The notes beneath the pieces are model-generated. The model did not search any database. It was not told the origin of the DNA and worked only from the letters and a program-made list of their open reading frames with translations. From assembly GCA_036567965.1 (NCBI GenBank), contig DATCTN010000007.1, forward strand, positions 237,009 to 301,008: a stretch of 64,000 nucleotides of DNA, read 5' to 3'. The translations under genes and the position numbers were made by a program. This document shows positions 1 through 64,000 of the stretch, one piece after another. The first letter of the stretch is position 1, and each line of letters begins with the position of its first letter. Source of the DNA: Candidatus Kryptoniota bacterium. Lineage in GTDB: Bacteria; Bacteroidota; Ignavibacteria; Kryptoniales; JAKASW01.

Positions 1-419
1 TCGATCACCATCCCCATGAATGCGCGTTTCACTTCCAGTTTGTCATTGTTTACAACCTGCACCTGAATCTGGGGGATACCATCGGACATCGCCTTGTTGA
101 CATCGGCGTCGCTGGTAGGATCATAGATCTCGTATTCCAGTTTTCCTCCCGAAAGGCTGCGAAGTTCCTGAAGCATGTCGACCAGAGCCCGTCTGTTATT
201 CACGTATGGTGACGGCAGATCCGAATTGAAATAGACTCTCACAATCATGTTGTCCTTAAGACTTCTCAGGAGTGCTTCAGTCGCAGATGAGAGAGTGTTT
301 ACTCTGTCCCTTGTCAGATCGATCCTTAGGAAAAGATTGCTCGCAACCACATTGGCAAGTACGACTACCGCAAAATAGAGAACAAGCTGAACAATCGAAT
401 CTCTCGAGGACTTTTTCAT
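1..419 (-). CDS. GldG-like ABC transporter auxiliary protein (5' part only)
   Basis: This is the N-terminal 139 codons of a gene that runs off the left edge. I translated it directly from the complement. One N-terminal membrane helix lies at about residues 9-28, followed by a soluble domain with the pattern RIDLTRDRVNTLS, typical of the Gld/ABC-2 auxiliary family (GldG, ABC_transp_aux), whose extracytoplasmic part works with an ABC-2 permease. The ATG at 417-419 overlaps the stop of the upstream permease gene as ATGA, so the two are translationally coupled. In gliding Bacteroidota this trio is called GldA/F/G, but in non-gliding relatives it is a general exporter of unknown substrate. The family call is good and the substrate is unknown. 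Confidence 0.8.
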   Translation of the reverse strand, partial: MKKSSRDSIVQLVLYFAVVVLANVVASNLFLRIDLTRDRVNTLSSATEALLRSLKDNMIVRVYFNSDLPSPYVNNRRALVDMLQELRSLSGGKLEYEIYDPTSDADVNKAMSDGIPQIQVQVVNNDKLEVKRAFMGMVI

Positions 420-1144
420 TTCGATCTGAGCTCCAGCCATTTTGAAGTGAGGCTGTAGAACAAAAGTATCACACCGCCGAAATAAACAACGTCCCTTAGA
501 TCGACGACGCCCTTGTAGAAGTTCTCGAGATGGAAATCGGAGCTCGCGTACTGGAGAACGAAGGCGACAGGCCCCGCGGTCAATGCCGTCACCTTGTCCA
601 GGATGAATAAGATGAAAAGGATGAAGAGGCAAATTATGAAAGACGCGACCTGGTTTTGAGTCAGGCTCGAAGCAAAGATCCCTATCGAGACGTAGCTTGC
701 CGCGAGAAACAGCATCCCGATGTAGCCTGCAAGAACGGCACCCGTATCAATATCACCAAGCGTTGCTATTACTATATAGTATAAGATGGTTGGGATCAGC
801 GCAGCAATGACAATCGCATAGCACGATGCCATCTTGGCCGTGATCAGTTGTCCCCTGCTTACCGGATGAGTTGAAAGCACCTCTATCGTTCCGTTCTTGA
901 ACTCCTCCGCGAATCCTCGCATCGTGAGGGCCGGTACGAAAAACAAAAACAGGATTTCGGTAAGCGAGAAGAATGGCCGGAGTGTCGCCACATTCGACAG
1001 GAACAGGCTGTCCGCGAATAGGTATCCCGAAATAAGGAGGAAGACGATGATGACGACGTACGCCGTGGGAGTTTTCAGAGAAATCAAAATCTCTTTCTTC
1101 ACGATCGAAACGAAACCGCTACTTTTCACTTTCCTCCGATCCAA
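416..1144 (-). CDS. ABC-2 type permease, GldF-like
   Basis: A 242-residue integral membrane protein with about six predicted helices. An N-terminal cytoplasmic segment of about 25 residues leads into the first helix (TAYVVIIVFLLISGYLF), and the conserved ABC-2 element EFKNGTIEVLSTHPVS lies near residues 81-96. It would form the membrane channel of the exporter driven by the ATPase encoded just upstream. It overlaps that ATPase gene by 26 nt and the downstream GldG-like gene by 4 nt, so the three genes form one leftward operon. Length and topology match GldF-type permeases. Confidence 0.85.
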   Translation of the reverse strand: MDRRKVKSSGFVSIVKKEILISLKTPTAYVVIIVFLLISGYLFADSLFLSNVATLRPFFSLTEILFLFFVPALTMRGFAEEFKNGTIEVLSTHPVSRGQLITAKMASCYAIVIAALIPTILYYIVIATLGDIDTGAVLAGYIGMLFLAASYVSIGIFASSLTQNQVASFIICLFILFILFILDKVTALTAGPVAFVLQYASSDFHLENFYKGVVDLRDVVYFGGVILLFYSLTSKWLELRSK

Positions 1145-2066
1145 TTGTCAATTCCCTGAATACCTTTTCCAGATCTGAGCCGGCTCCGGAAAAATCCAGA
1201 ATCTTGTAGCCGTTGCCGACGCATGTATCAAATATCCTCTCTCTTGCAGATTCGTCATCATCGATCGACAGCTCTATTATCACGCTTCCCTTCTCTTTGT
1301 AAGAAGAAATCCTGCGAGGGTGAAATGCAATCTCGAAAATTGATTTGACCGAATCGACCGGCGCGGTCGTTTTCAGGCGAAGTATGATGCTGCCTGCGTT
1401 GTTGTGTTGAAGTTCGTCGGAAGTCGCGTCGAGTACAAGTTTCCCCTTGTTTATGATCAGCACCCGATCGCAAAGTGCACGAACCTCCGAGAGAATATGA
1501 GTGGAGAGAATTACATATTTTTCTTTTGCCAATTCCGAAATCAAATTCCGTATTTCGATCACCTGGTTCGGGTCGAGCCCGGAAGTCGGCTCATCAAGAA
1601 TCAATATCTGTGGATCGTGGATGATTGCCTGCGCGAGACCGACCCGCTGCCTGAAACCTTTCGAAAGATGGGAGATCGGATCGAAAAGCACGTCCCTCAA
1701 ACCACACCGGAGGGTCACGAAGGCAAGCCTCTCCTTCACTTCCGCGTCGGTTAATCCCGAAAGCTCCGCTACGAAGCGTAAGTATTCTTGCACTTCCAGC
1801 TCGGTATAAAGCGGGTTGCTCTCCGGCAAATAACCTATCTTCTTCCTGAGTCCGACGGAATCCGTCGTGACATTCTCTCCATCGATCGATACGGCTCCAG
1901 AAGAGGCCGCGAGGAAGCCGGTTATGATTCTCATGGTGGTAGTCTTCCCCGCTCCGTTTGGTCCGAGGAAGCCTACCACGCTCGGGTTTGTTATCTCAAA
2001 TGAGATATTGTCCACTGCGGGAGTGGAACCGAATAATCTTGTCAATTCCGCGACTTTAAGACTCAT
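1119..2066 (-). CDS. ABC transporter ATP-binding protein, GldA-like
   Basis: A 315-residue nucleotide-binding subunit. Walker A (GPNGAGKTT) is at residues 35-43, the signature (LSKGFRQR) at 134-141 and Walker B (LILDEP) at 155-160. A C-terminal extension of about 90 residues is typical of ABC-2/Gld exporters. The open frame extends 58 codons further upstream, but that part has no family similarity and covers the start of the divergent sigma-factor gene, so I start at the ATG at 2064-2066 (MSLKVAEL). It is the first gene of the leftward exporter operon. Only 46 bp separate it from the divergent sigma gene, so the two promoters must be close or overlapping. Confidence 0.88.
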   Translation of the reverse strand: MSLKVAELTRLFGSTPAVDNISFEITNPSVVGFLGPNGAGKTTTMRIITGFLAASSGAVSIDGENVTTDSVGLRKKIGYLPESNPLYTELEVQEYLRFVAELSGLTDAEVKERLAFVTLRCGLRDVLFDPISHLSKGFRQRVGLAQAIIHDPQILILDEPTSGLDPNQVIEIRNLISELAKEKYVILSTHILSEVRALCDRVLIINKGKLVLDATSDELQHNNAGSIILRLKTTAPVDSVKSIFEIAFHPRRISSYKEKGSVIIELSIDDDESARERIFDTCVGNGYKILDFSGAGSDLEKVFRELTIGSEESEK

Positions 2067-2112
2067 AACGGTTGCAAATTTATCCCTGTTGAGCAAAATT
2101 GTCAACACTGAA

Positions 2113-2754
2113 ATGCAGAAAAAAATGAACCAGGCGCCGCCGGCTTCGTCTATTGTGAAGAGACAAAATGATAAGCGTGTTGAAGGAGAACTTCTCGATA
2201 GAGCGGTCGAAGGCGACGAATTGGCGTTTTCGGAGATCATCCGGCTTTACAGAAACAAAATCGCTGCGACCGTATACTCCATCCTTGGTAGAGAATACGT
2301 CGAGGAGGTCTCACACGAGGCGTTTATCAGAGCATTCAATTCGATCAACCGGTACAGGAGGGACTCGTCATTTTACACGTATCTCATTCGAATAACTGTA
2401 AACCTGTGCCGCGACGAAATTCGCCGGAAGCAAGTAAAGCGGATCTTCAACTTTTCGGAAGTCTTCTCTAAGGATGATGACGACAGGCCGCAGGAGCAAG
2501 TCCAAACCGGGACTGCCAGCAATCCGGTCAACATTTACGACTCAGAGGAGACTGTCAGTATTGTGAGAGAGGAAATGCAGAGCCTTCCCCCAATCCTCCG
2601 CGTGGCAGTGGCCTTGAGGGAAATTGACGAGATGAGTTACGATGAGATTGCGAAATCGCTGAAGATCAGTGTCGGTACTGCCAAGACTCGCGTCTTTCGC
2701 GCGAGACAAATTTTGCGCTTAAAACTAGCTAAGAGGCTCAACTATGAAGAATAG
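2113..2754 (+). CDS. ECF-type RNA polymerase sigma factor
   Basis: A 213-residue sigma-70 family protein of the extracytoplasmic-function class. Region 2 lies at about residues 35-108 (AFSEIIRLYRNK, then FIRAFNSINRYR and CRDEIRRK). A variable acidic linker follows, then region 4 at about 155-208 with the helix-turn-helix EMSYDEIAKSLKIS. The open frame starts further upstream but is antisense to the ABC gene there, so ATG 2113 is preferred (ATG 2125 is also possible). The stop overlaps the next gene by 11 nt, and that gene encodes a matching anti-sigma factor. The operon continues into RND efflux genes, so this factor probably activates its own efflux operon in response to an envelope or metal signal. 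Confidence 0.88.
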   Translation: MQKKMNQAPPASSIVKRQNDKRVEGELLDRAVEGDELAFSEIIRLYRNKIAATVYSILGREYVEEVSHEAFIRAFNSINRYRRDSSFYTYLIRITVNLCRDEIRRKQVKRIFNFSEVFSKDDDDRPQEQVQTGTASNPVNIYDSEETVSIVREEMQSLPPILRVAVALREIDEMSYDEIAKSLKISVGTAKTRVFRARQILRLKLAKRLNYEE

Positions 2755-3193
2755 TTGTCGTTATCACGATCTTGCCGACAGATTTGTTCACGATGAACTA
2801 TCGACTGACGAGAGAAAGGACTTCGAGAACCACATTGTAACCTGCAGTGAGTGTTCAAATGAGACTAACGGCCTTCTCCGTCTCAAGGCTTTTGTCGGAA
2901 GCGCCTACCCTGTTCAGCTCGATGAGACTTTTAACTATCGAGTCTTGACATCGTTGAGAGCTGAGCGAGAAACTTCCGTCGCGAAGGAAATGCCCGAGGC
3001 ACTGGGTGATATTGCCATCAGCCTGGTGACGCTTCTGGCGATAGCCCTTCTAGGGCTTCAGCTGTTTTCGCCGACGCCGAGGATCGCGCCTGTCGAAATG
3101 GTCGGAGGACTCACAACTACCGAACAGCTTTCTCTCGAACCGTCCAATCTATCCAACGATCAAGTAGTTGAAATTGCTCTGAGGAGTAAGTAG
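2744..3193 (+). CDS. Membrane-anchored anti-sigma factor (zinc-finger type)
   Basis: A 149-residue protein with an N-terminal anti-sigma zinc-finger motif, His30-x3-Cys34-x2-Cys37 (HIVTCSEC), then a helical stretch. One membrane helix lies at about residues 88-108 and a periplasmic tail of about 40 residues follows. This is the standard layout of zf-HC2 anti-sigma proteins, which hold the cognate ECF sigma at the membrane until a periplasmic signal arrives. It overlaps the sigma gene by 11 nt and directly abuts the next gene, so it is co-translated. The partner assignment is inferred from this organisation. Confidence 0.85.
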   Translation: MKNSCRYHDLADRFVHDELSTDERKDFENHIVTCSECSNETNGLLRLKAFVGSAYPVQLDETFNYRVLTSLRAERETSVAKEMPEALGDIAISLVTLLAIALLGLQLFSPTPRIAPVEMVGGLTTTEQLSLEPSNLSNDQVVEIALRSK

Positions 3194-3535
3194 GTGATTA
3201 CCCGGAAGACATTGTGGATCGCGATCATAATTTCAATGATCGCAGGTGGGATCGCAGGGTACTTCATCGAAAGTACAAACTTCCACCGTGACAATTCTCA
3301 TTTCCAGAAATCGAGGTATATCAATTACATGACGAAGGAGCTCCAGCTCAGCACGACACAGCGGCAGGAGTTCGATTCTATCGTCACAGAGGTTCACCCT
3401 AAGTTTCAGATAATCAGAGATAAGTTTAATTCTGAGATGCACATGCAAGCCGACTCGACGAGAAAGATGATTTACCGAATATTGAGCCCCGAACAGCAAG
3501 CCAGGTTGCAGGCGTTGAACAAGCAGAACCAGTAA
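3194..3535 (+). CDS. Spy/CpxP or CnrX-like periplasmic sensor/chaperone
   Basis: A 113-residue protein starting at GTG 3194, immediately after the anti-sigma stop. An uncleaved signal anchor at residues 6-24 precedes a small all-helical periplasmic domain. That domain contains two motifs of the Spy/CpxP/Metal_resist kind: LQLSTTQRQEFDSI (about residues 51-64) and LSPEQQARLQAL (about 97-108). Members of this group sense metals or misfolded proteins and can control a neighbouring sigma/anti-sigma pair, as CnrX does. Its place between the anti-sigma gene and an RND pump supports that role. The signal sensed cannot be read from the sequence. Confidence 0.7.
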   Translation: MITRKTLWIAIIISMIAGGIAGYFIESTNFHRDNSHFQKSRYINYMTKELQLSTTQRQEFDSIVTEVHPKFQIIRDKFNSEMHMQADSTRKMIYRILSPEQQARLQALNKQNQ

Positions 3536-3563
3536 GTAATTCTATCAGCAAACAGGATCTTAA

Positions 3564-4679
3564 ATGAGCAAGAACAGAAAACGCGCGTTCGCTTTTATTG
3601 CCGTCGTAGTAATTCTCCTTGCGCTTTTCTCTTATTTCAGGATCAGGGCCAATGCCAGTGATCCGATAAGGAATGCAAGACCGATTCCGGTGGTCCAAGT
3701 CGCGACCAGTCAGCGCGGCTCCATCTCGAGAACAATTCAGTTCACGGGCGATATTGAAGCTTATCAAACGGCTAACATCTATCCGAAGGTAAACGGCAAC
3801 CTCGAGGTGGAATCTGTCAATATCGGAGACTACGTTCAGAAGGGACAGCTGCTCGCGCTGATCGACACTACTATCTATTCAGAAAACGTCGGACAAGCCA
3901 GAGGAACCTACATGCAGGCAGAGGCGACTCTGACGAACGCTAAGATCACGTACGAACGGAACAAGAGTTTGCTTGATCAAAACCTTATTGCGAAGCAGGA
4001 CCTGGACAATTCAGAGACCGCGTACAAAGTGGCTGAGGCTCAGGAGGGGGCAGCGGAAGCAAATTACAAGAACGCGGCTACACAGCTCAGCTACTGCAGG
4101 ATCACGGCAACGTTTGCCGGATATATAACAAGGCGCTATTTCGACCCGGGCGTATATGTCACCTCATCGACCAATTCACAAGGTTCGACGCTGTTTACAC
4201 TTGCTGAAATACAAAAAGTCAAAATCATGGTGAATGTCCTGGAAGACGATGTCCAACACCTGGGGAATGTCACAGCAGCCGATGTCACTGTCGGCGCTTA
4301 CCCCAACCAGGTATTCAAAGGAATTATCACAAGAGTGAGCCAGCAATTTGATCTTGCAACTAGAACGATGCCGGTAGAAGTCGACCTGGACAATTCAGAG
4401 CATTTGCTGAAGCCGGGTATGTTTGCAAACATAAACCTGGTCCTTGCGCAGCAGAACAATGCTCTTGTCTTACCTGTTCAGGATGTAATGAAAGATGATT
4501 CGGGCAGCTTTGTGTATATCCTGGCGAAAGATACCACGGTTCATAAGACCTATGTCAAAGTAGGAATCTCACAGGACAACCGTGATGAGATCCTTTCAGG
4601 AATTAGCGACTCCGATCGAATCTTGACAGTCGGTCAGGACCTGGTAAATAACGGAATGAAGGTAAGAGTGACGAGATGA
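3564..4679 (+). CDS. RND efflux periplasmic adaptor (membrane fusion protein)
   Basis: A 371-residue protein with an N-terminal membrane anchor (about residues 7-23). A lipoyl-like half motif (GDYVQKGQLLALID) precedes an alpha-hairpin coiled coil (about 100-160), then beta-barrel and membrane-proximal domains (LKPGMFANINLVL). This is the HlyD/AcrA-type adaptor that links an inner-membrane RND pump to an outer-membrane channel. It has an AGGA-type ribosome site about 10 nt before ATG 3564. It follows the sensor gene by 28 bp and precedes the pump gene by 226 bp; I see no gene in that gap. No TolC-type channel gene is present here. Confidence 0.92.
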   Translation: MSKNRKRAFAFIAVVVILLALFSYFRIRANASDPIRNARPIPVVQVATSQRGSISRTIQFTGDIEAYQTANIYPKVNGNLEVESVNIGDYVQKGQLLALIDTTIYSENVGQARGTYMQAEATLTNAKITYERNKSLLDQNLIAKQDLDNSETAYKVAEAQEGAAEANYKNAATQLSYCRITATFAGYITRRYFDPGVYVTSSTNSQGSTLFTLAEIQKVKIMVNVLEDDVQHLGNVTAADVTVGAYPNQVFKGIITRVSQQFDLATRTMPVEVDLDNSEHLLKPGMFANINLVLAQQNNALVLPVQDVMKDDSGSFVYILAKDTTVHKTYVKVGISQDNRDEILSGISDSDRILTVGQDLVNNGMKVRVTR

Positions 4680-4905
4680 CTTCGATAATCGGGATTCAAG
4701 CGGACCAAGGAATTTCGAGATTGGGAGAGAAGAGAACAGTTCTTGAGTAATCTTCGCGTTCTCCGAACTTCCATGTGTCGCCGACGGTGGTTCACGAATT
4801 CCGCAGAGATGCTTGCCCTACTGACCTTCTGCAAATTATTGCCGAACACTTATCCTTTTGTTTCATAATGAACTGATGTCAGACCTTACATAAGCAGATA
4901 CAAAT

Positions 4906-7900
4906 ATGTGGTTAACTCGACTTGCGCTGAAGTATCCGATCTCGACGTTGATGGGGGCTATAGCCATCTTTGTCTTGGGGTTGGTGTCATTCCTACAACT
5001 TCCGATCGACATGCTCCCGAACATACAAATACCGGTCGTTTCTGTAATTACATTTTACAACGGCGCGGCTCCAAGCGACATGGAACAGTCTGTCACCGTG
5101 CCGTTAGAACGTTCCGTCAGCAGCACGAACGATGTCAATTACGTTCAATCCCAGACTCGTGAAGGCGTCTGTCGCGTCTATGTTTATTTCAACTGGGACG
5201 CAAACACGGATGTCGGACTCGTAGACGTTATTCAAAAGGTAAACAGGACTTTCAGCCTTCTTCCAACCGGCGTATCTCAGCCTGTCGCATTACGATTTGA
5301 TATCTCAAATCTCCCTGTGTGCACCGTCGTTCTAAGCAGCGACATGGATGAACGGCAATTGTACGATCTTGCATACAACGTGATTGAGCCGCAGATAGAA
5401 CATCTAGACGGTGTCGCGTCAGCGGCGGTCACCGGCGGTAGGATTCGTGAAATCCATGTCGTCCTGGACAGAAACAAGATTGAAGCGCTGAACCTCCCAC
5501 TGCAAGATGTCACCAACGCTGTTGCCCAGTCGAACCTAATCATTCCGTCCGGAGATTTGAAGACCGGGGTCTTCGATTACTCGCTGACCACGGAAAGTCA
5601 GTACAACGTCGTCCAGCCGATGGGAAATATGGTGGTGAAGGTCATCAACGGGGTGCCAATTCGAATTAAGGATATCGGACACGTCGATGATTCTTTTCAG
5701 GAACAAACCGAGGTAGTGAGGGTCAACGGCCAGCACGGCGTTGTACTTAGGGTCTTGAAGTCTCCCGACGCAAACACTGTTGATGTCGTCGACGAAGTGG
5801 TAAAAGGCATACCGAGACTTCAAGGCGTTCCGCCGTCCGTCAAGTCATCTCTCGCGTTTGACCAGAGCCAATATATCAGGCAGTCAATTGACAGTCTTCA
5901 GCGGGAAGCCGCCATGGGCGCATTACTCGCCGTAATAGTAATTCTCCTCTTCCTCCGAAATGTGAGAAGTGCGATTGTAATCTTCGTCGCAATACCGCTT
6001 TCAATACTAGTTACGTTCATCTACTTCAGATTTAGCTCAACGACCTTGAATATCATGACGCTAGGCGGATTGGCACTAGGGGTCGGCAGACTGGTCGACG
6101 ACTCAATCGTCGAGCTCGAGAACATAACACGGCACTACAATCTGATGGCCAAGGCGAACGTGAGCAGAATGCAGGCCACACTTGATGCTGCCCTTGAAGT
6201 GGCGGGACCCATCTTCATCTCGACTCTTACGACAGTGATCGTTTTCTTGCCTGTAATTTTCCTGAGCGGCGTCGCAAAATTACTTTTCCTTCCGTTGGTC
6301 CTAACAATTACCGTCGCACTCTTTGGTTCGTTCTTCGTATCACGAACGGTAACTCCTCTCCTCTGTTACCGCATCATCCAACCGGAAAGAGAAATCGACC
6401 CGAATTCAACCAGATATATCGACAGGCTGAGATTAAGTTCGAAGAATTTCTTCGAAGAGGTGGACAACACTTACCAGCAAATAATCCGATACGCACTGAG
6501 GCATAAGGGTTACGTCGTCTCCGGCATCGCGGGCTTCGCAATTCTATCGTTTGGATTGTTTATGTTAGTCGGAACGGAGTTTTTCCCGGATAGCGACGAG
6601 AGCCAATTCAGCATTTCAGTCAAACTTCCGGTCGGCACTCGAATCGAGGAAACAGAAAAGTATGTCACCAGAGTTGAGAATGTTATCAGGCAGAACGTTC
6701 CGGAAGTAAAAACATTAATCGCAGATTTAGGAATTCCGAGCCAGAAAAGCGGTAGCCTGTTCAGCTCGAACCCTGGCACGTATGCTGCAAACGTCCAGGT
6801 TCAGTTGATCGACCCGACGAAGAGAGATCGCACCGAAGCGGAAATCATAAACGCGCTAAGGCCCAGATTGTTGGCGATGGCCGGAGCCCGGATGTATGTC
6901 ACGCCTGGCGGGTTTCTGCATTTTCTGTTGAACTTTGGCTCGGCAGCTCCGATCGATGTCGAGATAATGGGATTCGATATACCGACGGCTTCTCGTCTTG
7001 CCCAGCAGGTATCCAACATGGTACGCTCGACTCCAGGCGCGGTGGATGTTCAGATAAGCCAGGATCCTAATCTTCCACAATTACGAGTGATCGTCGATAG
7101 AGACAAGGCGGGCGCATTAGGTGTGAACGTCGGCGACGTTGCGAATACGGTTGCAACCGCGATCGATGGATCTGTCGCTTCCCTCTATCAGGATCCTCAA
7201 AACGGAAACAGCTATAACATTCTTGTCCGACTTGATGAAAGTGACCGCAACAGGATTGACGACATCCGTCGTCTGACCGTTAACAGTACATCGGGACAAC
7301 TGGTTACACTTGGAAATATCGCAAACGTCGTGATGTCAAATTCCCCAGTCGAGATAGACAGAAAGTATCAACAACGTATAATCGATGTGACTGCAAATGT
7401 TGCGGGCAGAGATCTGGGAAGCGTTTCCGCCGACATCCAGAAGAAACTTAACACGCTGGCCGTGCCGTCCGGATTCCAAATTGTACAGGGCGGAAATATC
7501 GAACAGCAGAACAGTACGTTTAAATCTCTGGGCCTTGCCCTTATGCTGGCCATAATAATGGTCTACATGGTGATGGCTTCTCAATTCCAATCGCTTATTG
7601 ATCCGTTCATAATAATGTTCACTATACCACTTGGAATTGCCGGAGTTGTATGGGCGCTGTTCCTGACCAACACCACACTCTCGGTCACGTCTTTTGAGGG
7701 AGTGATCGTGATGGTCGGGATAGTCGTCTCGAATGGAATATTGCTGATCGACTATATCAACCGCTTGAGAAAAAGAGGATTTGAATTGCACGAGGCTGTG
7801 ATGACCGGTGGTAGAACACGACTCCGCCCGATCTTAATGACTTCCCTGGCGACCGTGTTCGGCTTGATTCCGATGGCGATTGGAGTGGGCGGCGAAAAAT

Positions 7901-8037
7901 CACAAGCCCCGCTTGCGATTGCGGTCATTGGCGGACTTACTGCTTCAACATTTCTCACTTTGATTTTCGTGCCAGCTCTCTACACAATATTCGAAGAGAA
8001 GTTCAAGAGAGAGTTGAAGGGACAACAGGAGGGATAG
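4906..8037 (+). CDS. RND family efflux pump, inner-membrane permease (HAE-like)
   Basis: A 1043-residue resistance-nodulation-division permease, full length for the family. The first helix lies at about residues 13-33, then a large periplasmic porter loop. A helix block includes the family motif GRLVDDSIVELEN (about 394-406), a second porter loop follows, and the last helices contain a GRTRLRPILMTS segment. It would export drugs or metals from the periplasm using the proton gradient. The sequence resembles hydrophobe (HAE) pumps more than the CusA/CzcA heavy-metal type, although the operon carries a CnrX-like sensor. It ends the sigma-controlled operon; the next gene is convergent. Confidence 0.92.
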   Translation: MWLTRLALKYPISTLMGAIAIFVLGLVSFLQLPIDMLPNIQIPVVSVITFYNGAAPSDMEQSVTVPLERSVSSTNDVNYVQSQTREGVCRVYVYFNWDANTDVGLVDVIQKVNRTFSLLPTGVSQPVALRFDISNLPVCTVVLSSDMDERQLYDLAYNVIEPQIEHLDGVASAAVTGGRIREIHVVLDRNKIEALNLPLQDVTNAVAQSNLIIPSGDLKTGVFDYSLTTESQYNVVQPMGNMVVKVINGVPIRIKDIGHVDDSFQEQTEVVRVNGQHGVVLRVLKSPDANTVDVVDEVVKGIPRLQGVPPSVKSSLAFDQSQYIRQSIDSLQREAAMGALLAVIVILLFLRNVRSAIVIFVAIPLSILVTFIYFRFSSTTLNIMTLGGLALGVGRLVDDSIVELENITRHYNLMAKANVSRMQATLDAALEVAGPIFISTLTTVIVFLPVIFLSGVAKLLFLPLVLTITVALFGSFFVSRTVTPLLCYRIIQPEREIDPNSTRYIDRLRLSSKNFFEEVDNTYQQIIRYALRHKGYVVSGIAGFAILSFGLFMLVGTEFFPDSDESQFSISVKLPVGTRIEETEKYVTRVENVIRQNVPEVKTLIADLGIPSQKSGSLFSSNPGTYAANVQVQLIDPTKRDRTEAEIINALRPRLLAMAGARMYVTPGGFLHFLLNFGSAAPIDVEIMGFDIPTASRLAQQVSNMVRSTPGAVDVQISQDPNLPQLRVIVDRDKAGALGVNVGDVANTVATAIDGSVASLYQDPQNGNSYNILVRLDESDRNRIDDIRRLTVNSTSGQLVTLGNIANVVMSNSPVEIDRKYQQRIIDVTANVAGRDLGSVSADIQKKLNTLAVPSGFQIVQGGNIEQQNSTFKSLGLALMLAIIMVYMVMASQFQSLIDPFIIMFTIPLGIAGVVWALFLTNTTLSVTSFEGVIVMVGIVVSNGILLIDYINRLRKRGFELHEAVMTGGRTRLRPILMTSLATVFGLIPMAIGVGGEKSQAPLAIAVIGGLTASTFLTLIFVPALYTIFEEKFKRELKGQQEG

Positions 8038-8108
8038 GGTTGTCGTTTTCGGGAGTATGACTCCGCCGCGCAAACCCAACAGTGCGCTGTGGTACGCCAA
8101 TCAACCGG

Positions 8109-8660
8109 TTAAAGTTTCTGCTTCGCAAAGCCGGGATGTCTCCTGAAGAGATAGTCCTGAATTGAATCGGGGACAGCCTTTCGCTCGCGAAATCTGTAAA
8201 CCAGGGTTGACATCTCTTCTTCCAGTCGATATCTTATCGACTTCTCCTTAAGAAATTGCACACGTTTTATCCTGTACAGGGCGATTGCGTCTCTGCACAT
8301 CGGGCACGGTTCGTAAGTGGAAACCAGTTCGAGCGAATCCCTGTCGAGCTTTTCAAACGACTCGAAACCGATTTGCCTGATCGCAGAACTAATCGCATTT
8401 ATCTCAGCATGACCTGCAGCGTTCCCGTTCCTGACCACCGTGTTATACCCCTCTCCCACAATTCTGTCTCCGTACAGAATCACCGCGGATATCGGGACAT
8501 CCCCCGAAGCGATGGCTGAATCACCGAGTGCAATTAGGACATTTTGAACTTCTCCGCTTATCGTCCTCGCCGGAAAGAGAAGATCCGGTCTTAAATAAAA
8601 GTAAATTGCACAGACTGCTACAAAAATAGTCGCAAGCAAAATCGGAATTCTTCTCTTCAT
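8109..8660 (-). CDS. Membrane-anchored cytidine/deoxycytidylate deaminase family protein
   Basis: A 183-residue zinc deaminase-fold protein. The catalytic set is His84-Ala-Glu86 (HAEINA) and Cys119-Pro-Met-Cys122 (EPCPMC), as in guanine deaminase and TadA relatives. Unusually it has an N-terminal hydrophobic segment (about residues 5-22), so the catalytic domain is probably outside the cytoplasmic membrane or anchored to it. The open frame continues upstream, but the ATG at 8658-8660 has a GGAGG ribosome site about 10 nt before it. It lies 25 bp after the methyltransferase gene in the same direction. The substrate is unknown. Confidence 0.75.
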   Translation of the reverse strand: MKRRIPILLATIFVAVCAIYFYLRPDLLFPARTISGEVQNVLIALGDSAIASGDVPISAVILYGDRIVGEGYNTVVRNGNAAGHAEINAISSAIRQIGFESFEKLDRDSLELVSTYEPCPMCRDAIALYRIKRVQFLKEKSIRYRLEEEMSTLVYRFRERKAVPDSIQDYLFRRHPGFAKQKL

Positions 8661-8685
8661 GAATACCAACTCCTCCCTGAAGTGG

Positions 8686-9474
8686 TCAATGTTTCTGGAA
8701 GACAAGGACCATGAAATCTCCTGATGCTCTAAGGACTGGCCATCGCCTGATCTTAGAGTCGGCGTGTTCAAGCAGCGCACTGAGATCGGAGTGGCGCGTG
8801 AAGAAATCATCTGCCCATAGAGGGGGAGCAAGTATGTTCAATCCGAAAGAGTCGATCAGTTGAAAACCGTTCTCCGCTGCCGCATTTCTAAACGATGACA
8901 TCGTGTGATAAAACAGTTGAACATTTTTTCCCCCTATCCTCGCGTTACCTCCTGCAACCCGCCGAGTCGCTTTCGAGAATTGCCCCTTTGACAGGAATAT
9001 TAAAAATTCGAGGAGACAAAAGTGCGTCACTGAATTTATCAAAAAGATTCCTCCCGGCCGAATGTCCATTCCCATATTTGCGAATACCGGAGAAACCGAT
9101 TCCGAGAAGTTTATTCCTCCGAAGTTGGAGATAACTGCGTCGAATTTCATATCGGCAAACCGAACATTTCGATAATCCCCCACATTGGCCTCTGCCCTGT
9201 CTGTTAGTCCTGAATTGTGAATTGACTCGTTCGCAAATGCGACCATTGTCGAGGAAATATCTATTCCCCGAACAACATGCCCGTGGCGGGCAATCTCGAC
9301 AGTATCGATGCCGGTCCCACAGTTGATGTCGAGAACTCTGCTTCCGCTTCCTAGAATTGAAAGGAAATAATCTAAGACGGTTTTCCTTGCGCGAAGGAAG
9401 TGGGGCGAATAGAGATTCTCCCTATAGTCAAATGCATAACGCTCAAGAGCAGCAGCAACCTCTGCAGCGTTCAG
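8686..9474 (-). CDS. Class I SAM-dependent methyltransferase, probable CTG start
   Basis: A Rossmann-fold methyltransferase. ATG 9246 would remove the SAM-binding motif, yet the same frame upstream encodes it clearly: VLDINCGTG, then VVRGIDIS as motif II. Between that motif and the in-frame stop near 9521 there is no ATG, GTG or TTG. A CTG at 9472-9474 overlaps the upstream radical-SAM stop as CTGA, the exact analogue of an ATGA overlap, so I place the start there (262 codons). A sequencing frameshift or another rare start remains possible. Its neighbours suggest it modifies a product of the radical-SAM enzyme, but the substrate is unknown. Confidence 0.72.
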   Translation of the reverse strand: MNAAEVAAALERYAFDYRENLYSPHFLRARKTVLDYFLSILGSGSRVLDINCGTGIDTVEIARHGHVVRGIDISSTMVAFANESIHNSGLTDRAEANVGDYRNVRFADMKFDAVISNFGGINFSESVSPVFANMGMDIRPGGIFLINSVTHFCLLEFLIFLSKGQFSKATRRVAGGNARIGGKNVQLFYHTMSSFRNAAAENGFQLIDSFGLNILAPPLWADDFFTRHSDLSALLEHADSKIRRWPVLRASGDFMVLVFQKH

Positions 9475-10985
9475 GATGTCTTCAACGCCCTTATCGATTC
9501 CGGTTCTCCTCCCGAACGGCTATTGGGTTCCTGTAATCCGAGAGAAATCCGATTCGGATTTCTCCTTCTCATCAGTTGGAGTCCGATGAGATAAACCGGT
9601 AGAGACAACATACCATACGCCAGAGCTGCGATAGATCTCGGCTTCCATTTTTCAGACCCACTCACTATGCGGCGGATCCGGTGGAGCCTGTGAACCACCT
9701 TGTGCAGGATCCGGTAAAAAGCAGGGCGGAATTCTCCGGGAAATAGAAGCGCGATGTCGTCGCTGTCGAACCAATTTTGTTTTTCGCCCAGACGATTCTT
9801 AACCATCGCATGAAATTTGGTGCTCGGTAAAGGATACGAAACCGAAATCCCAATCTCGTCGGGCATTTCCTGCTTTACCATTTTAAGTGTATCATTTACA
9901 TCAGCAAACGATTCCCCCGGAAATCCAAATTGAAGAAAATACCCGACCCTGATTCCCCGCCACTTCAGCTGGCGAGTTGCGAGTCTGATCTGGTCAACAG
10001 TAGTTCCTTTCTCCATCGAGTCGAGGATCTTCTGTGAACCGCTTTCGGCACCTATCCACACAGTTTCGCAGCCGGATGCCGCAAGCGCGTCGAAGCTGTT
10101 GTCTTTCAGGAGCAGATCGGGCCTTGAGAGGCACTTGTATCGGAATTTCAATCCGGCACAATCGACCTCGCGTCTGAATTCTTCCAGCCAACCTCCCTTC
10201 AATCCGAAAATATCGTCGCAGAACCAAATATGGTCGGGAGCGAATTTCCGAAAAAGAAAGCTTAACTCAGCAACAACCTTTGCCGGAGATCTCGAATTGT
10301 ACACTCGTCCATAAACGGGTTTAGCACACCAGTTACATCCATATGGGCAGCCGCGCGTCGTCACGATATTCATTGAAAAATAGCCGGACGACCAGCACTT
10401 ACGGTAAGACTGAATATCCGCAAGGTCCCAAGCGGGCATTGGGAGTTCATCTAGGTTCGCAACTGTACGACGCGGCTTCGTTCGCACAACTTCATTATCA
10501 AATTGAAATGACAGGCCATCTATTTCATCGAAGCTCCCATTCGACCTTCCGAGAATGCTGTCGCACAGTTCCAGCAGCGTGCGTTCACCTTCTCCCAATA
10601 TTATGAAATCAGCACCCCGGTCGAGATATTCTGCAACATGGTCGGCCGAATCCGAAGTCGAGACTGCGACGATGCATCCCGCTTGTTTCGCAATCTTGAT
10701 CATCCTGAAGGCGGCAATTCGCATTCTGCCGAGACACATCTTGGTCAAATAGTTGAAGCTGTCGTCATATATCGCGACAACCTTCGGAGAATGCATTCGG
10801 ATAGCGTCGATCAACTCATTTTCCGATTGCGCAAGCATTGAATCGAAAAGAGCTACCTCAATACCGCCTTCCCTCAGCACACTTGCAGCGTAAAGAGTGG
10901 CCAGAGGAGGGTAGGGTTGGTTTGTCTTACTCTGCTTTCTATCGAACCGCAAGAAATACGAATGTGTCAAAAGTACTTCAGCCAT
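9471..10985 (-). CDS. Radical SAM protein with N-terminal B12-binding-like domain
   Basis: A 504-residue protein. Residues 1-150 resemble the cobalamin-binding domain of class B radical SAM enzymes (PPLATLYAASVLREGG and a GEGE motif at 131-134). The radical-SAM core carries the 4Fe-4S motif Cys213-x3-Cys217-x2-Cys220 (RGCPYGCNWC). The C-terminal part includes a hydrophobic stretch (LAYGMLSLPVYLIGLQLM). Such enzymes typically carry out methylations or rearrangements on lipids, peptides or secondary metabolites. It overlaps the nucleotidyltransferase gene by 8 nt and the methyltransferase by 4 nt, so the three are coupled. The substrate is unknown. Confidence 0.85.
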   Translation of the reverse strand: MAEVLLTHSYFLRFDRKQSKTNQPYPPLATLYAASVLREGGIEVALFDSMLAQSENELIDAIRMHSPKVVAIYDDSFNYLTKMCLGRMRIAAFRMIKIAKQAGCIVAVSTSDSADHVAEYLDRGADFIILGEGERTLLELCDSILGRSNGSFDEIDGLSFQFDNEVVRTKPRRTVANLDELPMPAWDLADIQSYRKCWSSGYFSMNIVTTRGCPYGCNWCAKPVYGRVYNSRSPAKVVAELSFLFRKFAPDHIWFCDDIFGLKGGWLEEFRREVDCAGLKFRYKCLSRPDLLLKDNSFDALAASGCETVWIGAESGSQKILDSMEKGTTVDQIRLATRQLKWRGIRVGYFLQFGFPGESFADVNDTLKMVKQEMPDEIGISVSYPLPSTKFHAMVKNRLGEKQNWFDSDDIALLFPGEFRPAFYRILHKVVHRLHRIRRIVSGSEKWKPRSIAALAYGMLSLPVYLIGLQLMRRRNPNRISLGLQEPNSRSGGEPESIRALKTS

Positions 10986-11871
10986 CTAACCGTGTCAGCC
11001 TTTCAAGGTTTTCTGTTTTAAGTCGCTCCTCATACGCATCTAAAACAATCGACTGGTAGTCTTTGGGGTGCACCTTGGAAGAGTATGGCGTGGAACGAAA
11101 TAGGAATTCTCTTTTCTCTCTAACAAACTGACGGTATCTCTTCGCCCATAGCTTCCTGTAATACTTCATTAACTTATTGTCAAGTTTCTCGGTGTATCCG
11201 TCGCTGAGAGGAAGCTCGAATACTTTTTGGACAAATGACCTCCGCAACCGCTTGGTTTCCCATTTCAATTTGAAATTCGGATAGAAGTTGTAAATCCATT
11301 CATTTGCGGCTAACAGTTTCCTCAAAAGCTCTTCGTTGTGAAGAGGCTGGAGAGTGACGAGCTCGGTAGCGGTGAAGACGTTTTTCTCAGGAATTTCGAG
11401 GTGGTTCTCGGACAGGAAATAGTTAAGGCACAAAAACTTCTTGCTGTTCAGAAAGAATATCTTCTTGAACATCGTCAGTATTGCCCTGCAGATCCAAAGT
11501 CTGCTCTCAGCAGTGATGATGAAGAAATCAATGTCGGCGTCACCGCTGTCAACACCTTTACTGAGTGAGCCTGACAGGTACACTCCTCTGACGAACGGGA
11601 AATGACGGATCAGATTGCCCATGAATCTGGCAGCAGCGAGCATCTTAGCAGCCCTTGCCTGCTGGGTCTTGCGAAGTGAGGCGATTTCGTGGCCTTCCCT
11701 CAGATGATAAAGTCCATCCGAGGATCTGAGTCCTGCTTTTCTCAACTTCAACGTAAACTCCTCCTTGTGTTCCTTAACTGGAAGAAAGCTGTACAGCTCT
11801 TCCTCAGTCAATGGAAAGTCGAATAAGTCGAAGTATAGCAGTGCTGCTCGCGCGTTACGCTCAAAACTCAT
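10978..11871 (-). CDS. Nucleotidyltransferase-fold protein
   Basis: A 297-residue protein with the minimal nucleotidyltransferase signature: GS at 101-102 (YLSGSLSKG) and the metal-binding Asp pair at 111 and 113 (GDADIDFF). Before it lies a winged-helix-like N-terminus (YFDLFDFPLTEEELYSFL). The rest is helical and basic. I start at ATG 11869-11871 (MSFERN); the open frame reaches 12000, but the added residues look non-coding. It is the first gene of the leftward radical-SAM block. It could transfer a nucleotide to a small molecule or protein, but I cannot name the substrate. Confidence 0.72.
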   Translation of the reverse strand: MSFERNARAALLYFDLFDFPLTEEELYSFLPVKEHKEEFTLKLRKAGLRSSDGLYHLREGHEIASLRKTQQARAAKMLAAARFMGNLIRHFPFVRGVYLSGSLSKGVDSGDADIDFFIITAESRLWICRAILTMFKKIFFLNSKKFLCLNYFLSENHLEIPEKNVFTATELVTLQPLHNEELLRKLLAANEWIYNFYPNFKLKWETKRLRRSFVQKVFELPLSDGYTEKLDNKLMKYYRKLWAKRYRQFVREKREFLFRSTPYSSKVHPKDYQSIVLDAYEERLKTENLERLTRLDG

Positions 11872-12071
11872 TTCCAGTTTCAACTTCCCACCAGAGGCGC
11901 AAGTTCCGACACCGGTGTGAATTTCGTCATAGAAGTTCTGACGAGTGATCTTTAGACCCGAGATCGCATGCGAGACACGACTCTTAAATGCCGGGCACAT
12001 ATCGGCAATTTCAAGAATTGCTGAAATTGATTTTTCAACATTCGACTACTAAAATTGAACCGCCACTATTG

Positions 12072-12125
12072 CCGGCCTTGAAAGCGGCAGATTAAATCAA
12101 GCCGGAGACTCGGCCAGACCGGCCG
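12072..12125 (+). promoter_or_regulatory. Structured leader of kbl (two GC-rich hairpins)
   Basis: CCGGCCTTGA at 12072-12081 pairs with TCAAGCCGG at 12097-12105 (one bulge). Directly after it, CGGCC-AGACC-GGCCG at 12111-12125 forms a second hairpin. Both lie about 70 nt before the kbl start. There is no U-run, and I do not recognise a glycine riboswitch, so this is only a candidate RNA leader. Confidence 0.3.
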
Positions 12126-12196
12126 CCGGAGTAATATTCAGAAGCGCGCACGGTAAAGCCTTTGTCGACTAATACCAGATAACCGAGGAGAAAAAA

Positions 12197-13390
12197 ATGT
12201 ACGGAAAGTTTCAGGAATACTTGAGGGATCAGCTAAATTCAATTCGTGATGGGGGTATGTACAAGGAAGAACGTATAATCGCTTCCGCACAGGGGCCCGT
12301 GATCCGGCTGAAAGATGGGCGTGAAGTATTGAACTTCTGTGCCAATAACTATCTCGGTCTTTCAAGCCATCCAAAGGTAGTAGAAGCCGCAAAACGCGGA
12401 CTCGACCGGCGGGGGTACGGATTGTCCTCCGTGAGATTCATATGTGGCACACAAGACATCCATAAGGAACTTGAGCAGAAAATTTCAGGCTTCCTCAAAA
12501 TGGAGGACACAATTCTCTATGCCGCGTGTTTTGACGCGAACGGCGGAATTTTCGAACCGCTCCTCACGGAGCAAGATGCGATAATATCGGACGAGCTCAA
12601 TCATGCGAGCATCATCGACGGGATTCGGGGTTCTAAGGCCGCAAGGTATCGGTATAGGCACGCTGACATGACCGACCTCGAAGATAAGCTGAAGGAGTCC
12701 TCACAATCCCGGTTCAAGATGGTGGCAACAGACGGCGTCTTCTCGATGGACGGTGACATTGCAAAGCTTGACCAGATATGTAACCTTGCCGAGAAGTATG
12801 GTGCGTTAGTTATGGTGGATGACTCCCACGCGACCGGGTTTGTTGGAAAGACCGGGCGTGGAAGCATCGAATACAAAGGGGTGATGGGGAGAGTCGACCT
12901 TGTAACTAGCACCCTCGGCAAAGCCGCGGGCGGAGCTTCCGGAGGCTTTACAAGCGGCAGGAGAGAGGTTATAGAATACCTTAGGCAAAGATCCCGACCC
13001 TATCTGTTTTCTAACACATTACCACCCCCGATCGTAAGTGCAGCGATAGCAGTCTTTGATCTTCTTGAGTCCACTACGGCGCTGCGCGACAAGCTAGAGC
13101 AGAATACAAAATACTTCCGTGAGGCGATGACGCAACGTGGATTTGACATCAAGCCCGGCGAACATCCTATAGTACCGATCATGCTTTATGAGGCGAAGCT
13201 GGCTACAGCGTTCGCGAATGACCTACTCGATGAAGGAATTTACGTTATCGGCTTCTCATTTCCGGTAGTGCCGAAGGACCACGCAAGAATCCGTGTTCAG
13301 TTATCGGCGGCACACACCAAAGAGCATCTCGACAAGGCAATCGAAGCGTTTACTCGTATCGGGAGGAAGCGCGGAACAATAAAGCCCTGA
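12197..13390 (+). CDS. kbl: Glycine C-acetyltransferase (2-amino-3-ketobutyrate CoA ligase)
   Basis: A 397-residue PLP enzyme of the alpha-oxoamine synthase family. It interconverts glycine plus acetyl-CoA with 2-amino-3-oxobutyrate plus CoA. The PLP lysine is about residue 242 ([14 protein letters not shown]), and the substrate motif [14 protein letters not shown] is near the N-terminus. The sequence [16 protein letters not shown] is characteristic of Kbl rather than BioF or HemA. A clear GAGGAG lies 7 nt before the ATG. The usual partner threonine dehydrogenase is not adjacent, so threonine breakdown would need tdh elsewhere. The gene stands alone behind a structured leader. Confidence 0.93.
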
Positions 13391-13444
13391 AATGAAATCA
13401 TCAGGCCCGGAATAAGTTTACGTAATGTAAGAGGATAGTCACGA

Positions 13445-14320
13445 TTACTTGACCAGCGACAAAAGGGTCTTAATGTTCTTTATGTCGAATGTGTACCCGT
13501 CCTCACCCTTAGGAGTTTCGAGGAGCTTCGGGATTCTCGAGAAGCGCTTGTCGTTCATGATAAAACCAAATGCCGTCTTTCCAATTTCCCCCTTCCCGAT
13601 ATGCTCATGTCTATCAACTCTTGATCCAAGGGGTTTCTTGGCGTCGTTAAGATGGATTGCGTGGAGCTTGTCAAATCCGATAATCTCGCCAAACTTATCC
13701 ATGGTCGCGCGGTAAGTTTCGCGTGTGCGAATGTCATATCCAGAAGCAAAAATATGGCAGGTATCGAGACAGACTCCGACTCTCGAGACATCCTTGATGT
13801 GGGAAATCATCTCGGCTATTTCCTCGAATGAGCTTCCTACCGTGGTCCCTTGTCCCGCCGTGGTCTCGATCAGAGTCATCACCTTAAAGTTCCTGGTCGA
13901 CTCGTGTGCCTCGTTAAGCGACTCCGAGACCAGCAAGATGCCCTCTTTCCTCTCTCTGGTCGTGTGAGCGCCAGGATGAAAAACCAGGTAGTCGATGCCG
14001 AGCGCATGACACCGCATGATTTCTTTTGTGAACGAATAACGTGATCTGGCGAGTATCGACTCATCCGCAGCGCACAGGTTTATCAAATATGAATCATGCG
14101 AAACGACTATCCCAACTTTTGACTTATTCCTTGCGTCGAGGTATTTTTTGATGTCATCAACCGACAGCTCAGGATCTTTCCACTGATTAGAGTTCTTGGT
14201 GAATATCTGAATTGCAGTGCAACCCACCGCATCTGCCCTTTCAAAGGCGGTGTACAAGCCACCGGCCGTCGACATATGCGCACCGAGCAGAATGTGCTTA
14301 TCAATTTTAACAGGTTTCAT
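13445..14320 (-). CDS. nfo: Deoxyribonuclease IV (AP endonuclease)
   Basis: A 291-residue TIM-barrel AP endonuclease of the EndoIV family, which cleaves DNA 5' to abasic sites in base-excision repair. The N-terminal LLGAHMSTAGGL, the metal-ligand stretches VFHPGAH and GVCLDTCHIFASGYD, and the C-terminal HLNDAKKPLGSRVDRHEHIG block are all present. Length is normal. It is convergent with kbl (54 bp gap) and divergent from anmK (29 bp). Confidence 0.95.
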   Translation of the reverse strand: MKPVKIDKHILLGAHMSTAGGLYTAFERADAVGCTAIQIFTKNSNQWKDPELSVDDIKKYLDARNKSKVGIVVSHDSYLINLCAADESILARSRYSFTKEIMRCHALGIDYLVFHPGAHTTRERKEGILLVSESLNEAHESTRNFKVMTLIETTAGQGTTVGSSFEEIAEMISHIKDVSRVGVCLDTCHIFASGYDIRTRETYRATMDKFGEIIGFDKLHAIHLNDAKKPLGSRVDRHEHIGKGEIGKTAFGFIMNDKRFSRIPKLLETPKGEDGYTFDIKNIKTLLSLVK

Positions 14321-14349
14321 CGTGGAATTTAGTTCAACGGGAAATCAAA

Positions 14350-15531
14350 ATGAAACTACTTGAAAGACTGGCTAAGAAACGATTAAAGCTCGCCGTCGGT
14401 CTGATGAGTGGAACAAGTGCGGACGGGATCGACGCGGCGCTTGTCAGGATCGAGGGACGCGGTGTCAAAACAAAGGTCCGGCTCATTGACTTCCTCACCG
14501 AGCCTTATCCGAATGGATTAAGGGAGATGATTCTTCGAAATTCGCAGCAGCACACGGGAGATGTCGCCGAGATCTCGCAACTGAATTTCCTGATTGCCAC
14601 ACTTTCATCCGAACTAGTGAAAAAACTCCTAAGTCATTCCGGTGTGAAACGGGAAAGGATCGACTTCATCGGATCCCACGGTCACACAATCCATCACATT
14701 CCGAGGCCCGTGGATTTCTTCGGTCATAAGGTATCTTCCACGCTTCAGATAGGCGACCCGTCTGTCATCGCTAAACTTACGGGAGTTATCACTGTGGGCG
14801 ACTTCCGGGTCGGGGACGTCGCGGTAGGAGGTGAAGGTGCCCCGCTTGTTCCTTTCTTTGATTATATCTTCTTTCGCTCGTCGAGTGTGACGCGCGGCCT
14901 CCTAAACATCGGAGGCATCGCGAATATTACTCACCTTCCACGGCGCTGTGACACGGACGACGTCGTCGCATTTGACACCGGTCCCGGAAATATGATCATC
15001 GATCAGCTCACCAAAATGTTTTACGGAACTCCATTTGATGACGGCGGGAAAATCGCGTCCAGCGGTCGTGTACATGAGAGCGTCATGGAATATCTTTCGG
15101 CGGATGACTTCATCAGTGCACCGCCGCCCAAATCCACGGGTCGTGAAAGGTATGGAACGGAATTTGTGTCGCGACTGGTTTCGAAGTTCAATCAACAGGC
15201 GCCCGCAGATATGATTGCGTCAGCAACTGATTTTACCGCCAGATCAGTTTACACAAACTATGAAAGATTCTTGCGCAAGAACGGGAAGATCAAGGAGCTT
15301 TATGTTAGCGGAGGTGGGGCGCACAACCCGTTCATGCTCGCGTCACTGGAACGATATTTCGCAAATACGAAGGTGCAGACCGCGGAGAAGATCGGAATGT
15401 CCTCAGATGCGAAGGAGGCAATTTGTTTTGCGGTGCTGGCGAACGAAACGCTCTCAGGAAACCCCGCAAATCTTCCTCGAGTAACTGGAGCGACGAGGAA
15501 AACAGTTCTTGGGAAAATCTGTCTTCCCTGA
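14350..15531 (+). CDS. anmK: Anhydro-N-acetylmuramic acid kinase
   Basis: A 393-residue member of the ASKHA kinase fold. The nucleotide-binding motif GLMSGTSADGIDAAL is near residue 17, FDTGPGNMIID is in the middle, and YVSGGGAHNPFML is near the C-terminus. AnmK opens and phosphorylates 1,6-anhydro-MurNAc to MurNAc-6-P in peptidoglycan recycling. No other recycling gene (murQ, ampG) is beside it. A GGGA ribosome site precedes the ATG. Confidence 0.95.
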   Translation: MKLLERLAKKRLKLAVGLMSGTSADGIDAALVRIEGRGVKTKVRLIDFLTEPYPNGLREMILRNSQQHTGDVAEISQLNFLIATLSSELVKKLLSHSGVKRERIDFIGSHGHTIHHIPRPVDFFGHKVSSTLQIGDPSVIAKLTGVITVGDFRVGDVAVGGEGAPLVPFFDYIFFRSSSVTRGLLNIGGIANITHLPRRCDTDDVVAFDTGPGNMIIDQLTKMFYGTPFDDGGKIASSGRVHESVMEYLSADDFISAPPPKSTGRERYGTEFVSRLVSKFNQQAPADMIASATDFTARSVYTNYERFLRKNGKIKELYVSGGGAHNPFMLASLERYFANTKVQTAEKIGMSSDAKEAICFAVLANETLSGNPANLPRVTGATRKTVLGKICLP

Positions 15532-15596
15532 CAGTCACAAGATCGAGCTTGTGTTCGGCAGTCTGAGCCGCCGATGGTGAGTCTTGGCGCGAAATC

Positions 15597-17882
15597 CTAT
15601 TTCAACACGTCACGAATCGCCTTGGCGAGCGCACGCGGCGTGAATGGTTTTTGAATGAAATTTATCCCTTCATCCAAAATCCCGCGATGTGCAATTACAT
15701 CAGCGGTGTAGCCCGACATGAACAACGTTTTGATTGCAGGTCGCATCTTCAACACTCTGTCTCTTAATTCTTTACCGTTCATCACGGGCATGATTACATC
15801 GGTCAACAGCACTTGGATTTCCGCATTGTATGCTTCGCATAGCAGAATAGCTTCTCCGGGCGTCCATGCCGATAGCACTTTGTAACCATATTCCTCAAGA
15901 CTCTTCTTCGCCAGCTCCAGCAAATCCGCCTGATCTTCCACAACAAGTATCGTCGCATTCCCTGCCAGATTATCCGTGCCTTGAAGCTCCTGGCCCGTTT
16001 CTTCCCTGCCATATGCCCTTGGAAGGTACACTCTGATCGTCGTGCCTTTTCCGGGTTCACTATATACGTTTATGTTTCCTCCGTTCTGCTTGACGATTCC
16101 GTAAACGGTGGACATACCAAGTCCTGTCCCAGCCCCTTTGGGTTTCGTCGTAAAGAACGGCTCAAAGATCTTCTCCTGTGTGTCTCTGTCCATTCCGCGT
16201 CCATCATCTGTGAACGAGACAACCACATACTCTCCAAGCAGAAAGTCTCTGTGTCCCAGTACGTAATTCTCCTCGATCTTCACATTTGAAGTCTCGATTG
16301 ACACGGTGCCCACATCGTCGATCGCATCGCGGGAATTCGATGACAGGTTTATGAGTATCTGGTCGAATTGCGTCGGGTCGATCTTTGTATTCCAGAGTTC
16401 CTTCTTCAGGTTAAGCGACAGCTTGATGTTTTCGCCCATAAGACGTTGCAACATCTGCCTGATAGATTCGATAGCCGGATTCAGATTAAGAATCTTCGGG
16501 GAGACGATTTCCCTGCGCGCGAAAGCAAGGAGCTGTCTGGTGAGTTCACCTCCTCGGCTTGCCGCATTTAAAATCGCCTCCAGATCATGGTACAGAGGAT
16601 CATCCTTGCGAAGCTTGGTTACCGCTAGTTCTGCATACCCAAGGATGACGCCGAGAATGTTATTGTAGTCGTGGGCGACACCGCCGGCCAGTCTTCCTAT
16701 GCCTTCAAGCTTTTGCGCCTGGATAAGTTGTCTCTCGAGAGACTTGCGTTCGGTCTCATCAATCAAGTATTGCCTGATCTTGACAAGTTTACCTTCCCCG
16801 TCAAAGATCCCGACAAAATTCGCGCGAATGAAGAGCGAAGTCCCGTCCACCCTCTTCAGCTCCAGTTCGTGCTCGGTGAGCTTCTTTTTCATCCTCAGAA
16901 GTTCCAGTAATGATGCTCGATTTTCTTTGTTGGGATACAACCTGAGAATACTTGATCCGAGGGCTTGTTCACGGGACTTGAAACCGAACATTTTAACGAA
17001 CGACATATTGCATTCGCTTATTGTGCCATCAACGAGCGTGAGAGCATCGGCCGTAGCATCCTCTTCAAAGAACGTTCTGAACTGCTCCTCGCTTCTTCTT
17101 AACGCCTCTTCCATTTGCTTGCGGTACGTCATGTCCTGGACGGTGGTCCTGATACCGAGAATTGACTTTGAATCATCGACCAGGATGCGATCTTCGACAA
17201 GCAGAGGTAATTCTGAACCATCCTTTCGCTTGAACTCTCGCTCGTAGCTTTTACCGGCGGGTTGTTCGCCTGCGAGCTTCCTGAGCGTTGCGCCTTTGGA
17301 TTGTTCTGAATTCGCGGCAAACTCCCAGATAAAATGACCGAACATATCGTCGAGATCGTAACCGAGTAGATCGAGCTCAGTACGATTGACGCTGACAATT
17401 CTTCCACTCCGATCCAGTTCGTGGTAACCGACTGGAGCCTCATCGAACAGGCTCCTGTACCGCTCCTCGCTAAACCGGAGATCTTTCCGAAGAGCGTGTT
17501 CTTCGTTCATATTGTGTACTACGATGAGCAGGCCGCTGCGACTCTCGAACTGAATAGGATAAGAATCAATTTCAACCGTGAGGACTTTTCCCGCCGCGGA
17601 GCGATGCGAAAACGGTCCGGACCTGACAGAAGAAGAGACATTTCTCAGGAGATCTTTCGGATTCTCCGATATAAACGAAGGGTGCCAGAGTTGAGTCGCG
17701 TCCAACTTGAGAAACTCTGTCCTCGTGTAGTCATAAACTCGGAGCGCAGCGTCGTTAACCGCAAGAATCCTGAACTTATCAGAATCATGAATCCACATTG
17801 GAAGTGGATTGCAGTCGAAGACAGCGCGGTACAATGCGTTGGCATCTGATGATCTACCCGCTGACACGTCTTGCCCTGACAT
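15597..17882 (-). CDS. Soluble hybrid histidine kinase with PAS domains and C-terminal receiver
   Basis: A 761-residue signal protein without membrane helices. About three PAS domains occupy residues 12-390 (including YRSLFDEAPVGYHELDRSG and FRTFFEEDATADAL). The HisKA box has the phospho-accepting His404 (GGVAHDYNNILG). The HATPase_c domain has an N box, a DGRGM motif and GTGLGMSTVYGIV. The receiver at about 640-757 has the phospho-acceptor Asp695 (TDVIMPVMNG) and the conserved Lys (IQKPF). Having its own receiver, it may relay to an Hpt protein or act as a cytoplasmic sensor. No cognate DNA-binding regulator is adjacent and the signal is unknown. Confidence 0.9.
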   Translation of the reverse strand: MSGQDVSAGRSSDANALYRAVFDCNPLPMWIHDSDKFRILAVNDAALRVYDYTRTEFLKLDATQLWHPSFISENPKDLLRNVSSSVRSGPFSHRSAAGKVLTVEIDSYPIQFESRSGLLIVVHNMNEEHALRKDLRFSEERYRSLFDEAPVGYHELDRSGRIVSVNRTELDLLGYDLDDMFGHFIWEFAANSEQSKGATLRKLAGEQPAGKSYEREFKRKDGSELPLLVEDRILVDDSKSILGIRTTVQDMTYRKQMEEALRRSEEQFRTFFEEDATADALTLVDGTISECNMSFVKMFGFKSREQALGSSILRLYPNKENRASLLELLRMKKKLTEHELELKRVDGTSLFIRANFVGIFDGEGKLVKIRQYLIDETERKSLERQLIQAQKLEGIGRLAGGVAHDYNNILGVILGYAELAVTKLRKDDPLYHDLEAILNAASRGGELTRQLLAFARREIVSPKILNLNPAIESIRQMLQRLMGENIKLSLNLKKELWNTKIDPTQFDQILINLSSNSRDAIDDVGTVSIETSNVKIEENYVLGHRDFLLGEYVVVSFTDDGRGMDRDTQEKIFEPFFTTKPKGAGTGLGMSTVYGIVKQNGGNINVYSEPGKGTTIRVYLPRAYGREETGQELQGTDNLAGNATILVVEDQADLLELAKKSLEEYGYKVLSAWTPGEAILLCEAYNAEIQVLLTDVIMPVMNGKELRDRVLKMRPAIKTLFMSGYTADVIAHRGILDEGINFIQKPFTPRALAKAIRDVLK

Positions 17883-18240
17883 TTACATACTCCAAAAATG
17901 AAATTTCCAATTCTGAGCGCATTTACCTGCCACAGGATAAATGTTGCGGCCCCCGGGTCATCGCGCAAGATCGCGAAATAGCAAGCGTCTAGCCTTTGCC
18001 GCTGTTAGAGGAGGAAAACCTCCTGTGCCGTACACCGTAATCATGTATTGGACGGCGTACGGTCGGTCCGCAAGATTGAAGTTATGTTTCGTACCCAAGA
18101 CATTCAACGCTCGGCATCACACTCTCCGAAGCAAAGCCACTTCTCTCTTGAACTATCACTTAGATGGATTTCAATTTGAGGTAACGAGGAAGACGATGGT
18201 GCTCAAGGTCTGAAGCCTCCATCATCTTCCCAAAAAAGTG
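17883..18240. other. Intergenic region with hairpins
   Basis: I see no gene in this 358-bp stretch between the kinase start and the YceI-like gene end. It contains a perfect hairpin AGGAGG-AAAA-CCTCCT (18009-18024), an inverted pair CCGTAC/GTACGG around 18027-18061, and an imperfect hairpin at about 18189-18231. None has a following T-run, so I do not call them terminators. Confidence 0.4.
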
Positions 18241-18786
18241 TCAGGCCGCTTTTCTCGCCTCAGAAGCCAGGACAAACTCGGCAGCAATTTCGATTTTTAC
18301 TTCGTCACCGACCACGATACTGCCTGCTTCGGTGATTGCATTCCAGTGAAGACCGAAGTCAAACCTGTTGAGTTTGCCCACGGCCTCGAATCCAACGACC
18401 TCCGACCCGTCGAATGACCGGGCAGAACCGTTGTAAGTAACATCCAGCGTAACCTCTTTTGTCGTGCCCCGAATAGTTAAATCGCCAAGCACGATATAGT
18501 TGTTATCGGATTTTTTGGTCACGGATTTCGAAAGGAACGTCATTCTAGTATGCGAGGCAGCGTCGAAGAAATCCGGCGACTTAAGATGCCCATCGCGCTG
18601 CTCGTTGCGCGTATCGATTGTGTTGACATCGATATCCACACGAATCCTTGCATCTGAAAAGTCTCTTTGATTGGATTCAATTTCGGCGTCAAACTTCCGG
18701 AACTGTCCGGTAACATTTGAAACCACAAGATGTTTCACCTTGAATTTTATTTCCGAATGAACCGGGTCTATTTTCCACGTCGACAT
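18241..18786 (-). CDS. YceI family protein
   Basis: A 181-residue lipocalin-like beta-barrel protein of the YceI family (polyisoprenoid-binding type). It starts with the family hallmark WKIDPVHSEIKFKVKHLV and contains RFDFGLHWN near residue 143. It lacks a signal peptide, so it is a cytoplasmic version, and it is likely to bind a quinone-like or isoprenoid ligand. An AAGGAT ribosome site precedes ATG 18786. It follows the FMN reductase gene by 36 bp under an upstream MarR regulator, a grouping often linked to redox or quinone stress. Confidence 0.9.
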   Translation of the reverse strand: MSTWKIDPVHSEIKFKVKHLVVSNVTGQFRKFDAEIESNQRDFSDARIRVDIDVNTIDTRNEQRDGHLKSPDFFDAASHTRMTFLSKSVTKKSDNNYIVLGDLTIRGTTKEVTLDVTYNGSARSFDGSEVVGFEAVGKLNRFDFGLHWNAITEAGSIVVGDEVKIEIAAEFVLASEARKAA

Positions 18787-18822
18787 TTTGAAATATCCTT
18801 TCGATATTGATTGTTGTTGATT

Positions 18823-19395
18823 TTATTTTGAATGATTTAACATTTTCGTTTCAAGGGCCAGTTTCTTGAGGGCGACGAGTTGTTGGCGTACAATTTCTTT
18901 CGTCTGTTCATGTAATAGTTTACCCTCGGGATCAAACTTGTTAGGTGCATCCGCGACCAGCACTTCAGGTTTGTTCAGGGGGATCATGTCGAGATACAGG
19001 AACACAGGTCGAAATGCGAGCTGCATGCGAACGGTGCCCCACATTCCCGTGGTAGCGCCCATAACTGCGACAGGTTTACCGGCGAAGGGACGATCGGGCC
19101 CCCGGGATCCCCAATCAATCGCGTTCTTGAGTCCGCCTGGAATCGAATAGTTATATTCAGGCGATACAATAAGAAATGCATCCGCGCCACGGATTGCCTG
19201 TCGGAATTCCACGACCTGTTCCGGTGCCGAAGGAATCTCGAGGTCCGCATTGTATAAGGGGAGTCCGCCGATATCCACGATGTCTATATGTACATCGTCG
19301 GATAAGAGTTCACTCGCTGCGCGCAGGAGTGCTGTGTTGAATGAACCCTTTCTAAGGCTTCCCGAAAATCCAACGAACCTAAGCATATCTGTCAT
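18823..19395 (-). CDS. NADPH-dependent FMN reductase / quinone reductase family
   Basis: A 190-residue flavodoxin-like reductase. The FMN phosphate loop is FSGSLRKGSFNTALL (about residues 9-23), and the middle holds the family motif SPEYNYSIPGGLKNAIDW (about 99-116). Close relatives (ChrR, YieF, AzoR-like NQRs) reduce quinones, chromate or azo dyes with NAD(P)H through FMN. AGGAG lies just upstream of the start. It sits between a MarR regulator and a YceI protein in the same direction, consistent with a stress-induced detoxification unit. The exact substrate is not determinable. Confidence 0.88.
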   Translation of the reverse strand: MTDMLRFVGFSGSLRKGSFNTALLRAASELLSDDVHIDIVDIGGLPLYNADLEIPSAPEQVVEFRQAIRGADAFLIVSPEYNYSIPGGLKNAIDWGSRGPDRPFAGKPVAVMGATTGMWGTVRMQLAFRPVFLYLDMIPLNKPEVLVADAPNKFDPEGKLLHEQTKEIVRQQLVALKKLALETKMLNHSK

Positions 19396-19438
19396 TAACT
19401 CCTTTTGTCACAAACGCCATGTGCGTTATCGGTTCTAT

Positions 19439-19900
19439 TCACAATCTTTCCTTAAGAGCCAGCCCGAATTTCTTCAGTAAACCCGAAAGTCGCGTGATTT
19501 CTTCTTCTGACAAAGAAGAGCTCACGAGTTCTTCGACATATCTTGCGTGTTTGACAAAGATCTCGTTAAATAACCTGGTACCTTTTGGGGTCAATCTCAG
19601 GATGTAAGCTCTGCGGTCATCGGGTGCGTCCATTCTTTCGACGTAGCCATCGCGCGTGAGGTTATCGACGACCACGGTCATGTTGCCTCCGGACGAGAGT
19701 TTTTTCGAGCAGACTTCCCCGATCTTCATCGGACCAAGATGGCCGAGAGTTTCCAGGACGCCGAATTGGGCCTCGGTGAGGCCATAACCGGCGATGTCTC
19801 TCGTGGTCAATTTTGACATGGTATCGGTCGCGCGGGCCAACTTCACCCAAAGACTCAGAGCCATGTCGGCTTTGCGACCGTATTTCCTGGTTGTCTTCAT
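19439..19900 (-). CDS. MarR family transcriptional regulator
   Basis: A 153-residue winged-helix regulator. The dimerisation helices flank a central HTH (MKIGEVCSKKLSSGGNMTVVVDNLTRDGYVER, about residues 75-106 in outline), followed by the wing RRAYILRLTPKG. It is 43 bp upstream of the FMN reductase and YceI genes in the same direction, so it probably controls them and itself. Candidate operator repeats lie directly before it. Confidence 0.9.
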   Translation of the reverse strand: MKTTRKYGRKADMALSLWVKLARATDTMSKLTTRDIAGYGLTEAQFGVLETLGHLGPMKIGEVCSKKLSSGGNMTVVVDNLTRDGYVERMDAPDDRRAYILRLTPKGTRLFNEIFVKHARYVEELVSSSLSEEEITRLSGLLKKFGLALKERL

Positions 19901-19922
19901 GAATAGCGTCTTTGTCTAAATA

Positions 19923-19953
19923 TCACTAATTCAAATATAACTAATTCGAAATA
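19923..19953. promoter_or_regulatory. Candidate MarR operator repeats
   Basis: Two near-identical half sites, TCACTAATTC (19923-19932) and TAACTAATTC (19938-19947), are spaced 15 bp apart in an AT-rich stretch about 25-50 bp before the MarR start. Their position suits an autoregulatory operator overlapping the promoter. This is inferred from position and repetition only. Confidence 0.4.
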
Positions 19954-20063
19954 TCTTGTCAAGTCCAACGTGACATTTCCGCTCTGGACCCGGTCACTAT
20001 TCATTGAAAAAGATCTGAAAACGGTGCATATTCATTTGAGAGAAGATTTTCGGCACTCCGCAT

Positions 20064-20135
<72 letters not shown>

Positions 20136-20148
20136 CAAATCACAACGC

Positions 20149-20223
20149 GGGCAGTTAGCTCAGCTGGTTTAGAGCACATGCCTTACACGCATGGGGTCGG
20201 GGGTTCGAATCCCTCACTGCCCA
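20149..20223 (+). tRNA. tRNA-Val(TAC)
   Basis: A complete cloverleaf. The acceptor GGGCAGT pairs with ACTGCCC, the anticodon stem CATGC/GCATG holds the loop CTTACAC (anticodon TAC), and the T arm contains GGTTCGAATCC. CCA is not encoded. A GIY-YIG reading frame starts 2 bp after its last base, and a degenerate tRNA-like copy with the same 3' end lies at 20475-20642. Confidence 0.95.
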
Positions 20224-20225
20224 CG

Positions 20226-20498
20226 ATGTTTTATACTTACATAATCCTAAGCCTCAAGACGGGTAGATATTACGTCGGTAGCGCGTCAAATCTCGAACGC
20301 AGAGTTGATCAACACAATAGGGGTAAGACAACCTCGACACGAACGGGTATTCCCTGGAAACTTGCCTACTCCGAGGAATTCGATTCAAGAAAGAAAGCTG
20401 TAGAACGGGAGCGGTATATCAAGTCTCAAAAGAGCAAGATCTTCATCGAGCATCTTATCTCGAACGCCTCAGCCGGGCATGTAGGCCAGTTGGTTTAG
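20226..20498 (+). CDS. Small GIY-YIG nuclease family protein, tRNA-adjacent
   Basis: A 90-residue single-domain GIY-YIG protein (UPF0213-like). It has YTYIILSL and YYVGSASNLERRVDQHN, with the conserved Arg following the YVG strand, and ERERYIKSQ near the end. The ATG begins 2 bp after tRNA-Val, and the stop codon lies inside the D-arm of a tRNA-like copy. The last eight or so residues are therefore encoded by tRNA-derived sequence. The open frame also extends backwards through tRNA-Val, but that part is not protein-like. Placement between two tRNA-related sequences suggests insertion into a tRNA locus. Whether it is an active endonuclease is unknown. Confidence 0.75.
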   Translation: MFYTYIILSLKTGRYYVGSASNLERRVDQHNRGKTTSTRTGIPWKLAYSEEFDSRKKAVERERYIKSQKSKIFIEHLISNASAGHVGQLV

Positions 20499-20642
20499 AG
20501 CATCCCGATTCAACTCCTTGAATCGGGAGGGTCGGGGGCTCTCCCGTCCCGTAGGTCCAAAGGACTCCTTCGGAGGATCCCTTCGGGAAAGGGACTCCTT
20601 TCCGACGGAATCCTTCGGATCGGAGAAATCCCTCACTGCCCA
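20475..20642 (+). pseudogene. tRNA-Val-like pseudogene interrupted in the T-loop
   Basis: The 5' part has GGGCATG, a D-arm-like AGTTGGTTTAGAGCA, and an over-long anticodon arm (11-bp perfect stem, 20502-20527). The sequence then runs GGGTCGGGGG into a palindromic insert, and AATCCCTCACTGCCCA resumes at 20627. That 3' end is identical to the end of the intact tRNA-Val. The two last acceptor pairs are broken and the T-loop is split by about 85 bp, so it cannot be a normal tRNA. Confidence 0.7.
20541..20598 (+). repeat. 58-bp palindromic element, copy A
   Basis: A run of small nested hairpins of the form CTCC-TTC-GGAG and TCCC-TTC-GGGA. All 58 bp are identical to 33515-33572 (opposite strand). 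A third related hairpin, ATCC-TTC-GGAT, follows before the tRNA tail. It lies exactly in the T-loop of the tRNA-like sequence. Confidence 0.85.
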
Positions 20643-20793
20643 CAACCTTTACCCGCTCCATCCTTTGTCTTACCTAACGTTAGCTGGAAGTCGCTTGGTT
20701 TGCCGGATACCTGACCCCCATCGTGACAAGTCCGCGCGTACCAGCTTGCATTCTTTTGTGAACGCTTGTCTCCGGGAAATTGTTGAGATACAG

Positions 20794-21567
20794 ATGCCTG
20801 AAAAACATGAACAGAATCGGAACAGTGGGAGATTGCTCGCAATCGTTCTCGCTTCATCGTTCGCCCTCTTCCCTTTCACCCTCTTTGCCGGCCCGCCGTT
20901 CCGCACAGACGACCCGGTTCCGGTGCCGTACATGCACGGAGAATTGTATCTCTTTTCATCCGGCGTCACTGATGCAAGCGCGACCTCGGGTATTGGCCCC
21001 GCAGTGGAGTTTAACTTCGGAGTCTTCCATAACACACAATTCCACGTCGTCGTGCCCCTCGCGTACAACCTCCCAAGATCCGGCACTTCATACGCAGGTT
21101 TGGGTGATACAGAAGTGGGTGTTAAGTTTCGATTCCTTAATCAGTCAGATATCGTCCCGGACGTGGCAACGTTTCCTTTGGTCGAGCTGCCGACCGGCAA
21201 TGAGTCACGGAGTTTGGGCAATGGCAAGGCACAGATTTATCTCCCTCTCTGGCTGCAAAAGGACATCGGCAACTGGACGATTTACGGTGGGGCCGGGTAC
21301 TGGATTAATCCAGGGACGGGTAACAGGAACTGGAATTTTTCGGGTGTACTGGTACAGTACAATTTCTCCGATGATTTTTTTCTCGGGACCGAATTGTTTC
21401 ACCAGACTTCGGCCGCGGTCGACTCACCGTCATTTACCGGTCTTCACTTCGGCGGAGGAATTCCTGTTGTGAAGAACTACCAGGTATTATTTTCATGCGA
21501 TGCGGGAAACGGGATCACTTCGTACAAACACTTTGCGTATTATTTGGGTTTGTATCACACGTTTTGA
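20794..21567 (+). CDS. Predicted outer-membrane beta-barrel protein
   Basis: A 257-residue exported protein. The signal peptide ends near SFALFPFTLFAG (about residues 20-36), and the rest has alternating aromatic beta strands and ends in Phe (LGLYHTF), the usual outer-membrane assembly signal. Motifs such as GLGDTEVGVKFRF and PLVELPTGN resemble the phenol-degradation-meta-pathway/transporter-like barrel group. The open frame begins at 20518 inside the repeat, but only ATG 20794 gives a signal peptide. It converges with the polymerase gene and overlaps its end by 13 bp. The function is unknown. Confidence 0.75.
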   Translation: MPEKHEQNRNSGRLLAIVLASSFALFPFTLFAGPPFRTDDPVPVPYMHGELYLFSSGVTDASATSGIGPAVEFNFGVFHNTQFHVVVPLAYNLPRSGTSYAGLGDTEVGVKFRFLNQSDIVPDVATFPLVELPTGNESRSLGNGKAQIYLPLWLQKDIGNWTIYGGAGYWINPGTGNRNWNFSGVLVQYNFSDDFFLGTELFHQTSAAVDSPSFTGLHFGGGIPVVKNYQVLFSCDAGNGITSYKHFAYYLGLYHTF

Positions 21568-23852
21568 ATCAGCTCGCCGATTTTCTCTTCCTTCTTCTTG
21601 CGGATTACTTTTCTTTCAACACCTTTCGCGGGCGGTGTCCATCCGAGCGGTACCAATAGCACCTCAATTGCCTTCATCGCGAGGTCGGTATATTTCTCAA
21701 CGTCATATCCGTCTTCCGTACGATAAAAAACAAACGGCACTGCCTTGCGGCTGTCCTTCTTACCGGTGTGATCGACGATAATATATTCTGCCGTCTCACC
21801 CGGCTGAAGAGCGACTCCAGCTTCGGACATCGATTTCGCGACAACTGCCTGTGCGCTGTTGTGCTCGTATTCGTCGGCGTCCTTTGAAATTGTATGCCTG
21901 ATGACAAGTTCCATCGGTGCGACGCGGCCGCTTTTCAGGTTTTCCAGATGAGCACTTAAAATGTCGAGAGCAGCCGGTATCATTTTTTTCAATTCGGCGA
22001 CCGACCCGGCAGTCGCGAACAGATCGAGTATCTCACCCTGCATTTTCCTGACAAAGAGCGGGATGTCTCCGCGCCTGACCTCAATCCCGCGCACCTTCAC
22101 TTCCCCGTTCGTGTACGCGCCGACATACCGGTTCGCAGTCGGGATTTCCGGATCCATTCGAGAAGCAGGAAACAAGATCCATTTATAAATTCCTTCAAGT
22201 GAAATAAGGACCCCTACAGACTTTGATATCTCCTCTCCCAATTTTTTGTAGTCGTTTTCCGTCGCGCCGGCCTTTGCAAGCCACAGGCAATCCACGATCC
22301 CATGAATTACCGAGTAACCGTTTCTCTCGGCGATAATTTTCGCTTTAAGAAGCGCTTCGCGCGAGAACGCGTTTACCGATTCATGTGCTTCTATCTTTCC
22401 GAACCGCGCGTTTTTATAACCGAGGTAACCGAACGACGTGACAAGGAGCCACTTCAAGGAGGTCTGTCTCTTGTGATATTCCTTCTTCTCGGCTTCAGCG
22501 GTTGCTTTTCGCTCACGCAACTTGTACGCTGCGCGTTTCTTTAAAACGGGATCAAGCGTTTCAGCAATAATACCGCGCCTCTTTTCACAAAGCGTGTAGT
22601 GCAGCTCCGGCACTTTGTCGTTCTCGCAGCACTGACAGTTTACTGTTTCCGGAGAAATATTGTGCATGACCATCAGGCTCGGATACATCGACGCGAAGTC
22701 GAGCTCCGCCACCTGCTCGTGATAACCCATCTTTGGCAGATATATGAGTCCTCCCCTGTCCGCAAGTAGAAGTTGGGACGCGGATTTAAATTTTTCCCAT
22801 TCCTGTTTCTTCGCGGGAATCAGAACATCGTGCCGATAAGCCCAAGCAAGTTGTATCGATGACAGACCTGTTCCGATACTTTCGCGAGCCTGCCGCTGAA
22901 CAGGAATTCTCGTGATGCGCGCGAGCTCAAGAAGGCCGGAGAGGTCGGACTCGTCCATGATGAAGGAATTGTACGCGTCGAGATGCCACCGTCCGGCAAG
23001 CTCGAACGACCCGGCGCGGTGCACAACCTGCCCATAACTCCAGTAGCTGATCTCTCTTGTGTGCTGATAAGCGACAGATTCGTCGCGGTTTAGGTGGATC
23101 GGGACCTTCACTTCCTTCGACAAGGTCAGGAGCATCGGGAGAATCGTATGGTCGCCATATTCGGTGATCAGGACGTCAGGATCGCATCGATCAATGTGGC
23201 TGTTGATCCGCGTGATGAGTTCTTCGGACGAATCGGCTTCGATTGAATAAATGCGTCCGTCGTATCCCGCCTCGAGAGAGATGTTGTTCCTGTATTTGGG
23301 AGCCACTTCCGAAAACGACGGGCGGAGCGTCATGATCGTAAGAGGTGGAAGAGTGTAATCGACCGCGGTTATGTCGTCATCGAGCTGTATGTCAATCAGC
23401 TTTCCGTTCCCGTCAAAAGAATAGTCACCTAATGCGAGCGGAAATATGTCGCGTTCGAACATGAATGTCTGGACAGGAAGTAGATCTGAATTAAAAAAAA
23501 CGTAATATGGAAATTGGGATTCGAAGTGACGGACTATCTCCCTGAAGTGAAGAATATCCGGCACAACAACTTTGATTACTTTCAGGTGTTTGTCCGAATA
23601 CAGATCTTTCTTCTCGGTCCATCCTTCGGTGACAACGCATCGCAGCCTTTTCGCGACGGCTTCCACCTGTGGCCTGGTACTTTGGTCGACGTGCACAAAA
23701 AAGGAAGGACTAAACGGGGCGTACCCGCGGACGCTTCTCCCCGATTCGTCTATGATCCAGACGACGACCCCGCCTGCTGCGGGATAAATATCAAAGAGCC
23801 ATCCTCTGATCTTCAGCACGGAGCCCTGGTCTTTCCGGGAAAGCATTTCCAT
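21555..23852 (-). CDS. Family-B DNA polymerase, PolB2/Dpo2-like with degenerate motifs
   Basis: A 765-residue protein with the family-B order: N-terminal domain, exonuclease region, palm and thumb. Motif A is intact with Asp385 (DFASMYPS). Motif B is LKWLLVTSFGYLGY around Lys467, with the usual NS/YG changed. Motif C, normally YGDTDS, is HGIVDCLW (His517-Cys522), so only one of the two Asp remains. The exonuclease motifs are also lost: DIE is replaced by RPS near PPLTIMTL, and the ExoII region reads TEYGDH. This pattern matches the PolB2 group, long thought inactive but shown in Sulfolobus to act in damage tolerance. It ends a four-gene leftward block. The start is uncertain: ATG 23852, ATG 23846, or GTG 23819, which shortens the overlap with the upstream gene. 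Confidence 0.85.
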   Translation of the reverse strand: MEMLSRKDQGSVLKIRGWLFDIYPAAGGVVVWIIDESGRSVRGYAPFSPSFFVHVDQSTRPQVEAVAKRLRCVVTEGWTEKKDLYSDKHLKVIKVVVPDILHFREIVRHFESQFPYYVFFNSDLLPVQTFMFERDIFPLALGDYSFDGNGKLIDIQLDDDITAVDYTLPPLTIMTLRPSFSEVAPKYRNNISLEAGYDGRIYSIEADSSEELITRINSHIDRCDPDVLITEYGDHTILPMLLTLSKEVKVPIHLNRDESVAYQHTREISYWSYGQVVHRAGSFELAGRWHLDAYNSFIMDESDLSGLLELARITRIPVQRQARESIGTGLSSIQLAWAYRHDVLIPAKKQEWEKFKSASQLLLADRGGLIYLPKMGYHEQVAELDFASMYPSLMVMHNISPETVNCQCCENDKVPELHYTLCEKRRGIIAETLDPVLKKRAAYKLRERKATAEAEKKEYHKRQTSLKWLLVTSFGYLGYKNARFGKIEAHESVNAFSREALLKAKIIAERNGYSVIHGIVDCLWLAKAGATENDYKKLGEEISKSVGVLISLEGIYKWILFPASRMDPEIPTANRYVGAYTNGEVKVRGIEVRRGDIPLFVRKMQGEILDLFATAGSVAELKKMIPAALDILSAHLENLKSGRVAPMELVIRHTISKDADEYEHNSAQAVVAKSMSEAGVALQPGETAEYIIVDHTGKKDSRKAVPFVFYRTEDGYDVEKYTDLAMKAIEVLLVPLGWTPPAKGVERKVIRKKKEEKIGELIQNV

Positions 23853-24144
23853 CTTCTATTTCATCCGCGGCCTTGCCGCAACCGTTTACAAGTCGTGTGA
23901 GTTCAGTTAGTTTATGTTCGAGGACCGCAATCGCTTTTCTCTCCTCGACAAGCATGGACATTACAATATTCTCGAACGGGATCGGGTTGACCGCATAAGC
24001 GCATGCTGCAAGATGGATTTTCGGAGCCCTGAAGAGCTCGTCAAAAATTTCCTGGTCTTCCTTTCTCAGCGCCTCCCTGAATTTTTTCCATCTCGATTCC
24101 TGTTCGTGAATCACCATCGTGAACGTCGGCACTGTGCGTCCCAT
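23791..24144 (-). CDS. Small helical protein in the PolB2 block
   Basis: A 117-residue, largely alpha-helical, charged protein. The first 85 residues (ESRWKKFREALRKEDQEIFDELFR, here split by meaning rather than motif) and a central hydrophobic helix around HLAACAYAVNPIPFENIVM look folded. The tail is low-complexity. I do not recognise a family. AAGGAGA precedes ATG 24144. It lies 15 bp after the RecA-like gene, and its 3' end overlaps the polymerase start, so it is very likely co-expressed and may be an accessory subunit. Confidence 0.7.
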   Translation of the reverse strand: MGRTVPTFTMVIHEQESRWKKFREALRKEDQEIFDELFRAPKIHLAACAYAVNPIPFENIVMSMLVEERKAIAVLEHKLTELTRLVNGCGKAADEIEDGNAFPERPGLRAEDQRMAL

Positions 24145-24159
24145 CGCAGTCTCTCCTTA

Positions 24160-24858
24160 TTAAATTCTCATCGATGCTTTTCTTGCGATTGCTTGCCGTC
24201 CCGAATGGGAAGAGGTAACTCTTCTTTCAGCCGGATACGCCGCGTTTCCGTCGAGGACGTACAATTTGTCTGCCATATCCAGCATGCACTTTATAAGACT
24301 CTTTCTTTCCGGTTGGCGAGGGATGAGGTTTTCAGAGGCAAGCACAATGGAAATTCCATTCTGCTTCATGTTCTCGAACCGTGAACGTATCCTGAGCAGG
24401 CTCTTCTGTGCTTCCCTGACGGGTACCTGGTCATCGAACAGCGTGTGGAGGAGACCGAAGACAAACACTACTCTCGAACGGATCAGCGCGAGAAAAGGAG
24501 CAACGCCGTTTGTCAGCACGGCATCCATCTGGTAGCCGGTGAAGACACGCGACAGGTATATCCTGTCCAGAATTTCAGGCGGAGCGAAGCCGTCGATCTG
24601 CGCGAGCCGGGCAAGAGTATACAGGTCAAACCTGTTCGCACCGTCGATGAGTGCGACCGAGTCTGTGCGTTTCAGAAGTTCCTCGACCATGAAAAGAGAT
24701 GCACGATAGACGATCGAATCACCGTAAAGAAGGAGCGTTTTCCCCGGCGTGATTACGCCGATGTCCTTCGCAAGCTCCACGTAGCTTTCGGAAAGCGATT
24801 TACTTTCCAATTCATCATGCGATTCGTCAAATTTCGTTTCAGGCATTTTGCTCACCAT
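24160..24858 (-). CDS. RecA/RadB-fold protein without Walker A
   Basis: A 232-residue protein resembling the core of RecA/Rad51/RadB-like ATPases. It has SVALIDGANRFDLYTLARLA, then RIYLSRVFTGYQMDAVL, a Walker-B-like hydrophobic strand (RVVFVFGLLHTLF) and a strand ending ISIVLASEN. The expected P-loop position reads LLLYGDSIVYRAS, with no GKT/GKS, so ATP hydrolysis is doubtful. This resembles the RecA-like partners (such as ImuA) that accompany error-prone polymerases. ATG 24858 or 24846 could be the start. It overlaps the DUF72 gene end by about 20 nt. Confidence 0.7.
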   Translation of the reverse strand: MVSKMPETKFDESHDELESKSLSESYVELAKDIGVITPGKTLLLYGDSIVYRASLFMVEELLKRTDSVALIDGANRFDLYTLARLAQIDGFAPPEILDRIYLSRVFTGYQMDAVLTNGVAPFLALIRSRVVFVFGLLHTLFDDQVPVREAQKSLLRIRSRFENMKQNGISIVLASENLIPRQPERKSLIKCMLDMADKLYVLDGNAAYPAERRVTSSHSGRQAIARKASMRI

Positions 24859-25837
24859 TGAACATGTCCGGTTCCGGGCCGACGTCCACCCTGTCCGCGA
24901 TCGCGCCGAGCTCCGGGAAATACCGGATCAAGGTGGAAGGAATCCTGACGCGGTCCTGGTCTCTCAAGCGCTTGAGGAGTTCCAGCGCGTTCGCGACAGC
25001 TTTCCCGAGAGGATGGTTGTTCGCGACGACATACAGCTTGTCACATCTTTCCTTAACCACTCTGATCTTTCTTTCTATTTCGTCGAGCTCGCCGGTTGTA
25101 TACAGGTAATTGTACCTGTCGTTTCTTTGCTCATCGGCGATCTCGATTCCTTGTGCCAGCGCTTCCCTGCTCTCCGACCATTTTACGATGTTCCTGCCGT
25201 GGAGGCGGACATACCCATACTTACCCAGGTACTCCGGCTCAAATCCGACCATGCCGTTCAACATCGGCTGGTCGACAACGACAAGGTTCACGTTCAGCTT
25301 TTTCAAAAATTCCATGTCCTGATTGCTGTACCATGACAGGTGCCGAAGCTCCACGAAAAGACGATAGCCTCTGAACTCGTGGAGGAGAAACGCGAGATAA
25401 GATCTTGATTCCTCACCGGCTCTAAAATATTCGGAGAACTGTACGAGTAGCCCTCCAAGTTTCGCGCTTTCCACGAGCGGAGCAAGATATTCTTCTACTG
25501 CCGATTTATCGTCTCTGAACCCACTGGCCGGCGAACGCTTTCCGTGTGTGAAATTCTTATAGAGTTTGATTATGAATTCGAAGTTCGCATTCCCTTCCAC
25601 TTCTCCCAGCCATTTTTCAATCGTCTTCGGACCGAAGTGGCGGTAGAAAGTACTATTGACCTCCACGCAGTCGAAAAATTTCGAATAGAATTCCAGTCTT
25701 GAAAATCCTTTCTCCGGGCGCTCGGGATAGAAAGGCCCGACCCAATCCTCGTAATTCCATCCGGCTGTACCCACTAACACGTCAGGTGATTTTACGTCGC
25801 TTCCGGAACTTACATTCGGTTTATATTTTCCAGTCAT
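24839..25837 (-). CDS. DUF72 (YecE-like) TIM-barrel protein
   Basis: A 332-residue DUF72 family protein. The hallmark N-terminus TAGWNYEDWVGPFYPE, the strand VEVNSTFYR, the FEFIIKLYKNFTH segment and the later FVELRHLSWYS block are all present. DUF72 proteins form a TIM barrel related to AP-endonuclease-like folds; their activity is not established. It is the first gene of the four-gene leftward block. The frame begins with TTG 25846, but ATG 25837 is a better start. Position and overlaps suggest joint function with the RecA-like and polymerase genes. Confidence 0.85.
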   Translation of the reverse strand: MTGKYKPNVSSGSDVKSPDVLVGTAGWNYEDWVGPFYPERPEKGFSRLEFYSKFFDCVEVNSTFYRHFGPKTIEKWLGEVEGNANFEFIIKLYKNFTHGKRSPASGFRDDKSAVEEYLAPLVESAKLGGLLVQFSEYFRAGEESRSYLAFLLHEFRGYRLFVELRHLSWYSNQDMEFLKKLNVNLVVVDQPMLNGMVGFEPEYLGKYGYVRLHGRNIVKWSESREALAQGIEIADEQRNDRYNYLYTTGELDEIERKIRVVKERCDKLYVVANNHPLGKAVANALELLKRLRDQDRVRIPSTLIRYFPELGAIADRVDVGPEPDMFNGEQNA

Positions 25838-26180
25838 AAACTTCAAACTTCAATTTGAGCAAGCGGTAATTTCGATTTTTATCGATAGTAGACAAATGTT
25901 CACCTACAGAAATCTACGCTCCCCCGAATGAAAAGTCAAGATGTGGAGCAAAGTCGAGAATTATGCTACTAATACGCTGTATTCCAATATGTTATAGCGA
26001 AAACATAGAAGCGATTATTGTGAGCAATGCAGAAAAAAAGGAGTTCGAACTACAGCGGTATCAGCAGGCCGCAAGACATATCGTCGGCGATTGACGATTC
26101 TGCTGCACTCCTTAAGCCTCTATGCGCGGACGGACTGAGATTCGGCCGGATCCTCTAAATCTGTCGCATAGATCAATTCA
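25838..26180. other. Upstream region of the DUF72-PolB2 block
   Basis: I see no gene. Two symmetric elements lie just before the DUF72 start: TCGATTTTTATCGA (25872-25885) and a wider inverted pair GTAGA/TCTAC (25887-25916). The latter contains GACAAATGTTC, a partial match to a GAAC-N4-GTTC type box. They are candidate operators only. Confidence 0.3.
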
Positions 26181-26567
26181 TCAGGAACTAAGATAGTGCG
26201 CCACCGCAATGATGAAAGGAATAAGCAGCTCCGGGATTAGATAAGCACGCCATACCCATTTGGGTTCTGGCAAGCCAACTTTCCAAATCGACAGTACCCT
26301 GCCGAGACCTGCCATCAGGACACCAAGAGCAAGGAGGTAAATCAGGAAGCCTTGCTGCCGAACTGTAAGCGCCGCCCAAAGAGAAATAAAACCGGTCGAA
26401 AGATATACACCTGCCCTAAAGCGATGAACATTATCGAGGCGTGGCGACACCTTGGGCTCTCCAAGATAGAACTGGAGAGAACCGCCGATAATCGCGATGG
26501 CACTTACTATGAAAAGACAAATCTGAACGACGACCTGGCCAGCGGTGATGCTAGCTTGCGGGGCCAT
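26181..26567 (-). CDS. Four-helix membrane protein (DUF4345-like)
   Basis: A 128-residue integral membrane protein with four predicted helices (about residues 11-31, 47-66, 70-90 and 104-125). A conserved-looking RFRAGVYLSTGFISLWAAL segment suggests the DUF4345 family. AGGAGG lies 5 nt before ATG 26567, so I prefer it over the GTG two codons earlier. It is leftward like the cassette genes to its right, but I find no convincing attC next to it. The function is unknown. Confidence 0.7.
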   Translation of the reverse strand: MAPQASITAGQVVVQICLFIVSAIAIIGGSLQFYLGEPKVSPRLDNVHRFRAGVYLSTGFISLWAALTVRQQGFLIYLLALGVLMAGLGRVLSIWKVGLPEPKWVWRAYLIPELLIPFIIAVAHYLSS

Positions 26568-26573
26568 ATCCAC

Positions 26574-26932
26574 CTCCTTAGTTTCGTTTCACGAACCGTT
26601 GGACTTCGGCTCACTCCGCAGCGAGCGGCGACTTCATTTCCTTAAATTAAGAGATGGCAAGAAGTGTCACAAAACCTGGAGGCCATAAAGCAACGGGAGA
26701 ATTTTGTTTGGTTGGGAAGTTCATGCGAGGTTCCATTGTCAGGTCATCACTTCAGCTCCATGTGGAATTCAGCGGGTTGTCGCATCGCTCACGTTTGTAC
26801 GAAACTCTAATCCAAGAATGGTGTATAATTTCGAGACAGGTCTCGGGACGCAAGGTGGCAAGAACCTATTGCCAGCAGCATTACAAATTGGAACCAATAT
26901 CTTTTAGTTCAATGATTTGAAAAAGATTAAGT
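26574..26932. other. Non-coding or decayed stretch
   Basis: No convincing gene. A rightward frame ending at 26907 has a protein-like C-terminal stretch (ASLTFVRNSNPRMVYNFET, then LLPAALQIGTNIF) that could be the end of a decayed outer-membrane protein. It has no plausible start. Confidence 0.2.
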
Positions 26933-27040
26933 CAACAACGCAAATCTGACCTGCCCCCAATTGATGCACGAACGCTATGTCAATAATCCGCTTATGCATC
27001 ACCATTGTCAAAGCGAGCGTCGTGATGAGGCACGTTAGGC
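26933..27040 (-). repeat. attC-like site 1 (after alpha/beta hydrolase)
   Basis: The right arm on the gene strand is GCCTAACGTGCC followed by TCATCACGACGCTCGC, matching the other sites. The left end is CAACAAC (26933-26939). The left arm pairs poorly and contains a 29-bp repeat also found at 36893, so this site looks partly replaced. Confidence 0.5.
26947..26975 (+). repeat. IS-end-like 29-bp repeat, copy 1
   Basis: TGACCTGCCCCCAATTGATG and following bases match 36893-36921 at 24 of 29 positions, with weaker similarity continuing for about 45 bp. The TGA...CCCCC start resembles IS3-type termini, but there is no transposase. Confidence 0.4.
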
Positions 27041-27205
27041 GCCGTTTACACGCTTGCATGGAGTTATGTGTCCGCTCATTTTTCATACACTTTCATCACG
27101 TTGCGGTAGGGTGTACCAGTCTTGAGATCATCAGTGAAGTCTTTGATAGTGGAATTGATAATTTGTGGCACATCAGTCGTCCAAAGGTTTCGCGTTCTAG
27201 CGCGT

Positions 27206-28015
27206 TCACGGGTCAATCACTGTACCAATTAAACGTAAGAATGATTTGACGACAACCGCAAAGCGCTCTGGCTGGTCATAGTGGACCCCATGACCAGCTT
27301 CCCGGATTTGTTCAATCTGAAATCTCCGATTAAGACGTTGCAATTCTGCGGCCACAGCAGACGAAACCACACCTTTATCACCAATCACGAGTAAGCTTGG
27401 AACGTCAATCGCACTCACTAACTGCATATAGTCGGGGTTCGGTGGCGTGAGAACGTCGAAAGCACTCATGCTGGTTTGAAGTCGTGCCCGGGCAATTAGC
27501 TCGATGGTATCCGATGACCGATCAGGGTGTCTAATCCGGGCTTCTGCCACCACTTCATCCAATGAAGTATTGAGAATTCGCCGATGCTGATCGGCCACAT
27601 CGCTATCGCGAACTTCGCGCTGAACTTTTGGACTCAAGAACGTTGGGTCAGCTAAGATTAGGCCACGAAGTATCTTTGGTTTACGACTGGCCACTACGGC
27701 TGCAGTCATGCCTCCCATGGAGTGTCCAAGCAGAATCGGAGGAGGAAGTCTTAGAGCCTGTATAAGACCGACTACATCATTTGCATGGTCTTCGTATCGG
27801 TATCCATAGTCAGGCACACTCGACTTTCCATGACCCCTGGCATCCGGCATGATTACGTCATGTTCTCCCTCTATAGCATGTGCGAAGGAAGTCCAGCAGG
27901 CTCCATTAGCAGCTAATCCGTGTAGCAAAATCAAAGGAGATTTGCTTCCTCCGGTTCTCGTATAATGTATCTTAATTCCGTTTGTTTCGCAGATTGCTGT
28001 GCTCCAGTCGGTCAT
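27206..28015 (-). CDS. Alpha/beta hydrolase (cassette gene)
   Basis: A 269-residue single-domain hydrolase. The oxyanion region is LILLHGLAANG (about residues 28-38), the nucleophile elbow is LGHSMGG (about 96-102), the acidic residue lies around VIGDKG, and the catalytic His is in EAGHGVHYDQPERF near the C-terminus. It would hydrolyse esters or similar bonds; the substrate is unknown. AAGGAAG precedes the ATG. It is the leftmost unit of the cassette array, with an attC-like site downstream. Confidence 0.88.
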   Translation of the reverse strand: MTDWSTAICETNGIKIHYTRTGGSKSPLILLHGLAANGACWTSFAHAIEGEHDVIMPDARGHGKSSVPDYGYRYEDHANDVVGLIQALRLPPPILLGHSMGGMTAAVVASRKPKILRGLILADPTFLSPKVQREVRDSDVADQHRRILNTSLDEVVAEARIRHPDRSSDTIELIARARLQTSMSAFDVLTPPNPDYMQLVSAIDVPSLLVIGDKGVVSSAVAAELQRLNRRFQIEQIREAGHGVHYDQPERFAVVVKSFLRLIGTVIDP

Positions 28016-28100
28016 TTGTTTCTTCCTTCGAGCGTAAGATTCATGGTTCGGTTTGTAATTGATGTCAACGTGGCAGCCGAGACACCCGCGTGCTAATGAC

Positions 28101-28234
28101 GGCTAACGTCCCGCGCGAAAAAGTTCGTCCCGCTTGCCGCCATAAATATTGCTTGGCATCCAAAATGCGGCAAAGCGGGATGAAGCGAACTCCATTTATA
28201 AAAATGATGAGCGTTTTCTTCTCGCTAGTTATGC
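28101..28234 (-). repeat. attC-like site 2 (after RibD/DHFR-like gene)
   Basis: The left end is GGCTAAC and the right end GTTATGC. The inner arms are imperfectly complementary: GCGCGAAAAAGTTCG against the right-arm sequence read on the gene strand, GCGAGAAGAAAACGC. The 134-bp size is within the attC range. Confidence 0.6.
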
Positions 28235-28353
28235 GTTCGTTGCGTTGCGCATAGTTGCTTTGTGAGGTTCTTCCTAGTTCGTCGTCGGCTTTGGCTAGCT
28301 ATGAAGAGGCGTTACACCATGAAACAAACAATTTTTTCTCATTTTATTTCTTC

Positions 28354-28947
28354 TTAAGATCCAATAGTACCTGTCTTAACTTTTCCAGCCCGCTTGTAAT
28401 TGGCAATAATAACTCCACTTGGTGTAACAATACTCTCTATTAATGTAAATGCCGCCGGAATCGCGCCATTGTCAAACAACTTTTTTCCTTTACCAAGAGT
28501 CAACGGGAAAATTTTGAGCCAAAGTTCGTCCACTAAATCATTCTTAAGTAGCAGTTGGACGAGCTTACCACTGCCCCAAACTTTAATGTCGGAGCCTTTT
28601 GAATTTTTGAGCTTTTCGATATCTGCCAAGCTTTTGAGGAAAACTGAATTTTTCCAATCCGACTTCTTCATGGTCTTGGACAGGACGTATTTTGTGACAT
28701 CATTGATACCTGGCCATCCATTTTCATGCTCTGGCCAGTAGGAGGCAAAAATCTCAAATGTTTTTCTGCCCAAAAGAAGGTCTGCAGGTTTCATCTGTTT
28801 TTCGATGACCCTGCCAATAACATCGTCACCATAAGGTGCAACCCAACCGCCATATTTGAAACCACCTGATGTATCTTCCTCAGGTCCACCAGGTGCTTGC
28901 ATTACTCCATCTAATGTAATCATTGATAAGACGATTATTTTTCTCAT
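28354..28947 (-). CDS. Dihydrofolate reductase-like (RibD C-terminal domain) protein (cassette gene)
   Basis: A 197-residue protein of the RibD_C/DHFR-like superfamily. It has the N-terminal MITLDGVMQAPGG, the middle ADLLLGRKTFEIFASYWP, and the C-terminal KVWGSGKLVQLLLKNDLVDELWL followed by GKKLF. Members use NAD(P)H, but most of this group have no known substrate. AAGGAGAG precedes the ATG. Base composition is clearly more AT-rich than its neighbours, which fits an independently acquired cassette. Confidence 0.88.
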   Translation of the reverse strand: MRKIIVLSMITLDGVMQAPGGPEEDTSGGFKYGGWVAPYGDDVIGRVIEKQMKPADLLLGRKTFEIFASYWPEHENGWPGINDVTKYVLSKTMKKSDWKNSVFLKSLADIEKLKNSKGSDIKVWGSGKLVQLLLKNDLVDELWLKIFPLTLGKGKKLFDNGAIPAAFTLIESIVTPSGVIIANYKRAGKVKTGTIGS

Positions 28948-29077
28948 ATTATTTCTCTCCTTTTATTATGACTGTCTTATGATAATTGCTTACACCAAAT
29001 AGTCGTTCAATGAAACACAGAATCGACAACGCAAGCACAGGAAGTTCGATTGAATTAATGGCGCGCAGCGCGATGAC

Positions 29078-29286
29078 GCATAACGTATGCCAGCACCAAG
29101 CAGTGGCGCCGCTCCATGTATTCTAATGACGGCGTCATTGAGCGATCCATAATAGCCTGCCTGCGGGCTGAAGTGCCCTTCGGCACGCAAGCCTGTCCCG
29201 ATGCCGCTTCACGGCATCCCGACATATAAATAATTTGGACGGGACATGTTCTTGGTCGGGAAGCGTCGTGATGCGGCTTATTAGGC
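29078..29286 (-). repeat. attC-like site 3 (after lipoprotein gene), long terminal structure
   Basis: The left box is GCATAAC and the right box ATTAGGC; the gene-strand right arm is AAGCCGCATCACGACGC. At 209 bp it is longer than usual. Its centre holds two further hairpins, GTGCC-CTTC-GGCAC and GATGCCG-CTTCA-CGGCATC. Confidence 0.55.
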
Positions 29287-29391
29287 GCGGGAAAAGTTCC
29301 ATATCAGTGGCGGTTTGCGACACAAAACAAGTTCGTTAGTGGCTGAAGCACTCACCTACCGTGGTCCTCAAAAAATAACTTCCTGAATCCA

Positions 29392-29847
29392 TCATTTTAA
29401 AGAATCATATCGGGTCTGCAGCAAGGGCGACAAGTCCCTCTCTTTGTCTAGTAGGACAGATACCTCTTGGCAAAACGCAGCGGCCTGAGCCCCGATGTAT
29501 TGTTCATATCCCGATGTCTTGATCGTTACAAAAGGCGTCCAATTGCCATTGCCTTCTTTCTGCGCCGGGAGAAACTGGCCGCACAACATATATTGCTTTT
29601 CTCCACTGGGAGTTATGAAGTGCCCAATGTGGACATCGCGAAAGCTGATCGGATGTGGGCCGTAATTATAAAAATCAGTCGCAGCTGATGTAATCAAGAA
29701 CTGGATGACAGAATCTATCGACGCTTTCTGTGAATCAGGGGTGACTCCCTGAGTTTGACTGACAGCTTGTGATTGAATGCTCGCGGCTGGAGCCGTGCTG
29801 CAGGCTGTGAGCACGGATATTGCAAATAGAACTGGAAGATATCGCAT
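29392..29847 (-). CDS. Small lipoprotein of unknown function (cassette gene)
   Basis: A 151-residue exported protein with a lipoprotein signal: YLPVLFAISVLTAC with the lipobox Cys at residue 16. The mature part has a conserved-looking core (SFRDVHIGHFITPSGEKQYM, then GNWTPFVTIKTSGYEQYIG) but I do not recognise a family. AAGGAG lies just before the ATG. It is the third unit of the cassette array; cassette genes of unknown function with signal peptides are common in chromosomal integrons. Confidence 0.8.
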   Translation of the reverse strand: MRYLPVLFAISVLTACSTAPAASIQSQAVSQTQGVTPDSQKASIDSVIQFLITSAATDFYNYGPHPISFRDVHIGHFITPSGEKQYMLCGQFLPAQKEGNGNWTPFVTIKTSGYEQYIGAQAAAFCQEVSVLLDKERDLSPLLQTRYDSLK

Positions 29848-29953
29848 GATTCTCCTTAGGCGTTAATTATAGTTTATGTTGTTTCCAGATAAAGCCGTTT
29901 TCTGGGTTGATTGGTGGTGCAGCAAGACGTCCAATCAAATGAACTTTGCTTGC

Positions 29954-30072
29954 GCCTAACGTGTGCTGCAATCACGTCGTCGCGCGCATTCCTTCTTGAG
30001 GTAATATAGCGAGCGCGCGATGAACCGAGCACGATCATTCAAGATAATCGAGGGTCGTGACTAGCGTTGGTG
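29954..30072 (-). repeat. attC-like site 4 (after TonB-C-like gene)
   Basis: The left box is GCCTAAC and the right box GTTGGTG. The gene-strand right arm AACGCTAGTCACGACCCTCG pairs imperfectly with the left arm (GCTGCAATCACGTCG). It is 119 bp and strongly similar to site 5. Confidence 0.7.
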
Positions 30073-30106
30073 GGCGAAGTGGTTACTGAACAACCCGTCA
30101 ATTGAG

Positions 30107-30529
30107 TCAGTGCGTTGCCTTCTCCTGTATGTAATACGGCGTGGTAACAGTAAAGCCGTATTCATCAGGCGCTCCTTTTACTACAAAATGGATCGGGAAT
30201 GAGAGGCCGTGCTTCACGGGCTTTCCCCTGAAAATTGCAGGACGCCATTGTGTCGACAAGACTGCTTTACGTATCGGCGCGACCAAGATTTCCGGGCAAT
30301 CCCCCACGTGGACCGAGTCCATGACGGCTCCACTGCTATCTATGACAAACCGAACATATACGCAACATTGGATATTTGCCCGTCGAGCGAGTTCGGGGTA
30401 TTGAATCCGCAGAGCCAGAGAATCCCAACCCCCGACGGGATATGGCCTCGCTGAGTTAGACGAGTCAGTTCCTTGTGCAAAAACTGTTGAGCACAACGTG
30501 ACGAGAAAGAAAAAAACAAAGAACTTCAT
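30107..30529 (-). CDS. TonB C-terminal-domain-like secreted protein (cassette gene)
   Basis: A 140-residue protein with a signal peptide (FFVFFFLVTLCSTVFAQ). The single mature domain resembles the TonB energy-transducer C-terminus: YPELARRANIQCCVYVRFVIDSSGAV, then a VLSTQWRPAIFRGKPV strand. GGAGG precedes ATG 30529. The frame extends to GTG 30592, but that part crosses the attC site. Lacking a transmembrane anchor and proline-rich linker, it is not a working TonB by itself. The function is unknown. Confidence 0.78.
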   Translation of the reverse strand: MKFFVFFFLVTLCSTVFAQGTDSSNSARPYPVGGWDSLALRIQYPELARRANIQCCVYVRFVIDSSGAVMDSVHVGDCPEILVAPIRKAVLSTQWRPAIFRGKPVKHGLSFPIHFVVKGAPDEYGFTVTTPYYIQEKATH

Positions 30530-30570
30530 TATACCAGTCCCTCCTTCTTGAAATTGCGAGCGACCATTTC

Positions 30571-30719
30571 GCCTAACGTCTGCGGGAATCACGCCGTCCC
30601 GCGCTCCTTGAAGCCTACTGCGTGCGCGGCATGAAGTCGAAGACCCGCCGCAGGCTTGCCGAAGGCGGGCGAGTTCGATCTCATAAAATAATCGAGCGTC
30701 ATGATTCGCGTTGTTATGT
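30571..30719 (-). repeat. attC-like site 5 (after AlbA_2 gene)
   Basis: The left box is GCCTAAC and the right box GTTATGT, which matches the ACATAAC box at 32142 marking the start of the same cassette. The inner arms (GCGAATCATGACGCTCGA read on the gene strand, and GCGGGAATCACGCCG) are imperfect inverted repeats. The centre has an extra CCCGCC/GGCGGG hairpin. Confidence 0.75.
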
Positions 30720-30739
30720 GCAGTTGCGTCATGGTTGAT

Positions 30740-32113
30740 CTAACGTGTTATTTGTTTAATGATTTCCAAATTAACTGAGGATTTGTCGTCAGTCAGATAA
30801 GGAATATTGTCTGAATCAATCCTGAACCAACCGTAAACATCCTTGAGAAGTTTGGCGGAATCCTTCGCCGCATCGAAATTAATCGCACTCAACTCAACTT
30901 CTCCCAATACGGAATCACTCGGAGCCTCAAACAAGTTATATCCTCTTCCTCCGATCCGGTCTATGGGGCCTGGAGCCAGAGCGGTGGCTTCGTTATCCTG
31001 ATGCACATTCCTAAAGAACCACCATGCTTTCAGCTTGTTGACTGGCGGCTTGAGTTTCTTGAGTACCAATTCGTAGAAGTTGAAAAACATGTATGTCAAT
31101 TCTATGAGAGTAAGAGAGTTAATCCGAGTCCTTCCAAATACATGGCCCAGCAAACTTTCGTCGCCGCGAAGAACGCAAACAAGGGTTCCGTCGCGCCATA
31201 AGTCGAGTATTTTATATTCGTCGCTCTTGGCCCTCCTCAGGTCGCCGCCCACAAGATCGGCACGGCCGCTCGTGTACATATCCCAACCGTTTTTTCTTAG
31301 GACAGGGGGTTGTTCCATCTTTCTTGCAATACTGTCGGAAGCTGAACTCAGAAACGCCTGAACCATTGACGAATCCACGGGGCAAATCGCTAAACCGTAC
31401 GCGCGATAAGGTCCAAGTCCTGCTGCCTCGATAGCAACATCTACTTTCTTCTCGACTACTCCTTGGAGGTTTTTTCGTCTCTCCTTGTCTTCAGGTGGCT
31501 CGGAGAGTGTGAATTCAATGGCAGCGAGCCTATTGGCCACTTCTTCTCTCCAACGATTCTCCCTACCGTGGCGCAACGTGGTGTGAATCGTTTTCGCACT
31601 GGCTGGATTGCTCGAATGAGATACCCGCTCGACGTATCCGAAAAGTATCTCTTTCCGTTTGAGATTAGTGGCTGGATCAACATCCTTTGTGATGAGAAAG
31701 GGTCGAGGATCTTCCGGTTGAGCCGGTATAAATATATAGAACAGTCCCCTCGTAGGGTCGCTCTTTGATAGCGCCCAATCCGCCTCTATTCTCTCAGGTA
31801 TAGGATAAATCCATTCTTTCATGACATTATGGTAGTCGGTGGGATTGATAGTCGATGTTGGAAGTAGGCTTATGGATTCAACTCTCCTTCCGAAGAAAGC
31901 TGGATTGTCGTCCTTGGTCTTTGCGCCGATTACAATGATTCCGCCAGATCGGTTGGCAAAAGAGGAAACATCCTTCGCCAACTCTTGCTTCCCTGCCTCG
32001 CGAGAAAAATCATACTTACCGCTCTTGGCATCAAAATGTTCGTCCTCGATCATTCCGATCAGGGAGTCAAACTCCCCTAAGAGTAGCTTATCTTTCAGTT
32101 GAAGAAAATCCAC
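30740..32113 (-). CDS. AlbA_2/Schlafen-like putative DNA-binding protein (cassette gene)
   Basis: A 457-residue protein. The N-terminal 200 residues match the AlbA_2 (Schlafen-type) domain: EDEHFDAKSGKYDF, then KDVSSFANRSGGIIVIGA and the tail FGYVERVSHSSNPAS. The rest is a helical domain I do not recognise. It starts at GTG 32113 with AGGAGG 9 nt upstream. Bacterial AlbA_2 proteins are regulators or nucleic-acid enzymes, several tied to phage defence. As the right-most unit it would be the most recently inserted cassette if the lost integrase side is on the right. The function is unproven. Confidence 0.8.
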   Translation of the reverse strand: MDFLQLKDKLLLGEFDSLIGMIEDEHFDAKSGKYDFSREAGKQELAKDVSSFANRSGGIIVIGAKTKDDNPAFFGRRVESISLLPTSTINPTDYHNVMKEWIYPIPERIEADWALSKSDPTRGLFYIFIPAQPEDPRPFLITKDVDPATNLKRKEILFGYVERVSHSSNPASAKTIHTTLRHGRENRWREEVANRLAAIEFTLSEPPEDKERRKNLQGVVEKKVDVAIEAAGLGPYRAYGLAICPVDSSMVQAFLSSASDSIARKMEQPPVLRKNGWDMYTSGRADLVGGDLRRAKSDEYKILDLWRDGTLVCVLRGDESLLGHVFGRTRINSLTLIELTYMFFNFYELVLKKLKPPVNKLKAWWFFRNVHQDNEATALAPGPIDRIGGRGYNLFEAPSDSVLGEVELSAINFDAAKDSAKLLKDVYGWFRIDSDNIPYLTDDKSSVNLEIIKQITR

Positions 32114-32141
32114 AAGTCACTTCCTCCTAAGATGCAATTGC

Positions 32142-32205
32142 ACATAACTACTTGGTTAACGTATTCGTTAATCATGCTTCTTTGGCGTGGTTAACGAACT
32201 GTTTC
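32142..32205. other. Right limit of cassette array, possible attI remnant
   Basis: The box ACATAAC (32142-32148) mirrors the right box of site 5. Next to it are two copies of TGGTTAACG (within 32150-32201) and a related CGTTAATC, a spacing that recalls the direct repeats beside attI. There is no integrase gene after it. Confidence 0.35.
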
Positions 32206-32706
32206 GTTTATTCGCTTCTTGATTGTAGTCCACGACATTATTCCCACTGCCCTTTAATCGATGGAGAAAATGTAAGCGACACTTGGGCAATTATCAAGCT
32301 TGTCAGCTCTATTCGACGAACTTGTGCGTCGACATCGGGAAGTGGCCATTCACCATCCTGAAAAAGAATTCCTGGTCCACCTGCTCCTCCCCATACATGG
32401 TAACTAGCCGCAGAACAGATTGCGCTATCCCTGCTAATATTGTCGCGGAGAAGGATCATAAGAAAATTGTCCGACCGGAGATTAATCTGGAAGCTGTCAA
32501 AGAAGAACTTTTATACCTATCTTAAAGACGTGACGAGTCGTTTCGCGGGTGCGTCGCCAATAAAAGAAAATGGAGTGCCTGTTTACTTGTGTCTCAATAA
32601 AAGTGTCAGCTATAAAATCAATTACATTGCAAGAACAAACCAAACAAGCTATCAGATAATGTACAAATGGCCCTTTACACTGAACTCGTGATTGAGATCT
32701 CATAGT
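32206..32706. other. Intergenic stretch, possible gene remnants
   Basis: No gene with a start and normal length. A leftward frame (32238-32459) contains a protein-like run (PGILFQDGEWPLPDVDAQ, RRIELTSLIIAQVSL) that may be a fragment of a lost gene. Confidence 0.2.
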
Positions 32707-33318
32707 ATGGATCTCACTGTTTTTCTCAAGGGGGTTCTTGTCGGTTTTGGGATGGCAGTCCCAATCGGTCCCATTGGAATTATGTGCATCCGCAAGACAC
32801 TTGCGGAGGGACGAATTCACGGGCTGATAATAGGCCTTGGAGCTGCGACCGGGGATTTGATTTACGGTTGTGTTGCTTCATTTGGACTTACGGTCGTTTC
32901 AAACACGCTGTTTACTCAGCGATTTTGGATACGACTGGTTGGAGGAGCGCTACTCCTATTCATGGGGGTAGGAACATATTTCGCACACAGCGTCGATCCC
33001 GATATTCACATTAACAAGAATGGATTTCTAAGATCATATCTCACTATTGTTTTTCTAACGCTCACTAATCCATTGACGATCTTTGGTTTTATCGCCGCCT
33101 TCGCTACGTTTGGTTTAGGAAGAGGCCTCGGTTATTTTTCGTCATCAGTTCTAGGTGTCGGAGTGTCCGTTGGTTCGTGCTTATGGTTTCTGTCCCTCAT
33201 TTCCGGCGTTACACTTTTCAGAAAGAAGTTGAACCATGTCCGACTTCGATGGGTGAACAGGATTGCCGGCATTTTGATATTCATCTCCGGCTTAATTGCC
33301 ATCGCAAGTGTGCTCTGA
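32707..33318 (+). CDS. LysE/RhtB family amino-acid exporter
   Basis: A 203-residue membrane protein with about six helices. The LysE signature is at the N-terminus (GFGMAVPIGPIGIMCIRKTLAEGR), and LTNPLTIFGFIAAFA is in the middle. It probably exports amino acids or related compounds. It is the only rightward gene between the cassette array and the repeat cluster. The start ATG 32707 is chosen to fit the family; the upstream codons add nothing. Confidence 0.88.
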   Translation: MDLTVFLKGVLVGFGMAVPIGPIGIMCIRKTLAEGRIHGLIIGLGAATGDLIYGCVASFGLTVVSNTLFTQRFWIRLVGGALLLFMGVGTYFAHSVDPDIHINKNGFLRSYLTIVFLTLTNPLTIFGFIAAFATFGLGRGLGYFSSSVLGVGVSVGSCLWFLSLISGVTLFRKKLNHVRLRWVNRIAGILIFISGLIAIASVL

Positions 33319-33490
33319 ATAACGCGTTACCCTCTTAGATGGAATCGCAGTTTCGGATCGCCATGTAATTACTGAGGGCTCTACCACGTGTGGACGGCGA
33401 GAACCGCAGGCGGTGGTGGTGTGCCATTATCTGGACTTCCCCGCTACGAATGAGTTCAAGCGCAAAGGTCACTCAAAGTGGGGGATCTTG

Positions 33491-33600
33491 TGGGCCCTGA
33501 GGGACTTCTCCCAGGGAGTCCCTTTCCCGAAGGGATCCTCCGAAGGAGTCCTTTGGACCTACGGGACGGGAGAACTCCGACCCGCTGATCGTGAGTCAGC
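33491..33600 (-). pseudogene. tRNA-Ile2 3'-half split in the T-loop
   Basis: On the minus strand the anticodon arm GCTGA-CTCACGA-TCAGC and GGGTCGGAGTT are followed by the palindromic insert. AGTCCCTCAGGGCCCA then completes the T-arm and acceptor. Everything matches the intact tRNA-Ile2 at 38858-38931 except a few changes (anticodon loop CTCATAA to CTCACGA). The D-arm and 5' acceptor are absent. Confidence 0.8.
33515..33572 (-). repeat. 58-bp palindromic element, copy B
   Basis: Identical over 58 bp to 20541-20598 on the other strand, and again located inside a tRNA T-loop. Confidence 0.85.
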
Positions 33601-33796
33601 ATGTGGCGACAGATATCATTGATAGCTGAAGAGTTTTCGCGGGATTTTTTGGGACGTGTGCCCAATTTGTGTCCAGCCTTACTCCGCAATCCTTCCAACA
33701 CTATCCGTATCTTCTTCACATTCATTTACTTCTTCAGAGTCTTCCTCTTGATATCAGTACATTCTCTCGGTGTCCTGTTTCTCTGCCATAGCCCTT

Positions 33797-33866
33797 CTCC
33801 TCCGAAGGAGTCCTTCACGTCCCGAAGGTCCAAAGGACTCCTTCGGAGGATCCCTTTGGGAAAGTG
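33797..33866 (+). repeat. Palindromic element, diverged copy C
   Basis: Contains AAGGTCCAAAGGACTCCTTC and GGAGGATCCCTTTGGGAAAG, near-identical to the core of copies A and B, preceded by an extra CTCCGAAGGAG hairpin. It is in opposite orientation to copy B, 224 bp away. No tRNA sequence flanks it. Confidence 0.75.
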
Positions 33867-34102
33867 ACCTGCGGTCGGACCTTTCTAATTAACGTACTCA
33901 AAGCCATCTCTTATTTTTCCGCCCATTTCGGTTCGGGATGCTCTGAAGGTTAACACCAGATAATCCTGACATGGAGTGAATCTATGTAAGTGCTCCAAAT
34001 CCCGGGCCGCGCGTTTAATCTAAGAACTCAAAGTTTAAGGCTAACAAATAACTTCTCGCTGCATTAAATTCAAATACAAAAGAATCCTTTGAAGGTCAAC
34101 AA

Positions 34103-36895
34103 ATGTCGGCCCGACAATCATATCTTACCGAATCATTCATGAGAAGAGTCATTCCATTTATTAAGTCGTTTTCAATCCTCCTGATCCTCTTTTTGAGTTC
34201 AGCCCCGATGGCTCTCGGCAATGAACTCGGTGACGTGAGGTTTAAGTTGTCAAACAACGTGGTCGATCTAACCATCCACATCAAAGACGGGATTCTGTCA
34301 TCGGAAAAGCTTGAACTATCCCCTGGCTCAATTACAGTCGGTGGTCATTTGACAACGGTCGTCACTGATGGTGGTTATTCAATAGATTTGTTTTGGACGG
34401 ATTGGAGCGCTCCAGGGAAAATAAATAATGCCGACGACGAAGTGCAGATTAGTCAGAAGGATTTCAGATACGTCGGCAGCCAGAGAGAGGACAGTGCCGA
34501 CGGGGGGAAACAACTCAAACTCTACTTCAAGGGAATCAATCTCCCTTTCGAGTTGGAAGCAAGCTATAAACTGGATCCGGGCGCATTCTACGTTCACAGG
34601 AGAATATCAATAAGAGATACGGTCGCCGGACTCCACTTCTTGAATCGGGTTTGGGCTCTTGACGCTGCCCTTATAGGTCCCCAAGAAGTGGTGAAGGAGG
34701 GCGGCTTCGGACAGCCGATTTCGCTGCTCGACCCGCACGGAGGAAGTAGCTTCTGGGGACTGGAATATCCTGCGAGCGAAAATAAAATACATGAGGAAAA
34801 AGATGCGATTCACATCAAATGCGGCGAAGACTTTGGTGAGAAGATCGGGCACAGTTGGCTGAGGACAGACTGGGTGGTTGAAGGAGTGGCGCCTAATAGA
34901 TACGCAAAACTGTGGTTTATGGAATATGTAAAGAGAATCCGTGTAGCGCCCGCAGAGCCCTACACACTTTATAACACGTGGTACGATCTCCGCTCCCCAC
35001 GTTTTCATAATCTTTCACCTGATCATGTCATGAACGAGACAAATACCCTTCGGATAATCGATCTCATCCGCCGGAATATGATTGACAAACATGGAATTAC
35101 TTTGAACGCATTTGTGCTTGACGACGGCTGGGACGAGTATCAGAGCAACTGGAAGTTGAGAGATAGCACTTTTCCACACGGCCTGGCTCCGATCGTCTCA
35201 GACCTAAAGGAATCAAACACCGCTCTCGGGCTCTGGCTGGGACCGGCCGGCGGTTATTCGTTCAGTAACCTCCGAGTCGATTGGATGAGAGACCACGGAT
35301 ACGAAACCGTCGGCAGTGAACTGTGTCTCGCTGGCAAGAACTACAGCCAGCTCTTCAGGAAAAGAGTTGTCGACTTTGCCAAAGACGAGAGCGTTGGATA
35401 TTACAAATGGGATGGAATTCAGTTCTCATGCAGCGAACCCGATCACGGTCATCCCGTCGGCATTTATTCGAGGCGGGCAATACTCGACACGCTCATATCT
35501 ATCTGCAACACGGTTCGGATGGCGAACCCGAACGCCTACCTCAATATTACTTCAGGGACATGGCTCAGTCCTTGGTGGGTGAAATACGCGAACCAGATTT
35601 GGATGCAAGGCCAGGATTACGGGTATGCCGATGTTCCTTCCTTGAGTCCAAGAGATGCAGCGATGACATATCGGGACTTCGTGCTGTATGATGATTTCGA
35701 AATTGATCATATGTGGTTCCCGATTGCGAACCTGATGACTCACGGCATAATAAAGGGAAGCCTTGAAGAACTGGGAGGGGAAAACGAACCGCTGGACAAA
35801 TTCACAAACGAATCAGTCCTCTACTTTGCACGCGGCATCTCTATGTGGGAGCTGTACATCTCTCCTGACATCATGTCTGAAGAGGAATGGAACGCGATAT
35901 CGCAGTCAATCAAATGGGCAAAAGACAGGTTCCCGATAATCTCACAAACAGAGATGGTCGGAGGGGATCCGACGAGAAGGAAACCCTACGGCTATGTCCA
36001 CTTTAAGGGTAGCAAAGGAATAGTAGCAGCAAGGAATCCTTGGATAGAACCATCCCGGCTAGTTGTGAATTTTTCTCAAAGTGTTGGGCTTGATCCCTCC
36101 TCGAAGGATCTGGTCGTCGAACGCGTCTATCCTGACCGCTGGATTTCGCCGAGACTCTACTCAGTAGGGCAAAAACTGGAGATCTCACTCAGCAGCTATG
36201 AGACTGCCGTCTATGAAATCTTCCCGCTACGCAGTGCAAACGAGCCTCTGCTTGCAGACGTGGTGTTCGAAAAAACCGAAGACGATGACACGGCTTACGC
36301 GATTGATTGTTATGACGCGGGGACCGATCTGAAAATCCTGAACCCCGCAAAAATCCTTTCGATAAAATCAGCTGGCGCCCAAGTCAGCTCACTTAATGCC
36401 GTCAAGACACTCCGTATGCACACACCCCCTGTCACAGTAAGCAAAATAATAAAGGGGAATGAAAGACCTTTATCGGTCTCGTTTGAGTTGACTGTCGACA
36501 AATCTGTGAAAGAGACTAACCTGGCAATTCTCCTTGAGCCGGCGGCAACATTGAGGATTTCGAAGATGCCTGGTGTCATTCTAAACATTGATGGCACACA
36601 ATCGATATTGACCCAAGTGCTGTCAGACTCCAGGTCGAAGTGGTTCCCGGCATCGATGGGACCCGGCAAGCATGTGGTGCAAATCCGATTGTCTGCTCCG
36701 GCCGACAGCTCAATGTGGACAGGAAAGGCATCGGTCTGGGTACTATGCAAACAAATGCTTCCGGATAGAAGACTTGCGTTCAGGCTGAAGAAGCCATTCA
36801 GAGAGTCACCGATGCCTCCGAGATCACTTCCCTCGAACGAATCGGAAACGAGCGTGAAAATACTTGAGCAAAATATTACCAGCACGTCGAATTGA
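34103..36895 (+). CDS. Secreted GH36-like glycoside hydrolase (alpha-galactosidase type)
   Basis: A 930-residue exported enzyme. The signal peptide is at about residues 15-40 (SILLILFLSSAPMALG). An N-terminal beta domain is followed by a TIM barrel with FVLDDGWDEYQ (about 338-348), the nucleophile-type motif YYKWDGIQF (about 433-441) and GQDYGYAD near 504. A C-terminal beta domain ends the protein. This fits the GH-D clan (GH27/31/36); the sugar specificity is not certain. GAAGG lies 8 nt before ATG 34103; ATG 34139 is an alternative. The stop codon lies in a 29-bp repeat shared with 26947, so the natural C-terminus may have been altered. It lies inside the tRNA-bounded segment. Confidence 0.82.
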   Translation: MSARQSYLTESFMRRVIPFIKSFSILLILFLSSAPMALGNELGDVRFKLSNNVVDLTIHIKDGILSSEKLELSPGSITVGGHLTTVVTDGGYSIDLFWTDWSAPGKINNADDEVQISQKDFRYVGSQREDSADGGKQLKLYFKGINLPFELEASYKLDPGAFYVHRRISIRDTVAGLHFLNRVWALDAALIGPQEVVKEGGFGQPISLLDPHGGSSFWGLEYPASENKIHEEKDAIHIKCGEDFGEKIGHSWLRTDWVVEGVAPNRYAKLWFMEYVKRIRVAPAEPYTLYNTWYDLRSPRFHNLSPDHVMNETNTLRIIDLIRRNMIDKHGITLNAFVLDDGWDEYQSNWKLRDSTFPHGLAPIVSDLKESNTALGLWLGPAGGYSFSNLRVDWMRDHGYETVGSELCLAGKNYSQLFRKRVVDFAKDESVGYYKWDGIQFSCSEPDHGHPVGIYSRRAILDTLISICNTVRMANPNAYLNITSGTWLSPWWVKYANQIWMQGQDYGYADVPSLSPRDAAMTYRDFVLYDDFEIDHMWFPIANLMTHGIIKGSLEELGGENEPLDKFTNESVLYFARGISMWELYISPDIMSEEEWNAISQSIKWAKDRFPIISQTEMVGGDPTRRKPYGYVHFKGSKGIVAARNPWIEPSRLVVNFSQSVGLDPSSKDLVVERVYPDRWISPRLYSVGQKLEISLSSYETAVYEIFPLRSANEPLLADVVFEKTEDDDTAYAIDCYDAGTDLKILNPAKILSIKSAGAQVSSLNAVKTLRMHTPPVTVSKIIKGNERPLSVSFELTVDKSVKETNLAILLEPAATLRISKMPGVILNIDGTQSILTQVLSDSRSKWFPASMGPGKHVVQIRLSAPADSSMWTGKASVWVLCKQMLPDRRLAFRLKKPFRESPMPPRSLPSNESETSVKILEQNITSTSN

Positions 36896-36921
36896 TCTGC
36901 CCCCGATTGATGTACCAATGC
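36893..36921 (+). repeat. IS-end-like 29-bp repeat, copy 2
   Basis: TGATCTGCCCCCGATTGATG and following bases match copy 1 at 24 of 29 positions. The first three bases are the glycosidase stop codon. Confidence 0.4.
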
Positions 36922-37018
36922 AATTTTGGTAATAGCCCAATTGAAGCATCACTGCAAAACATCCGCACGACAGTCGGGCCTATTCGTCAAGGTGAACGGT
37001 CTGCTCTAGTGTGGCTCT

Positions 37019-37204
37019 CTATTCCTTGGACTGATTTTGAGGTGGTGCCTTCTGAGATCTTCTGTTCCTCGCGATGAACCCTAGTATAATCCAGACCAGA
37101 CCCACGCAAATGAAGACCACACTTTGCTTGGATAGGAGGCCAGCAACTATACAGAGTAGCCCCACGACAAAGAAGGCAGCGCCCGAACTAAAGAACTTTC
37201 GCAT
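37019..37204 (-). CDS. Small two-helix membrane protein
   Basis: A 61-residue protein with two hydrophobic helices (about residues 7-24 and 29-46) and a polar basic tail. TTGGAGGATTAA immediately precedes the ATG, a strong ribosome site, so I accept it despite its size. I do not recognise a family. It is leftward, like the UroD gene 457 bp to its right. Confidence 0.6.
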   Translation of the reverse strand: MRKFFSSGAAFFVVGLLCIVAGLLSKQSVVFICVGLVWIILGFIARNRRSQKAPPQNQSKE

Positions 37205-37661
37205 TTAATCCTCCAACGAGTTTATATGGTTTGTCGACACCTAACTTCGAGATCCACACGCATGCACAGTATGGCATTCCCCTGGCAGAAATGCCATCTC
37301 AATCAGACATTAATTGGAACGTAAGTCCATCGTCCAAAGAAGTATTGTGCGATTATCGGCAACTGTAACTAACCACTGCGGACCCGCCATATGGCGTATA
37401 TTCCGTATGCTGAACATGAAGCACAACATATGTCGCCCATTTTCTTTTTGAATGTTGATTTCCGACTTACCACTTTTTCAGCCCTAGTACCGCAGAAATT
37501 TACCTGGACACTTAGTCAAACGCAACACGCCCGCCAGTCGAGCCACTTTTTCTCACCCACAAAAAAAATCCCGGAATCTCTCATTCATCCAGGATTGTAC
37601 CATCATATACGCGTAAGCATCGATGTACGACTTAAAAGGGAGAGGTTTTATTTCATCAAGA
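37205..37661. other. Intergenic region with two palindromes
   Basis: No gene. It contains an 8-bp perfect stem ATGGCATT/AATGCCAT with an 11-nt loop (37271-37297), a perfect 12-bp palindrome CGCCATATGGCG (37385-37396), and an ACCTAAC box at about 37231. It could be a worn cassette site, but I cannot define both ends. Confidence 0.35.
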
Positions 37662-38663
37662 TCATCTTCTTGAGTCGTGTGAATGTTCCTGCTTCGGCTC
37701 ATATTGACCAAAATCTTTCCATGCACTAATCATGGCGCGGTAGTTATCCATCGGCACTTCAGGCTGGACAGCGTTGGAGGCACCCAAGACCAGTCCCCCT
37801 TCAGCTTTGCAGGTTGCCAGAAGGTTTCGAGTTGACTGATAGACATCATCCGGCAGCCCTCTGAGGAGCAGGCCACAATCGATATTGCCGCAAAGACATA
37901 GGCGACGCCCGACGATATCTTTTGTCTTGCGCATGTCCATGCCGGCCACAGGATCTATGGCCTGAATGGCATCCAGCCCTGTCGACGCGATTGCATCCAT
38001 GTATTGTGTGAGATTTCCATCGGTATGAAGAATGGCGTACAATCCCATTTCCTTGACCGCATTGGACCACTGCGTAAGGTACGGCAATATCCAGCGGTTC
38101 ATTTGCTCCGGGTTGAAGAACGGACCGTGGTTATCGGCAATATCCGAGGGCGAGACAACGGCTTCTGCGCCACAATCACGAAATCGCTTCGCTACCTCGA
38201 TAGCGTTTCGAAGACGGTCTTGCGCCATCGCGTCAACACTTCCTGGATCGTTAAAGAGGCGATAACAGAATTCAGCTGAATAATCCGCCTCGATGATGCC
38301 CCCAGTGATAGCAACCAACATGAGGTTTGCGGGGGCAAGTTTCCGCAGAATGATCGACTGCCGGAAACGGGTGTCACCTGGCAGGCAGTAGTATGCAAGT
38401 TGACCCGGTGCCTGATTCCAGTATGCATTGGGAACAGTGAGTGCCGCAAACTCCATCTCTGCTGAGACGGCGATCATGATCTCGGCATTGGTATACATCG
38501 CCTTCTCTTGTTTAACTGGGGAGAGCGATTCAAAATCGTGACCCAAGACGACTCGTTTACCAGACGCCGCATCCCATGCCTGAAACTCGAGTTCCCAGAT
38601 AGGCACCGCGCTTTCAGGCACTCGCCGCTCAAAGGCGGCCACTATGTCATTTCTTTTTCCCAC
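37662..38663 (-). CDS. Uroporphyrinogen decarboxylase-family (corrinoid methyltransferase type) protein
   Basis: A 333-residue UroD-fold protein. It has LGHDFESLSPVKQE, VSPSDIADNHGPFFNP, YAILHTDGNLTQYMDAI, the C-terminal LCLCGNIDCGLLLRG and LVLGASNAVQPEVPMDNYRAMI. The HTDGN and late GASNAVQPEVP segments resemble MtbA/CmuA-like methyltransferases rather than HemE. I start at GTG 38663, with CAGGAA upstream. The longer frame to 38711 reads through an intergenic GCCTAAC box. No corrinoid protein gene is adjacent, so the substrate is unknown. Confidence 0.8.
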   Translation of the reverse strand: MGKRNDIVAAFERRVPESAVPIWELEFQAWDAASGKRVVLGHDFESLSPVKQEKAMYTNAEIMIAVSAEMEFAALTVPNAYWNQAPGQLAYYCLPGDTRFRQSIILRKLAPANLMLVAITGGIIEADYSAEFCYRLFNDPGSVDAMAQDRLRNAIEVAKRFRDCGAEAVVSPSDIADNHGPFFNPEQMNRWILPYLTQWSNAVKEMGLYAILHTDGNLTQYMDAIASTGLDAIQAIDPVAGMDMRKTKDIVGRRLCLCGNIDCGLLLRGLPDDVYQSTRNLLATCKAEGGLVLGASNAVQPEVPMDNYRAMISAWKDFGQYEPKQEHSHDSRR

Positions 38664-38854
38664 GCGTGATTCCTGTTTGTTGCCTAACGGACTGGAACTA
38701 ACCTGCAACAACTGATCGGCTCCCCATATTGTGTAGCAATGATAAGTTAGTGATCCGGTCAGGCATTGGCAACCTGACGAGAATTGTAGTAATAAGCTTC
38801 TGATGCTGGAGGTCTGTAGCCGACTGGCAGTAGAGGTTAAGGAGGTAATAAAGT

Positions 38855-38931
38855 TGGTGGGCCCTGAGGGACTTGAACCCCCGACCCGCTGATTATGAGT
38901 CAGCTGCTCTAACCACCTGAGCTAAGGGCCC
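38855..38931 (-). tRNA. tRNA-Ile2(CAT), CCA encoded
   Basis: A complete 77-nt cloverleaf on the minus strand. The acceptor GGGCCCT pairs with AGGGCCC, the anticodon stem GCTGA/TCAGC holds the loop CTCATAA, the T-loop is TTCAAGT, and CCA is encoded. The CTCATAA loop and overall pattern match E. coli tRNA-Ile2 (lysidine-modified) more than tRNA-Met. Its 3' half is duplicated at 33491-33600 in the same orientation. Confidence 0.9.
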
Positions 38932-39421
38932 GCGCAAAATTCGCAGGTTTCTGTGGCACTGTCACCATTTTGTCACCACTTCATTTCGTGATCTACGTTA
39001 TCGGGCGACGTATCATGGTACAGCTTTCACCGTTGAGAAACAACTTTTTGCTTGATTAAGATAACAGCCCAACGGCGTAGAATCAACCCTTCATTCCCCC
39101 GGGCCGCTCATCATTAGACAACGATTTCTCCCTCTCCATATCACGCGCCTCAGAGCTTGCTTATCGTGTCGTTCCGTTCTCCCTTCATCTCGAATCTACT
39201 CAAATCCATCACCTGTTTTCTCAGCGCTTTCTGTCCGACAGGCTCCGAAGTCTAAAAGTCAAACCCATTTCACTTGCGCGCACTATTGGCCCCGATCAGT
39301 GCCAACGATGCAATGAACAAATTGAAATCGATGCCCTGGTACCGATGCGTGATCTATTTGTCTCTTGACCTTCTGAGAAGTGTTTATGTCATATGATGTT
39401 TGTTTCCCTTCGCCGATCATT
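38932..39421. other. Intergenic region upstream of tRNA-Ile2
   Basis: No gene is seen. There is a short direct repeat TGTCACCA(T/C)T around 38960-38980 and low-similarity sequence to the outer-membrane protein gene end. Confidence 0.3.
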
Positions 39422-40237
39422 TCACAGATTTACTCCGAAAGTCAAATCAAGCATGCCAAATGCCGTTGTTGATGAGCTATTGTTGTTCCACATAATACTG
39501 GAATCGTTTGGATGAACAGTAGGTGTTACGGAGAGCGTGGTGGCGGCTCCAAGCGTCGCGCCGACATTCAGAAAGAAACCCTTTGAAAGATCAAATTTGT
39601 AACCACCGTCACAAGCTATCACCAGGAAGCTACTACTGTTTTTCCACTCATCAGTATAACCTTGACTGTATGTTGCTGACCCGAACATATATTCTAAGAG
39701 ACCACCGAAATAAAAGCCTTTTCTTACTGACGCCGAATAATATTTAACGTCTGCACCAATCCCCAGTCCACTTATTTTATCGGCCGCTTGGCCATCGCTC
39801 GAAAAGGCGGCATAAGTCAACAAGCCAAGTGATGGAATCCGGATATGAGCACCGACAGATAAGTTCTGGGCCGCCGCATCTTCCGCACCCAATACAGGAC
39901 CAAATTGGAGAAATCCAAGAGGCATTATATACAGGCCAGTAGCACCGGGGTTCACCGGCTCCGGATTTTCCGACCCGACACTTGCGCTTTCGTTGCTCGC
40001 GGTCATAACTTCCTTAGTTCCGTTCGCATACTTAATCATGAACACATCCGATTTCAGGATAACAATAGTCGGGCCTTCAAGATTATCGAATTTCTTGTAC
40101 TTGATCTCTGTAGGAGTTATTTCAACCACCTTCGACTTGATCTCGTCTCCATTCTTGAGCACAATAACGTCCTGTGCAAAAGCGGTGGTGACCGCAGTGG
40201 AAATTGCAAACACAGTTATCGCAATAAATGTTTTCAT
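39422..40237 (-). CDS. Predicted outer-membrane protein with GDEIKSKV-type N-terminal domain
   Basis: A 271-residue exported protein. The signal peptide ends near TTAFAQ (about residue 20). A compact domain follows, VIVLKNGDEIKSKVVEITPT and FMIKYANGTKEV, very common in Bacteroidota surface proteins. The C-terminal half is a beta-barrel with several GAxxxxxS-like strands. AAGGGGGAAG lies just before ATG 40237, so the longer frame to 40312 is rejected. The function is unknown. Confidence 0.75.
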   Translation of the reverse strand: MKTFIAITVFAISTAVTTAFAQDVIVLKNGDEIKSKVVEITPTEIKYKKFDNLEGPTIVILKSDVFMIKYANGTKEVMTASNESASVGSENPEPVNPGATGLYIMPLGFLQFGPVLGAEDAAAQNLSVGAHIRIPSLGLLTYAAFSSDGQAADKISGLGIGADVKYYSASVRKGFYFGGLLEYMFGSATYSQGYTDEWKNSSSFLVIACDGGYKFDLSKGFFLNVGATLGAATTLSVTPTVHPNDSSIMWNNNSSSTTAFGMLDLTFGVNL

Positions 40238-40862
40238 TTCTTCCCCCTTGAGTAGTGATTGTATTGCTGTTTGTAGGTTGCTTGCAGCTGCTGGACATTT
40301 TTCGCAAGCCAACTAATCGGCAGTTGAATTTGTATTCCGATGTGTGAATGAAGTCCGAAAATTTTCTGCCTCCGCCGAAGAACAAATTCAGTACAGCAAG
40401 AATTATGCTTGTCGATCTATACGAAATCTAAAATACTCTTTTGTTCTCGGGGAACCTGGAGAGTTTACCTGTTGTCCCTGAACACTTCCCTGCACTGTCC
40501 CGCACTCTCCTGCACTACGGCCCTAGATTAACTCTCAACACCATAGTTCGACGGTAGTATATGCGGTTCACTTGTCATTTTCAACCTCTGGCGCTTAAGA
40601 CTTAACGACTAACGCTAGAATCTAGTCTCGCGGAAAAACAGGTGACTATCTGGAAATCTCACGTCAGATATTGATGCGCAGCACTGACGTTTTGACTTAG
40701 AAAACCATTGCAAGTATATTACAACCGCGATTCGTAGGGCGAGAAATGACGGCAGGTAACCCGTTTATCCGCAAACCTGCCAAATTTGGAGAGTCCAAGA
40801 TCCATCCGCTAGTTGGCTTAGTTTTTCATTCTTAATGAGCGTCCACAAGTAAGGGAGAGAGT
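40238..40862. other. Intergenic region before the KAP NTPase gene
   Basis: No gene. It has three imperfect 10-11-bp units TCCCTGCACTG, TCCCGCACTC, TCCTGCACTA at about 40487-40517. The end of the region carries AAGGGAGAG, the ribosome site of the NTPase gene. Confidence 0.4.
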
Positions 40863-43800
40863 ATGAAAGATCTGAATATCATCAGAGATATTCCATCCTT
40901 TGCAGATGGGAGTTACTCTAGAGAAGATGATGCTTTCGATCACGAAGCAATAGCCGAGACAGTGTTCAGGGTGCTCAATGAGAATGACCCTCCAATGACG
41001 ATAGGATTGTTTGGGAGCTGGGGAGTTGGGAAGACAAGCATCGTCAATTTGGTTGAGGCTAAATGTAAGAACAATCCCGAGGTGTACCATTTTGTCAACT
41101 TCAATGCTTGGGCATATTCAGGGGACTCGTTGCGCCGCCAGCTGCTATTGACATTAGCCGATTCCTTCATCAGAGATCCCGAAAAGAAAGAAGAGGAAAT
41201 AGGAAAGCTCAGAAGGTTAAACTACGCTAAGGCCCTCGAGGATTCTCCGGGGGATTCAATTGAAGATCTGTTCAAGCGTCTGCACGAAGAAGGGTGGTCC
41301 GCTTTTTTCAAAAAAGTAAAAGCTAATTTCAAAGAAGCATTCCGCGACGTTACGCTTTCTAAAGCAGGGTTGGTTTCACTCTCCTTCTCTGCCCTGTTCT
41401 TGCTTGCTGCAGTTGTGTTTCTTGCCTATGGTTTCGCAATGAAGGATGGAGAAATCCAGAGGTGGAGCCTGCTTTGGTTTACATTGAGTGCAGCCAGCTT
41501 TTTCAAACCAAAGGTAGAACAGGTGCTGGTCTTAAAACGACAGGAAGTCTTCGATGCGAAACTCATTTTCCCGGAACAGTTTGAAGAACATTACAATTTG
41601 CTATTGCATGAGTATGCTAACGACGTGCAGAAAGTCGTCATCGTAATTGATGACCTCGACAGATGCGATCCGGACACGATAAGAAGTGTGCTTGTGACGC
41701 TTAAGAACTTCATGGGGAAAGGTAAGACTATATTCCTCGTCCCAATGGATGATTCTTCAGTCGTCAGGATGTTCAAAGAGACAAACCCCAATTTTGGTTA
41801 TGAACAATTAAGAAAATATTTCAGCATATCAGTTAGAATTCCACCATTTCGTCAGGAGGATCTTCTGGATTTCGCCCGGCGGGTGTCAAGGAAGATCGGA
41901 ATACCGCCAAAGGTTGCCTGGGTAGCTGCCCAGGGATATTGTCATGATGCCAGGGAGATGAAACACTTTTTCAACCTTTATAAACTGAAGTACGCACTCG
42001 CCGAAGCCAGATTGAACAAAAAGTTTTTGCCCGATGTCGATTTGGAGAAGATCAGTGAGGAGCTTGCAAAGCTGGTAGTACTGGAGTACCAGTTTCCGGA
42101 GTTTTACCATTTCATCTCGTCGAACCCTGAGAAGTTTGAACTTATGAGTGATTTGGCGCGCGATATACCGAGACCGGAATTGGACAAAGTGGATCTCAAA
42201 GAGGTTAGCGGGGATCTCGCAAAACTGGACAACCCAAAGATCTCCGATCTCTGGAGGACTCAATCTGGCCTGAAGGGGTTTCTCAGCAGAACCTTCGATA
42301 TTGCTCTCGAGAATTTTGATGTCATTTCAAAACTAAAGACGAGCAATCAGGAATATGCCGTAAGTGACTTTGCACGAGCAATTGGAAGTGCGGTGACAGG
42401 TAACGAGAAGATTAATCTGGACGGATACTTGACGGAAGAAATTGCCAGGACAAATGGCTCGTCTATCACCGATGTCATAACAAGTTACTTTGATCCCGAT
42501 TTCCCTCGACCTACGCGGGTAGCTTTCCAAATTTCTATAGATATCTTAAAGAAAAATCTGCTTGATCATGACCAGCAGTCGGAGCTCTTAAGGAGTGCCG
42601 TCAGCATTGCGACAAATCCGAGCTGCAGTATCAAGTTGAGCGTGAACGAGGCGCTCGTTTTCCTGGACAATCTGAGCTATCTGGGAAGCCGTCAGCAAAT
42701 CGAATTTGGGAACAAGATTCTCTCGGATGTATTCCTCGGAGCCTCTTATCATCCGGAGTATTGGAGGATTCTAAACCATCCGGCGGTCAAGAAGATACTA
42801 TCAGCCAGCAAAAATGTTGGACAAAGAATTGCTGCTGCCACTGAGAAATGGTTTGGTGGCCTCAAAGACAATGATGCAAGGAAGATATTCCTTGAAGGAA
42901 TTGCTCATCTCGATTGGCCAAAGGACGAGCGCGCTTTAATGGGTCTCATTTTTCCATCCAACAATTTGCTTTCCGAATTGACCGCTTTGCTGATGACAGA
43001 TGTTCCGGACTTCGATCATCTTATTGTTGACACCGTATTGAACAAGAAAAACCCGGAAGATTATTCTGAAGAAAAAATTGGTCTTGGCAAGAAGATGTCA
43101 AATGTTCTGGCACAAAACATTCCTGCCAAAACCATTAATCCGGCTTTCCTGCTCGCTTGCAGTACCATTTACGAAATGCCAGAGTGGTTGGACGAACAGA
43201 CTGCCATCATCATCGGATCTCAAATAATCAATGCGTTCCCCGACTTTAAGCACGACAAGGGAAAACAATTATTGTTGGACACGTTGCTCGTAGCTTATTG
43301 TTCTCTCGACAAATACTTGCCGAAGAAGCGGGAGTTCGGAGAAAATTATCTACTGTATTGTGATGGTCTCGCCCCGGCGGAAGTGATTCTTCAGGCAGTT
43401 AGAATAAAATCAGGCGCACTCGCAGGTGAAGAAGCGGAGAAAGCAATCCTGCCACAGTTGTTTTTGAGAAGATGGTCCAGCGTTCTAAAAGAAATCGACT
43501 CGCCTAGTGAATCGACAATTGAGAACGCAAGATTGTGTCGAGAGTTTCGGTATCTTATCCCGGCTTCAGAATACAAGGATTTGATTTTGCATCTGACAAA
43601 ACTTCCAAATCAAGGAGCTTTGGAAAAGTGGAGTGCTTTCTTCACCGAGGAGTTAAGGACTTCTGAACTTTCGGAATTGCACTTATATCTCGATCAGTTG
43701 CGAGAGAGCTTGTCCTCAAAATCACTCGCGACGGAAATGAGGCTCGCTTATGGCGAACTGCTTATTAAGCTGCTCCTTGAATTTCCCGTGGATGAAGTCA

Positions 43801-44558
43801 AGCAGCATTACGAAAAGCTCTTTCTCTTGCTCTCGGATGAAGACACTATGAATGTTACATTTGTCGCCGATCAGTTTCCAACTCTTAGTAGGAGATTCGG
43901 GAACGATGTCCCAATACAAAAAGCAAATGAGGTTGCAGAAACCCTCCTTAACAGGAATGATATTGGGCGATACTCCAGATCTATCAAGATCCTTCTGGGA
44001 TTTGCGACCACCGTAAGACAGTCTATATGGGAAATCGTTGCTAACAAAGTAATAGCTGACCTACAAAATGAGTTAAAGGACGTTGAACACAGATGGCAGC
44101 TGTTGGAGCTCCTTTCTGGTCTCAGAACTCCGGTTTCTCATTCCGACCAACTGACTAAGACGTTATATGAATACAGAGAGGCTGGCAAGGTTGATCAGTT
44201 GAAGAAAAAAGCGAATGAATTGTGCGGCATCCTTACCGGCAGAAAAATAATGCAGCCATACTCACCGCGTCGTTCTCATGACACCACAGCACCATCTGGT
44301 TTCCCGGGAAATGGCGACAGATCGACGTCCTCGCTCAAAGTCACTAATGCGGTATATGGGACCGTCTCTAAGTCGGTGGATGTAACTACAAAACTGAACG
44401 GGCTTATTCGCAATAATCACTTGTCTGCAACTGCATCGAACGCACTTGGAGGAGATCCAAACCTAGAGGGTTTGAAACGGTTAGTGATAATATATGAGGT
44501 CGGTGGAAAGATACTTAAGAGAGAGTACGTCGAAAACGAGAAGGTTGAATTGCCTTAA
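40863..44558 (+). CDS. KAP-family P-loop NTPase, very large
   Basis: A 1231-residue STAND/KAP-type NTPase. Walker A is GSWGVGKT at residues 51-58. A pair of membrane helices is inserted in the NTPase domain (about 170-192 and 203-217), the hallmark of KAP proteins. Walker B is VVIVIDDLDRCDP around 258-270. An all-helical C-terminal part of about 800 residues without a recognised motif probably forms a repeat-type scaffold. The KAP family includes PifA, which excludes phage T7, so an abortive defence role is possible but unproven. It is a single gene with a strong ribosome site and no operon partner, beside the accessory region. Confidence 0.88.
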   Translation: MKDLNIIRDIPSFADGSYSREDDAFDHEAIAETVFRVLNENDPPMTIGLFGSWGVGKTSIVNLVEAKCKNNPEVYHFVNFNAWAYSGDSLRRQLLLTLADSFIRDPEKKEEEIGKLRRLNYAKALEDSPGDSIEDLFKRLHEEGWSAFFKKVKANFKEAFRDVTLSKAGLVSLSFSALFLLAAVVFLAYGFAMKDGEIQRWSLLWFTLSAASFFKPKVEQVLVLKRQEVFDAKLIFPEQFEEHYNLLLHEYANDVQKVVIVIDDLDRCDPDTIRSVLVTLKNFMGKGKTIFLVPMDDSSVVRMFKETNPNFGYEQLRKYFSISVRIPPFRQEDLLDFARRVSRKIGIPPKVAWVAAQGYCHDAREMKHFFNLYKLKYALAEARLNKKFLPDVDLEKISEELAKLVVLEYQFPEFYHFISSNPEKFELMSDLARDIPRPELDKVDLKEVSGDLAKLDNPKISDLWRTQSGLKGFLSRTFDIALENFDVISKLKTSNQEYAVSDFARAIGSAVTGNEKINLDGYLTEEIARTNGSSITDVITSYFDPDFPRPTRVAFQISIDILKKNLLDHDQQSELLRSAVSIATNPSCSIKLSVNEALVFLDNLSYLGSRQQIEFGNKILSDVFLGASYHPEYWRILNHPAVKKILSASKNVGQRIAAATEKWFGGLKDNDARKIFLEGIAHLDWPKDERALMGLIFPSNNLLSELTALLMTDVPDFDHLIVDTVLNKKNPEDYSEEKIGLGKKMSNVLAQNIPAKTINPAFLLACSTIYEMPEWLDEQTAIIIGSQIINAFPDFKHDKGKQLLLDTLLVAYCSLDKYLPKKREFGENYLLYCDGLAPAEVILQAVRIKSGALAGEEAEKAILPQLFLRRWSSVLKEIDSPSESTIENARLCREFRYLIPASEYKDLILHLTKLPNQGALEKWSAFFTEELRTSELSELHLYLDQLRESLSSKSLATEMRLAYGELLIKLLLEFPVDEVKQHYEKLFLLLSDEDTMNVTFVADQFPTLSRRFGNDVPIQKANEVAETLLNRNDIGRYSRSIKILLGFATTVRQSIWEIVANKVIADLQNELKDVEHRWQLLELLSGLRTPVSHSDQLTKTLYEYREAGKVDQLKKKANELCGILTGRKIMQPYSPRRSHDTTAPSGFPGNGDRSTSSLKVTNAVYGTVSKSVDVTTKLNGLIRNNHLSATASNALGGDPNLEGLKRLVIIYEVGGKILKREYVENEKVELP

Positions 44559-44719
44559 GTTCTGCTCCCGAGCATCTGTTCTGAAGGAAGACCTTCATGC
44601 TCCATGCCGGCGCGCACTGACGTACTTCCCTACTATGTATCAAAGTCGAGTCGGTGATCCGATGACGCAATGGCAGGGTAGTGCTATCGTAACGGAGTTA
44701 GGTGCCAGGACCACTTTGG

Positions 44720-46168
44720 TCAACTCTTCAACAGATGCGGTTTGTTCTCATACAGATCTATGATCATCTCGCCGAAGAGCGTGTTAGCCCAGGCGAACCA
44801 GCTTCTCGTAAATTTGTGAGCATCGTCCCTGTCGAAGGACTCGTGCATGAAACCTGTCCCCGCACTTCCGTTCACGAGTGTCTTGAGACAATCTGAAATT
44901 TCCTGATCATTCCGGGATGTTATTGCCCGCATGATAACACCTATCGGCCATATTTTTCCGAGTCCGGTGTGCGGGCTTCCAATTCCCTCGCCTGCCTTCC
45001 CTTTCGAGAAATAAGGGTTGTCATCGGACAGCACAAGCGCTCGAGTATTGAGATATGACTTTTCGTCGGACGACACGCAACCTAGATATGGAAGCGAAAG
45101 AAGACTCGGCACATTCGCGTCGTCCATAAAAAGGCGGTTGCCGAAACCGTCAACCTCGTAAGAATATACCTCACCGTAGTCCGGATGATTTACAATGGCG
45201 TACTTGGAGACAGCATCGCGGATCTCGTGTGATAATTCCAAGCAGCTATTTGCGAAATCAATATCGCCCGTGAAGGCTTTTGACATTTCAGAAAGGTGTT
45301 CGAGTGACAGCGCCGCAAAAAGATTTGAAGGAATCAAGAACGGGAAAATGGTCGCGTCATCTGAAGGGCGAAACATGGAACAGACTAATCCAACCGGCCT
45401 GATGGGGTTTCCGTATCCTCCGCCCGCGACCGTGTCGCTCTGCCAGGCAGTCACACGTTCGAATTTGTAAGGACCCGGTCCATCTTTGCGCTGTTGCTGC
45501 TTGAACGTATTGAGCACCAATTTCATCGCGCTCTTCCAATTGTCGTCGAAGCACGAAGTTTCGCCGGTTGTCTTCCAGTAGCCATATGCGAGTCTTATCG
45601 GGTAACACAGAGAATCCATTTCCCACTTCCGCTCATGAAGTTCCGGCTTCATATCTGTCAGATCTTTGTCCCACTCGCTTCCAGTCGGTCCGAAGTTGAA
45701 CGCGTTTGCGTACGGATCGATCAGGATGCATTTATTCTGCCTGTTAATAACTCCCGCGAGAAGCGATTCTAGTTTGGCGTCATGCGGCGCAAGCGGCAGA
45801 TACGGCCATACCTGCGCGCTCGAGTCGCGAAGCCACATCGCATTGATATCTCCGGTAATGACAAATGTGTCGGGCTTCCCAGCATCGACGCTGTAGTTAA
45901 TCGTCGTATCAAGTGTATTCGGATAGCAATTTGCAAAGATCCACGCGAGTTCTGCGTTCCCGATTCCGCTTGCCACTTGCCGGATCTTCTCCTCAACTGC
46001 GTCGCTTACGAACTTTCTGTCCTTGAGCGGCGGTCTCTTTGAAACAAACCCGTCGGAGTAGGCGATAGGCGAAAAATTAATACCATCTTTCATAACTCCC
46101 GCACGCGCTAGTGAAATTCCGGCGACAGCTAGTCCACCCCTCTTAATGAAGTCCCTTCTAGAACTCAT
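44720..46168 (-). CDS. GH125 exo-alpha-1,6-mannosidase-like enzyme, Tat-exported
   Basis: A 482-residue protein with a twin-arginine signal ([11 protein letters not shown] at residues 2-12). The mature part matches the GH125 (DUF1237) family: [46 protein letters not shown], and the C-terminal [22 protein letters not shown]. This family is an inverting, metal-independent (alpha/alpha)6-barrel mannosidase acting on alpha-1,6-mannosides. GGAGGAG precedes ATG 46168, so the longer frame is not used. It is probably periplasmic, for mannoside breakdown together with nearby sugar transport genes. Confidence 0.92.
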
Positions 46169-46306
46169 TTCTCCTCCGGATATTGGTCGGACAATTAACA
46201 ATCATTTCTGATCTTACATTTCAAATTCACAAATCACAGAAATGAAAGCAAGCCTGAACAAACCGTCTTCAGGAGGGGTGATATTAACCGGTAATGTGAG
46301 TGGTCT

Positions 46307-48307
46307 TCAGCTCTCTTTTGCCCGCATCGAATCCCAGAATGCATAACCGCAAAGAAGAACGAACATGAATAATCCGATCAGTTCTCCGTTTGTGGAATCA
46401 GCCCAGCGTGCGTTGTACCATCCTGAATATCCGAACCTCCACTGCTGGTCGGTAAATCTCAGGAACGCGTTGAGGACTCCGAGAAGTGCGCCACCGGCAA
46501 TAAATCCGGACGCGATCAGAGTTCCCCTGTGAAGTCGGGCCGTGTTTAGTTTCTCGTTCTTCGAGCGAGTAGATACGAACCATGCTATCGCGCCTCCGAC
46601 GAGGAGCGGAGTATTCAATTCCTGGGGGATGTACATTCCGAGTGCGAACGCAAGAGGCGGGACTTTCAATATCACGAGAAGCAATGCGATAACGGCTCCT
46701 ACAGCGTAAAGCATCCAAGGTGTTTCTGCATTCGACATAAGTGGCCTGATCACGGCGGCCATAGCATTCGCCTGTGGTGCCACGAGCCCGTGCTCGCCGG
46801 TAAAGCCATATGCCTGGTTCAGAATTAGGATAACTCCTCCAACGGTCGCTGCAGAGACCGTGACGCCAAGGAATTTCCAGGTTTCCTGCTTTTTCGGAGT
46901 GGAGCCAAGCCAGTATCCGATCTTCAGATCAGTGATGAACGATCCCGCAACGGAAAGAGCTGTGCACACAACTCCGCCGATTATCATCGCGCTCAGCATC
47001 CCCGCCTCGCCTGTGAGTCCGATCTGAACCAATACAAGTGAAGAGAGTATGAGCGTCATCAGCGTCATTCCGGAGACCGGGTTCGTTCCAACAATTGCGA
47101 TCGCGTTCGCGGCGACCGTAGTGAACAGAAACGAAATGATTGTCACTACAAGAAGCGCGACGAGCGCCTGTCGCGGCGACGGAACTACTCCCAACCAAAA
47201 GAATGCAAAGATAGCGAGCGCAGCAATGATCACGAGAGTGACGACCCAAAGCATCCTGATGTCAGTTTGAGTCCTCAATGACAACTCACCTTCTCCGGAC
47301 TTGCGGTGAACAATTTCCTTATATGCAAGCTTAAAGGCGCCGGCGATTATCCTGGAAGAACGGATTATTCCCACGACCCCCGCCATTGCTATCCCGCCGA
47401 TTCCAATAGGTCTCACGTACAGGCGGAATATTTCCTCCGGACTCATCTGCGAAATCAACTTTGTTGCAGCTGCACCCAGCGGGCTCGTCAGATGCTGGCC
47501 GATGTCGTACACAAGCGGGACAAACACAAACCACGAAAGGAACGAACCAGCGACGATTATGGCTGAATACTTAAGACCGATGATATATCCCAATCCGAGC
47601 ACCATCGCGGATACATCCAGTTTAGCCACCAATTTCACTTTATCTGAGAGAAGTTTTCCCCAATCGAACATGCGAGTCGTGATAACTTCGGACCACCAGC
47701 CGAACGCGCTGAAGAGAAAATCGAACGCACCTCCGACGATCCCGCTTATCACCAGGACCATCGCTTCCTTTCCTCCCTTTTCACCGGCGACGAGTATCTC
47801 CGTTGTAGCTGTTCCTTCGGGGAAAGGAAGTATTCCGTGCATATCCTTTACGAAATATCGTCTGAACGGAATCAGAAACAAGATTCCGATAAAACCGCCC
47901 AGCGCGGACGCAACGAACATCTGGAAATAGCTAGCGGGAAGTGCAAGAATATAAAGCGCGGGGATCGTGAATATCGCCCCTGCTACTACGCTTCCCGAAC
48001 AACCTCCGATAGATTGGATAATGACATTTTGCCCGAGGCCGTCTGCTTTACGCGCGAGTCCGGTTACTCCGACTGCCAGGATCGCGACCGGTATTGCAGC
48101 TTCGAAGACCTGGCCGATCTTCAGTCCCGAGTATGCCGCGGCTGCGGAAAAGAGCACAGCCATTACCAGTCCCCAGCCTACTGACCACTTTGTCACCTCC
48201 GGGTATTTCTTCCCAGGCGACATTATCGGGTTGTACTCTTCGCCTTCCTTGAGTTCCCGGAACGCATTTTCAGGAAGTCCTTTAATACCCGCATCGTTCT
48301 GTTCCAT
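46307..48307 (-). CDS. OPT family oligopeptide transporter
   Basis: A 666-residue polytopic membrane protein with about 16 helices. It has the OPT segments EVTKWSVGWGLVMAVLF, a SVVAGAIFTIPALYIL helix, RRYFVKDMHGILPFPEGTA, and a long C-terminal half. Bacterial OPT proteins move di- to tetrapeptides or metal chelates across the cytoplasmic membrane. AGGAGG lies before ATG 48307. The pepT gene is immediately upstream in the same direction, a sensible pairing of peptide uptake and tripeptide hydrolysis. Confidence 0.92.
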   Translation of the reverse strand: MEQNDAGIKGLPENAFRELKEGEEYNPIMSPGKKYPEVTKWSVGWGLVMAVLFSAAAAYSGLKIGQVFEAAIPVAILAVGVTGLARKADGLGQNVIIQSIGGCSGSVVAGAIFTIPALYILALPASYFQMFVASALGGFIGILFLIPFRRYFVKDMHGILPFPEGTATTEILVAGEKGGKEAMVLVISGIVGGAFDFLFSAFGWWSEVITTRMFDWGKLLSDKVKLVAKLDVSAMVLGLGYIIGLKYSAIIVAGSFLSWFVFVPLVYDIGQHLTSPLGAAATKLISQMSPEEIFRLYVRPIGIGGIAMAGVVGIIRSSRIIAGAFKLAYKEIVHRKSGEGELSLRTQTDIRMLWVVTLVIIAALAIFAFFWLGVVPSPRQALVALLVVTIISFLFTTVAANAIAIVGTNPVSGMTLMTLILSSLVLVQIGLTGEAGMLSAMIIGGVVCTALSVAGSFITDLKIGYWLGSTPKKQETWKFLGVTVSAATVGGVILILNQAYGFTGEHGLVAPQANAMAAVIRPLMSNAETPWMLYAVGAVIALLLVILKVPPLAFALGMYIPQELNTPLLVGGAIAWFVSTRSKNEKLNTARLHRGTLIASGFIAGGALLGVLNAFLRFTDQQWRFGYSGWYNARWADSTNGELIGLFMFVLLCGYAFWDSMRAKES

Positions 48308-48429
48308 GAAGCCTCCTTTGGGAAAGATTACCAGACCCGGCCGGGACGACCGACCGTTTACAATTGAACCGTTGTTCTTTTTGCAACCCGCCTGACAACT
48401 TCGATTGTAAATGTTTTAGTAGTGCAATA

Positions 48430-49665
48430 TCAATTCGAGTTTTCAGCCCAAATTTGAGCCACGTTGAGGACGGTTTCGACTGCCTTTTCCATTCCCCACA
48501 CATTCACCCACTCAGTGCGGCTGTGATAATTTGCGCCGCCCGTAAAGATGTTTGGTGTTGGCAATCCGCTTTCGGTAAGCTTCGATCCGTCTGTGCCGCC
48601 GCGGATCGGTTTCCATTGGGGCGAAAGACCGGCTCTTTTCGCCGCATCGAAAAGATAGTCTGCTACACGCGGATCCTTTTCAACGCCGTCACGCATATTC
48701 CGATACTGTTCGGTAACCTGCACGTTGATCTTCGCGTTTGGAAACAAGGGCTGAATCTCGGAGATTACTTTATCCACAATTTTCTTTAGTTCCTCAAGAC
48801 CGTCCGTTTTGAAATCGCGGAAAAGGATTTTCACGGAAGACTTGCCGACGCCGCCTTCGAGTACATACGGATGAATATAGGGCTCATAGCCTTCAGTCAT
48901 TTCCGGCGAGAGGTTCTTCGGAAGACGGGCTATGATTTCCGAGATAACGCGGACAGAATTCACCATGATACCTTTTGCCGTTCCGGGATGAATGTCGCGG
49001 CCGTGAACCGTGATGACACATGAATTCGCGCTGAATGTCTCCTTGTTTAGCTCGCCAGGCGTGTCACCGTCCACGGTGTATGCGAACTGAGCTCCAAATT
49101 TTTTCATGTCGAAATATTTTGTACCGGCGCCGACTTCCTCATCCGGAGTAAATCCGATTTTTAATTCACCGTGAGGAATATTCTTATTAGCCATAAATTC
49201 CTGGACAGCAGTCATGATCACAGCTACTCCGGCCTTATCATCTGCGCCCAACAGTGTTTTACCATCGCTTGTAACAATGCTCTTTCCAATCGCAAGTTTC
49301 AATGAAGCATTTTCCGATTCCCGAATAACTATGTTACTATCTCCCGGCAGTACGATATCTCCGCCTCTGTAGTTCTCGATAACCTGGGGCTTCACATTCG
49401 TGTCACTAACTTCAGGTGATGTGTCGACATGCGAGATAAAACCGATCGGCGGTACATTCTTCGTGACATTTGATGGTAACTGTGCCATAACATAACCATA
49501 CTTGTCGATGCTCACGTACGAGGCGCCGAGTGACTTCAACTCCGTGACTAAAAGGTTCAATAAATCGAATTGTTTTGAGGTGCTCGGATATGTAGTCGAA
49601 TCTTCTTTCGATTGAGTATCTATCACGACGTATCTAAGGAACCTGTCCAGTACAGTCTCGCTCAT
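48430..49665 (-). CDS. pepT: Peptidase T (tripeptidase)
   Basis: A 411-residue M20-type metallopeptidase that removes the N-terminal residue of tripeptides in the cytoplasm. The metal and catalytic motifs are SHVDTSPEVS (His/Asp near residue 78), LLGADDKAGVAVIM and FTPDEEVGAG, and the C-terminus has a conserved GGTDGSKLTESGLPTPN. Length fits PepT. TAGGAGG precedes the ATG. It lies 122 bp before the OPT transporter gene, so the two may share a promoter. Confidence 0.95.
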   Translation of the reverse strand: MSETVLDRFLRYVVIDTQSKEDSTTYPSTSKQFDLLNLLVTELKSLGASYVSIDKYGYVMAQLPSNVTKNVPPIGFISHVDTSPEVSDTNVKPQVIENYRGGDIVLPGDSNIVIRESENASLKLAIGKSIVTSDGKTLLGADDKAGVAVIMTAVQEFMANKNIPHGELKIGFTPDEEVGAGTKYFDMKKFGAQFAYTVDGDTPGELNKETFSANSCVITVHGRDIHPGTAKGIMVNSVRVISEIIARLPKNLSPEMTEGYEPYIHPYVLEGGVGKSSVKILFRDFKTDGLEELKKIVDKVISEIQPLFPNAKINVQVTEQYRNMRDGVEKDPRVADYLFDAAKRAGLSPQWKPIRGGTDGSKLTESGLPTPNIFTGGANYHSRTEWVNVWGMEKAVETVLNVAQIWAENSN

Positions 49666-49932
49666 GACGATTTCCTCCTATTCAGTAGTCATTTTTCAAG
49701 ATTCAACTCCAATGACGGAGATCCACAGATTTCAACCCTGACGACATTCTGCATTCCGCACGACCAGGTCTCCACAACTTTATGTTCGAAAGTTAGGTTC
49801 CCGAAATCTCAAATTCAATGTTGAGAAGATCCCTCAATTTGCGGTCAAGCTATCGTAATCCGGGGAAACAATAATTTTGTCGGTAACTTTCGGACTCCTT
49901 TCCCCTTCTTTCGATTCAATCGGTCTGACAGA

Positions 49933-51036
49933 TCATCTATCTAGCATTGCTAAAGCGAATGCGTATGCTCCGATGGAAACCGCTTTGCTTGTGCCGATCT
50001 CAGAGATCCCGACGCCGATTCTTTTTTCCGGATCGTACTTCACACGTTTGCTCGTCCCGTAAACGGGAATCTCTTTCGTTGAACCCTTCAGAAATTTCTG
50101 AAGAGAATCGGTATCCTGAAGATCGTAGACATTTGCAAGCAGGCGCCTGAATCTGGATCCATCCGGACTCACAAACGTACTATTCATTTCATTCACCAAA
50201 AAAGGCATGAAGACATCCGACGCGCCTGAAAGTCCGCCTCCGATTACGACTAGTCCATCGATCAAGGTGATCGCGTTGGAGATCGCGTCGCCCGCCGCTT
50301 CGGCCATCGTGCGGAACGCCGTGAATGCGGCCGGTTTGTTTCCGGGCTTTGAGCCTTTGCAAATCTCATAAATGTCCTTCGGCTCGGGCGACTCTTCGAA
50401 CCTAATTCCCGCCTCCTTCGCGTAGACTCGCTTCACTGCACGAATGCTTGCGTTCTCTTCAATATTCGTTCTCGGATCGATCTTGTTCCTGAGGAGCCAA
50501 ATTTCGCCCGCGCAGGAGTTGTCGCCAATGAAAAGGTCTCCATCGCGGACAATCCCGGCGCCAAATCCCGTTCCGAGGGTGAGGCCGAGAAGGTTCTTAT
50601 ATCTTTTAGGACTTCCCGCTTCTTTAAGGAGCCGGTTGATTTTGGGCAAGAAACCTGCAATGGCCTCCCCGTACGCGTAAAGGTCCCCGTCATTGTTGAG
50701 AAAGACCGGGAGCCGAAATTTATCGGCCAACATCGGACCGAGCGCGACGCCGCCGCGAAATGCCCGAAGGTTCGGGAGATCTCCGATAATGCCATTCGGA
50801 TAATCCGCCGGTCCGGGAAACGCAAAACTTATCGCGACCGGCTTCGCCTTCAAATTTTCCTTCATCTGCCGGAAGCCGTCGACAATCGAAGCAAGGCACT
50901 TGTCGAGGTTGTCGGCATTCGACGGGAGAGTGATATCGTCGACGACCTGCTTGTTTCCCCGCATCGCCGTGAATACGAAGTTCGTGCCGCCGGCATCCAG
51001 AGTCATCACCGTTCGCTTGTCACTCTTGAAATCCAT
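49933..51036 (-). CDS. ROK family sugar kinase-like protein
   Basis: A 367-residue ASKHA-fold protein. Phosphate-1 is TLDAGGTNFVF (about residues 11-21) and GTGFGAG is in the middle, with GGGLSGASDVF in the C-terminal half. It lacks an N-terminal HTH, so it is a kinase rather than a repressor. The start is chosen at ATG 51036 (MDFKSDKR), because AAAGG lies 8 nt upstream; ATG 51063 has no ribosome site. It lies just downstream of two sugar transporter genes and would phosphorylate the imported sugar, probably glucose or a close relative. Confidence 0.85.
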   Translation of the reverse strand: MDFKSDKRTVMTLDAGGTNFVFTAMRGNKQVVDDITLPSNADNLDKCLASIVDGFRQMKENLKAKPVAISFAFPGPADYPNGIIGDLPNLRAFRGGVALGPMLADKFRLPVFLNNDGDLYAYGEAIAGFLPKINRLLKEAGSPKRYKNLLGLTLGTGFGAGIVRDGDLFIGDNSCAGEIWLLRNKIDPRTNIEENASIRAVKRVYAKEAGIRFEESPEPKDIYEICKGSKPGNKPAAFTAFRTMAEAAGDAISNAITLIDGLVVIGGGLSGASDVFMPFLVNEMNSTFVSPDGSRFRRLLANVYDLQDTDSLQKFLKGSTKEIPVYGTSKRVKYDPEKRIGVGISEIGTSKAVSIGAYAFALAMLDR

Positions 51037-51082
51037 TTGACTGACCTTTGCTTTTGGATTCATGATAGATCCGTGAAATGGT

Positions 51083-52231
51083 TCACGCTGCCGCAACCTT
51101 GCGCGCACCTTTCAATGAAAGAAGTAGGAGGTACAAGAAGCACAATCCGGGTATGGCATACGCGAGTGCGGCCCATCCGCTGTCGACCAGCTTACCCATG
51201 ACGAGAGGAATGATCGCGCCGCCGCTTATGGCCATGCACATCAATCCCGACAGTTCGCTCGCCCGCTCAGGTTTCTCTTCGACGGTTATCGAGAACAGCA
51301 TCGGCCAGATGTTGGCAAATCCAAGTCCGCCAAGGATTGCGCCGGCGAGTGAGAATAGTTTTGTGTCGGTCATTACCAGGATGACGCCGACAAGTCCGAG
51401 TGCAGCAGAAATCCTGAAAAGTGATCGCGGACTCGTCTTAATCGCGCCAGCAGCGAGCCGTCCGATCGTTAGCGCACCGAAAAAGAAAGTCGGACCAAGA
51501 AGCGCAGCCGTGTCGGGTCCAAGTCCGAATCCCTCGAGTGTGGGTTTGAGAAAGCGCCCCATACTCACCTCGGCTCCCACGTACAAGAAAATCCCCAGTA
51601 CTGCCAAGTAAAATACCGGTTCCTTCATGAGCGCAAGAGACGAGCTTATGCCTGGTGGTTTCTCGGCCTTTGTTTCGACCACCTTCATCGACGCGACGAA
51701 TATGAATGCCAGCACCATCAGCAGAAAGAATACGGGGAACGCTCCGCGCCAACCCATTTTCGCAAACAAGGGGAGGACCAATACCAAACCGACAAGATAG
51801 GCAGAACCTGAGGAGCCAACTCCTTTGATGCCTTGTGCGAGAGCGAGGTTCCTGCTGTATGATCCTTCAGGACTCACATCCCGCATGATGGGATTCCCCG
51901 CAACCTGCAGGAGCGTCGTGCCCACTCCAAGAACAAATATGCAGCCTAGCAAAAGAGTAAACCCAGGATCCATGAACGTCGGGACAACAGTAGCGACGAT
52001 ATTGAGTCCCAATCCCAGCAGGAGCAGGTTCTTCTTTCCGATCCTTGCCGCGAGCACACCCCCCGGCACACTGAACACGGCAAAGGCTATGAAGACAAAG
52101 AACGGCAAAAGAGTCGAGACAACGTTATTCAACTGATACTGGTTCTTCACCGCGTCCGACATTGGCCCCATAGAGTCCGCAACTCCCATCACAAGAAATG
52201 CGAGGAACAGCGGAAAGGTTTTGGATTTCAT
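51083..52231 (-). CDS. MFS sugar transporter, GluP/FucP-like
   Basis: A 382-residue major-facilitator protein with 12 helices. It has the FucP/GluP-type GVADSMGPMSD in helix 1, LLGLGLNIVATVVP, a central loop of moderate size, and C-terminal GGAIIPLVMGKLVD. Relatives carry glucose, galactose or fucose with protons. AGGAG precedes the ATG. It lies between a sugar porter and the ROK kinase, all leftward. Confidence 0.88.
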   Translation of the reverse strand: MKSKTFPLFLAFLVMGVADSMGPMSDAVKNQYQLNNVVSTLLPFFVFIAFAVFSVPGGVLAARIGKKNLLLLGLGLNIVATVVPTFMDPGFTLLLGCIFVLGVGTTLLQVAGNPIMRDVSPEGSYSRNLALAQGIKGVGSSGSAYLVGLVLVLPLFAKMGWRGAFPVFFLLMVLAFIFVASMKVVETKAEKPPGISSSLALMKEPVFYLAVLGIFLYVGAEVSMGRFLKPTLEGFGLGPDTAALLGPTFFFGALTIGRLAAGAIKTSPRSLFRISAALGLVGVILVMTDTKLFSLAGAILGGLGFANIWPMLFSITVEEKPERASELSGLMCMAISGGAIIPLVMGKLVDSGWAALAYAIPGLCFLYLLLLSLKGARKVAAA

Positions 52232-52250
52232 ATGAAGCTCCTTTTTGAAT

Positions 52251-53579
52251 TCAAGTTCGCAGTACTACAATCTTCTCCAGCTCCTCAAGCGATCTCCCCT
52301 TCGTCTCTGGCATGACTCTCCACACGAAAAAGAAAAACGGTATCATCATCAGCGCAAAAAACATGAACACGTTTCCACCTCCGAATGCGGAGAGTGCAAC
52401 AGGGAACGACAACCCAATAATCGCATTCATGATCCAATGCGTGAAAGAACCGAGAGCCTGCCCTTTCGATCTCACCTTGTTCGGAAAGATCTCCGCCAGA
52501 AAAACCCAGATGACGGCCCCCTGCGAAAAGGCGAAGAAAGCAATAAAGCCGACGATAAACACAACCACTCCAGTGCTTCCGAATAATGATTCATCATAAT
52601 AATGAAAGGCGGCACCGGCCAATGATAAAAACATTCCAACCGCTCCAATGAGTAGAAGCGTTTTCCTGCCAAACTTGTCGATAAAGAACATCGCAATAAT
52701 TGTAAAGAGCATGTTCGTTACCCCGACCGCGACCGCCTGGAGCATTGCCGAGTTGGTGCTTGCGCCCGCCTTCTCAAATATAAGAGGCGCGTAGTACATG
52801 ATGACATTGATTCCGGAGAGTTGATTAAAAATCGCGAGCAGCACCGCGCACATAATCACAAACCTGTATTTCCTTTGCATAAGTCTCGTTGTACCCTGCC
52901 CCGATTGCTCTTTCAGAGAACTTACGATATCGCCGAGCTCCGATTCGACATCAGCCGCGCCCACTTTCCGCAAAACGTCCCGCGCCTCGTCGACCCGAGA
53001 CATTTTGACGAGCCAACGAGGACTCTCCGGAACCAGGAAGAGAAGAATAATAAACAGTGCTGAGGGCACAGACATTACGCCAAACATCCACCTCCAATTG
53101 TCTGCGCCGCTGCCAACCAGGAGGTAATTTGAGAAGAAGGCGACTAATATGCCGAACACGATGTTGAACTGGGCCACCGCGACAAGTCGACCTCTAAGTC
53201 TGCCCGGTGAAATCTCGGCTATGTACATTGGGGCCATGACCGAGGCTGCACCGATCGCAAGTCCGCCAAGGAATCTCGATATCAACAGAACAGTCCATCC
53301 GCTTGCCGTCCCACATCCGAGGGCGGAAATGAAATACAATGCTCCGCATGCCATCAGCATTTTCTTTCGCCCGAAGAGATCACCCGGTTTACCGACTGCG
53401 ATGGAGCCGACGACTGTTCCCCAAAGGGCGATCGATACTGTAAGCCCTAATGTCGCATCGGTGAGATTGAAATGCTCGGTGATGAATTTCGTGGTGCCGG
53501 ATATGACGGCTGTATCGAATCCGAAAAGAAAACTGCCGAGCGCCGAGACCACGGTAGCAAAGAGGAGATTCCTGTTCAT
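52251..53579 (-). CDS. MFS sugar porter (XylE/GalP-type)
   Basis: A 442-residue sugar:H+ symporter. It has helix-1 GSFLFGFDTAVISG, the loop motif GRKKMLMACGALY, the PESPRWL motif before the central loop, a later GRKTLLLIG, and the terminal PETKGRSLEELE signature. It would import hexose or pentose. It begins the leftward group porter / MFS / ROK kinase. GGAG lies before ATG 53579. Confidence 0.93.
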   Translation of the reverse strand: MNRNLLFATVVSALGSFLFGFDTAVISGTTKFITEHFNLTDATLGLTVSIALWGTVVGSIAVGKPGDLFGRKKMLMACGALYFISALGCGTASGWTVLLISRFLGGLAIGAASVMAPMYIAEISPGRLRGRLVAVAQFNIVFGILVAFFSNYLLVGSGADNWRWMFGVMSVPSALFIILLFLVPESPRWLVKMSRVDEARDVLRKVGAADVESELGDIVSSLKEQSGQGTTRLMQRKYRFVIMCAVLLAIFNQLSGINVIMYYAPLIFEKAGASTNSAMLQAVAVGVTNMLFTIIAMFFIDKFGRKTLLLIGAVGMFLSLAGAAFHYYDESLFGSTGVVVFIVGFIAFFAFSQGAVIWVFLAEIFPNKVRSKGQALGSFTHWIMNAIIGLSFPVALSAFGGGNVFMFFALMMIPFFFFVWRVMPETKGRSLEELEKIVVLRT

Positions 53580-53825
53580 CTTGTTCTCCGCGAGGGATCT
53601 GTGAATTTACAACACAGAGTATACTAAACGAGAGACAATAAAACGAGAAAATTATTTGTTGAAGAGGTTAAATGAACATACGGCAGGCCGGAAACGCTTT
53701 CATTGCAACCGCGCGAATCAAAACGTACGAGTATCAGCTACTTTGTCCATGTCACTATCCGCGGGAGAACTGCGACATTTATGTGTTGTGTCTGTAAGTC
53801 CCCATCCCTTTTCAAGGTGAGTTGA

Positions 53826-55070
53826 TTATAAGGCGAGAGCTGCCGGGCTTTCCAGAATCTTCTTAAGACTCTGCATGAACACCGCTGCGAGAGCCCCGTC
53901 TACAACCCTGTGATCGGACGAGAGAGTCATTCGCATTCTCTTTCCAATTTTCAGCTCACCGTTTTCGGCTACCGGTTTTTCGAGTATGCTTCCGACTGCG
54001 AGGATTGCGGCCTCGGGAGGATTTATGATTGCAGTAAAATCATCGACATCGAACATACCGAGATTGCTCACAGTGAAGGTGCTTCCCGAATATTCTTCCG
54101 GTTTCAATTTTCGCTCCCGAGCCCGGACGGCAAGTTCTTTCGCTTCCCTGGAGATTTGCCGCAGACCTTTCTTATCTGCGTCTCGAAGAACCGGAGTGAT
54201 CAAGCCGTCTTCTATCGCCACTGCGATTCCGACGTGCACATCTCCAAACATTCTTATCCTGTCTCCGAGAAAGGTTGCGTTGACGCCGGGGTGCTCCTTC
54301 AGCGCGGCGGCACACGCCTTCACCACAATATCCGTAAAGCTGATCTTATTGTTTTCGTCATAGTGGTTGAGTGATTCGCGGAACGCGATCGCATTCTCCA
54401 TTTTCACTTCGACCGTGAGAAAGAAATGAGGAGCCTGAACATGGCTCTGGCTGAGGCGCTTGGCGATCGCCTCGCGCATCATGGTTAGCGGCACATCCTT
54501 GAAAGTACCGGGCGACACGGTGTCTGCAGGTTTTGAAAAGCCCTCGACATCACGTTTGACAATTCTTCCGGCGGTCCCGCTTCCCTTCAGGCTTTCAAGA
54601 GGAATGCCTTTGTCCTTGGCGAGTCTTTTCGCGAGAGGCGACACTTTCTGCCTGCCGTTGTCTTTCGATGGCTCAGCTACTTGCTGAGCAGGCGGAGCGG
54701 ATGGTATGGATGTCAGCGGAACTGCTGCATGTGCTGCGGCCTCAACGGGCGTCGGCTGTGGAGCAGATGGGGCGTGTGCCGGCTGCTCCGGGCTTTTTGA
54801 AGCGCCGCTGAGAATTGAAGAGACATCTTCGCCCTGGTTTCCAAGGATACCTATAAGCCCGCCGATTGGAACCCTGTCACCTTCTTTGGCAACAACCTTT
54901 AGGAGGATTCCCTCATCGTAGGCTTCCATATCCATGTTCGCCTTGTCTGTCTCGACTTCAGCGAGGACGTCGCCCGGAGCGACCTTGTCGCCTTCTTTTT
55001 TCAACCACTTCAATATTCTGCCCGTGTCCATCGTGTCGCTTAGCTTGGGCATTTGGATTTTGATCGCCAT
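53826..55070 (-). CDS. pdhC: Pyruvate dehydrogenase E2 (dihydrolipoamide acetyltransferase)
   Basis: A 414-residue E2. One lipoyl domain carries the lipoylated Lys in EVETDKANMDMEAYDEG (about residues 40-56). An Ala/Pro-rich linker is followed by a peripheral-subunit-binding domain (VSPLAKRLAKDKGIPLESL), and the catalytic domain ends with SDHRVVDGALAAVF. It transfers the acetyl group from E1 to CoA. It is the last gene of the eight-gene leftward operon, 30 bp after the E1 beta gene. Confidence 0.93.
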   Translation of the reverse strand: MAIKIQMPKLSDTMDTGRILKWLKKEGDKVAPGDVLAEVETDKANMDMEAYDEGILLKVVAKEGDRVPIGGLIGILGNQGEDVSSILSGASKSPEQPAHAPSAPQPTPVEAAAHAAVPLTSIPSAPPAQQVAEPSKDNGRQKVSPLAKRLAKDKGIPLESLKGSGTAGRIVKRDVEGFSKPADTVSPGTFKDVPLTMMREAIAKRLSQSHVQAPHFFLTVEVKMENAIAFRESLNHYDENNKISFTDIVVKACAAALKEHPGVNATFLGDRIRMFGDVHVGIAVAIEDGLITPVLRDADKKGLRQISREAKELAVRARERKLKPEEYSGSTFTVSNLGMFDVDDFTAIINPPEAAILAVGSILEKPVAENGELKIGKRMRMTLSSDHRVVDGALAAVFMQSLKKILESPAALAL

Positions 55071-55100
55071 CGATAAAACCTCTCTTCTCCTGGAAGAATT

Positions 55101-56081
55101 CTACGATTTGTATAGCGCCCGGTTTGCAGCGCTCACGATTTTGTCGACCGTCGGCAAAACATTATGCTCGAGAGTCTTCGAGTAAGGCATGGGGACATCT
55201 TCAGACGCAACAAGTTCGACCGGAGCGTCCAGGTAATCGAATGCCTTCGACGAAACCCTAAACGCAATCTCACTCCCAACACTAGCATACGGCCATGCTT
55301 CGGACGCAACCACACATCGGTTGGTCTTTTTCACGCTTTCGATTATCGTCGCTTCGTCAAGCGGACGGACAGTCATGGGATCGACGACCTCAGCTTGAAT
55401 CCCACTCTTCGCAAGCGTCTCTGCTGCGGATAGAGCCACACCGAGCATTTTGGAATAAGCCACGATGGTTATGTCGTTCCCTGCGCGCTTGATGTCTGCC
55501 TTGCCGAGCGGAATTGTGTATTCTCCCTCGGGAACCTCTCCCTTCATCCCGTACATCACTTCGCTCTCCATGAAGATCACGGGGTTATCATCCCTTATTG
55601 ACGATTTGAGGAGTCCTTTCGCATCCCTGGGGGTTCCGGGCAGCACCACTTTAAGTCCGGGAAAATGCGCATAAATACTTTCAAGCGCCTGAGAATGCGT
55701 GGCGGCAAGCTGGTGCGCGGGACCGTTCGGCCCGCGGATCACCATCGGAACCTTCAACTGTCCGCCTGACATGTGTCGCATCTTAGCGGCATTGTTGATG
55801 ATCTGATCGAAAGCAACGAGGGAAAAATTGAAAGTCATAACTTCAACAACCGGTCTGAGCCCGACCATTGCGGCGCCGACTCCCATTCCGGTGAATCCGT
55901 TTTCCGAGATCGGAGCATCGATCACTCTCCCGGGTCCGAACTTTTGTAGGAGCCCCTGAGTGACTTTGTACGCGCCCTGATATTGCGCCACTTCTTCACC
56001 GACGACAAATACCGAATCGTCGCGCTCCATTTCCTCCGCCAGCGCCTGATTAATTGCTTCTCTGAAAGTTATTTCTGGCAT
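55101..56081 (-). CDS. pdhB: Pyruvate dehydrogenase E1 component, beta subunit
   Basis: A 326-residue transketolase-like E1 beta subunit. It has ITFREAINQALAEEMERD, VFVVGEEVAQYQGAYK, RVIDAPISENGFTGMGVG, AHFPGLKVVLPGTPRDAKGLL and a C-terminal KALEHNV-like tail. It pairs with the alpha subunit encoded 16 bp upstream to decarboxylate pyruvate. Length is normal. Confidence 0.95.
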   Translation of the reverse strand: MPEITFREAINQALAEEMERDDSVFVVGEEVAQYQGAYKVTQGLLQKFGPGRVIDAPISENGFTGMGVGAAMVGLRPVVEVMTFNFSLVAFDQIINNAAKMRHMSGGQLKVPMVIRGPNGPAHQLAATHSQALESIYAHFPGLKVVLPGTPRDAKGLLKSSIRDDNPVIFMESEVMYGMKGEVPEGEYTIPLGKADIKRAGNDITIVAYSKMLGVALSAAETLAKSGIQAEVVDPMTVRPLDEATIIESVKKTNRCVVASEAWPYASVGSEIAFRVSSKAFDYLDAPVELVASEDVPMPYSKTLEHNVLPTVDKIVSAANRALYKS

Positions 56082-56097
56082 TCAGCGGGACTCCCGG

Positions 56098-57099
56098 TTA
56101 AACATAAATGTCGTCGTACATCGATTCGAGCGGCGGCTCAGGACTGTTCTCGGCAAACTCCAGGCATTCCGCTACAATCTTCTTAACGTCGGCATCGACG
56201 TTATCTATTTCGTTTTGCGTCGCAATCTTCTCATCAAACAGGAACTTCTTCATCTGTTCGATGGGGTCACGCCTTTTTTCTTCATCGACTTCCTGCTTGG
56301 TCCTGTAGACCGAATCGGGATCCGACATGGAGTGCCCGCGGTAACGATACGTTCTAATCTCGAGCAAAGTCGGAAGACTTAATTCTCGTGCCTTCTTTGC
56401 AGCTTCTTTCACCGCGTCGTAAACCGCGAAGACGTTCATTCCATCGGCAACCATCCCCTCTATACCGTACGAGCATCCTCGCTTGTACAGTTCCGTCACT
56501 GCTGACGCACGATCTACGGCTGTTCCCATACCGTACAGATTATTTTCCACAATGTAAACCACCGGGAGTTTCCATAGAGCTGCCAAATTGAGCGACTCGT
56601 GAAACGAACCCTGGTTCATGGCTGCATCGCCCATGTATGTGAGACAGATGCGGTCTTCTTTTCTATACTTTATCTTGAAAGCGATTCCCGTTCCCAGAGG
56701 AATTTGTCCGCCGACAATCGCGTGACCTCCAAGCATGTTCTTTCCGACATCGAAGAAATGCATCGAACCGCCTTTGCCTTTGCTCGTGCCGGTATACTTG
56801 CCGAACAGTTCCGCCATCAGCCGCTTCGGGTCTACTCCGCGTGCGATCGCGTGGCCGTGGTCTCTGTAAGCGGTGATCAGGTAGTCGTCTTCACGCGTCG
56901 CAGCAACTGAACCCACAGCGACCGCCTCCTGACCGATGTATAGATGGAGGAATCCGCCGATCTTCTGCATGCTGTACATCTTAGCGGCCGCTTCTTCGAA
57001 TCGCCTGATGAGAAGCATTGTGTGATACATCTCGACGAGTTTATTTCTTCCCAAACTCAAATACTCTTCCATATGCGTTTCAACCTGGTAATCGCTCAT
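56098..57099 (-). CDS. pdhA: Pyruvate dehydrogenase E1 component, alpha subunit
   Basis: A 333-residue thiamine-diphosphate-binding alpha subunit. It has GFLHLYIGQEAVAVG, the TPP motif YMGDAAMNQGSFHESLN with the later VVYIVENNLYGMGT, and YRYRGHSMSDPD with the phosphorylation-loop-like stretch. CGGAGG precedes the ATG. It is followed by E1 beta and E2, so a complete bacterial PDH without its own E3 is encoded here. Confidence 0.95.
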   Translation of the reverse strand: MSDYQVETHMEEYLSLGRNKLVEMYHTMLLIRRFEEAAAKMYSMQKIGGFLHLYIGQEAVAVGSVAATREDDYLITAYRDHGHAIARGVDPKRLMAELFGKYTGTSKGKGGSMHFFDVGKNMLGGHAIVGGQIPLGTGIAFKIKYRKEDRICLTYMGDAAMNQGSFHESLNLAALWKLPVVYIVENNLYGMGTAVDRASAVTELYKRGCSYGIEGMVADGMNVFAVYDAVKEAAKKARELSLPTLLEIRTYRYRGHSMSDPDSVYRTKQEVDEEKRRDPIEQMKKFLFDEKIATQNEIDNVDADVKKIVAECLEFAENSPEPPLESMYDDIYV

Positions 57100-57124
57100 C
57101 TATCTGGTTCCTCCGGTGAAGTAA

Positions 57125-58009
57125 TCAAAATACTATCTGTTCGTCGGCGTGGTATGAACTTCTGACGAGTGGTCCCGACTCGACGAATTTGAATCCCAAA
57201 GCGAGTCCTTCTCTCTTATACATTTCAAATTCTTCAGGCTTGACGTAGCGGTCGATCGGGAGATGCTCCTTCGTAGGCTGCAGATATTGCCCGATCGTGA
57301 GTATGTCAACCTTGGATTTCCTGAGATCATCCATTACTTTCAAAACTTCTTCAGCTCGCTCGCCAATGCCGACCATCATGCCGCTTTTTGTGACGAGACC
57401 TTTCTCCTTGAAGTAAGCAAGAACTTCGAGCGATCTCTCATATTTTGCCTGAGGCCTGACAATTGAGTAGAGCCGCGGCGCGGTTTCGACATTGTGATTG
57501 AGTATATCGGGTGCGGCATCAACGACGAGATCCATCGCTATCTTGTCGCCGCGGAAATCTGGTATGAGAACTTCTACCCGGCACTTGGGGTCGCGCATCC
57601 TGATCTGCCTGATCGTCTCCGCGAAGATGGAGGCACCTCCATCCTTCAGTTCGTCGCGGTTGACCGATGTAATGACAACGTGGCGCAGATTCATGGACAT
57701 GACAGCTTCAGCGACACGACGCGGCTCGTCGGTGTCGAACTCAGTCGGTCGTCCTGTTTTGACCGCGCAGAAACCGCAGCTTCTCGTGCAGACGTCGCCG
57801 AGTATCATGAATGTGGCTGTGCCTCTTCCCCAGCACTCGCCGAGGTTAGGGCACCTGGCTTCTTCACAAACTGTGTGGAGTTGTTTCCTTCTCATCAAAC
57901 CGAGAAGCCGGGCGTAATTGTCGCCATACGGCAGTTTTGCACGAATCCAATCCGGTCTTCGCGGTTGAGGCTTCTTTTCTTCGATCACTTTTTCGCTGAT
58001 GTCGATCAT
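57125..58009 (-). CDS. lipA: Lipoyl synthase
   Basis: A 294-residue radical SAM enzyme that inserts two sulfurs into octanoyl-protein to make lipoyl. The auxiliary cluster motif is [13 protein letters not shown] and the radical-SAM motif is [13 protein letters not shown]. The ending has RSSYHADE, with the conserved Ser ligand near the C-terminus. It is placed between the two E2 genes (7 bp after the upstream one), so lipoylation capacity is made together with the lipoylated subunits. Confidence 0.96.
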
Positions 58010-58016
58010 AAATTTT

Positions 58017-59303
58017 CTAAAAGACCTGTTCTGTATCGTAATTCTCGAGATAATTTACCACACGTTCGAGGAATCGTCCACCCAGAGCGCCGTCTACGAG
58101 CCTGTGGTCAAATGACAGCGTCAGGAACCCGGTTTCTCTTATTGCGATGGCGTCGTTGATTACAACCGGCCGCTTCTTGACGGCTCCCACCCCGAGTATC
58201 GCTATGTTCGGCTGGTTAATGACGGGTGTCCCGATAAGATTTCCGAACACTCCGAAATTCGTGATGGAAAAAGTCGAGCCGATCGTGTCGTCGCCGGTTA
58301 GTCTCTTCGTGCGGGCGCGAAGGGCAACATCATAGATACCTCTCGCCAGACCCAGGATATTCTTTTCATCGGCCCCTTTGATAACCGGCACAAGAAGTCC
58401 TGTCGTCTCGATCGCGACCGCAATACCGAGGTTTATGTACTTGTGCGTTACCACATTCGTTCCGTCGATGCTGCTGTTGACCAGTGGATAATCTTTCAGC
58501 GCCTTGACGCACGCAAAAGAAATGAACGGCATGAAAGTGAGCTTGAAACCTTCTTTCTTGTGAAATTCATCCGAATGTTTCGCGATGTAGCCGGAAATCC
58601 GGGTCATGTCAACTTCGCTGACAGCGGACACGTGAACCGACGTGTCGCGGCTTGCAACCATGTGCTCCATGATACGTTGGCGCATGTTGTCCATCGGCAC
58701 CACCTGCTCGCGCGACGTATCATAATTTACCCGTGGTGCGGAGCCGGTTGTCTTTTTAGATTGACTCCTCGACGGGACGTTGCCGGCACTTGCCCTGTTC
58801 TCTATATAGTGCATAAGGTCATGTTTGGTGATTCTGCCGCCGGAACCGGTTCCGCCAATAGCGGTTAGTTCGTCCGATGAAATTCCCTCTGCCTGCGCGA
58901 TGCTTCTCACAAGAGGCGAATAGAACCTGTCTCCGTTCGTCCCTCGCGAAACTGTCGAGACGTCTGTATACGCCACTTCCTCTTTCCGCGCACCTGCGGA
59001 CTCAAGGGCTCTCTCCGTTTTGGGTGTTTCGGAGACCGAATCCTCCGAACGCCTTGTGGAACTCCCGCCCGCGTCAATGTAGGCAATTACCGCTCCGACC
59101 TGTGCGACCTCCTGTTCCTTTACAAGGATCTTGGAGATTATGCCGGCCGCGACCGACGGAATTTCGGTATCGACTTTGTCGGTACTTATTTCAAGAAGGA
59201 TTTCGTCGCGCTCTACCTTGTCGCCCGCTTTCTTGTGCCACTTCACAATCCGCCCTTCGGTGATGCTTTCACCCATCTTCGGCATAAGGACTTCAACTTG
59301 CAT
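58017..59303 (-). CDS. 2-oxoacid dehydrogenase E2 (second complex, branched-chain or oxoglutarate type)
   Basis: A 428-residue E2. The lipoyl domain has [18 protein letters not shown], the subunit-binding domain is [19 protein letters not shown], and the catalytic domain ends with [15 protein letters not shown]. The [10 protein letters not shown] motif and pairing with a fused E1 point to a branched-chain 2-oxoacid (or oxoglutarate-type) complex rather than pyruvate. AGGAGG precedes the ATG. It lies 15 bp after the E1 fusion gene. Confidence 0.9.
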
Positions 59304-59318
59304 TGCACATCCTCCTTC

Positions 59319-61409
59319 TTAGTAAGCCGCCAGTTCTTCCAGGACTTTCATCACCTGCGCCTCACTCGGGAGGACAGCGATTTCGAGAGGCGGGCTGTAG
59401 GGAACCGGAGAATCAAATGCGGTTATTCTTCTGATCGGCGCGTCGAGGTACTCGAACGCCTCTTCAGCAATTATGCTTGTCAGCTCTGCTGCGAATCCGC
59501 TTGTGCGCGTGTCTTCGCTGAGGACCAGAACCTTGTTAGTCTTTCTTACGCTCTGGAGAATTGCTTCCTTGTCGAGCGGAACTATTGTCCTGAGGTCGAT
59601 TACTTCTACTTCAATTCCTTTTTCGGAAAGTTTTTTCGCCGCGTTGAGAGCAAAGTAAACCGGCGCGCCGTATGTTATCACCGAGATGTCTTTCCCTTCG
59701 CGGCGGACGGAGGCTTTACCGAACGGGATCAGATAGTCTTGATCAGGTTCCGGGCTCATCGCGTAACTCTGCCTGTACAATCCTTTGTGTTCAAGAAACA
59801 GAATCGGGTCGGCCATCCGTATCGCGGTCTTCAGTAGACCTTTCGCGTCCTGCGCAGTCGAAGGATAGGCGATATAAATTCCCGGACAATGCGCAAAAAT
59901 GCTCTCGATGCTCTGGCTGTGATAATGTCCCCCGTGAATGTAGCCGCCGACCGGTACGCGTATAACCATCGGGCACGACCACTTATTGTCGGAACGGTAT
60001 CTCATCATCGCAACTTCGTTTCTCAATTGCATCATGGCGGGAAAGATGTAATCGGCAAACTGGATCTCAACTACCGGTTTAAACCCCCGCAGCGACAATC
60101 CGAACGCGGTGCCGATTATGCTTGCCTCCGCGAGCTGCGAATTAAAAACCCTCTCTCTTCCGAACTTCGTGGAGAGTCCTTTCGTCGCAGTGAAGACTCC
60201 TCCCTTTCCATCTTCTACGTCTTCTCCGTAGATGATAGCTCTGGGATTTCGCAGCATCTCCTCGTGAAGCGCGTGGTTCACCGCATCGACCATGACCACC
60301 GGCTTGCCCGCCGGGATGGACTTCTCGAACTCCCACCCGGAGTACGTTTCCTTCGGCGCGTAAACATGAGAAAAAACGGTCGACACTTCCGGAGTCGGGC
60401 GAGATTCTGCCCAATCAGCTGCTTCGTCGACTTTCTTCTTCACATCCTTCTGGATCGATTCGATCTCGGAATGAGTCAGGATCTTCTCTTCGATCAGAAC
60501 ATTTTCCATCACAAGAAGAGGATCCCGCGCGTGATCCTTTTCAATCTCGTCCTTAGGCCTGTACTTCCGGTCGTCGTCAGAAGACGAATGTGAAAGGAGC
60601 CTGACGACATCTGCAACTATCACACTTGGTCCGGATCCGTTCCTTGCGCGCGCTACGGCTTCGCTTGCGACGGCGAAGCTCGCGATGAAATCTGTGCCGT
60701 CAACCTTGTAACGCTGCAGATTCGGGTAACCTTTAACAATTTCGTATACTGATCCTCCGGCCGTCTGCTGCCATTCGGGAACGCTTATTGCATAATGGTT
60801 GTCTTCGATGCAAAAAATGACGGGCAATTTTTCGCGCGACGCCCAGTTCAGCGCTTCAGAAAATTCTCCTTCGCTCGTGGCACCTTCTCCCGATGAGACG
60901 TACACTACCTGGTTTTTTCCGTCTCTAACACAACCCATTGCGGTCCCTACTGCCTGCAGGAATTGAGTCCCGGTCGGACTCGACTGTGTGGGAACATTCA
61001 GAGAATTTTTTCCGTAATGCCCGGGCATCTGGCGGCCGCCGGTCATTACATCCTCCGCGCGGTTGAGCTGTGCGAGCATTATCTCTTCAGCCGTGAACCC
61101 AAGACCGATCGCGAAACCCAATCCACGATAGTACGGGTATGCCCAATCGTATCCCGGTTTGAGATTCATCGCACAGGCGACCTGGATCGCTTCGTGGCCT
61201 GACCCACCGATGTGGAAGAACGCTTTTCCCTGCTTTAATAGCGCGAGCTCTTTTTCGTCGAGCCGGCGCGCCAGAAGCATCAGTTTGTAACCTTCTATGA
61301 GCTTCTCCGGCATTAAGATTTTCTTCCCGGACTCTAGAGTTATTGTATCGTGTCCGTTCGAAATTTGTCCCTGTTTTGCAGCGGATTTCTTAACTGGAGG
61401 CATGTTCAC
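59319..61409 (-). CDS. 2-oxoacid dehydrogenase E1, fused alpha and beta subunits
   Basis: A 696-residue fusion. Residues 25-350 are the E1 alpha part (HIGGSGHEAIQVA, TPP motif SSGEGATSEGEFSEALNWA with FCIEDNHYAIS). Residues 365-696 are the E1 beta part (MVDAVNHALHEEMLRNPRA, GEDVEDGKGGVF, CPGIYIAYPSTAQDAKGLL). The alpha/beta fusion is typical of branched-chain 2-oxoacid dehydrogenase in Bacteroidota and relatives. GGAGAG lies just before ATG 61409. It overlaps lipB by 20 nt. Confidence 0.93.
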   Translation of the reverse strand: MNMPPVKKSAAKQGQISNGHDTITLESGKKILMPEKLIEGYKLMLLARRLDEKELALLKQGKAFFHIGGSGHEAIQVACAMNLKPGYDWAYPYYRGLGFAIGLGFTAEEIMLAQLNRAEDVMTGGRQMPGHYGKNSLNVPTQSSPTGTQFLQAVGTAMGCVRDGKNQVVYVSSGEGATSEGEFSEALNWASREKLPVIFCIEDNHYAISVPEWQQTAGGSVYEIVKGYPNLQRYKVDGTDFIASFAVASEAVARARNGSGPSVIVADVVRLLSHSSSDDDRKYRPKDEIEKDHARDPLLVMENVLIEEKILTHSEIESIQKDVKKKVDEAADWAESRPTPEVSTVFSHVYAPKETYSGWEFEKSIPAGKPVVMVDAVNHALHEEMLRNPRAIIYGEDVEDGKGGVFTATKGLSTKFGRERVFNSQLAEASIIGTAFGLSLRGFKPVVEIQFADYIFPAMMQLRNEVAMMRYRSDNKWSCPMVIRVPVGGYIHGGHYHSQSIESIFAHCPGIYIAYPSTAQDAKGLLKTAIRMADPILFLEHKGLYRQSYAMSPEPDQDYLIPFGKASVRREGKDISVITYGAPVYFALNAAKKLSEKGIEVEVIDLRTIVPLDKEAILQSVRKTNKVLVLSEDTRTSGFAAELTSIIAEEAFEYLDAPIRRITAFDSPVPYSPPLEIAVLPSEAQVMKVLEELAAY

Positions 61410-62100
61410 TCTCCATGTTTATATGAAAATCGTCCATGAATTGGTCCAGGTTCACCGGCGTGATTTCTGTTTGAAAAACCCCGGCAAGCTCCCCGGCGAC
61501 TTTTCTTTTCACATCTGAAATTTCAACTTCTCTTCCGATCAGGTTTGAAAGTGAGGTCACTCCTTTGTGGAAGATCCCGCATGGAATTATTCGCCCGAAG
61601 TACGAGAGGTCTGTATTTACGTTGAACGCGAAGCCGTGCATCGTGACCCACTTGCTGACTTTCACTCCGATCGCGCAAATCTTTTCACTTCCAACCCAGA
61701 CTCCTGTATAGTCGGGTTCACGATGACCTTCTATTCCGTATACGCGTAGTGTTCGGATTACCACTTCCTCAAGGTCGCGAAGATAACGGTGAACGTCGAG
61801 ATAGTGATCGTTCAAATCGAATATCGGATAACAGACCAATTGTCCCGGACCATGATAAGTGATGTCTCCACCGCGATCGATCCTGAAAACACTGACGTTG
61901 TTTTTTTTCAACTCGTCGTCACTTGCGAGGAGATGGTCCTCACCGCCCGATTTTCCGATGGTATAAGTGTGAGGATGCTCTGTGAAAAGTATCGTGTCAG
62001 GAATGTTTCGTGCTACCCGTTCGCGATGAAGAGTCTTCTGCAAATCCCATGCAAAGGAATAATCACTGGTGCTTAAGTCTATTAAAAGCGATTTATTCAA
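61390..62100 (-). CDS. lipB: Octanoyl-[ACP]:protein octanoyltransferase
   Basis: A 236-residue LipB that moves octanoate from ACP to the lipoyl-domain lysine. It has EHPHTYTIGKSGG, RGGDITYHGPGQLVCYPI, the catalytic Cys174 in GRIIPCGI and the paired Lys in KVSKWVTMHGFA. The start is TTG 62098-62100, with GAGAGAA directly upstream. It lies 11 bp after lpdA and overlaps the next gene, so it is within the operon. Confidence 0.93.
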   Translation of the reverse strand: MNKSLLIDLSTSDYSFAWDLQKTLHRERVARNIPDTILFTEHPHTYTIGKSGGEDHLLASDDELKKNNVSVFRIDRGGDITYHGPGQLVCYPIFDLNDHYLDVHRYLRDLEEVVIRTLRVYGIEGHREPDYTGVWVGSEKICAIGVKVSKWVTMHGFAFNVNTDLSYFGRIIPCGIFHKGVTSLSNLIGREVEISDVKRKVAGELAGVFQTEITPVNLDQFMDDFHINMESEHASS

Positions 62101-62111
62101 ATTCTCTCGGC

Positions 62112-63518
62112 TTAAATGTGGATCGGATGACCAAGCGCGTCTTCCGCCGCCTCCATTACAGCTTCAGTCAGAGTCGGATGCGCGTGGACAGTCCTCACAA
62201 TTTCATATGGAGTCGTCTCGAGCTTCTTCGCCACGCCTAATTCAGCGATCATTTCAGTCGCGCCGTATCCGAGGATATGAGCTCCCAACAATTCGCCGTA
62301 TTTTGCGTCGAAAATCAATTTCACGAAACCGACCGACTCATTTGTTGCAATTGCCTTTCCATTAGCTGAGAACGGAAAGCGACCGATCTTAGTTTCATAG
62401 CCCATCTCTTTTGCCTTACTCTCGGTAAGACCGATACTTGCCACTTGCGGCTGACAATACGTGCAGCCGGGAATGCTATTGTAGTCGAGCACTTCAGTCT
62501 CGACGCCGGCAATTCTCTCGACGCAGCGGATGCCTTCCGCCGAAGCGACATGTGCCAGCCACGGCGCCCCAATCACATCACCGATCGCGTAAACACCATT
62601 CACATTTGTCTTGTAAGAAGTCTTGTCGACTTTTATCCATGATTTCTCAACTTGCACTCCAAGTGCCTCGAGACCGAGATTATCAGAGTTTCCCTGTATA
62701 CCGACGGCAACCAATGCGATTTCGGCCTTGAGCTCCTGCGCCCCTTTCTTGTTCGAGATCTTTACAGACACGCCGTTGCCCGAAGCCGCCGCAGATTCAA
62801 CCTTCGTGTCGGTGAGAACTTCGATGCCTTGCTTCTTGAATTCCCTTTCCAGTTGCGCCGTCACTTCAGTATCCTCGACGGGCAAAATATTCGGCATCAT
62901 CTCCACGAGTGTAACTTTAGTACCGAATGCGTTATAGAAATATGCGAACTCCGCACCGATAGCCCCGGCACCTATTATGATCATATCTTTCGGGATTGCC
63001 TCGAGGATCATTGCCTCGGTACTCGTGATCACTTTCTTTCTGTCGATCTTGATCCCCGGCAGTTCACGCGGTCGGGCGCCGGTCGATATTATGATATTCT
63101 TTCCTTCAACTTGTGCCACTTCTTTTCCGAAATTGTCGGTGACGGAAATCTTGTTGGGCGCGATCAATTTACCGTTGCCGCTTATCTTCTCGATCTTATT
63201 TTTCTTGAAAAGAAATTCGACGCCTCTCGACAATCTGTCCGCAGCGTCGCGGCTTCTTTTCACTACCTGCTTGAAGTCCACGCGTAGATTATCGAAGCTC
63301 AGGCCGTATTCTTTCGCGTCCTTGAAGTTCCACATCACTTCCGCGCTCTTGAGGAGCGCTTTGGATGGAATGCATCCCCAGTTGAGACATATACCTCCGA
63401 GCTTGTCGCGCTCGACACAACCGACTTTCATTCCGAGTTGTGCAGCTCTTATAGCTGCAACATATCCTCCGGGTCCGCCGCCAAGAACCACGAGATCGTA
63501 TTTCTTTAATTCGGCCAT
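62112..63518 (-). CDS. lpdA: Dihydrolipoamide dehydrogenase (E3)
   Basis: A 468-residue flavoprotein that reoxidises the lipoyl groups of 2-oxoacid dehydrogenases. It has the FAD motif VVLGGGPGGYVAAIRAAQLG, the redox disulfide GGICLNWGCIPSK, the NAD-binding GAGAIGAEFAYF, and the C-terminal His-Glu pair in HAHPTLTEAVMEAA. GAGGTGATCAA before the ATG is a near-ideal ribosome site. It is the first gene of the operon and the only E3 here, so it probably serves both complexes. Confidence 0.96.
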   Translation of the reverse strand: MAELKKYDLVVLGGGPGGYVAAIRAAQLGMKVGCVERDKLGGICLNWGCIPSKALLKSAEVMWNFKDAKEYGLSFDNLRVDFKQVVKRSRDAADRLSRGVEFLFKKNKIEKISGNGKLIAPNKISVTDNFGKEVAQVEGKNIIISTGARPRELPGIKIDRKKVITSTEAMILEAIPKDMIIIGAGAIGAEFAYFYNAFGTKVTLVEMMPNILPVEDTEVTAQLEREFKKQGIEVLTDTKVESAAASGNGVSVKISNKKGAQELKAEIALVAVGIQGNSDNLGLEALGVQVEKSWIKVDKTSYKTNVNGVYAIGDVIGAPWLAHVASAEGIRCVERIAGVETEVLDYNSIPGCTYCQPQVASIGLTESKAKEMGYETKIGRFPFSANGKAIATNESVGFVKLIFDAKYGELLGAHILGYGATEMIAELGVAKKLETTPYEIVRTVHAHPTLTEAVMEAAEDALGHPIHI

Positions 63519-63814
63519 TTGATCACCTCAACATTTATGAAGAATCCGCTTTTGGCGGATTTCAATTGGTCAGATAACGCTAATCCTGTGCTTTTTGCGC
63601 AGAAATTACCACTCTCTCGTAAACAAAATAACGTGAAATCTCTGTGACTGCACAAAAATATAATTGAAATGTGCCTATTAAATCAAACGAGATGAGTTTA
63701 CCTCCGACATGAACCTTATAAACAGAGTCCGGCACGAAAATCCTTGTTCTGAACTAAAGTTAGAATTCGCTTGTTCTTTTTTTCAAGAAACCAACGCTAA
63801 CGAGGACAGCTCAA
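63519..63814. promoter_or_regulatory. Divergent region between the lpdA operon and the ClC gene
   Basis: 296 bp without a gene, AT-rich in the middle. It must hold promoters for the leftward lpd-to-pdhC operon and the rightward channel gene. I cannot point to clear -35/-10 boxes. Confidence 0.4.
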
Positions 63815-64000
63815 ATGAAAATCAACCTAATGGGAGAACCAAATTCGTCATATAGACTTTTCTTCATGTCAATTCTCGCGGCACTCGTCGGGTTGAGTGC
63901 AGGAATAATATCATTCGTTCTTTACAACCTGATAGGTTTATTCACGAATCTTTCGTTCTATCACCGCTTCTCTTTCCAATTCGTCACGCCACAGTATAAT
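63815..64000 (+). CDS. ClC-type chloride channel family protein (5' part only)
   Basis: The first 62 codons of a gene cut by the right edge. A cytoplasmic start (MKINLMGEPNSSYRL) precedes a hydrophobic helix, LVGLSAGIISFVLYNLIGL, typical of the first membrane helix of ClC channels and H+/Cl- antiporters. GAGG lies 10 nt before the ATG. The family call rests only on this helix and the following FTNLSFYHRF, so it is tentative. Confidence 0.6.
   Translation, partial: MKINLMGEPNSSYRLFFMSILAALVGLSAGIISFVLYNLIGLFTNLSFYHRFSFQFVTPQYN

Follow-up and report, generated by a model that had tools for sequence, protein, structure and literature searches.

An operon joining PolB2, an inactivated RadA and arCOG07300 was described by Makarova et al. 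in 2014 from genomes that include bacterial ones, where lexA sometimes accompanies it (PMC4104785). Timinskas et al. (2025) named iRadA and PPB2 and modelled a heteropentamer; their account of this PolB2 mutasome covers damage induction and models of the complex, reports that lexA, SRAP and DUF72 genes are enriched near polB2, describes DUF72 as structurally akin to UV damage endonuclease, and finds a β-clamp motif in iRadA or PolB2 to be frequent, not universal (PMC11791011). The Sulfolobus representative, Dpo2, is an active polymerase that has no exonuclease activity, can elongate primers that end in a mispair or at a lesion, and without which damage-induced mutagenesis does not occur (PMC8764526; PMC7390963). 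Pol V and Pol ζ have been proposed in the literature as the closest architectural analogues.

The locus analysed here lies in a 64-kb stretch of DNA, referred to in its entirety as the window, and resembles the bacterial G2 group of PolB2 mutasomes in gene order, a RadA/Rad51 fold devoid of a P-loop, a PPB2 that starts with MGRT, an altered DxD motif (IVD), a decayed exonuclease, a D(K/R) motif (DR) near an FxxA-like motif and, in its relatives, LexA-type control. It differs from them in that its operon is headed by DUF72, which overlaps iRadA, and includes neither lexA nor a clear C-terminal β-clamp motif. Sulfolobus islandicus Dpo2 belongs to the same polymerase group and has a similar DxD substitution (IID there, IVD here) but is archaeal and set in a context of PCNA and Orc1/Cdc6, in place of the β-clamp and LexA of the window type. 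The likeness to E. coli Pol V (UmuD'2C-RecA) is by analogy: there too a polymerase is held to a RecA-family protein via an oligomerisation-type motif and a small oligomeric subunit takes part, but the polymerase is of the Y family, RecA is active and UmuD' stands in place of PPB2; the two are not homologous as systems. E. coli Pol II has an active 3'-5' exonuclease and an intact DxD, neither of which the window PolB2 possesses; a separate PolB of ~779 aa, encoded on another contig (C30) of the window genome, is only distantly similar to PolB2. The sequence-only reading had likened the locus to ImuA-ImuB-DnaE2 cassettes rebuilt around a family-B enzyme. A RecA-like accessory does adjoin a specialised polymerase here, as in those cassettes, but we reject an ImuA-type cassette because both the Y-family-like ImuB and the C-family DnaE2 are absent from the four genes.

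Four genes and their predicted products

Four closely packed open reading frames occupy the minus strand within positions 21555-25837 (Table 1), and the leftward run of overlapping or nearly touching genes perceived earlier is thus confirmed. The iRadA frame overlaps that of DUF72 by 20 bp, PPB2 starts 15 bp past the iRadA stop with AAGGAG ahead of it, and the polB2 frame overlaps that of PPB2 by 62 bp; these overlaps and the short gap point to a single transcript for the four genes. A TTG at 25846 is an alternative start for DUF72. The last three genes, adjacent on one strand in the order iRadA, PPB2, PolB2 known from the PolB2 mutasome, are the published mutasome operon (PMC4104785, PMC11791011).

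Table 1. Features of the operon and its upstream region (window coordinates)
Feature	Position	Strand	Description
PolB2-group B-family DNA polymerase	21555-23852	-	765 aa; PF00136, 1.9e-34
I519-V-D521 replacing the catalytic DxD (motif C)	22290-22298	-	PolB2 alignment and P. abyssi PolB alignment
D365-R366, PolB2-specific D(K/R) motif	22755-22760	-	Invariant in 19 sequences; motif per PMC11791011
FKSA, residues 355-358, FxxA-like (Rad51-oligomerisation type)	22779-22790	-	F355 and K356 invariant in 19 sequences
PPB2 (arCOG07300-like), small helical subunit	23791-24144	-	117 aa; start MGRTVPTFT
MGRT N-terminal arm motif of PPB2	24133-24144	-	Diagnostic motif per PMC11791011
iRadA	24160-24858	-	232 aa; RadA/Rad51 fold; N-terminal helical domain and P-loop both lacking
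DUF72 gene (TIM-barrel family), operon head	24839-25837	-	ATG start; Pfam PF01904, 1.9e-48
Candidate LexA-type operator GTGAACATTTGTCTAC	25888-25903	-	16 bp, palindrome-like, in the promoter before DUF72
σ70-type promoter TTGACT-17-TAGATT	25911-25939	-	Weak on its own

iRadA could be assigned to no Pfam family, and none of its NCBIfam hits was meaningful, but a sequence profile of the protein matched RadA chains (best 1.6e-5). Its predicted structure (pLDDT 81.6) superimposes on RAD51/RadA with Z scores of 19-20 over ~190 residues, residues 26-232 matching RAD51 104-326 and thus beginning past the RAD51 N-terminal domain, and the protein lacks a GxxxxGK[ST] P-loop. The description of a RecA-fold protein that lacks a P-loop was therefore correct as to the P-loop, while the fold, judged by the model, is closer to RadA/Rad51 than to bacterial RecA. 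The 117-aa helical protein, previously considered to have no assigned role, is PPB2: it has the diagnostic MGRT start, and a role for it had already been proposed. Residues M1, G2, R3, T7 and T9 are invariant in an alignment of 17 PPB2 sequences, and the predicted model is mostly helical.

NCBIfam type B polymerase profiles match PolB2 at 5.7e-120, a match below the profile cut-offs. The exonuclease profile PF03104 is marginal (0.037), and neither the exo I Asp-Glu pair nor the exo II Asn is kept in an alignment with P. abyssi PolB; the exonuclease active site has been lost. FKSA, by its position ahead of the D(K/R) motif and by the model of PMC11791011, may be assigned as the Rad51-oligomerisation-like stretch. 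Inspection by eye revealed no clear β-clamp motif in the C-termini of the window PolB2 or iRadA; several relatives end in putative motifs of this kind (QLWLF, QELPLF and QDLPLF).

The first Asp of DxD is substituted by I519, as is usual for bacterial PolB2. This replacement and the loss of the iRadA ATPase could be taken to mean that PolB2 is an inactive scaffold that regulates replication or recombination together with iRadA, the interpretation given earlier in PMC4104785. We regard this as highly improbable: a substitution of this kind in S. islandicus Dpo2 leaves that enzyme active as an extender polymerase (PMC11791011, PMC8764526), and across 19 aligned PolB2 sequences D521 does not vary, nor does much of the palm.

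Elsewhere in the window, a 1231-aa KAP-family P-loop NTPase (3.8e-29) is encoded at 40863-44558 in a stretch whose GC content (0.44-0.45) is below that of the rest. A small GIY-YIG protein frame (20178-20498) directly follows a tRNA-Gly/tRNA-Val pair, its first start codon lying inside the tRNA-Val gene, and a 930-aa frame at 34103-36895 matches no Pfam family at 0.001.

Distribution of the core and LexA-type operators

Among 296 genomes sampled across the phylum, full-length PolB2 orthologues (threshold, >750 bits) are present in 14, all of the window's class, and profile searches with iRadA and with PPB2 recover exactly the same 14; a single extra weak PPB2 match (8.5e-4) was discounted. The three genes are adjacent in 13 of these carriers. 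In the fourteenth, G228 (locus L043), PolB2 looked like an orphan, a notion we rejected because iRadA and PPB2 follow it on its own strand after ~6 kb. Metagenome-assembled genomes supply more congeners with the operon (L033-L036). Genome G297 has two PolB2 genes (L037 1757-4054 and L102; contigs C69 and C81), one intact and one split into two frames, and no iRadA or PPB2 partners were found in the stretches read around them. The expectation that all four genes travel together holds for iRadA, PPB2 and PolB2 but fails for DUF72, which is near the operon in few carriers.

The promoter call upstream of DUF72 is weak on its own, as nine such sites occur in 5 kb against 4.2 expected by chance. In five congeners (G039 and L033-L036) lexA directly precedes iRadA; the lexA-iRadA-PPB2-polB2 promoters of L033-L036 carry the perfect palindrome GTATACATTTGTATAC, the exact operator being present in all four, and that of G039 carries the palindromic operator TACCCTACATTTGTAGGGTA. 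The window site GTGAACATTTGTCTAC deviates from GTATACATTTGTATAC by three mismatches, its left half being imperfect, and is the only match with three or fewer mismatches in the 64 kb, where 0.15 would be expected. A matrix built from eight sites scores only one other position of the window higher, and that position is inside an open reading frame. The dedicated lexA that opens the operon of congeners (for example, L038 7213-7890) is accompanied by a perfect palindromic operator.

An operon-type lexA was not found in the window genome, whose two lexA genes are elsewhere. One adjoins the sole Y-family polymerase gene (dinB) on another contig, and the lexA-dinB promoter carries GTAGAAATATATCTAC; GTGAACATTTGTCTAC ends in TCTACTAT, as does the lexA-dinB box, so that the right halves are equal. 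A pattern that accommodates both sites has only three matches in the 4.1-Mb genome, one at each of these promoters and one within a gene, although this tally is only supportive because the pattern was drawn after both sites had been seen; the third match, inside a dacB-like gene, was set aside. We also rejected the window site as an instance of the lexA-dinB box TAGTAGA-N6-TCTACTA, from which it differs at four or more positions, and that box was not enriched over the control in the genome. At the locus where lexA lies beside the Y-family polymerase gene (L062 3249-3878 and 1907-3235; G000 contig C27), the promoter contains a perfect 20-bp palindrome, TAGTAGAAATATATCTACTA, the inner 16 bp of which are similar in G039. 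We infer that GTGAACATTTGTCTAC is a candidate LexA-type operator, either retained or converted.

DUF72 at the head of the operon

The DUF72 sequence matches the solved structures 1VPQ (1.8e-28) and 1VPY (5.7e-23), and our literature search on DUF72 function yielded nothing relevant besides PMC11791011. An obligatory partnership with the operon can be rejected. Only 3 of the 14 carriers, from three families, have DUF72 no more than 5 kb from the operon (the window genome, G120 and G014; in G014, on the opposite strand), and in the 30 genomes searched for it, it is present in 10 of 14 carriers versus 8 of 16 non-carriers. With 18 DUF72 copies in 14 genomes of ~4 Mb, we estimate that chance would produce ~0.05 such cases. 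The linkage is therefore genuine and fits the published enrichment, but DUF72 is a loose, occasional neighbour. The G120 locus (L047 2804-10297) unites all bacterial neighbour types named in PMC11791011, with lexA, DUF72, an opposite-strand SRAP gene, iRadA, PPB2 and PolB2 within 7.5 kb.

What DUF72 does at the head of the window operon admits several explanations. It could be a mere chance neighbour that came to occupy the promoter position once the operon's lexA had been lost, a conceivable though doubtful account: the slot before iRadA belongs to lexA in G039 and L033-L036, that lexA type is missing from the window genome, and in most PolB2 carriers DUF72 is unlinked, but the linkage recurs across unrelated families in our sample and, more widely, in both archaea and bacteria (PMC11791011), and an operator-like site has been retained ahead of DUF72. 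The overlapping DUF72 and iRadA frames, the recurrence above the chance estimate and the published enrichment and kinship with UV damage endonuclease (PMC11791011) would all suit DUF72 being an integral part of a four-component system, in which a TIM-barrel enzyme resembling UV endonuclease would process lesions on behalf of the PolB2 complex. Such integration seems unlikely, however, given that DUF72 is outside the operon in 13 of the 14 sampled carriers, congener G039 included, is absent altogether from four of them and is common in genomes devoid of PolB2, and that the SRAP gene on the other strand separates it from iRadA in G120. We give little credence to a more specific scenario, in which DUF72 is a damage-processing enzyme that in this lineage has displaced LexA from the head of its own operon, leaving the lexA-dinB repressor in control. 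Most likely, DUF72 acts on damaged DNA in the same response and is not a subunit of the complex.

Proposed lesion bypass under LexA-type control

Gene order, co-occurrence, folds, motifs and the similarity of promoter and operator, all observed here, make it very probable that we are dealing with the known PolB2 mutasome operon in a version headed by DUF72, induced by damage under LexA-type control, in which a PolB2-iRadA-PPB2 complex extends past lesions. The role we consider likeliest is bypass of lesions, induced by damage, in which PolB2 would serve as the extender. For complex formation, extender activity and damage induction we draw on published work on relatives: by homology with Sulfolobus Dpo2 the window complex should act like that enzyme, together with iRadA and PPB2. 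Our literature search found no expression or biochemical data for a bacterial PolB2. Weighing against this reading are also the imperfect match of the window operator, the missing operon-type lexA, the lack of a clear β-clamp motif in the window proteins and the partnerless PolB2 genes of G297.

We propose that DNA damage would release a LexA-type repressor from the operator beside the promoter, whereupon the four genes would be transcribed together. PolB2 would bind one iRadA through the FxxA-like stretch, in the way that Rad51 subunits associate with one another, and a PPB2 trimer would join the complex, its MGRT arm reaching the D365-R366 loop and DNA. Extension would be performed by PolB2, with its altered IVD active site and no proofreading exonuclease, and would carry primer ends past lesions, favouring survival with mutations as the cost.

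The reading of the block as a damage-tolerance or mutagenesis system is right in outline and well supported for iRadA, PPB2 and PolB2, yet it had already been published (PMC4104785; PMC11791011; PMC8764526), as had the enrichment of DUF72 near the operon. The series of operators ties PolB2 to LexA control in the window's group, and the window supplies a compact example: its DUF72 gene overlaps those of the complex and has a promoter in common with them. Worth following is that DUF72 sits where congeners have lexA and that an operator-like site accompanies it: if DUF72 has indeed taken that place as a damage-processing enzyme, a TIM-barrel enzyme acting on lesions would be produced together with the complex that bypasses them.
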